Part shown: one piece after another, positions 1 through 24,799 of the stretch
Position numbering within the stretch: position 1 is the first letter of the stretch
Layout: every line of letters begins with the position of its first letter
Notes under the pieces: generated by a model
What the model saw: only the letters and a program-made list of their open reading frames with translations
Told to the model about the DNA's origin: nothing
The model's database searches: none
Source: a virus
IMG/VR virus record: IMGVR_UViG_3300030098_000081
Location: 1-24,799 of that record
Strand: one strand, 5' to 3'
DNA: 24,799 bases
Position numbers and translations under genes: made by a program

Positions 1-1
1 A

Positions 2-217
2 AATATTTTAGATGGGGTAACTTCTACGGCTGCTGAAATAAATGTAATTGATGGAGATACATCAGCTACTTCTACAACTTTAGCAGATGCTGATAGATTA
101 GTTACAAATGATGCAGGCACTATGAAACAGGTAGCATTAACAGATGTTAAAACATATTTAACTAGTGCAGGATTTAGTTCAGATGACCCTACAGCTTTAG
201 CTATAGCTTTAGGATAA
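2..217 (+). CDS. Tail fibre protein, C-terminal end (partial)
   Basis: The frame is open at the left edge, so only the last 71 residues are present. They begin with NILDGVTSTAAEINVIDGD, the short repeat type (ILDGVTSTAAELN) that marine phages carry in long tail fibre proteins and that I associate with the phage tail repeat family. The remainder contains a V-T-N-D-A-G-T-M-K-Q segment resembling VSDAGVLKR in the fibre-like gene at 4129, and ends in LAIALG. The role is inferred: a virion appendage, probably a fibre or fibre-linked protein. The N-terminal anchoring part lies outside the window. The gene is followed by a promoter rather than running directly into the next gene. Confidence 0.7.
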   Translation, partial: NILDGVTSTAAEINVIDGDTSATSTTLADADRLVTNDAGTMKQVALTDVKTYLTSAGFSSDDPTALAIALG

Positions 218-223
218 TAATCA

Positions 224-251
224 TTGACTTTTTAAAAAATAGCAATATAAT
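224..251 (+). promoter_or_regulatory. Sigma70-like promoter ahead of appendage genes
   Basis: TTGACT (224-229) and TATAAT (246-251) are separated by 16 bases. This is 5/6 and 6/6 against the sigma70 consensus. It lies in the 58-base gap after the partial fibre gene and about 25 bases before the ATG at 276, which has a GGAG ribosome site. It would start a transcript covering the appendage, internal-protein and lysis genes downstream. AT-rich DNA yields chance matches, but the position in one of the few gaps on the + strand supports it. Confidence 0.6.
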
Positions 252-275
252 ATATAAGTAAATAGGAGAAAATAA

Positions 276-635
276 ATGGCAAATACTTTTAAGGTAGTAA
301 CCTTTGCAGCAGAACCTAATTCAGCTGGCACGCCATACACCGTATATACAACACCAAGTAGTACAACAACAGTTGTAATTGGTTTAGTATTAGCTAATAT
401 TAATTCATCTGCAGTTACTGCAGAAGTAGAATTAGTTAGTGATACATCTGGTGGTGGTAGAGCAGCTACAAATGGTACATCATTTTTAGTGAAAGACGTA
501 AATATACCTAGCGGGAGTTCACTTGAAATTTTATCTGGTGGTAAGGTTATATTAGAAACAACTGATGCAATTAGGATTGACTGTTCAGTTGCAGATAAAC
601 TATCAGGCACACTTTCCATAATGGAGATAACATAA
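276..635 (+). CDS. Small virion structural protein, unknown role
   Basis: This 119-residue protein is rich in beta-branched residues, Ser and Thr. It contains YTVYTTPSSTTTVVIGLVLAN (residues 22-42), a pattern I recall from small structural proteins of marine cyanophages and SAR11 phages (YTVPSSTTAVVIGL). The C-terminal half (VNIPSGSSLEILSGGKVILE) looks like a small beta-sandwich. There are no membrane segments or catalytic motifs. The start is supported by a GGAG 7-8 bases upstream. It is the first gene after the promoter at 224-251 and sits among fibre genes, so a decoration or appendage role is inferred, not shown. Confidence 0.6.
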   Translation: MANTFKVVTFAAEPNSAGTPYTVYTTPSSTTTVVIGLVLANINSSAVTAEVELVSDTSGGGRAATNGTSFLVKDVNIPSGSSLEILSGGKVILETTDAIRIDCSVADKLSGTLSIMEIT

Positions 636-636
636 G

Positions 637-1041
637 ATGCCTTATATTGGACAAGAACCAAATACAAAAGCATTAACAGCTTCAGATATAGCAGATGATC
701 TAATTACATCTGCTAAATTAAATTATACTGAATCTACTCTTACAGACCAAGCAACAGTTACTTGGGATGCTTCAACACAAGATGTATGTAAATTAACTTT
801 AGGTGGTAATAGAACAATGGCTGCTCCTACCAATAATACCACTGGTCAATTTATATCAATACTTGTTATTCAAGATGGAACAGGTTCAAGAACTTTAACA
901 TGGAATGCTGTATTTGAATTTGCCTCAGACACAGCCCCAACATTAACAACCACAGCCTCTAAGGGTGATGTATTTGTATTTAGATATAATGGATCTAAAT
1001 GGTTAGAAGTTGGTAGAAATTTAAATTTAACATTATCGTAG
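637..1041 (+). CDS. Tail fibre-like protein, small
   Basis: This 134-residue protein opens with MPYIGQEPNTKALTASDIAD, very like the start of the fibre-like protein at 4129 (MAYIGKQP...) and followed by the same A-x-x-I/L-T-S-A-K-L type of linker. In marine phages this N-terminus precedes fibre domains. The rest (LTLGGNRTMAAPTNNTTGQF; GTGSRTLTWNAVFEF) is a repetitive beta-strand pattern common in phage appendage tips, where aligned small hydrophobics and Asn suggest a trimeric beta fold. It begins 2 bases after the previous stop and is followed within 8 bases by a chaperone-like gene. It is probably a virion appendage; which one is unknown. Confidence 0.6.
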   Translation: MPYIGQEPNTKALTASDIADDLITSAKLNYTESTLTDQATVTWDASTQDVCKLTLGGNRTMAAPTNNTTGQFISILVIQDGTGSRTLTWNAVFEFASDTAPTLTTTASKGDVFVFRYNGSKWLEVGRNLNLTLS

Positions 1042-1048
1042 GAGAATT

Positions 1049-1657
1049 ATGTACGCATTAGTAGAATCAGGATATATTACAAAAATATTTACTAGTCCTA
1101 AAGGATTTATAGTAGATGATATTCAATATCCAGCTGATATATTTTATAAATGGACTAAAGAAGAAAAAGAAGATATTGGTATATATGAAGTTGAAACTGA
1201 TAATACAAATCGTAAAGATGAAAAATGGTATATTAATACTAATGAATCATACAGATTTGATACTAATAAAGTAATTAGATCATGGGATACAGCTATAGCT
1301 AAAAAACATGAAGATACTTTATGGACAGAAGAAGATAAAATAAATGATTTAATACCAGAAGGTAAAGATGTAGGTGATGTTGCAACAAGAGGATTAAAAT
1401 ATAATTTAATTCAAGAAATTAAAAAACAAGCTGCAGGAATATTACAAGAAACAGATTGGTATATAGTTAGAAAAGCAGATGCTGGAACAGAAGTACCGTC
1501 ATCTATTACAACTCACAGAGCAGCGGTAAGAACCAAATGTGCTGAAATGGAAACAGCAATAACTAATGCTGCAGATACACCAGCACTTGAAGCTTTATAT
1601 ACTAGAGATGAAAATTCAGAAAGACCATTAGGTGAGTTGCCAAGATTGGAGTCGTAA
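1049..1657 (+). CDS. Tail fibre assembly chaperone-like protein
   Basis: This is a 202-residue acidic protein. The second half (residues about 110-190) has L-K-Y-N-L-I-Q-E-I-K then ILQETDWYIVRKADAGTEVP and HRAAVRTKCAEMETAI. This matches the layout of phage tail assembly chaperone and DUF4376-like domains: a helical segment, a T-D-W-x-x-x-R motif, then a paired helix. The N-terminal half (MYALVESGYITKIF, KGFIVDDIQYP) resembles the small N-terminal domain of such chaperones, which often copies the fibre tip it helps fold. It directly follows the fibre-like gene at 637 and overlaps the next gene by one base (TAATG). A chaperone role is inferred from motif and context; it could also be a minor structural protein. 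Confidence 0.5.
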   Translation: MYALVESGYITKIFTSPKGFIVDDIQYPADIFYKWTKEEKEDIGIYEVETDNTNRKDEKWYINTNESYRFDTNKVIRSWDTAIAKKHEDTLWTEEDKINDLIPEGKDVGDVATRGLKYNLIQEIKKQAAGILQETDWYIVRKADAGTEVPSSITTHRAAVRTKCAEMETAITNAADTPALEALYTRDENSERPLGELPRLES

Positions 1658-3069
1658 TGCCAATCAATAGTTTTTTGTATCCAGCACCAAGCACACCTAC
1701 TTTTGCTTATGAAGTAGCCAACTCATGTAGGTTTAATGATGATGATAGTCCAAGATTATCTAAGACACCAGGAGATGGAAGTAGAAGAAAATTTACTTTT
1801 TCAGCTTGGATAAAAAGAGGAAATTTAACAGGGAGTAATATGTGTATATTTTCTCCTGGTCATAAATCATCAAGTGCTGGAAATGATAGATTGGATATTT
1901 CATTTCATTCAACAAATGGTTTAAGAATTACTCAAGCGGTTGGTGGACTTCACTCAAGTTTAGATGTTAGAAGCTCTCAATTATTTAGAGATGTTTCAGC
2001 TTGGTATCACATAGTAGTTGCTATAGATACTGAACAATCAACAGCAAGTGATAGAGTTAAAATGTATTCTAATGGAACGCAAATTACAGATTTTGCAACA
2101 TCTACTTATCCATCATTAAATGCTGATTTAAAAGCAAACAATTATAGTGCTGTAGCTTATGATTTTTCTGTTGGTGGTTTTACAGAACTTGGTTTTTTTG
2201 ATGGTTATATGACAGAAGTTTTTTTCATAGATGGACAACAACTAGCACCAAGTTCATTCGGTGAGTATAACGAAGATTCTCCGACAATTTGGCAGCCTAA
2301 AGATTGTAAAGATGATTTAACTTTCGGTACAAATGGTTTTTATTTAGACTTTGAAGATTCAAGTAATTTAGGCAACGATGCAAATGGTGGAACTGATCTT
2401 ACAGAAGTTAATATTGCAGCAACAGATCAAGCTACAGATACTTGCACAAATAATTTTTGTACTATGAATCCTTTAATACCAACAAGCAATGTTACTTTTT
2501 CAGAAGGAAATTGTAAAATAGTTACAGATTCTAGTAGTTCTATGGGAGGTTCTGGAATAGGAACTTTTGGTCTTAATGCTGGAAAATGGTATTGGGAAGT
2601 TAAAATTGCCTCAATTGTAGCAAACCATAATCATGGTGCAATAAGTGAAAATACAAGTGAGTTATATACAGGTGCTACCGCAATGCAGAATGATACAGGA
2701 GTTACTTGTTGGAGAAATGATGATGGTGGAGAAATGGTTGTTGATGGAAGTGCAACGTCAAATGATTATGGTCTTTTTACAGATGGTCAAATAATGGGAA
2801 TAGCTTTAGATATGGATAACTATAACATTTCTATTTACCGAAATGGATCAGCTTTAGTTTCAGATTTTAATATGAGCACAACAAGAGGCACAATTTTTCC
2901 TTTTATAAATACAGGAATTAACACAACTTCTGAAGTTAATTTTGGTGGTTGTTCAGCTTTTACAATTTCATCAGGCAACGCAGATGCCAATGGTTATGGA
3001 AACTTTGAATATTCAGTACCATCAGGATATTATGCACTTAATACAAAAAACTTAGCGGAGTTTGGATAA
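1657..3069 (+). CDS. LamG/concanavalin-like plus SPRY-like adhesin protein
   Basis: This 470-residue protein appears to have two carbohydrate-binding-type domains. Residues about 20-205 read as a LamG/concanavalin A-like jelly roll: FTFSAWIKRG (46-55), WYHIVVAID (117-125), DRVKMYSNGTQ (132-142) and the closing FFDGYMTEVFFIDGQ (180-194). After a linker with FGTNGFYLDFEDSS (223-236), residues about 270-460 look like a SPRY-type beta-sandwich, with GKWYWEVKI (309-317) and a terminal VPSGYYALNTKNL. No catalytic residues are seen. Such modules bind host surface sugars, so a receptor-recognition appendage is likely. It overlaps the genes before and after by one base each. In relatives I recall, the ending runs straight into the kind of domain encoded by the next gene. 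Confidence 0.65.
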   Translation: MPINSFLYPAPSTPTFAYEVANSCRFNDDDSPRLSKTPGDGSRRKFTFSAWIKRGNLTGSNMCIFSPGHKSSSAGNDRLDISFHSTNGLRITQAVGGLHSSLDVRSSQLFRDVSAWYHIVVAIDTEQSTASDRVKMYSNGTQITDFATSTYPSLNADLKANNYSAVAYDFSVGGFTELGFFDGYMTEVFFIDGQQLAPSSFGEYNEDSPTIWQPKDCKDDLTFGTNGFYLDFEDSSNLGNDANGGTDLTEVNIAATDQATDTCTNNFCTMNPLIPTSNVTFSEGNCKIVTDSSSSMGGSGIGTFGLNAGKWYWEVKIASIVANHNHGAISENTSELYTGATAMQNDTGVTCWRNDDGGEMVVDGSATSNDYGLFTDGQIMGIALDMDNYNISIYRNGSALVSDFNMSTTRGTIFPFINTGINTTSEVNFGGCSAFTISSGNADANGYGNFEYSVPSGYYALNTKNLAEFG

Positions 3070-4109
3070 TGGCTTATACAACAATAGACAATTCAGAACT
3101 ATATTTTCAGGCTAAAACTTATAGCGGAACAGGAAGTGAACAAGCTATTACTTTAGATGGTGATGAAAATATGCAACCTGATTTTGTCTGGATTAAATGT
3201 AGAAGTAATTCTGAAAACCATGTTATACATGATTCAGTTAGAGGTGCAACTAAGGTTATTCATTCAGATACACAAGATGGAGAATACACTGTTGCAGAAG
3301 GTTTAAAGTCCTTTGATAGTGATGGTTTTACTTTAGGAACATCTAATTTTGCAAATCAAAGTAGCAGAACTTTTGTATCTTGGTGCTGGAAAGCAGGAAA
3401 CTCATCAGGTTCATCAAATTCTGATGGTTCTGTAACATCAACAGTTTCAGCAAGCACTGCATCAGGATTTAGCATAGCTCGATTTACAGGAACGGGTTCA
3501 AATTTAACTATTGGTCATGGTTTAGGAGTAAAACCAGATTTTATTATTCTTAAATGTACTTCATCTTCAAGTACTGATTGGACTTGTTATCATTCTTCTT
3601 TAGGTGCAACAAAAAGATTAAAATTAAATGTAAATGATGCTGCAAGTACAAATTCAACTACATGGCAAGATACAGAACCAACAACATCAGTAATTTCAAT
3701 CGGAACATCTGGTGATGTAAATGTTAGTAGTGGTACACATATAGTTTATTCTTTTGCTAATAAACAAGGTGCAGTTAAATGTGGCTCATATGTTGGTAAT
3801 GCAAATGCTGATGGGCCATTTGTTTATACAGGATTTAAACCAGCTTGGCTTATGGTCAAAGGAGATCGTGCAGATGGTTGGCAAATAATGGATAATAAAA
3901 GAGAGGGTTATAATGTTATATCACCTAGGTTATTAGCTAATGATAGTGCATCAGAATATACAAATCTTACTAATTGTGATTTTCTTTCTAATGGTTTTAA
4001 AGTTAGAAGTGATGATTCTCATATGAATTATGCAGAAGATTATTTTTACATAGCATTTGCTGAATCACCCTTCGTAAATTCCAATGGTGTACCCAACAAC
4101 GCAAGATAA
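3069..4109 (+). CDS. Appendage/adhesin module protein
   Basis: This 346-residue, Ser/Thr/Gly-rich beta protein contains a repeated two-part pattern. PDFVWIKCRS (37-46) is followed by a HxxxDSVRGATK segment and a W-C-W-K-A-G segment. Then GLGVKPDFIILKC and YHSSLGATKRLKLN repeat the idea, and FKPAWLMVKGDRADGWQIMD is a third copy. It ends with YIAFAESPF near the C-terminus. I recall this from large marine phage fibre proteins, where it follows LamG and SPRY domains in one chain (a domain I know as DUF7483-like; the number is not certain). Here it is a separate gene starting on the last base of the previous stop. A role in the virion appendage is inferred. Confidence 0.6.
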   Translation: MAYTTIDNSELYFQAKTYSGTGSEQAITLDGDENMQPDFVWIKCRSNSENHVIHDSVRGATKVIHSDTQDGEYTVAEGLKSFDSDGFTLGTSNFANQSSRTFVSWCWKAGNSSGSSNSDGSVTSTVSASTASGFSIARFTGTGSNLTIGHGLGVKPDFIILKCTSSSSTDWTCYHSSLGATKRLKLNVNDAASTNSTTWQDTEPTTSVISIGTSGDVNVSSGTHIVYSFANKQGAVKCGSYVGNANADGPFVYTGFKPAWLMVKGDRADGWQIMDNKREGYNVISPRLLANDSASEYTNLTNCDFLSNGFKVRSDDSHMNYAEDYFYIAFAESPFVNSNGVPNNAR

Positions 4110-4128
4110 AATTAATTAAGGAGAATAA

Positions 4129-5037
4129 ATGGCATATATAGGAAAACAACCAGTAGTCGGAAACTTTCAAGTTTGTGATGCTATATCCGTAGTAAATGGA
4201 CAAGCAGCATATACTATGCAAGTTGCATCTACTAATGTGGAGCCAGAGAACGCTAATCACATGCTGGTTAGTTTAAATGGTATCCTACAAAAACCAGGTA
4301 GTTCTTTTACTATCTCAGGTTCAACAATCACTTTTGCTAGCAATTTAGCAACAGGTGATGTAATTGATTTTATAATATTATTAGGTAATGTATTAGACAT
4401 AGGTACACCTAGTGACAATGGAGTAACAACTGCAAGTATTGCAGCTAATGCAGTTACAGCAGCAAAATTAAATGCTGACATTATTTCTGGTCAAACAGCA
4501 CTCGCTACAGCACCTGCTGATACTGATGAATTTTTAGTAAGTGATGCAGGTGTTTTAAAAAGACTTGATTATTCATTAATTAAAGGTGGTGGAAAAGTTG
4601 GGCAAGTAGTTCAAACTACAAAGACAGATACAACATCAACAACTGGTACATCATTTGCAGATATAAGTGGAATGTCAGTGGCTATTACACCTTCTGCCTC
4701 ATCTTCAAAAGTTTTAGTAATGGCAGCTTTATCTTTATCTCAAAATACTTCATTATCATATAAAGTAATAAGAGATAGTTCAGATATTTTTAGAGGAGAT
4801 GCTGCAAGTAACAGAGCAAGAGGTATTGCAGGTGGTACATCTATGGATGAGGGAATGTTAGATTCTTATCACTATTGTTATTTAGATAGTCCTAGTACAA
4901 CTTCAGAGGTAACTTATAAAGCTCAATGGTTAGTTCAAAATGATACAGCATATTTAAATAGACCTCATACTGATAGTGATTTATATTATTACACTAGAGG
5001 TGCTTCATCAATTACAGCAATGGAGATTTTAGCATAA
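4129..5037 (+). CDS. Tail fibre-like protein
   Basis: This 302-residue protein has an N-terminal domain (about 1-90) with MAYIGKQPVVGNF, NHMLVSLNGILQKPG and TGDVIDFIILLGNVLDIG. I recognise this as a common N-terminal domain of fibre-type proteins in marine T7-like and T4-like phages. A linker (TTASIAANAVTAAKLN) follows, then FLVSDAGVLKRLDYSLI and a C-terminal beta domain (about 150-302) starting GKVGQVVQTTKTDTTSTTG and running through ITPSASSSKVLVMAALSLS, another widespread marine phage fibre tip. AAGGAG lies 6-7 bases before the ATG. It ends one base into the XkdW-like gene at 5037, a typical fibre plus accessory pair. The likely role is host recognition or attachment. Confidence 0.7.
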   Translation: MAYIGKQPVVGNFQVCDAISVVNGQAAYTMQVASTNVEPENANHMLVSLNGILQKPGSSFTISGSTITFASNLATGDVIDFIILLGNVLDIGTPSDNGVTTASIAANAVTAAKLNADIISGQTALATAPADTDEFLVSDAGVLKRLDYSLIKGGGKVGQVVQTTKTDTTSTTGTSFADISGMSVAITPSASSSKVLVMAALSLSQNTSLSYKVIRDSSDIFRGDAASNRARGIAGGTSMDEGMLDSYHYCYLDSPSTTSEVTYKAQWLVQNDTAYLNRPHTDSDLYYYTRGASSITAMEILA

Positions 5038-5333
5038 TGACAGATATAACACAATCAATATTAGCAATTAAATCAGATGCACAAGTAAGTGTTGATAATG
5101 ATGATATTAATAAAATTACTTGGTATGATGGTAATCCAACTAATATTACTAACGATCAAATTTTAGCAAAACAAACTGAATTAAAAACTGCTTATAATAA
5201 TAATAAATATCAAAGAGATAGAGCAGCAGAGTATCCATCGATTGTAGATCAATTAGATGATATATATCACAATGGGGTAGATGGTTGGAAAACTACTATT
5301 AAGGCAGTCAAAGATAAATATCCAAAGGAGTAA
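5037..5333 (+). CDS. XkdW-like small phage protein
   Basis: This 98-residue protein's C-terminal half (RDRAAEYPSIVDQLDDIYHN, then G-W-K-T-T-I-K-A-V-K-D-K-Y-P) is a signature widespread in tailed phages and resembles the XkdW family. The N-terminal half has a W-Y-D-G-N-P-T-N-I-T-N-D-Q-I motif followed by a K-Q-T-E-L-K helix. In other phages the gene sits next to tail fibre genes and is thought to act in fibre assembly or as a minor tail protein; the exact role is not established. Here it overlaps the fibre-like gene at 4129 by one base (TAATG) and is followed 3 bases later by the first of three paralogous fibre-tip genes. Confidence 0.6.
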   Translation: MTDITQSILAIKSDAQVSVDNDDINKITWYDGNPTNITNDQILAKQTELKTAYNNNKYQRDRAAEYPSIVDQLDDIYHNGVDGWKTTIKAVKDKYPKE

Positions 5334-5336
5334 CCC

Positions 5337-5942
5337 ATGGCACTCAAGTTTGCTAACAACAACTCCATGTCGGCAATCACAAGTACACCCAGTGGTGTCG
5401 GTGGAGGATCATTAAACCTTATCTCTACTCAAACTGCCAGTTCTAGTTCTGCTATAAGTTTTACTACTGGATTAGATTCTACCTATAAAGAATATATTTT
5501 TAAATTTATAAATATTCATGGATCTATTGACAACACACATTTTTATATGGATTTTTCAACTGATGGTGGGTCAAGTTATGGAGTAGCAGCAACAACTTCA
5601 CTTTATAGAGCACAACATAAAGAAGATGGAAGTGATCCAGCTTTAGAGTATTTAGGTGGTAGTGATTTAGATAACTCAACATCAGAACAAAGAATAATTC
5701 TTTCTCAAAGTCATGACGACGATCAATGTGGATCTGGTTATATGCATTTATTTGATCCTTCAAATACAACATTTGCTAAACAGTTTTTTACAAGAACATC
5801 AGGGAGTTGGTATTTAGATTATAATTTTGATATTCACGTTTCTGGTTACATAAATACAACATCAGCTGTGGATGCAATACAATTTACTATGTCATCAGGA
5901 AATATAGATAGTGGGGTAATAAAATTATATGGCGTTAGTTAA
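5337..5942 (+). CDS. Fibre-tip-like paralogue 1 of 3
   Basis: This 201-residue protein is the first of three tandem paralogues. The shared frame is an N-terminal tag (MALKFANNNSMSAITSTP), a short Ser/Gly linker, then a beta domain from LISTQTASSSS to the C-terminus. Conserved points include STYKEYIFKFINIH, FSTDGGSSY, DQCGSGYMHLFDPSNTTFAK and GYINTTSAVDAIQF with the closing GNIDSGVIKLYG. It is most divergent from copy 2 but shares DQCxSGYxHLF with copy 3. No catalytic residues are seen. The fold is probably a jelly-roll like those of phage fibre tips; receptor binding is inferred from context. AAGGAG precedes the ATG. Its 3' end overlaps copy 2 by 14 bases. Confidence 0.6.
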   Translation: MALKFANNNSMSAITSTPSGVGGGSLNLISTQTASSSSAISFTTGLDSTYKEYIFKFINIHGSIDNTHFYMDFSTDGGSSYGVAATTSLYRAQHKEDGSDPALEYLGGSDLDNSTSEQRIILSQSHDDDQCGSGYMHLFDPSNTTFAKQFFTRTSGSWYLDYNFDIHVSGYINTTSAVDAIQFTMSSGNIDSGVIKLYGVS

Positions 5943-6552
5943 GTATAACAATAATAGCATAAGTGATGTAACAAGTGCTCCTAATTTTCCTGCAGGTGCT
6001 ATGACACTTATTAAAACTTTAACAATATCTTCTGGAACTTCAACTGTTAGTTTTGTTCATGGAAGTTCTGATGTAGTTTTTGATAGTACATATCCTATTT
6101 ATATGTTTAAGTGGATTAATACTCATCATGCTACAGCAGATAGAGAATTAGTATTTCAAGGAACTACAGATGGTAGTAACTTTAATGTTACAATGACATC
6201 AACATATTTTTATGCTTATAATATGGAATCAGGAAGTTCTCCCCTTTTATCTTATGATACAGCTAGGGATCAATCTCAAGGCACAGGATTTCAAAGACTC
6301 ACACTTCCAATAAAAACAGATAGTGATGGTGGTGCTTCTGGAGAAATGTTTATATTCAATCCGTCTGACACAACATTTGTAAAACATTTTATATCAAGAT
6401 CAGCTGGTATGGGAGAAGATGCTTATGCTCAAGATATAAAGGTTGCAGGTTATTTTAATACCACAAGTGCAATTACAGGCATACAGTTTAAAGCAAGAAC
6501 AGGAAATATAGATAGTGGAACTATAAAATTATATGGAATTAAAGACAGCTAA
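5929..6552 (+). CDS. Fibre-tip-like paralogue 2 of 3
   Basis: This 207-residue protein has the same plan as its neighbours: an N-terminal tag (MALVKYNNNSISDVTSAP), then TLIKTLTISSG, a beta domain with FDSTYPIYMFKWINTH, FNPSDTTFVKHF, and the closing GYFNTTSAITGIQF and GNIDSGTIKLYGI. It is closest to copy 3, sharing GxSDVVxDxTY and PSDTTFVKH. It lacks the DQCxSGYxHLF segment of copies 1 and 3, having GGASGEMFIFNPS there instead. Its ATG lies inside the last codons of copy 1, so the two are likely translationally coupled; the start is supported because it restores the conserved N-terminal tag. It ends one base into copy 3. Confidence 0.6.
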   Translation: MALVKYNNNSISDVTSAPNFPAGAMTLIKTLTISSGTSTVSFVHGSSDVVFDSTYPIYMFKWINTHHATADRELVFQGTTDGSNFNVTMTSTYFYAYNMESGSSPLLSYDTARDQSQGTGFQRLTLPIKTDSDGGASGEMFIFNPSDTTFVKHFISRSAGMGEDAYAQDIKVAGYFNTTSAITGIQFKARTGNIDSGTIKLYGIKDS

Positions 6553-7169
6553 TGAGCATAGTTAAATTAAATAATAGAGGTGTAAAGAATGTAACATCTT
6601 TTGGTAGTGCTAGTAGTGGTGCTATGACATTTATTAAAAAACTAACAGCTTCTAGTTCTGCAACTTTATCTTTTGTTGATGGAACAAGTGATGTTGTTCT
6701 GGATAATACTTACAAAGAATATTTATTTACTTTTAATAATATGCACCCAGCTACAGATGGAACAAATTTAAGATTTCAAGCAAGCACTGATGGTGGATCA
6801 AATTATAATACAACGATGACCACAACTACTTTTAGAGCCTTTAATAGTGAATCAGGTAGTGAAGCTGTTTTGCAATATACTAATTTAGATCAAGGACAGG
6901 GAACAGATTTTCAAAGATTAACTTATGGTCAAATTGGTGCAGATAATGACCAATGTGCTAGTGGATATATTCATTTATTTAATCCATCTGATACAACTTT
7001 TGTGAAACATTATATATCAGTTGCTTCCGAATTAAATTTAAATAATTATGCACAAAATGGTTTTGGTGCTGGTTATTTTAACACTACGTCTGCAATAAAT
7101 GCTATACAATTTAAAATGAGTACAGGAAACATAGACGCTGGAGATATTTGTTTATATGGAATTAATTAA
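6552..7169 (+). CDS. Fibre-tip-like paralogue 3 of 3
   Basis: This 205-residue protein is the third tandem copy. The N-terminal tag is degenerate (MSIVKLNNRGVKNVTSFG). The beta domain keeps LDNTYKEYLFTFNNMH, ASTDGGSNYN, NDQCASGYIHLFNPSDTTFV, GYFNTTSAINAIQF and the closing LYGIN. It begins on the last base of copy 2's stop (TAATG). It is followed 18 bases later by a tail assembly chaperone-like gene with its own AAGGAG. Function as for copies 1 and 2: an appendage tip protein is inferred. The three may form a hetero-trimer or be alternative receptor binders; the sequence cannot decide. Confidence 0.6.
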   Translation: MSIVKLNNRGVKNVTSFGSASSGAMTFIKKLTASSSATLSFVDGTSDVVLDNTYKEYLFTFNNMHPATDGTNLRFQASTDGGSNYNTTMTTTTFRAFNSESGSEAVLQYTNLDQGQGTDFQRLTYGQIGADNDQCASGYIHLFNPSDTTFVKHYISVASELNLNNYAQNGFGAGYFNTTSAINAIQFKMSTGNIDAGDICLYGIN

Positions 7170-7187
7170 TAATAATAAGGAGAAACA

Positions 7188-7475
7188 ATGCCAAGATATC
7201 ATAATATAAATGGCGTAAGAGTTCAGTTTACAGCTGAAGAAGAAACAGCTAGAGATGCTGAAGAAGCTGCTTGGGAAGCTGGTGCTTTAGGAAGAGCACA
7301 AGCTGATCTTAGATCTAGAAGAAATAATCTTTTAGCTGAAACTGATTTCTATGCTTTATCTGATGTTACAATGTCAGATGACATGAAAACATACAGACAG
7401 GAGCTTAGAGATTTTCCTGCAGATAAAGATACTGTTGATAAATGTAAAAATGCTACATGGCCAACTAAACCATAG
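7188..7475 (+). CDS. Phage tail assembly chaperone-like protein
   Basis: This 95-residue protein has a clear C-terminal signature of the family. RRNNLLAETDFYALSDVTMS (about 44-63) is followed by YRQELRDFPAD (about 69-79). The usual form is R-x-x-L-L-A-E-T-D-W then W-x-x-Y-R-Q-A-L-R-D-I-P, found in tail fibre assembly chaperones. The N-terminal part (ITAEEE-like FTAEEETARDAEEAAWEAG) is an acidic helix. It follows three fibre-tip paralogues, as expected for a folding or attachment helper of those proteins. The start has AAGGAG seven bases upstream. Role assigned by family motif and position. Confidence 0.7.
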   Translation: MPRYHNINGVRVQFTAEEETARDAEEAAWEAGALGRAQADLRSRRNNLLAETDFYALSDVTMSDDMKTYRQELRDFPADKDTVDKCKNATWPTKP

Positions 7476-7483
7476 TAATAGTA

Positions 7484-7612
7484 ATGGCTCGTGTTAATTT
7501 TAAAAATTTTACACCAAGACCAAAACCTAGAAAAAGACCTAGGGTACATAAGAAAAATAAAAATAAATCAGAAAAACGAATGTTTAAAAAATACAATAGA
7601 CAGGGGAGATAA
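7484..7612 (+). CDS. Small basic protein (42 residues)
   Basis: This 42-residue frame, ATG at 7484 and stop 7610-7612, was read by hand. The protein is highly basic: MARVNFKNFTPRPKPRKRPR, then several Lys/Asn pairs and KRMFKKYNRQGR at the end. It fits exactly between the chaperone-like gene and the next gene, whose ATG overlaps its stop by one base. I have a weak memory of similar short basic proteins in SAR11 phages. There is no recognisable domain; nucleic-acid contact is a guess from charge alone. Confidence 0.5.
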   Translation: MARVNFKNFTPRPKPRKRPRVHKKNKNKSEKRMFKKYNRQGR

Positions 7613-9009
7613 TGGCGACACCAGATGAAGTAAAACTACAAAAGGGTACTGTAGCACCTACGCAACCAGAGCAAACGGGTAGTGCTAAAGCCGTAAGTTT
7701 AATAGAAAGTTTGGCTGCTGGTACACCTAGTTTACCTAAAGGTACAACTATTAATCCGCAGCTACAGCAAGCAGCATCACCAGAATTATTAGGGCAACCA
7801 GGCCAAGCTGCTGTAACAGTAACGGGGCAAACACCAGGAACAGGTTTAGCAGCAGCAGTACCTACAACTGCCGCAGCACCAACTATAGCTGCTCCAGGTG
7901 CATTAACAGCTGCAACAACTACTGCACCAACTGCACAAGCTGCACAGACTATGACAGCTGCACAAGTTGCTGGACAAATTCCTACAGTAACTGCTGCAAC
8001 TGGCACTGTATCTCAGCCTATGACTGCTGCAACTGGTGCTATTACATCTGATGCTACAGTAAAAGGTCAATTAGAAACTTTACAAAATGAAGTATCAACA
8101 GCTTTAGCATCTGGTAATCCTTTACCAGTATGGGCTAGAGGTGCTGCAAAAGCTACTGAAGCTGCAATGGCCAATAGAGGTTTAAGTGCAAGTTCAATGG
8201 CTGCTGAAGCATTAGCAGAAGGTATCATGCAATCTGCTATACCAATAGCTGCAGCTGATGCTGCTACATATAAGCAGATGATATTTCAAAACTTGTCTAA
8301 TAATCAGCAAGCAAATATCACTAATGCACAAGCATATCTTAAAATGGATATGGCTAATTTGTCTAATAAACAACAAGTTAATTTAGCAAACCTACAAACA
8401 AGACAAACATTTTTATTATCAGATCAAGCAGCTGCAAATGCTGCATTTCAATTTAATGCATCTAGTCAAAATCAAGTCAATCAATTTTATGACAAACTAA
8501 GTGCAACTATATCTGAACAAAATTCTGCTAGATTAGATGCAATGAATAAATTTGCAGAAGCAGAGACAAGTAAAATTAATGCATTGAATGCACAAAATAC
8601 TATTGCAGTAAACGAAGCTAATGCAAAAAGAGAAGCTAGTTTAAATCAATACAATGCAACACTAGAGAATCAAAGACAACAATTTAATGTTAATAATCAA
8701 AAAGAAATAGACCAATCAAATGTAGTCTGGAGAAGAGCAATCAATACAGCTAACACAGCTGCAGTAAATGCTGCTAACCAAGCTAATGCTCAAAATATAT
8801 TAAACCTATCTAACTGGGCCCTATCATCACTATGGCAACAATGGAGAGATGAAGCATCTTGGGTTAATACTTCTTCAGAGAATATGGAAAATAGAAATCA
8901 TAATTTAGCTATGGCAGCTATGGAAAGATCTACAGCTTTTGAGTTACAAGATCAAGCATCTAAAGATGCATTATATCAATTGATTGGTAAATTTGGATTT
9001 GATTTATAG
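7612..9009 (+). CDS. Putative internal virion protein, Ala/Gln/Asn-rich
   Basis: This 465-residue protein has three zones. Residues 1-130 are low-complexity Ala/Pro/Thr/Gln. Residues about 155-215 contain WARGAAKATEAAMANRGLSA and a conserved helical stretch (AIPIAAADAATYKQMIF). From about 215 onward there are Gln/Asn-rich helical repeats around NLSNNQQ and NLSNKQQ, giving long predicted coiled coil. The W-A-R-G-A-A plus N-L-S-N-x-Q-Q arrangement is one I recall from marine T7-like phages as a structural or internal core protein. It is followed by other candidate ejection proteins, which suggests a place in the internal core or tail tunnel. No enzyme motif is seen. The gene starts on the stop of the preceding 42-residue gene. 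Confidence 0.6.
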   Translation: MATPDEVKLQKGTVAPTQPEQTGSAKAVSLIESLAAGTPSLPKGTTINPQLQQAASPELLGQPGQAAVTVTGQTPGTGLAAAVPTTAAAPTIAAPGALTAATTTAPTAQAAQTMTAAQVAGQIPTVTAATGTVSQPMTAATGAITSDATVKGQLETLQNEVSTALASGNPLPVWARGAAKATEAAMANRGLSASSMAAEALAEGIMQSAIPIAAADAATYKQMIFQNLSNNQQANITNAQAYLKMDMANLSNKQQVNLANLQTRQTFLLSDQAAANAAFQFNASSQNQVNQFYDKLSATISEQNSARLDAMNKFAEAETSKINALNAQNTIAVNEANAKREASLNQYNATLENQRQQFNVNNQKEIDQSNVVWRRAINTANTAAVNAANQANAQNILNLSNWALSSLWQQWRDEASWVNTSSENMENRNHNLAMAAMERSTAFELQDQASKDALYQLIGKFGFDL

Positions 9010-9017
9010 GAGTAACA

Positions 9018-9371
9018 ATGATTAGAGATATATTAAAAAAAGCAACTAAGGGGGCAGTAAATTGGGTAGGAAGAACACTAAATATACCTACAGGTGTAAC
9101 AGATGTAGTAACTGATGTAACAGATAGTTTATTTACACGAGAAGGTGGCGGTGGTAAGTTTCAATTGATAGATACAGCAGTAGCAGCCCCTAGACTTTCA
9201 AAATTTGCGATAGGCCCTACTAGGCCTGGAATGTCAGGCAGTGCTAAAGGTTATGCAGACGTAGTAAACCCTGAAACATTGTACGCTGCATGGGATAGAA
9301 GATTAGGTAAATATTATTCTGATAAATATAAAGTTGCAAGAACAGTAATTGGAAAAAGAAGAGTCGTATAA
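9018..9371 (+). CDS. Conserved phage protein, possible internal virion protein
   Basis: This 117-residue protein is not assigned to a family. It starts with an amphipathic helix (MIRDILKKATKGAVNWVGRT), has a Gly-rich turn (REGGGGKF) and ends with a Tyr/Lys-rich segment (AAWDRRLGKYYSDKYKVART). It has an AGGAG site and lies 9 bases after the previous gene in a run of presumed internal virion proteins. The overall character (basic, no membrane segment) fits a minor virion protein, but this is context only. Confidence 0.45.
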   Translation: MIRDILKKATKGAVNWVGRTLNIPTGVTDVVTDVTDSLFTREGGGGKFQLIDTAVAAPRLSKFAIGPTRPGMSGSAKGYADVVNPETLYAAWDRRLGKYYSDKYKVARTVIGKRRVV

Positions 9372-9380
9372 GGAGATATT

Positions 9381-9866
9381 ATGGATGAATTTGGAGAAGG
9401 AATAGGTAACCCATTTGATACACCAATACCAGGTCAATCACTAACAGATGAGCCAGGTAATTACCCGTGGGAACACCCACCAACATATGTAACATCAGAT
9501 GGTGCTGCTGATCATTTATGGAATAGAATGTCAGAGCCAGAGTTTGCTGAACAAATTATAGCTATGCTAGATGCAGGTGTACCTGTAGAAGCAATAGGTA
9601 GAACTGTGTTATTTGGTGGATTTTTAAAAGGTAAATTTTCTCCAGATGTAGCTTTTATAATTGCAGAACCTGTGATGAAAATGATTGCAACTATAGGTGT
9701 TATTGCAGGTGTTGAAGATATTAAAATGTCTATGGATGATATTACAAATAAAAAAGAAATTAGATCGGCTGTTAGATTAAATGTAGAAGCTGAAAAAGTT
9801 GCAAAAGATATTAAAGCAGAAGTAAAACAAAAAGGGTTAATGGCTAAACCAGAGGAGACTAAATAA
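9381..9866 (+). CDS. Conserved marine phage protein, presumed virion-associated
   Basis: This 161-residue protein begins with FDTPIPGQSLTDEPGNYPWE and HPPTYV, a Pro-rich N-terminal segment I recall as strongly conserved among marine T7-like phages. The middle (FAEQIIAMLDAGVPVEAIGR and PDVAFIIAEPVMKMIATIGV) is a set of hydrophobic helices. The C-terminus (from about 115) is charged helix, Lys/Glu/Ala-rich. The function is not known to me. Its constant position between core-like proteins suggests an internal virion component. AAGGAG precedes the ATG and the stop overlaps the next start (TAATG). Confidence 0.55.
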   Translation: MDEFGEGIGNPFDTPIPGQSLTDEPGNYPWEHPPTYVTSDGAADHLWNRMSEPEFAEQIIAMLDAGVPVEAIGRTVLFGGFLKGKFSPDVAFIIAEPVMKMIATIGVIAGVEDIKMSMDDITNKKEIRSAVRLNVEAEKVAKDIKAEVKQKGLMAKPEETK

Positions 9867-11008
9867 TGGCAATAGATTTTGGAAGAGCAGCTAGAGGTAT
9901 AGCTACAGGTTATCTTTCAGCAAAAGTAGCAGATACTGCAGCACAAGATGAACTTAATAGAGATTTTATTTTACAAGCAAGAAATCAATACTTTAATGTA
10001 GATAAACCTAATTTTATAGCAGAAGAAAAAAAGAGAAGTGCTAATATAGATTTTATATCTACTAAATTATCTCCAGTATATGCCAATTATGCAGATGCTG
10101 CAAACTATACATTAAGTGATTCACGCACTAAAGATTTTATAGACAGTGTAAATAATTTAGGTAATGAAGATAAATTTAAATTAGAATCTACTATAACACA
10201 AAGAAAAAGAGAAAGAACTAAAACATTTGATGAAAATAATGCATTCATAACAGATCAATTTAAAAATCTTAAAGGTGGTTTTGGATCTATAAATATGACT
10301 AAAATGTTTTTTCCAAACGAGGGAGAAGATATTGCTGAAGTAGGAGTTAATCAAATGACTAAAGCCTCTATACCATCCCTAAGAGAAATTCAAGGGGGAG
10401 GCACTATATATAATTTTGATGAGCATAGAGTGCCAAGAAACAATGCATCTAATTTTTTCACAGGATTTTTTGTAAATGATTTAAGGCAACCTACAACAAG
10501 TTTTTCAAAAGAGACACCTCAATTTGTTTTAATGAATGAATTATTAAAAGGTTATGAAGAAGCTGAAGCAGCAGGTTTTAACAAAGGTAAGTATGAATAT
10601 GCAAGACTTAAATATATAGATCAAGAATTACAAAGAGAAGGTATAACTGGATTTCCTACAGGATTTGATACAATTCAAACAGGTGTTGTTACACAAGATA
10701 CTAAAGCTGTGCCAGAAGATACTAAAGCTGTACCACAGGATGGTAAAAAATTTGATAAACCTGACACTAGTGAAATAGGTGTTAAGGAAGATGCTAAAAT
10801 TAATATTAAAAGTCAAAGACCTATAGAAGGTGAAAAAGCTGTTTCAGTATCAACTGTGCTTAATGAGTTAAGAGAGATAATAGCTAGGATTAGTGATAGC
10901 CCATCTTTATCGGATGATGAAAAAGAAAAAAGAATAGATACAGCAAAACAAAGAACTAGAGATAGACTCCAATCAATGGGATTAGACTTAGATAAGTTTA
11001 ATATATAA
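9866..11008 (+). CDS. Putative internal virion protein
   Basis: This 380-residue, mainly helical and charged protein begins MAIDFGRAARGIATGYLSAK, an Ala/Gly-rich helix typical of membrane-active ends of ejection proteins. It contains a short direct repeat near residues 270-295 (TKAVPEDTKAVPQDGKK), a low-complexity Pro/Asp linker, and a C-terminal helical part (KRIDTAKQRTRDRLQSMGLD). No family is recognised. It lies directly upstream of the very large 1245-residue protein (2-base gap), which supports a role in the same internal or ejection complex. The start is fixed by the overlap with the previous stop. Confidence 0.5.
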   Translation: MAIDFGRAARGIATGYLSAKVADTAAQDELNRDFILQARNQYFNVDKPNFIAEEKKRSANIDFISTKLSPVYANYADAANYTLSDSRTKDFIDSVNNLGNEDKFKLESTITQRKRERTKTFDENNAFITDQFKNLKGGFGSINMTKMFFPNEGEDIAEVGVNQMTKASIPSLREIQGGGTIYNFDEHRVPRNNASNFFTGFFVNDLRQPTTSFSKETPQFVLMNELLKGYEEAEAAGFNKGKYEYARLKYIDQELQREGITGFPTGFDTIQTGVVTQDTKAVPEDTKAVPQDGKKFDKPDTSEIGVKEDAKINIKSQRPIEGEKAVSVSTVLNELREIIARISDSPSLSDDEKEKRIDTAKQRTRDRLQSMGLDLDKFNI

Positions 11009-11010
11009 TT

Positions 11011-14000
11011 ATGGTCGCTAATATATTTAAAGATCTCTTACCTGAAGAGGAAAGAGATTTTGAAAATCAACCTAAAACTAATAATATATTTAATGATCTC
11101 TTGCCTGAAGAGGAAAGAGACGTGCCTATAAAGAATGAATTTAAATTATCAGATACACCTGATGATAAATATGAATTAAAAGAAAAAGGTTTGTTTGATG
11201 ATTTGTTACCTGAAGATGAAAAAGAAAAATCTCTTACAAAATTATATACAGATCCAGATACAGAATTTGGTGTAGGTGATGCTTTTGTATTAGGTCTTAC
11301 AGATACTATTCGTGGAGTTACACAATTTGCTGGTGGTGAAAAAGTATTCTTCATGGATGATGATTTAAAAACACAACAAGCTAAACTAAATGCAGCATTA
11401 CAAGGTGAAGGTGGTGGCTTAATAGCTGCAGCTTATTTTGGTGGTGCTATATTAGATCCTGCTACTTGGTTAATACCTGTACTAAGAGGGAAGACATTAT
11501 ATAAGATGGCTTTATCTGGAGGTGTGGCTGGTGGACTTGCAGGTGCATTAGGTTATGTAGATGAAAATAGTTTTTACTTTGATACAAGAACTAAACAAGC
11601 ATTTGCTGGAGCTGCAGGTGGTGCTCTCTTATCTCCGTTATTAGGTAAAACTTTAGAGGCTGCAAAACTTAGAAAAGTAACTAAGTTATTAGATGAACAA
11701 AAATTTAGTGATGAAGATATAGCAAAATTACCTGATAAACTAAAACGAACTATATCATTACCTGGTGAAGAAGATGTATTTGTAGGAACAGAAAAAGCAT
11801 TAAAGAAAAGTAGAAAAAAGGGTAAGATAAAAGGTGTAGGTAAAAGAGATGCTATTGTTAGAGAAAAACTTAAACTTAAAGAAATAGAAACAGTTGATGG
11901 TAGACCTAAATCTTTACTACCTAATAAAGATAGTAATGAAAATTTTATATTAAGAGGCCCTAGAGAATTTTTTAAAACTATACTAGGAGGTTTTGCAAAA
12001 CCTTTAGAACCAGTAGTTAAAGGTGTAGAAGGCGTTAAAGCTGCATATACAAAAAAAATGGGAGCTAAATACGATCAATACTTTCGTACAGGGCCTAATG
12101 CTGGAGAGTTTGGTACAGGTGCAGCAGGTGCACTATATGGATTTGCTTTACCTGAAGATCAAAGTTTATTTGGCGTAGATATTCCAAAAGATATGCAGAA
12201 AGGCGGTATGACTGAAAGATTTTCAAGAGCTGCTTTAGGTTTTATGATGGGTTTTGGTGGTGTGAAATTAGCTAAGAAAACTCAAGTTCCTGATTTTATA
12301 AAAGAAAGAAGAGCTAAAGTGCTAGGCATGTCTGTAGAAGAAGATCTAAGTGTAGCAAGTTATTTAGCTAAAATGTTTGTTGATGGTTACAAAGTTCCCA
12401 AAGTTGTAAAAGAAATAGAGACAGAAGATTTACAAGGTTTAAGAAATAAAATTGAATTAGAATTTTTTAGAATATTCCAAAGAGCAAATCAATTAAGCAC
12501 TGATGAAAGAAAAGTATTATATAACTTATTAGAAGGTGATATAAAATTTGATGTAGTTCCAAAAGATTTAGCAAAGATAGCTAAAACTGCAAGAAAACAA
12601 ATTACTAGAATAACACAAATGTATATTGATGCAGGTTTAATTACAGAAGAAACTGCGTTAAGAAATATAGAAAGATATATTAAAAGATCTTATGGTGGTA
12701 AAGATTTATCAAAAATAGGATCTGAATTAAGAGCTAGGGGTGTGCTTGAAACTATAACACCTAATGATTGGATTAAATCTTATAGTAAAACTAAAGCATT
12801 TAAATTAGATGATGCAGGTAAACTTATTCGTGTAAACGAACATAAAGGCTGGGAATTATTTGGTAATGTGCAAGTTAAAAAATTTGAAGAACCTATAAGA
12901 GCAACAGATGATGCGGTAAAAAGTTTAATTAAAGCTGGTAAAGGTGATGAACCTTTACTGACTGCTAGATGGGAATACACAAAACAAGAACGTCTAGGTA
13001 TGACTGAAATAGAAGATGGTGCATTTGCTATCATGGAAACTGGTAGATTAATGGCACAAACTTTACCTAGATATAAATTTTACGCTGATATAGCTGCACA
13101 AACTTTTACTAAAACCACACCTACAGCTGAAGAAATATTAAAACTTGATTTAGTAGAAGTTCCTAGCACTATAAGAACAGGCACTATACAAAAAACATAT
13201 GGTGAGTTAGCAGGTAAATTTATACCTAGAGAAGTATATGAAAATATTTTTCAAATAAATAAAATTGCAGAAGGCCCTAGTAAACCTGCGTTTAAACTTT
13301 ATAGAAATTTAAATCAAATTTGGAAAGCTAGTAAAACTGCATGGAACCCTACTGTTCATGTAAACAATATAGTTAGTAATTTAGTTTTATTAGATTTAGT
13401 TGATGGTAGTGCTAGTTTACTACCAGCAGCAGTAAAAGCATTTAATGATCAAAGCAAAGGTAAGTCTGTTAAAATATTAGAAGAAGCAAGTAATCTTGGA
13501 GTATTCTCTAGTAACTATGTAAAACAAGAATTAGCAGGTGGTTTTTTAGATCCAGATAAAGTAATACCAGCTTATTACAAAACAGATCCAAAGAAAAATG
13601 TTTTTGAAAATGCTACTAATATGTCAGACTTTATATACAAAGATCTAATTAAAAAAAATAAATTTGGACTACAAAAATTATCTGATTATTATGCTTTAGA
13701 AGATTCTATATTTAGACTTGCTCTATACATGGATAGAAAAAATAAAGGCTATAATGCAGCAAGAGCTGCACAAGATGCAAGAAAATCTTTTATTGATTAC
13801 AATATTCAAGCACCAGGAATAAATGCACTAAGATCATTACCTACACCTTTCTTAGCTTATACATATAGAGTTATACCAATACTTGCAGAAACAGCTGTAG
13901 TACGACCTTGGAAGTTTGCTAAGTATGCAGTTTTAGGTTATACGTTAAATAACTTAGGTGAGATACTAGGTGAAGGTGATCCAGATGCAGAACGTGCAGC

Positions 14001-14748
14001 TATGGCAGAACAACTACAAGGTAAAATAGGTGGGCTACCTTTTTTACCACATAAAAATATAAAAATTCCTACTACAGATAAGGCTAGATATGTTAATGTA
14101 ACTAGGTATGTACCAGGTGGAGATATATTTGATTTAAATTCTGGAACAATACCTTTAGTTCCACAGCCTCTACAAATGAATTTTGGTATAGCTGGAGAAG
14201 TTCTTTTCCCTATGTTAGGTTTTGATTTATTTAGAGGTGACAAAATAAAAGGTCAAGGTATATCTGAGTTTGATGATTTTTCTATTAGATCTAAATTTGC
14301 ATTAAAAAAATTAATACCTAATTTTCCTTTTATACCAGGGTCATACTCTACAGAAAGAATAAAAAAGGCTAGAACAGATAAATCTGTGTTAGCAAGGAGT
14401 GAATCAGAACTATTAGCATTTTTAAATACTGTAGGTGTAAAGATTGAAGAGGCAGATATAAGTAGATTAAGAACTATAAAAGGTTTTGAATATAGAAGAA
14501 GATTAAAAGGTATAGAAGAACAAATAAGAGCTGTGTATGCTGACTTTAATAGGGGTGCAATTGACGAAGAAAAAAGAGATAAAAAGTTAATAACACTAAA
14601 TAAAAAATTTAAAAAATTAAGTGATACATATAGTGAGGCATTAAATATGGATATAAATTATCAAGAAGGTGCAGAGTTAAGTGAGGTAGTACCTAGAATA
14701 GTTGGTGCTGTTAAAAAGCAAACAGAAAAAATATTTGATAAAAATTAA
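11011..14748 (+). CDS. Large internal virion (ejection) protein candidate
   Basis: At 1245 residues this is the longest gene here, comparable to the large internal core proteins of T7-like phages. The N-terminus carries three copies of an acidic motif, F-x-D-L-L-P-E-[ED]-E-[RK] (residues 5-16, 26-37, 61-72). Residues about 132-215 are Gly/Ala-rich and hydrophobic (GGLIAAAYFGGAILDPATWL; ALSGGVAGGLAGALGY; AGAAGGALLSPLL), likely membrane-inserting hairpins, as expected of a protein that forms a channel after ejection. The remainder is long, Lys/Glu-rich and helical, with a Pro/aromatic region near residues 940-985. I see no lytic transglycosylase motif. It follows other core-like genes and precedes the lysozyme. 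The role is inferred from size, position and the hydrophobic segment. Confidence 0.6.
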   Translation: MVANIFKDLLPEEERDFENQPKTNNIFNDLLPEEERDVPIKNEFKLSDTPDDKYELKEKGLFDDLLPEDEKEKSLTKLYTDPDTEFGVGDAFVLGLTDTIRGVTQFAGGEKVFFMDDDLKTQQAKLNAALQGEGGGLIAAAYFGGAILDPATWLIPVLRGKTLYKMALSGGVAGGLAGALGYVDENSFYFDTRTKQAFAGAAGGALLSPLLGKTLEAAKLRKVTKLLDEQKFSDEDIAKLPDKLKRTISLPGEEDVFVGTEKALKKSRKKGKIKGVGKRDAIVREKLKLKEIETVDGRPKSLLPNKDSNENFILRGPREFFKTILGGFAKPLEPVVKGVEGVKAAYTKKMGAKYDQYFRTGPNAGEFGTGAAGALYGFALPEDQSLFGVDIPKDMQKGGMTERFSRAALGFMMGFGGVKLAKKTQVPDFIKERRAKVLGMSVEEDLSVASYLAKMFVDGYKVPKVVKEIETEDLQGLRNKIELEFFRIFQRANQLSTDERKVLYNLLEGDIKFDVVPKDLAKIAKTARKQITRITQMYIDAGLITEETALRNIERYIKRSYGGKDLSKIGSELRARGVLETITPNDWIKSYSKTKAFKLDDAGKLIRVNEHKGWELFGNVQVKKFEEPIRATDDAVKSLIKAGKGDEPLLTARWEYTKQERLGMTEIEDGAFAIMETGRLMAQTLPRYKFYADIAAQTFTKTTPTAEEILKLDLVEVPSTIRTGTIQKTYGELAGKFIPREVYENIFQINKIAEGPSKPAFKLYRNLNQIWKASKTAWNPTVHVNNIVSNLVLLDLVDGSASLLPAAVKAFNDQSKGKSVKILEEASNLGVFSSNYVKQELAGGFLDPDKVIPAYYKTDPKKNVFENATNMSDFIYKDLIKKNKFGLQKLSDYYALEDSIFRLALYMDRKNKGYNAARAAQDARKSFIDYNIQAPGINALRSLPTPFLAYTYRVIPILAETAVVRPWKFAKYAVLGYTLNNLGEILGEGDPDAERAAMAEQLQGKIGGLPFLPHKNIKIPTTDKARYVNVTRYVPGGDIFDLNSGTIPLVPQPLQMNFGIAGEVLFPMLGFDLFRGDKIKGQGISEFDDFSIRSKFALKKLIPNFPFIPGSYSTERIKKARTDKSVLARSESELLAFLNTVGVKIEEADISRLRTIKGFEYRRRLKGIEEQIRAVYADFNRGAIDEEKRDKKLITLNKKFKKLSDTYSEALNMDINYQEGAELSEVVPRIVGAVKKQTEKIFDKN
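11020..11120 (+). repeat. Tandem 63-base duplication at the start of the large gene
   Basis: Bases 11020-11057 and 11083-11120 are 38-base copies with only two differences, spaced 63 bases apart (21 codons). They encode NIFKDLLPEEER and NIFNDLLPEEER. A third, diverged copy of the protein motif (LFDDLLPEDEKE) lies at 11191-11226 but is not close at the DNA level. This indicates one recent in-frame duplication and one older one. Confidence 0.85.
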
Positions 14749-14770
14749 TTTAATATTATTAGTACTAATT

Positions 14771-15301
14771 ATGATGTTAGGGGAAACAAAAGAACAAACA
14801 GATAAGATGATGTTATATAGTGATGGGTTTTTAAACTATATAAAAAAAGCTGAGAATGAACGATTATTTTTATCTGGCACAAATGCAACTAAGCATAAAT
14901 CACCTGAAGGTGGGCTTGACACTATAGGGTATGGTCATAAATTAACCGCTGAAGAAATAGAAAGTGGTAAAGTATATGGGTATGATATAAATAATTTAAA
15001 TAAAAATCAAGCTAATACTATATTACTAAGAGATCTTGAAGAAAAAAATAAAATATTAACTAACAAACTTGGTACATCATATACTGAGTTAGACCCAAAA
15101 AGAAAACAAATGTTATTAGATATTCAGTTTAATGTAAAAGGTGGCATAGATTCTTTTCCAAAATTTACAGAGGCTGTTTTAGATAATGATGTAGATACTA
15201 TGCAACAAGAATATAAAAGATATTTTAAAAATAAACAAGGTGAATATCAAGAACTAGCTAGAAATAAACAATTTTCTAGTTTTTTCTTTGAAGATAATTA
15301 A
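14771..15301 (+). CDS. Endolysin, GH24 (T4-type) lysozyme
   Basis: This lysozyme cleaves the glycan chains of peptidoglycan to free progeny or aid entry. Numbered from ATG 14771 it has 176 residues. LNYIKKAENERLFL holds the likely catalytic Glu (E28), and GGLDTIGYGHKLT (48-60) holds the conserved T-I-G-Y-G-H. The spacing between Glu and TIGYGH is longer than in T4 lysozyme and no clear counterpart of T4 Asp20 is seen except D50. The C-terminal half has QMLLDIQFNVKGG and FPKFTEAVLDND, as in the family. The start is uncertain: the same frame opens at TTG 14702, inside the previous gene, and would add a Lys-rich plus hydrophobic stretch (INLILLVLIMML) like a signal-anchor. No start has a good ribosome site. 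It overlaps the next gene by one base. Confidence 0.85.
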   Translation: MMLGETKEQTDKMMLYSDGFLNYIKKAENERLFLSGTNATKHKSPEGGLDTIGYGHKLTAEEIESGKVYGYDINNLNKNQANTILLRDLEEKNKILTNKLGTSYTELDPKRKQMLLDIQFNVKGGIDSFPKFTEAVLDNDVDTMQQEYKRYFKNKQGEYQELARNKQFSSFFFEDN

Positions 15302-15516
15302 TGGCTAAACAACCCAAAACAACTAGTGAACACATTATATCCTTATACGGATATATTACAGGGTTGAAGAGAGAGGTCAGCAGTATAAAAAATAATCATC
15401 TAAAACATATGCATGAAGATATAGATAAATTACACGGCAAGATAGACAGAGTATTGTATGTTATACTTGGAGGTTTAGGTGCAACAATACTAACATTAAT
15501 AAGTTTATTTAATTAA
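15301..15516 (+). CDS. Small coiled-coil protein with C-terminal membrane segment
   Basis: This 71-residue protein has a charged helix with heptad-like spacing (residues about 20-50: LKREVSSIKNNHLKHMHEDI) followed by one hydrophobic segment (51-70, VLYVILGGLGATILTLISLF). The topology matches XhlA-type phage lysis accessory proteins, which sit in the inner membrane with holin. Similarity is in layout, not in a diagnostic motif. Coupled to the lysozyme stop by a one-base overlap, it is a good candidate for a holin-associated or holin protein. Confidence 0.55.
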   Translation: MAKQPKTTSEHIISLYGYITGLKREVSSIKNNHLKHMHEDIDKLHGKIDRVLYVILGGLGATILTLISLFN

Positions 15517-15525
15517 GGAGTAAAA

Positions 15526-15630
15526 ATGATAGAAGAATTAAAAATAAAAGTAAAAGAGATATGGGAAAAACACTATCACTGCGTCATTTGTGCAGTTGCA
15601 GGTTTTGTCTTAGGCGCTATAATATTATAA
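15526..15630 (+). CDS. 34-residue membrane protein
   Basis: This short frame (ATG 15526, stop 15628-15630) has a strong AAGGAG six bases ahead. It encodes a charged N-terminal helix (MIEELKIKVKEIWEKHYH) and one membrane segment to the end (CVICAVAGFVLGAIIL). I recall similar tiny membrane proteins after the lysozyme in SAR11 phages. A pinholin- or holin-like lysis role is possible, by position and topology only. Confidence 0.5.
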   Translation: MIEELKIKVKEIWEKHYHCVICAVAGFVLGAIIL

Positions 15631-15641
15631 TATATATTTAA

Positions 15642-15857
15642 ATGTCTAAACCTGAATATCAGGATATTATCCAAGAGTACAAAGAGCAAGTCAGAATACT
15701 AAAGCAAGAGGTTGCTGAATTGCAAGACGCTGGTAAAAGTAAAGATAGTGCAAACAAACGTACTCTGCAAAAGCTAGAGCATGTAACACAGGATCTAGAA
15801 AATGCAAATAAAAAAATAAAAGAACTAGAATCAAATCAACCAAATACAAAGGAGTAA
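15642..15857 (+). CDS. Small coiled-coil protein
   Basis: This 71-residue protein is nearly all charged helix: YKEQVRILKQEVAELQDAGK then KRTLQKLEHVTQDLENANKK, with hydrophobics at heptad spacing. It has no membrane segment or signal peptide. There is no clear ribosome site before ATG 15642 (the upstream bases are all A/T), so translation may depend on the gene before it. It lies between two membrane proteins in the presumed lysis region. The function is unknown; it could be the soluble partner of a lysis complex or a minor virion coiled coil. Confidence 0.5.
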   Translation: MSKPEYQDIIQEYKEQVRILKQEVAELQDAGKSKDSANKRTLQKLEHVTQDLENANKKIKELESNQPNTKE

Positions 15858-15859
15858 CA

Positions 15860-16291
15860 ATGCCATTTGAAATGATTACAATGCTAGGATCCACTGTACT
15901 TGGTGGGGTAATGAGTATATGGTCACAAAGCATTAAAGCAAAACAAGCAGAACAAAAAATGCTTTTGCAAAGAGCTGAAGTTCAACAAAAAGGTTTTAAA
16001 GACGCTAGAGAATATGAGAATGTAGGTTTTCAGTGGACTAGAAGAATTATAGCTTTAGTCGCTGTCTTTGCAATAGTATTACTACCAAAATTAATGCCTG
16101 TATTATCCCCAGATACAAGTGTAATTGTAGGTTATTTAGAATTTAAACCTGCATTTTTCTTTTTACCAGAAAAAGAAGTAATGAAATGGATAACATTATC
16201 ATCTAATAGTTTAGTTATAACACCACTGGATACCAATTTAGTATCAGCAATTATTGGGTTATACTTTGGAGGATCTTTAGTTAAAAAATAA
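15860..16291 (+). CDS. Conserved membrane protein, holin candidate
   Basis: This 143-residue protein has a weakly hydrophobic N-terminus (MITMLGSTVLGGVMSIW), a charged helix (SIKAKQAEQKMLLQRAEVQQ), a strong membrane segment (about 62-76, RIIALVAVFAIVLLP), and a second near the C-terminus (about 118-140, VITPLDTNLVSAIIGLYFGG). The pattern M-L-G-S-T-x-L-G-G plus W-T-R-R and T-P-L-D-T is one I recall as conserved in marine phages, usually left as hypothetical. Location after the lysozyme makes holin the best guess. AAGGAG lies upstream of the ATG. A virion membrane-channel role is the alternative. Confidence 0.55.
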   Translation: MPFEMITMLGSTVLGGVMSIWSQSIKAKQAEQKMLLQRAEVQQKGFKDAREYENVGFQWTRRIIALVAVFAIVLLPKLMPVLSPDTSVIVGYLEFKPAFFFLPEKEVMKWITLSSNSLVITPLDTNLVSAIIGLYFGGSLVKK

Positions 16292-16307
16292 TATATGAGG
16301 ACTAACT

Positions 16308-16385
16308 ATGAACTATTACTTTACAGGAGTATTAATAATACTTTTAGTATTAATTGCTTTGTTTTTAGAACCAGGCTATAGATGA
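16308..16385 (+). CDS. 25-residue membrane peptide
   Basis: The frame from ATG 16308 to TGA 16383-16385 encodes 25 residues: a short aromatic start (MNYYFTG), one hydrophobic segment (VLIILLVLIALFL) and a short polar tail (EPGYR). A GAGG site lies about 9 bases upstream. It overlaps the next gene by four bases (ATGA), a common coupling pattern. The overlap and ribosome site support it being real; the function is unknown. Confidence 0.4.
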   Translation: MNYYFTGVLIILLVLIALFLEPGYR

Positions 16386-16606
16386 AATTTGGATTAGCTT
16401 TTATATTATGCTCTTATGTAGCAAATACTTGCTTACCTCCACATCATTATGATTTTCAATTTGATAACGAATATGATTGTATGATTACAGGTTATTCAGA
16501 ATCTCTTAAAAAAATAAAAGAGATTGGCCCTGCAGATGTAAATCAACATCGTATGTATATAAAATTTGGTTGTTTTGAAGTAATAGGAACAGAAAAAAAT
16601 ACTTAA
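16382..16606 (+). CDS. Small Cys-containing protein with signal-like N-terminus
   Basis: This 74-residue protein has a hydrophobic N-terminus (MKFGLAFILCSYVANT) followed by CLPPHHYDFQFDNEYDC and a C-terminal part ending in KFGCFEVIG. It has four Cys; with the signal-like start this suggests an exported protein with disulphides in the periplasm, though a lipobox is not well formed. It is coupled to the previous peptide by ATGA. No known family. Position among membrane peptides suggests a lysis or envelope role. Confidence 0.5.
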   Translation: MKFGLAFILCSYVANTCLPPHHYDFQFDNEYDCMITGYSESLKKIKEIGPADVNQHRMYIKFGCFEVIGTEKNT

Positions 16607-16608
16607 AT

Positions 16609-16686
16609 ATGAAATATTCTTTAATACTATTGTCATTATTATTAATACTTTCTGGCTGTATATCAGCAGCAATAGTAGGGAGTTAA
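16609..16686 (+). CDS. 25-residue predicted lipoprotein
   Basis: The frame from ATG 16609 to TAA 16684-16686 reads MKYSLILLSLLLILSGC, then eight residues to the stop. It has a basic start, a hydrophobic core and a perfect lipobox (L-S-G-C), so the mature form would be a nine-residue lipid-anchored peptide starting CISAAIVGS. This resembles lysis lipoproteins of the colicin-release type and the outer-membrane half of two-part spanins, but it is shorter than typical spanins. It starts two bases after the previous stop. The ribosome site is poor. Confidence 0.5.
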   Translation: MKYSLILLSLLLILSGCISAAIVGS

Positions 16687-16694
16687 TTTAAGTG

Positions 16695-16829
16695 ATGGCA
16701 AAACCAACTAGATTTTTCAAATGGTTAGTAAAATTAAGAATGTGGTGGGCAGACATTAGGGGTCATCATGGTAAGAAATGGAATTATGAACCTGGTGATT
16801 ATTACATGGGGAGAAAGAAAAGAAAATGA
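16695..16829 (+). CDS. 44-residue basic Trp-rich protein
   Basis: The frame from ATG 16695 to TGA 16827-16829 encodes MAKPTRFFKWLVKLRMWW, ADIRGHHGKKWNYEPGDYYM and GRKKRK. It is basic and has four Trp; the segment W-W-A-D-I-R-G-H-H-G-K-K-W-N-Y-E-P-G-D-Y-Y is one I recall from SAR11 phage genomes. It overlaps the next gene by four bases (ATGA). The function is unknown; the amphipathic basic/aromatic N-terminus could lie on a membrane. Confidence 0.5.
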   Translation: MAKPTRFFKWLVKLRMWWADIRGHHGKKWNYEPGDYYMGRKKRK

Positions 16830-17248
16830 GTAAGAAACCATTAAATATATCAGAAGAAGCAGCTGTCCAAATGCCAATGAAAACAGTAGCTTCGTTGATT
16901 ATAATCGTAGCACTCGGCACTATGGGCTATTTTCAGATGGTAGAACGTTTAAATATTGCTGACACCAAGATCAAGATAATGGAACAAGATGTTGAGCAAA
17001 ATACAGAGTTTAGAATAAAATGGCCACGGGGTCAAATGGGTTCATTGCCCGCAGATTCTGAGCAGTACATGATGTTGGAGGATTTGTACAAAACTACCGA
17101 TCGTTTAAATAAACACATAGAGTCTATGGCGTTAAATAAAGTTAATATAGAATTTATACAGAAACAAATGGAAAAAGTTTTAATAGATATTGAAAAGTTA
17201 AAAGATGCTAATAGAGAAATGAAATATACAAATGGTAACACCCAATGA
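16826..17248 (+). CDS. Membrane-anchored coiled-coil protein, inner spanin-like
   Basis: This 140-residue protein has a polar N-terminus, one membrane segment (about 20-36, TVASLIIIVALGTMGYF), then a long helical domain (IADTKIKIMEQDVEQNTEF; YKTTDRLNKHIESM; FIQKQMEKVLIDIEKLK). This is the topology of an inner-membrane spanin subunit (N-in anchor, periplasmic coiled coil). A tiny lipoprotein gene lies just upstream, which would fit a spanin pair, but classical outer spanins are longer and follow or sit inside the inner spanin gene. The central RIKWPRGQMGSLPADSEQYM is a conserved-looking non-helical segment that might suggest a virion protein instead. Confidence 0.5.
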   Translation: MSKKPLNISEEAAVQMPMKTVASLIIIVALGTMGYFQMVERLNIADTKIKIMEQDVEQNTEFRIKWPRGQMGSLPADSEQYMMLEDLYKTTDRLNKHIESMALNKVNIEFIQKQMEKVLIDIEKLKDANREMKYTNGNTQ

Positions 17249-17457
17249 TAGAAGCTGTAATAGGATTACTTATGTTTGTAAACGGAGAAATTAAGGAGGC
17301 TCGTTTGCAGCCTTCGATGGCTTTATGTTTACGCGGCAAACGTGAAGCTGAGAGACAATACTCAGAAACTGTATCCTACAAATGCTGGAAAGGTAATGCA
17401 GAATTAGAAGATAATATTGATGGCTCAAAATCAATCAAGAAACTCATCATCGAATAA
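17245..17457 (+). CDS. Conserved small protein of marine phages
   Basis: This 70-residue protein starts with a hydrophobic stretch (MIEAVIGLLMFVNGEI), then AREARL-like EARLQPSMALCLRGKREAER and SYKCWKGNAELED. Two Cys flank a basic helix. I recall this pattern (INGEI...QPTMxxCLxxKRxAER...YxCxxxxAELE) from SAR11 phages with no assigned function. The hydrophobic start may be a signal peptide or an anchor. It overlaps the previous gene by four bases and the next small gene by 38. Confidence 0.55.
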   Translation: MIEAVIGLLMFVNGEIKEARLQPSMALCLRGKREAERQYSETVSYKCWKGNAELEDNIDGSKSIKKLIIE

Positions 17458-17560
17458 AGTTGCAAAATTTTTAAGAGATAGACGATATCGTCAGATTGTG
17501 ATAAAAAATAAGAAAGTTTATGACAGGAAAAAATTTAATATAAAAAAAATTAAGGATTAA
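17420..17560 (+). CDS. 46-residue basic protein
   Basis: The frame from ATG 17420 to TAA 17558-17560 overlaps the end of the previous gene. It encodes MAQNQSRNSSSNKVAKFLRD, a basic helix (RRYRQIVIKNKKVYDRKK) and a Lys-rich tail. The overlap of 38 bases in a different frame weakens the call, but otherwise 17458-17562 would be a rare gap in a fully packed strand. The ribosome site is weak. Function unknown. Confidence 0.4.
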   Translation: MAQNQSRNSSSNKVAKFLRDRRYRQIVIKNKKVYDRKKFNIKKIKD

Positions 17561-17562
17561 AT

Positions 17563-18231
17563 ATGTATTTAAATGCTAATATTCCAGTTATAGAGTGCTA
17601 TGTACGAGGTAATTATTTAAGAGATCAAAAAGATTCTCATGATAAATACTTTGAATGCGTGGTATTTGGATTTACATCTATACCAAAACAAGTTCCCCTA
17701 TTCCACTACATGATGACAGATGGGGGTATCTGGTGGAGAGCACCTATATCAGCATTTTGTAAAAAACCTGGTGTAAAAGAATTACCATTAAATGAATTAA
17801 TGTTGTGGGATTCATTTAGTTACAATGTAAGTGTCACTAGATTTTACCAATTACAAGGATGTAAAATGATGTATACTTCTCGTAGAAGAAAACAAAGAGA
17901 AGGTGCATATTTATTTACAATTGATTGGTGTGCTGGAGATTATAATGAATTAGATTTTGGTTATGCAGAAAAACCAGACCAACACAAATGTGGACATGTA
18001 ATAGAATTAGATGATGGTAACTATGCAATTCAACCTAATAATAGACTAAGGATATTTGATCCGTCTATGGCAGCTGATCCAAGTAAACCTCTTATACATA
18101 GACTAGTTAATACTAAAATATGGTCTGTAGAAGATACCTCAAAATGGATAACTGATGAAAATGAAGAAGGCAGTTATGACTATGAATACAAGGAGATAAA
18201 AGATGGCGAAGAAAAAAAGCACAGTAAATAA
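17563..18231 (+). CDS. Conserved marine phage protein of unknown function
   Basis: This 222-residue soluble protein is rich in aromatic residues, with PLFHYMMTDGGIWWRAPISA, CKKPGVKELPLNELMLWDSF, FTIDWCAGDYNELDFGYAE, and HKCGHVIELDDGNYAIQPNN followed by R-L-R-I-F-D-P-S. The last part resembles conserved phage sequences in which W-W-R-A-P and Q-P-N-N-R-I-x-W-x-D-P-S recur; I know them only as hypothetical. There is no catalytic motif and no membrane segment. The C-terminal 10 residues overlap the next gene by 29 bases. AAGGA precedes the ATG. It marks the step from small lysis-type proteins to the basic cluster. Confidence 0.6.
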   Translation: MYLNANIPVIECYVRGNYLRDQKDSHDKYFECVVFGFTSIPKQVPLFHYMMTDGGIWWRAPISAFCKKPGVKELPLNELMLWDSFSYNVSVTRFYQLQGCKMMYTSRRRKQREGAYLFTIDWCAGDYNELDFGYAEKPDQHKCGHVIELDDGNYAIQPNNRLRIFDPSMAADPSKPLIHRLVNTKIWSVEDTSKWITDENEEGSYDYEYKEIKDGEEKKHSK

Positions 18232-18382
18232 AGCTGGCAATTATACCAAACCTGGTATGAGAAAAAGAATGTTTAATGCTATAATGGCTGGCTCAAAGGG
18301 TGGAAAACCTGGACAATGGTCAGCGAGAAAAGCCCAGATGCTAGCGAAAAAATACAAAGCAGCTGGTGGGGGATACAAGTAA
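18203..18382 (+). CDS. Small basic protein, Gly/Lys-rich (59 residues)
   Basis: The frame from ATG 18203 to TAA 18380-18382 encodes MAKKKSTVNKAGNYTKPGMR, KRMFNAIMAGSKGGKPGQWS and ARKAQMLAKKYKAAGGGYK. The pattern G-x-x-G-x-x-G-Q-W-S-A-R-K-A-Q-x-L-A-x-x-Y-K-A-A-G-G-G-Y is widespread in marine phages and viruses, and I recognise it as a real family of unknown function. AAGGAG precedes it inside the previous gene. It is first in a row of eight basic genes and overlaps the next by one base. Confidence 0.7.
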   Translation: MAKKKSTVNKAGNYTKPGMRKRMFNAIMAGSKGGKPGQWSARKAQMLAKKYKAAGGGYK

Positions 18383-18489
18383 TGCTAAACTTTATTAAAA
18401 AAATTTTAGGTATATCTAACCTAGAACATCAAATAAGACTAATACAAAGACAAAACTATTGGAGAAATAAATATAAACATGAAAAATAA
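18382..18489 (+). CDS. 35-residue basic peptide
   Basis: The frame from ATG 18382 to TAA 18487-18489 encodes MLNFIKKILGISNLEHQIRL followed by IQRQNYWRNKYKHEK. It starts on the last base of the previous stop (TAATG) and overlaps the next gene by 11 bases. The N-terminal half is an amphipathic helix. There is no family I recognise. Support comes from exact fit between neighbours. Confidence 0.4.
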   Translation: MLNFIKKILGISNLEHQIRLIQRQNYWRNKYKHEK

Positions 18490-18616
18490 AAAATCAAAAG
18501 CAAAAATAAAAAAAGTTATTAAAGGTTTAAAAGGTGCTGTTAAAGCACACACTGGCCAACATAAATTATTATCAAGTGCTTTAAAAGGTAATGGCAAGAA
18601 AAAGAAAAGAGCCTAG
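18479..18616 (+). CDS. 45-residue Lys-rich protein
   Basis: The frame from ATG 18479 to TAG 18614-18616 encodes MKNKKSKAKIKKVIKGLKGA followed by VKAHTGQHKLLSSALKGNGK and a basic tail. The segment K-A-H-x-G-Q-x-K-x-L-x-S-A-L-K recurs in marine phages, as I recall. It overlaps both neighbours (11 and 26 bases). Very basic; a role in nucleic acid binding or packaging is a guess from charge. Confidence 0.45.
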   Translation: MKNKKSKAKIKKVIKGLKGAVKAHTGQHKLLSSALKGNGKKKKRA

Positions 18617-18884
18617 TAAAGGAACAGGAAAACACCCAGGAAAAAAACATGGTAGAAGGCTTTATACTGATGAAAACCCTCGTGACACTGTACCAATTAA
18701 ATTCGCAACGCCAGCAGATGCGAGAAAAACCGTGTCAAAAGTTAAAAAGATTTCTAAACCATTTGCTAGAAAAATTCAAATTCTAACTGTTGGTGAACAA
18801 AGAGCTAAAGTCATGGGTAAATCGCAGGTGGCATCTATATTTAAAAAAGGTAAAGAAGCTATAAGAAAAGGGAGAAAAACGTAA
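18591..18884 (+). CDS. Small basic conserved phage protein (97 residues)
   Basis: This 97-residue protein is strongly basic: MARKRKEPSKGTGKHPGKKH, then RLYTDENPRDTVPIKFATPA and DARKTVSKVKKISKPFARKI, followed by QILTVGEQRAKVMGKSQV. The central R-L-Y-T-D-E-N-P-x-D-T-V and the L-T-V-G-E-Q-R-A-K-V-M-G-K segments are ones I recall as highly conserved in marine phages. The function is unknown to me. Lys/Arg at both ends fits nucleic-acid binding. It overlaps the previous frame by 26 bases and the next gene by one. Confidence 0.7.
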   Translation: MARKRKEPSKGTGKHPGKKHGRRLYTDENPRDTVPIKFATPADARKTVSKVKKISKPFARKIQILTVGEQRAKVMGKSQVASIFKKGKEAIRKGRKT

Positions 18885-19132
18885 TGGCACTTGCAAAAAG
18901 TCAAAGGAGTCTTAAAGCATGGTCAAAACAAAAATGGCGTACAAAATCTGGAAAAAAATCGAGCACTACTGGAGAAAGATACTTGCCTTCTGCAGCAATA
19001 AAGAATTTAAGTGCTGCGGAGTATGCGGCAACGACCAGAGCAAAAAGAAGAGACACTAAAAAAGGCAAACAACATAGTAAACAACCAAAAGGTATTGCAA
19101 AAAAAACAGCTAAATATAGGAGGTATAGTTAA
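18884..19132 (+). CDS. Small basic conserved phage protein (82 residues)
   Basis: This 82-residue protein contains KSQRSLKAWSKQKWRTKSGK, KSSTTGERYLPSAAIKNLSA and AEYAATTRAKRRDTKKGKQH, followed by a Lys-rich tail. The W-x-x-Q-K-W-R-T-K-S-G-K-x-S-x-x-T-G-E-R-Y-L-P motif is widespread in marine phages and I am confident the gene is real. Its function is not known to me. The start overlaps the previous stop by one base and its stop overlaps the next start in the same way. Confidence 0.75.
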   Translation: MALAKSQRSLKAWSKQKWRTKSGKKSSTTGERYLPSAAIKNLSAAEYAATTRAKRRDTKKGKQHSKQPKGIAKKTAKYRRYS

Positions 19133-19269
19133 TGCCAGGAATGATGAAAAATAAAATGAAAAAAAATGGTATGAAAACATCAGCTATGAAAAAAAGATTC
19201 AAGGGCTTTTCTAAATTACCAGAAAAAGTTCAAATGAAAATGAATAAAAAACTAGCTAAGAAGGTATAA
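19132..19269 (+). CDS. 45-residue Met/Lys-rich protein
   Basis: The frame from ATG 19132 to TAA 19267-19269 encodes MPGMMKNKMKKNGMKTSAMK, then KRFKGFSKLPEKVQMKMNKK and LAKKV. It has eight Met and about sixteen basic residues. An AGGAGG site about 10 bases upstream makes translation likely, and the stop overlaps the next ATG. The Met/Lys-rich helix is of unknown role. Confidence 0.55.
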   Translation: MPGMMKNKMKKNGMKTSAMKKRFKGFSKLPEKVQMKMNKKLAKKV

Positions 19270-19400
19270 TGAGAAAAGGATTATACGCTAACATACATGC
19301 TAAAAGAAAACGTGGTGGTAAAATGAGAAAGAAAGGTGCTAAAGGTGCACCTACTGCTGCTAATTTTAAGAGAGCTGCTATGACAGTTAAGAAAAAATAA
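19269..19400 (+). CDS. 43-residue basic conserved phage protein
   Basis: The frame from ATG 19269 to TAA 19398-19400 encodes MRKGLYANIHAKRKRGGKMR followed by KKGAKGAPTAANFKRAAMTV and KKK. The pattern R-x-G-L-Y-A-N-I-H-A-K-R-x-R ... M-R-x-x-G-x-x-G-A-P-T is one I recognise from many phage genomes as a very short conserved protein with no assigned function. It is joined to its neighbours by one-base overlaps on both sides. Confidence 0.7.
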   Translation: MRKGLYANIHAKRKRGGKMRKKGAKGAPTAANFKRAAMTVKKK

Positions 19401-19633
19401 TGGTAGCAAAAAAATATCAGAACCCATCAGGTGGATTAAATGAAGCAGGTCGTAAGTATTTTAAAAGAACTACTGGTGCTAATTTAAAAAGACCTAGTAA
19501 AAAAGTGGGTAATAAAAGGCGTGCTAGTTTTTGTGCGAGGATGAAAGGTATGAAGAAAAAACTTACATCAGCAAAAACTGCAAGAGATCCTAATAGTAGA
19601 ATAAATAAAGCACTTAGAGCTTGGAACTGTTAA
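19400..19633 (+). CDS. Small basic conserved protein (77 residues)
   Basis: This 77-residue protein carries NPSGGLNEAGRKYFKRTTGA near the N-terminus, then NKRRASFCARMKGMKKKLTS and a terminal L-R-A-W-N-C. The pattern G-G-L-x-x-x-G-R-x-x-x ... S-F-C-A-R-M-x-G-M ... W-x-C matches a family found in phages and giant viruses that I recall as DUF6321 (number not verified). The two Cys in F-C-A-R-M and W-N-C are fixed in that family. The function is unknown. It is the last + strand gene; terminator hairpins follow. Confidence 0.7.
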   Translation: MVAKKYQNPSGGLNEAGRKYFKRTTGANLKRPSKKVGNKRRASFCARMKGMKKKLTSAKTARDPNSRINKALRAWNC

Positions 19634-19635
19634 TA

Positions 19636-19669
19636 TAAAATAAAAAGGGGGAGCCATAAGACCCCCCCC
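19636..19669 (-). terminator. Rho-independent terminator for the minus-strand genes
   Basis: Read on the minus strand, a GGGGG (complement of 19662-19666 within a run of eight C) pairs with CCCCC (complement of 19647-19651) around a ten-base loop, followed by TTTTTATTTTAT. This is the expected form for ending the leftward transcript of 19750-24798. On the + strand the same hairpin lacks a T run. Confidence 0.7.
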
Positions 19670-19684
19670 ATCGCAGGCAACAAC

Positions 19685-19723
19685 AAAGACATTTAGAGTT
19701 TTACTCTAAGTGTCTTTTTTTTT
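19685..19723 (+). terminator. Rho-independent terminator for the plus-strand genes
   Basis: The arms 19688-19698 (GACATTTAGAG) and 19704-19714 (CTCTAAGTGTC) pair over 11 positions with one G-T wobble and a five-base loop, followed by nine T (19715-19723). Three A (19685-19687) can extend the stem into the T run. This would end the long rightward transcript from the appendage and lysis genes. Confidence 0.85.
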
Positions 19724-19749
19724 GGCTGACTTTTAAATCAACCAAATAT

Positions 19750-19986
19750 TTAAATTTTTTGTATAATTTGTTTAATATCAGTTTCAAGTTTTTTACCTGT
19801 AGAGTTAGCATGATTAATTATGGCAGCACATAAGTTACCATGGTATGGATAAGATTTTAAAGCCTCTCTAACTTTACCAACAGGTTTACCACCATAATCA
19901 ATTACAATTGCATTGTCTTTATTTAATCCTATTTTTAATTCAAATAATATGCCAGTGAATTTATTTAATTCATTTTTTTCCGACAT
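19750..19986 (-). CDS. Small hypothetical protein
   Basis: This 78-residue protein is a mix of helix and strand: MSEKNELNKFTGILFELKIG, AIVIDYGGKPVGKVREALKS and NLCAAIINHANSTGKKLETD. The Y-G-G-K-P-V-G-K-V turn between strand and helix is notable but not diagnostic. It is last in the leftward operon, with its start overlapping the end of the 54-residue gene upstream by 17 bases. A GGAGG-like site (GAGGGAG) lies ahead of the ATG. I do not recognise the family. Confidence 0.55.
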   Translation of the reverse strand: MSEKNELNKFTGILFELKIGLNKDNAIVIDYGGKPVGKVREALKSYPYHGNLCAAIINHANSTGKKLETDIKQIIQKI

Positions 19987-20134
19987 CTTTATCTCCCTCT
20001 GGATTAAAAGGTTTTAGTTTAGCCATCTCACTCATTATAGGAAACACCTCACCATATGGCCTTGTCATGAGATATTTCATAATATCTTGAAGTTGTTTTG
20101 CATCAACTAGATATTGCTTTGGTTTTGGTTCCAT
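19970..20134 (-). CDS. 54-residue hypothetical protein
   Basis: The frame from ATG (20134-20132, minus strand) to TGA (19972-19970) encodes MEPKPKQYLVDAKQLQDIMK, YLMTRPYGEVFPIMSEMAKL and KPFNPEGDKDVGKK. AGGAGG is about six bases before the ATG. The gene fills the gap between its neighbours and its 3' end overlaps the next gene by 17 bases. The protein is mainly helical with no recognised motif. Confidence 0.6.
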   Translation of the reverse strand: MEPKPKQYLVDAKQLQDIMKYLMTRPYGEVFPIMSEMAKLKPFNPEGDKDVGKK

Positions 20135-20146
20135 TTTTACCTCCTA

Positions 20147-20368
20147 TTAAAATGGTATATCATCTTCATTAGGATAAAGATCATCAATAGTTTTTATTTT
20201 ATCCCTTGCACATGTTACTATTTCTAATTGTTTATCTATTTCTTCAACAAACTGTGAGTGTTCTCCTACACCAACAGGCTTATCAAAGTAAACTTCTATA
20301 GTAGCTTTTGCTACTTTTATTTCTGCTTCATATTTAGCTTTTAAAGCATCTACAAATTTATCTTTCAT
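20147..20368 (-). CDS. Small acidic helical protein
   Basis: This 73-residue protein has an N-terminal helix (MKDKFVDALKAKYEAEIKVA), then K-A-T-I-E-V-Y-F-D-K-P-V-G-V-G-E-H and EEIDKQLEIVTCARDKIKTI. I recall the V-G-V/I-G-E-H-x-x-F-V-E-E-I-D segment from marine phage and metagenomic proteins of unknown function. Its start is on the last base of the 61-residue gene's stop. A small structural or regulatory accessory of the replication genes is possible but unproved. Confidence 0.55.
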   Translation of the reverse strand: MKDKFVDALKAKYEAEIKVAKATIEVYFDKPVGVGEHSQFVEEIDKQLEIVTCARDKIKTIDDLYPNEDDIPF

Positions 20369-20553
20369 TATTCTGCTCCTTTAAATTGATAGTATTTATT
20401 TTCTATTAAATCCTCGCTATCAAAGTAAGGGTTAGATTTAGCAGCTTTTGAATCTCTAGCATCTCTAATAGTTTGATTTAATGTTCTGCCTTGACGTAGA
20501 CAACCTGCTACAAAATCTTCTACTTCTAAAATTGACTGTTTAACTTGACCCAT
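20368..20553 (-). CDS. Small hypothetical protein
   Basis: This 61-residue protein contains VEDFVAGCLRQGRTLNQTIR then a helix (DARDSKAAKSNPYFDSEDL). The Q-G-R-T-L-N-Q-T-I-R segment could be a helix-turn-helix-like pair but is too short to call. AGGAGG lies about seven bases before the ATG, inside the DUF3310 gene, which it overlaps by 14 bases. No family recognised. Confidence 0.5.
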   Translation of the reverse strand: MGQVKQSILEVEDFVAGCLRQGRTLNQTIRDARDSKAAKSNPYFDSEDLIENKYYQFKGAE

Positions 20554-20839
20554 TGTTGACCTCCTTAACTAATCTATTAAGATACCATTGTGCTTTATGT
20601 AAATCTTCTAATGGTTCTCCCTTAAATTTATATCTCGAAACGTATTTTAAGATATTACCTTTTAAGTACCCGTGAAACTCATCACTAGTCATACAATCAT
20701 TAATAACATCTATTGTTTCTTTTTTACCATGAAGATAGTGTGATGGTGCATTTACATTGTCATATGTAGTTTCATTCTCATATGACATATCATGACCATG
20801 ATCTATCTTGTTTGTATATGTACGCTTATCTTTTACCAT
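20540..20839 (-). CDS. DUF3310 family protein (T7 gp1.7-like nucleotide kinase family)
   Basis: This 99-residue protein carries the DUF3310 signature: NVNAPSHY (28-35), ETIDVI (41-46), F-H-G-Y-L-K-G-N-I-L-K-Y-V-S-R-Y-K-F-K-G (55-74) and DLHKAQWYLNRL (79-90). The family is common in phages. The T7 member gp1.7 has been reported as a nucleotide kinase, so a role in nucleotide supply is possible, though most members are untested. I chose ATG 20839 rather than the longer frame at 20866, because AGGAGG lies directly ahead of it and the longer frame has no such site. It overlaps the metallophosphoesterase gene's end by 14 bases. Confidence 0.8.
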   Translation of the reverse strand: MVKDKRTYTNKIDHGHDMSYENETTYDNVNAPSHYLHGKKETIDVINDCMTSDEFHGYLKGNILKYVSRYKFKGEPLEDLHKAQWYLNRLVKEVNNGSS

Positions 20840-21569
20840 ATTCCCTCCTAACAGTTTTGATATCAATTAACTCCATATTATAATTACCATCTTTTACTTC
20901 TCTTTTAACAATTAAACCACTCCACCACATATGTTGAGTATCTCTAGCAAAGTGTTCAGTGTGATTTAAATAACATCCTGCAGATAAAGCATGTAACTTT
21001 TTACCACTAGGTAATGTAGATACTGCATAATCTAATAAATGACTATGACCTACAGTAGCAGAAACTTTATGCTTTGTCAATATACTTCTAGCAATATTCT
21101 CACCAGATATTGCAGAACCCATAATACCAGATGGTAAATGATGGGAATAATGTACACCATCTACAACTTTTATAGCTTTATATTTAACTTCTTCCCAACC
21201 ATATTGTTTAAATTTAAGATCACTAATCTTTAAAGTACCATCAAGTTCTGGATTCTCATCTACAAATCTATCAATCCTATCCTCATGATTACCATGAATC
21301 ATAATCTTTTTGGGCCTATGCTTGCCTAAACCTTTATTAAATAAAGATAATGCTTCATGCGAATGATCCATATCTTGTTGATATCTTCTACCTTCAAAAG
21401 ATTTTTTACCTCTATCATAAGAGGATAAAGAATCCATACTACAAAAATCTCCCATACATATCACATGAGAAACTTTATAATCTGCTGCTAATTTACCTGC
21501 CCACAGAAATCTATCATTGTTCGCTTTAGGTGTACAATGAGGGTCACCTATAACTAAGTGCGTTGCCAT
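20826..21569 (-). CDS. Calcineurin-like metallophosphoesterase
   Basis: This 247-residue protein has all the metal-binding motifs of the calcineurin-like superfamily: G-D-P-H (8-11), M-G-D (39-41), G-N-H-E-D (93-97), S-H-H (142-144) and G-H-S-H (174-177). These bind two metal ions and hydrolyse phosphate esters. The length and plain single-domain layout resemble phage-encoded members that sit in early or replication regions; their substrates are mostly unknown. Nucleic acid ends or cyclic nucleotides are both plausible. It ends 14 bases inside the DUF3310 gene and begins on the last base of the previous stop, so it is part of the leftward operon. Confidence 0.85.
   Translation of the reverse strand: MATHLVIGDPHCTPKANNDRFLWAGKLAADYKVSHVICMGDFCSMDSLSSYDRGKKSFEGRRYQQDMDHSHEALSLFNKGLGKHRPKKIMIHGNHEDRIDRFVDENPELDGTLKISDLKFKQYGWEEVKYKAIKVVDGVHYSHHLPSGIMGSAISGENIARSILTKHKVSATVGHSHLLDYAVSTLPSGKKLHALSAGCYLNHTEHFARDTQHMWWSGLIVKREVKDGNYNMELIDIKTVRREYGKR
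20844..20849 (-). promoter_or_regulatory. Ribosome binding site deciding the DUF3310 start
   Basis: AGGAGG on the minus strand, four bases before the ATG at 20839. It sits downstream of the alternative ATG at 20866 and therefore argues for the shorter, 99-residue product. Confidence 0.75.
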
Positions 21570-21904
21570 TAGTTTAACTCCTTATCACGTTTTTGTTTTA
21601 AGAACTCTAGAAAATCTATAACATTTGAGTCATCGTCAAATTCTGCAACAGAACTAATTGTCATAGATTTATCATTCTTTTTTTTATCTTCAGCAAAACC
21701 ACGAAGACCCCATAAAAATGTTGAATGGGGGTCTGTAGTTGCCATTTTTATCATACCTCTAGCTATTGTAGAGCATAATTCGTATTGTTCGGTACTCATT
21801 TTAGAATTACTATCCATAATAATACCACATGTAAAACCTTGTGCCCAAGGAGTAATTATTACTTTAACTGAATTAATTTGATTAAGTTTATGTTTTTTAT
21901 CCAT
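21569..21904 (-). CDS. Conserved small phage protein
   Basis: This 111-residue protein has a strand-rich N-terminus (NSVKVIITPWAQGFTCGIIM) and a helix (STEQYELCSTIARGMIKMAT), followed by DPHSTFLWGLRGFAED and an acidic region (SSVAEFDDDSNVIDFLEFLK). I recall TIARGMIKMATxDPxxTFxxGLR from marine phages, with no function. The run of Asp/Glu near the C-terminus is a possible protein contact. It overlaps the gene above by eight bases and the metallophosphoesterase start by one. Confidence 0.55.
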   Translation of the reverse strand: MDKKHKLNQINSVKVIITPWAQGFTCGIIMDSNSKMSTEQYELCSTIARGMIKMATTDPHSTFLWGLRGFAEDKKKNDKSMTISSVAEFDDDSNVIDFLEFLKQKRDKELN

Positions 21905-22079
21905 TCCAGTATTTGTCCACGTTATCTTTATTATATTCTAATACTTTATATTCATATCCTCTTTTCATACTTTTTTTCCCAAAATCATTTGCTTCATTTT
22001 CTTTATTAAAAATTATATTAGTAAATAATTTATATTCTTTATCTTTTTTATTTTTAAATATCACAAAATATAAATGCAT
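21897..22079 (-). CDS. 60-residue hypothetical protein
   Basis: The protein (MHLYFVIFKNKKDKEYKLFT, then IIFNKENEANDFGKKSMKRG and YEYKVLEYNKDNVDKYWNG) looks like a small alpha/beta fold: strand, strand, helix, strand. No ribosome site is visible before ATG 22079, so translation is uncertain. Its stop overlaps the start of the next gene by eight bases, which supports it being used. Confidence 0.45.
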   Translation of the reverse strand: MHLYFVIFKNKKDKEYKLFTNIIFNKENEANDFGKKSMKRGYEYKVLEYNKDNVDKYWNG

Positions 22080-22171
22080 AACATAGAGTCAATGATGATT
22101 AGACCCCTCAAACTAATCACCACTGAACTCTCTTGTCTCCTTGTAAAAAGGAAATTTGTAATTCTGTTTTA
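22080..22171 (-). other. Intergenic gap with hairpin and promoter-like element
   Basis: This 92-base gap lies between the nuclease gene and the 60-residue gene. It holds an inverted repeat, TGATTAG (22096-22102) and CTAATCA (22113-22119), with a ten-base loop and no T run, so not a terminator. On the minus strand TTGACT (complement of 22087-22092) lies 16 bases from TATTTT (complement of 22065-22070), the same -35 and spacing as the promoter at 224-251 but with a weak -10. It also has AAGGAG (complement of 22138-22143) with no convincing frame after it. Confidence 0.3.
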
Positions 22172-22936
22172 TTATTTGTTTATATTTTCCCATACTTTTA
22201 TAGCTGCTTTTTTAATATTATTATCCCAGTAAAAAGGGCTAGGATCAGTGTTTAAAGGTGTTATCTTTATAGCTTTTTGTATATCATTATCGCACATATC
22301 AATATAATTTTCTAAAGATTTAAAATCTCTAACTAATTCTGTATAACCATTTTTTACATCTTGTTTTGTAAGATCATACCACATTGTTTTTTTTGGTGTA
22401 GCATACAATAAAGATATTGGTTTATTATGTAAAGTAGAATATAGAGCCTGCTGTCTTATATGATCTACTTTTGGTTTAGTGGGTAATCTTAAAGTTGACT
22501 TTAAATCAACTATTATATTATCATATTCAAAATCTGTAAATAATCTAACTGGATATTTAAGACCTTTAATATTTTCTACTTTTTCTTTTTGATAACTTAC
22601 TATATTTCTTAATTGTCTTTCGTACAAAGACTCTTCAAATTTATTAGCTATATTTATAGAATTGTATAGCTCTTCTTCTGCATTAATAAAATTATTTTTC
22701 TTAAACCTATGAGTCAATAACTTTTCAAAATGTTTATCCCCCTTTTGAGACATACCTCTTTTTATTTTATAGTAAGCACCAAACTCTGCAAGATTACCCC
22801 TAACCATAGCAGGACTACTAGATAGTCTTAGACCTAAACCATAATGAACTAACCATTCACTAGGATTATGTTTAAATTTATTAACAGAACTAAAACTATG
22901 TTTAAAGTCTGATTTAATTATATTTTTTAATTCCAT
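22172..22936 (-). CDS. PD-(D/E)XK exonuclease, Cas4/RecB-like
   Basis: This 254-residue protein shows the core of the PD-(D/E)XK nuclease fold: SSVNKFKHNPSEWLVHYGLG (16-35), R-G-N-L-A-E-F (46-52, with the conserved Glu), F-T-D-F-E-Y-D-N-I-I-V-D-L-K-S-T (133-148, catalytic Asp144 and Lys146) and Q-Q-A-L-Y (162-166), the Q-x-x-x-Y motif of RecB/Cas4-like members. It would degrade or process phage or host DNA during replication and recombination, in the place held by the gp6 exonuclease in T7. The gene stands near the polymerase gene, with the 282-residue conserved protein upstream. No clear ribosome site is visible. Confidence 0.8.
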   Translation of the reverse strand: MELKNIIKSDFKHSFSSVNKFKHNPSEWLVHYGLGLRLSSSPAMVRGNLAEFGAYYKIKRGMSQKGDKHFEKLLTHRFKKNNFINAEEELYNSINIANKFEESLYERQLRNIVSYQKEKVENIKGLKYPVRLFTDFEYDNIIVDLKSTLRLPTKPKVDHIRQQALYSTLHNKPISLLYATPKKTMWYDLTKQDVKNGYTELVRDFKSLENYIDMCDNDIQKAIKITPLNTDPSPFYWDNNIKKAAIKVWENINK

Positions 22937-22959
22937 TTAATATCTAGTTGTTTAATGTG

Positions 22960-23808
22960 TTATGCTGATAATACTTCCTCTGGATCTAACTCTTTGACAA
23001 TTTTAGCATCAACAGTGTCATTAGAATTAACAGATTTAGATTTAGCTGAATTATAAAGATCTATTATTTCTTTATTTTCCACATCAATGGACTCCTGAAA
23101 TAGTTTTATTGTCTGCATATCATCATCAGATAATTGCAAGTTAGCATCAGCGTTTACAAAAATGTCTGGTGTATAATACACATTACCACCTTTTTTCTGC
23201 CTTTTTGTATTTAAAGAAAATGTACAATTAAACATAAGTTTTTTTCTTTTATTAAGATGATCTAAAGCAGAGCTTACTGGTGAAAAAGCTGTTCCAGTTA
23301 CCCTATATAACACAGGTAAATTTTCTATTGATATATCATCACCTTTTGCAGTAACACCTTTATCAAAACTTAACAAACCATAAACTAATTTATAGCATCT
23401 AATTGTTCTTTGCTCCTCTAATTTTTCTGGAGTTAAATTTACTCTTTCTTTAAAAGGTATCTTACCACATTTAGTGCCACCTAAAATATCTATGGCCTCT
23501 TCTCTCCAACTTTTAAAAATTATAGATCTATTTATATATTCACCTTTAAGTGCATCATAGTGCATGTATTGCATTGCACTTATAAATGGCCGTAAAGTTA
23601 CAGGTTTTGAATATACATTCTGACCTGTTTTAGAATCGTATGTATAAAAATGACCTACTGGTAATTGATTACCATCATCATCTTCTGGGCTACGATTTAT
23701 TGCTAACCTAGGTATACTAGTTCCAGAGCTAGACCCATCATCCTGTCCTATTGCTTGCATTATCTGCTCATTAGACATTCCTTTTACTATTATATTACTA
23801 TCAGACAT
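22960..23808 (-). CDS. Conserved marine phage protein, replication-associated, possible ssDNA-binding protein
   Basis: This 282-residue soluble protein is conserved in marine phages as I recall: VKGMSNEQIMQAIGQDDG, IPRLAINRSPEDDDGNQLPV, GHFYTYDS, RPFISAMQYMHYDA, IIFKSWREEAIDILGGTKCG and FNCTFSLNTKRQKKGGNVYY. The central part looks like a beta-rich fold, and the C-terminus is acidic (KIVKELDPEEVLSA). It lies between polymerase and nuclease genes, and no other single-strand binding candidate is present in the window, so an SSB-like role is plausible, but no OB-fold motif is certain. AAGGAGG lies ahead of the ATG. It is the first gene after a 133-base gap. Confidence 0.5.
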   Translation of the reverse strand: MSDSNIIVKGMSNEQIMQAIGQDDGSSSGTSIPRLAINRSPEDDDGNQLPVGHFYTYDSKTGQNVYSKPVTLRPFISAMQYMHYDALKGEYINRSIIFKSWREEAIDILGGTKCGKIPFKERVNLTPEKLEEQRTIRCYKLVYGLLSFDKGVTAKGDDISIENLPVLYRVTGTAFSPVSSALDHLNKRKKLMFNCTFSLNTKRQKKGGNVYYTPDIFVNADANLQLSDDDMQTIKLFQESIDVENKEIIDLYNSAKSKSVNSNDTVDAKIVKELDPEEVLSA

Positions 23809-23941
23809 TTGTCCTCCTTATATTAAATATTGTGTATATCATATTTTAAGAAAAAAACCACAGGTCATTTTGACACATCATAAAGTATTTTAATTATTAA
23901 ATAAAAAAAATATATACATGACATTATAAAAAGTATATTTT
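23809..23941 (-). other. Longest intergenic gap, AT-rich, possible promoter region
   Basis: This 133-base gap, over 80 percent A/T by eye, separates the 72-residue gene from the 282-residue gene on the minus strand. It contains the start signals for the latter (AAGGAGG) and a TATGAT on the minus strand about 30 bases before that ATG, with only a weak -35. A short palindrome (GTCATTTTGAC, 23864-23874) lies upstream. A promoter or operator here is plausible, not proven. Confidence 0.35.
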
Positions 23942-24160
23942 CTAACATATTTTAGTCTCACAGTCTGTGTGTTTAATCTCTAAGCCATCAGCTTTTGCAA
24001 AGTATTCCCACTCTGATAAAAACTCATGTTTTTCATTAATATACAATGTTGTAGGTTGTATCATACATTGATCTTTTAATTGTGTGTATTCTAAAAAAGC
24101 TGAATACTCTTCATCACAATACTCATCTAAAGTTTCCAATGCATCTATATCCTTACTCAT
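23942..24160 (-). CDS. Small acidic hypothetical protein
   Basis: This 72-residue protein is acidic and helical (MSKDIDALETLDEYCDEEYS; AFLEYTQLKDQCMIQPTTLY; SEWEYFAKADGLEIKHTDCE), with four Cys spread along the chain. It overlaps the polymerase gene's end by four bases (ATGA), and a GGAGG lies ahead of the ATG inside the polymerase gene. No family recognised. A small acidic product coupled to DNA polymerase could be an accessory, but there is no direct evidence. Confidence 0.5.
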   Translation of the reverse strand: MSKDIDALETLDEYCDEEYSAFLEYTQLKDQCMIQPTTLYINEKHEFLSEWEYFAKADGLEIKHTDCETKIC

Positions 24161-24798
24161 TTGATGTCCTCCATTTGTAACCAGTTATTACCTATTTTTG
24201 TTTCAGTATCTAAGGGTACGTTAAAGTTAATTTTGTAATACTCTTTGAGGGATGGTATTACATTTGATGTGCCCTGCTTAAATATATTACTCATCACATC
24301 TTCTTCACCAGGGTAAACATCTGCCACGATAGAATCGTGTACCGTATTTACAAGCAAACTTTTTACCTTCTGTTCTTTCATCAGCTTATATATATTTATA
24401 CATGCCAAAGGTACAATATCAGCTGTTGCAAAACCTTGCACAGGATAATTTTTTATCTGTGTTCCATATGTAGATCCACCCCAAGGTGTTCTCTCTGCAT
24501 ATGGAAACGCATACTCTCTACCAGTTGGTAGCTTAACTCTTTTATATTTAATGGCTTCACTTTGTAAATCTTCATGCCATTTTTTTATATCTTTATACTT
24601 TTCTAAAAACTTAGAATAATATCTTTTCTCATCCTCTGTACCAGTAACCCCACCATACAAAGGTTTAAAAGTATGGGCCTTTGCATCTTGCCTTGATACA
24701 CCTATTATATCTGCAGTGTATTGGTGCACATCTATTTTATTTTTTATATCTTCCATTCCTTGTTTATCTTGTGCAAGATATACTGCAGTTCTAAACTC
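24157..24798 (-). CDS. polA: Family A DNA polymerase, C-terminal part (partial)
   Basis: The frame runs off the right edge, so only the last 213 residues (numbered from 24798) are present. They include the end of motif A (E-F-R-T-A-V-Y-L-A-Q-D, residues 1-11), D-V-H-Q-Y-T-A, motif B/O-helix R-Q-D-A-K-A-H-T-F-K-P-L-Y-G (36-49), N-Y-P-V-Q-G (117-122) and motif C V-H-D-S (153-156), holding the second metal-binding Asp. This is the replicative polymerase of T7-like phages. The residue equivalent to E. coli Pol I Phe762 is Phe (44 here). The internal Met at 24756 is not the start; upstream codons continue the conserved frame. Confidence 0.92.
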   Translation of the reverse strand, partial: EFRTAVYLAQDKQGMEDIKNKIDVHQYTADIIGVSRQDAKAHTFKPLYGGVTGTEDEKRYYSKFLEKYKDIKKWHEDLQSEAIKYKRVKLPTGREYAFPYAERTPWGGSTYGTQIKNYPVQGFATADIVPLACINIYKLMKEQKVKSLLVNTVHDSIVADVYPGEEDVMSNIFKQGTSNVIPSLKEYYKINFNVPLDTETKIGNNWLQMEDIK

Positions 24799-24799
24799 C

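Follow-up and report, generated by a model that had tools for sequence, protein, structure and literature searches.

The 25-codon open reading frame (ORF) at positions 16609 to 16686 of the window, by which we mean the whole stretch of DNA analyzed, a virus record of 24,799 bases, is very probably (roughly 85%) the 5' stub of a gene for an exported phage lipoprotein of about 229 amino acids, left after a net in-frame loss of 201 codons. Among 35 named phage records that resemble positions 14700-18231 in their DNA, 31 are Pelagibacter phages, and none covers more than 20% of the query. The features referred to below are:

14744 to 15301, plus strand: phage lysozyme (PF00959), 28.7 bits against a cut-off of 22.3.
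15860 to 16291, plus strand: 143-aa protein matching phrog_38283, a family without functional name; the query for relatives.
16308 to 16385, plus strand: tm25, a conserved 25-aa micro-ORF with a single transmembrane segment, of a sequence type that many full-length family members have as their N-terminal segment.
16382 to 16606, plus strand: p74, the gene directly ahead of the slot discussed here, matching phrog_19893, a family without functional name.
16609 to 16686, plus strand: the 25-codon ORF with its stop, from the translation; homologous to residues 1-25 of full-length relatives.
16648 to 16659, plus strand: lipobox L-S-G-C, from the sequence, with the Cys codon at 16657-16659; LPAM_1 match below cut-off.
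16675 to 16694, plus strand: what remains of the full-length gene at its 3' end, comprising the junction and the old C-terminal codons; 13 of 20 bases, same phase.
16695 to 16829, plus strand: p45, a 44-aa ORF from its ATG; the ORF listing has a GTG start at 16692.
16826 to 17248, plus strand: 140-aa protein, initially called spanin-like, matching phrog_20984, a family without functional name.

The ORF translates to MKYSLILLSLLLILSGCISAAIVGS followed by a stop, with the lipobox cysteine at residue 17 and eight residues after it, in agreement with the lipoprotein signal and short tail described in the initial annotation. Its ATG lies 2 nt past the p74 stop and its TAA 8 nt ahead of the p45 ATG; no obvious Shine-Dalgarno sequence was seen by eye ahead of it. 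A strict scan of the window, run on both strands, asked for an ATG start, K/R but no D/E close to the N-terminus, a hydrophobic core free of charges and a lipobox. This ORF was the sole match, and 200 dinucleotide-preserving shuffles scanned in the same way yielded a mean of 0.03 ORFs, with any at all in 6 of the 200. Judged by its homology to the start of the 229-aa lipoprotein of relatives, the frame did not arise by chance.

A colicin lysis family exists in Pfam; Pfam-A searched with the 25-mer, a weak test for a query of 25 residues, returned only the attachment-site model LPAM_1 over residues 1-17 (E 0.0032, 18.3 bits, cut-off 20). The best NCBIfam model was NF038104, aligned to the signal region (E 0.0017, 18 bits, cut-off 50), and the LptM model scored 14.5 against 27.7, so that no match reached a curated cut-off in Pfam or NCBIfam. 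In PHROG the top match was a spanin family at E 0.11, and all spanin matches were at E 0.11 or worse. Colicin-lysis and spanin readings of the 25-mer were rejected on these results.

Relatives were fetched with the 143-aa protein, giving 80 viral loci (best 80 of 574). Among these, p74 lies within 200 nt past the 143-aa gene in 17 rows, namely the window, its own copy (L001), two loci with the 25-aa ORF (L002, L003) and 13 others. In all 13 of the others, the slot after p74 is filled by a lipoprotein of 226-230 aa in the homologous frame, starting 2 or -4 nt past p74 (2 in the window); one of them, in L041, ends at residue 171 with its contig. The lipoproteins of these loci open with a signal and lipobox of the kind seen in the window ORF (in L006, MKHPLTLLILLLILSGCMSAAVMAGSTQTNTSGSNTAIEGGY), after which the aligned long lipoproteins have a linker rich in Ser/Thr/Asn and then a domain in which four cysteines are conserved. 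The long lipoprotein is a member of phrog_20531 (E 5.8e-8; 28 of 28 core sequences match), a family without functional name. The window agrees with the lipoprotein form of this family in slot, kind of signal, lipobox, p74 spacing of the nearest kin and 3' end, and differs from it by lacking linker, four-cysteine domain and C-terminal helix, together 201 codons. A regular-expression scan of the relatives for short lipoproteins (up to 70 aa) found only the window population, because the long versions exceed the 70-aa limit.

That the ORF encodes a dedicated micro-lipoprotein which perturbs the envelope as colicin lysis proteins do, a reading that extends the conceptual likeness seen in the initial annotation, is very improbable: a good lipobox, a short mature part and a position about 1.3 kb downstream of the lysozyme gene would suit such a role, but the homologous frame is the 226-230 aa gene in 13 of 13 non-window loci of this order, one of them cut by its contig end, Pfam gave LPAM_1 alone and below cut-off, and the PHROG spanin matches were weak. 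Colicin lysis (bacteriocin release) proteins are small lipoproteins whose gene comes last in group A colicin operons, as described in an excerpt of PMC9517006. The stub product would likewise be a small lipoprotein; in contrast, it sits in a phage cluster with a lysozyme gene and PHROG families, matches no family profile and derives from a longer gene. With two-component outer spanins of the lambda Rz1 type it shares the LSGC lipobox and a nearby gene for an N-terminally hydrophobic protein, whereas it has no significant family match and its mature part comprises nine residues from the cysteine on, against 40 in Rz1 (as given in an excerpt of PMC6139136); the earlier remark that it is too short for an outer spanin stands. 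As for the neighboring 'spanin-like gene', inspection by eye shows a hydrophobic stretch at its N-terminus and a coiled-coil look, but its PHROG family has no functional name. Relatives of this 140-aa gene also occur without a lipoprotein gene ahead (in L027, for example, straight behind the 143-aa gene and, by reading, straight behind p74 in L088 and L089), so the 140-aa protein is not an obligate lipoprotein partner.

For the extent of the loss, the window was compared with L006. The blastn alignment breaks at 16674/5815 (window/L006) and picks up at 16679/6423, and the distance from lipoprotein start to p45 start is 603 nt shorter in the window, with unchanged phase; together with the long frame of the relatives, this loss gives no support to an action like that of colicin lysis peptides. 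The first 25 codons of the long gene are still present. Of the 20 bases ahead of the p45 ATG, 13 are identical to those that close the L006 gene, and none of the 971 other ATGs in the window (both strands) is preceded by as good a match. An in-frame TAA at 16684-16686 stops the stub before the old-phase TGA at 16693-16695, which lies at the p45 overlap, and the missing segment starts near the boundary between signal and domain, just past 'GS'. Searched with the full-length protein, the window and two near-identical records gave one match each, to residues 1-25 at the stub site (64% and E 1.2e-4 in the window), and the four-cysteine domain was not found in these three records, all of which are fragments, so that a relocated copy may lie elsewhere in the genome. 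The phrog_20531 profile did not match the window and was equally silent on 14 control genomes. In the mechanism we propose, a deletion that took a net 201 codons in frame would have removed the linker and the four-cysteine domain in this phage population and left the signal peptide, the lipobox, a few codons and the last codons of the gene, with the in-frame TAA ending the frame at codon 26.

The exact junction is also present in two other contigs. One of them is 99.990% identical to the window along 10,426 nt, the other 99.843% along 13,338 alignment columns. The 25-codon ORF and p74 are identical in all three, and the 19 differences listed between L003 and the window include none between 14,415 and 17,904. 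The three stub contigs are one near-identical population. An assembly artefact is unlikely, as the junction is common to three contigs, possibly from related samples.

In a p74 DNA tree of 63 rows, whose bootstrap is not fully settled, the window falls into a starred clade of seven rows (99/97) in which five full-length carriers group with the window and its own copy L001. The 31 rows labeled 'none' in this tree include p74 relatives sited elsewhere in their genomes, and L214 is so labeled although its full-length gene is present; the window clade is unaffected by these label issues. As the window is nested in a clade of full-length carriers, the most economical history is a loss in the window lineage. 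The reverse history, in which the short form came first and the domain of about 200 codons was inserted behind the signal in the relatives, draws on the fact that in other phages the domain sits behind several kinds of signal and so has been rejoined near this boundary; given the nesting on the p74 tree and the persistence in the window of the full-length gene's 3' end, we regard it as highly unlikely.

Constraint on the signal was compared over codons 1-21. Against 18 distinct long-form signals the window gave a mean pN of 0.220 and pS of 0.422, and the 153 long-form pairs gave 0.156 and 0.421 (ratio of means about 0.37), the pairs not being independent and the signal having only about 15 synonymous sites. 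A pN above that of the window was seen for one of the 18 long-form rows (L244). Against single long-form rows, pN/pS of the window ranged from 0.32 to 1.26, with 0.32-0.34 for its nearest kin. The comparison of synonymous with nonsynonymous change, recommended at the outset, thereby yields a weak hint that the window signal may be under relaxed constraint; since the nearest-kin values are no higher than the long-form ratio, drift is not proven. Start, hydrophobic core and lipobox of the ORF are intact, which counts against the stub reading, as an old pseudogene need not retain them; the deletion may be recent.

If the stub is translated, signal peptidase II would, by the established pathway, release and lipidate Cys-Ile-Ser-Ala-Ala-Ile-Val-Gly-Ser, and we infer that this lipid-modified nonapeptide would be a by-product without dedicated function. 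At most, translation of the stub might help ribosomes to reach p45, as the stop/start overlap of the long gene probably did. In 39 of the 75 p45 loci examined a phrog_20531-family gene lies ahead of p45, and in 37 of these 39 the stop/start distance is 0 (overlap). The other 36 comprise L179 and L180 (window population), seven loci with a p74-like gene ahead, seven with an MDYRFTA-type ORF, two contig ends and 18 with other genes. A stronger version, in which the ORF would be a leader cistron whose peptide is irrelevant and whose translation couples p74 to p45, fits the spacing of 2 and 8 nt on its two sides and the overlap of the full-length genes with the p45 start; we consider it improbable, because p45 follows straight after the p74-like gene in L182, L197, L202, L203, L206, L207 and L211, so that such a leader is dispensable there. 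In L181, L184, L187, L192, L200, L201 and L213, the long family gene ahead of p45 is replaced by an ORF of 45-51 aa with the membrane segment MDYRFTAILIILLCLL and a short Pro/Lys-rich tail, i.e. a signal-like segment without the domain.

Beyond the slot, at least 600 viral stretches matching phrog_20531-family patterns were listed, of which 583 encode relatives; in the bacterial collection, relatives are encoded by 3 of 30 stretches, all on MAG contigs. Classed by rules, the 102 distinct family N-termini among the matches listed comprise 19 with a lipobox, 65 with an NYYFTG-type (tm25-type) membrane segment, 14 others, mostly of A-x-A type, and 4 unreadable ones. The domain is therefore joined to export signals of several kinds, and lipidation is not shared by the whole family. 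In an alignment of the N-termini at L096 4962 and L006 5750, the non-lipobox and the lipobox signal are alike save for a five-residue gap over the lipobox; this suggests that a small indel may be enough to add or remove lipidation in the family.

The lost domain had no Pfam match above cut-off and no match among PDB sequences better than E 0.018. Structure prediction was poor for the full protein (mean pLDDT 45.6, pTM 0.22) and moderate for the C-terminal 148 residues (mean pLDDT 75.9, pTM 0.50). A Foldseek search against the PDB gave no match at E<=0.001, and BFVD gave eight at this level, none with a functional name. The long protein would be periplasmic and disulfide-bonded. Among the titles retrieved on pelagiphage spanins or lipoproteins, none concerned the stub or the long lipoprotein gene.

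The micro-ORF tm25 reads MNYYFTGVLIILLVLIALFLEPGYR in the window. Among 109 contexts it stands alone with up to 30 aa in 49, and in 54 the same start continues for more than 200 aa. The stand-alone forms have 22-26 aa; 15 distinct 25-codon sequences, chosen by position and then kept if of the MNYYF form, gave pN 0.092 and pS 0.413, and a motif-selected set of 19 sequences gave pN 0.088 and pS 0.486. As a candidate for a real micropeptide, tm25 is good, and better than the 25-codon ORF flagged initially. In L088, L090, L096, L120 and L197, an amphipathic-looking ORF of 21-26 aa, MIKKIKEKIKNLWDKFVAWLFSWQK, replaces tm25 just ahead of the p74-like gene, and L182, L202, L203, L207 and L211 also have an ORF of this type and length in its place. 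In L005/L205, tm25 lacks 19 nt near its start ahead of p74, and the frame is open from an upstream ATG (MRANYVLIILLVLIALFLEPGYR). A wider reading, which we hold to be improbable, would make the slot a cassette that moves an exported domain of about 200 codons in and out behind interchangeable signals, with leftover signal-only ORFs (tm25, perhaps the lipopeptide) kept as functional membrane micropeptides.

The stub is a real frame, most likely of ordinary origin rather than a lysis peptide of a new kind. It carries a caution for the hunt for micro-ORFs, as the in-frame loss of a domain from an exported protein leaves exactly an intact signal peptide with its lipobox; for a short lipoprotein ORF, the same slot should be compared in relatives before a function is proposed. 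The stub points to a large, uncharacterized family of exported proteins in marine phages; the neighboring tm25 and the changing export signals of the domain merit more attention than the stub itself.
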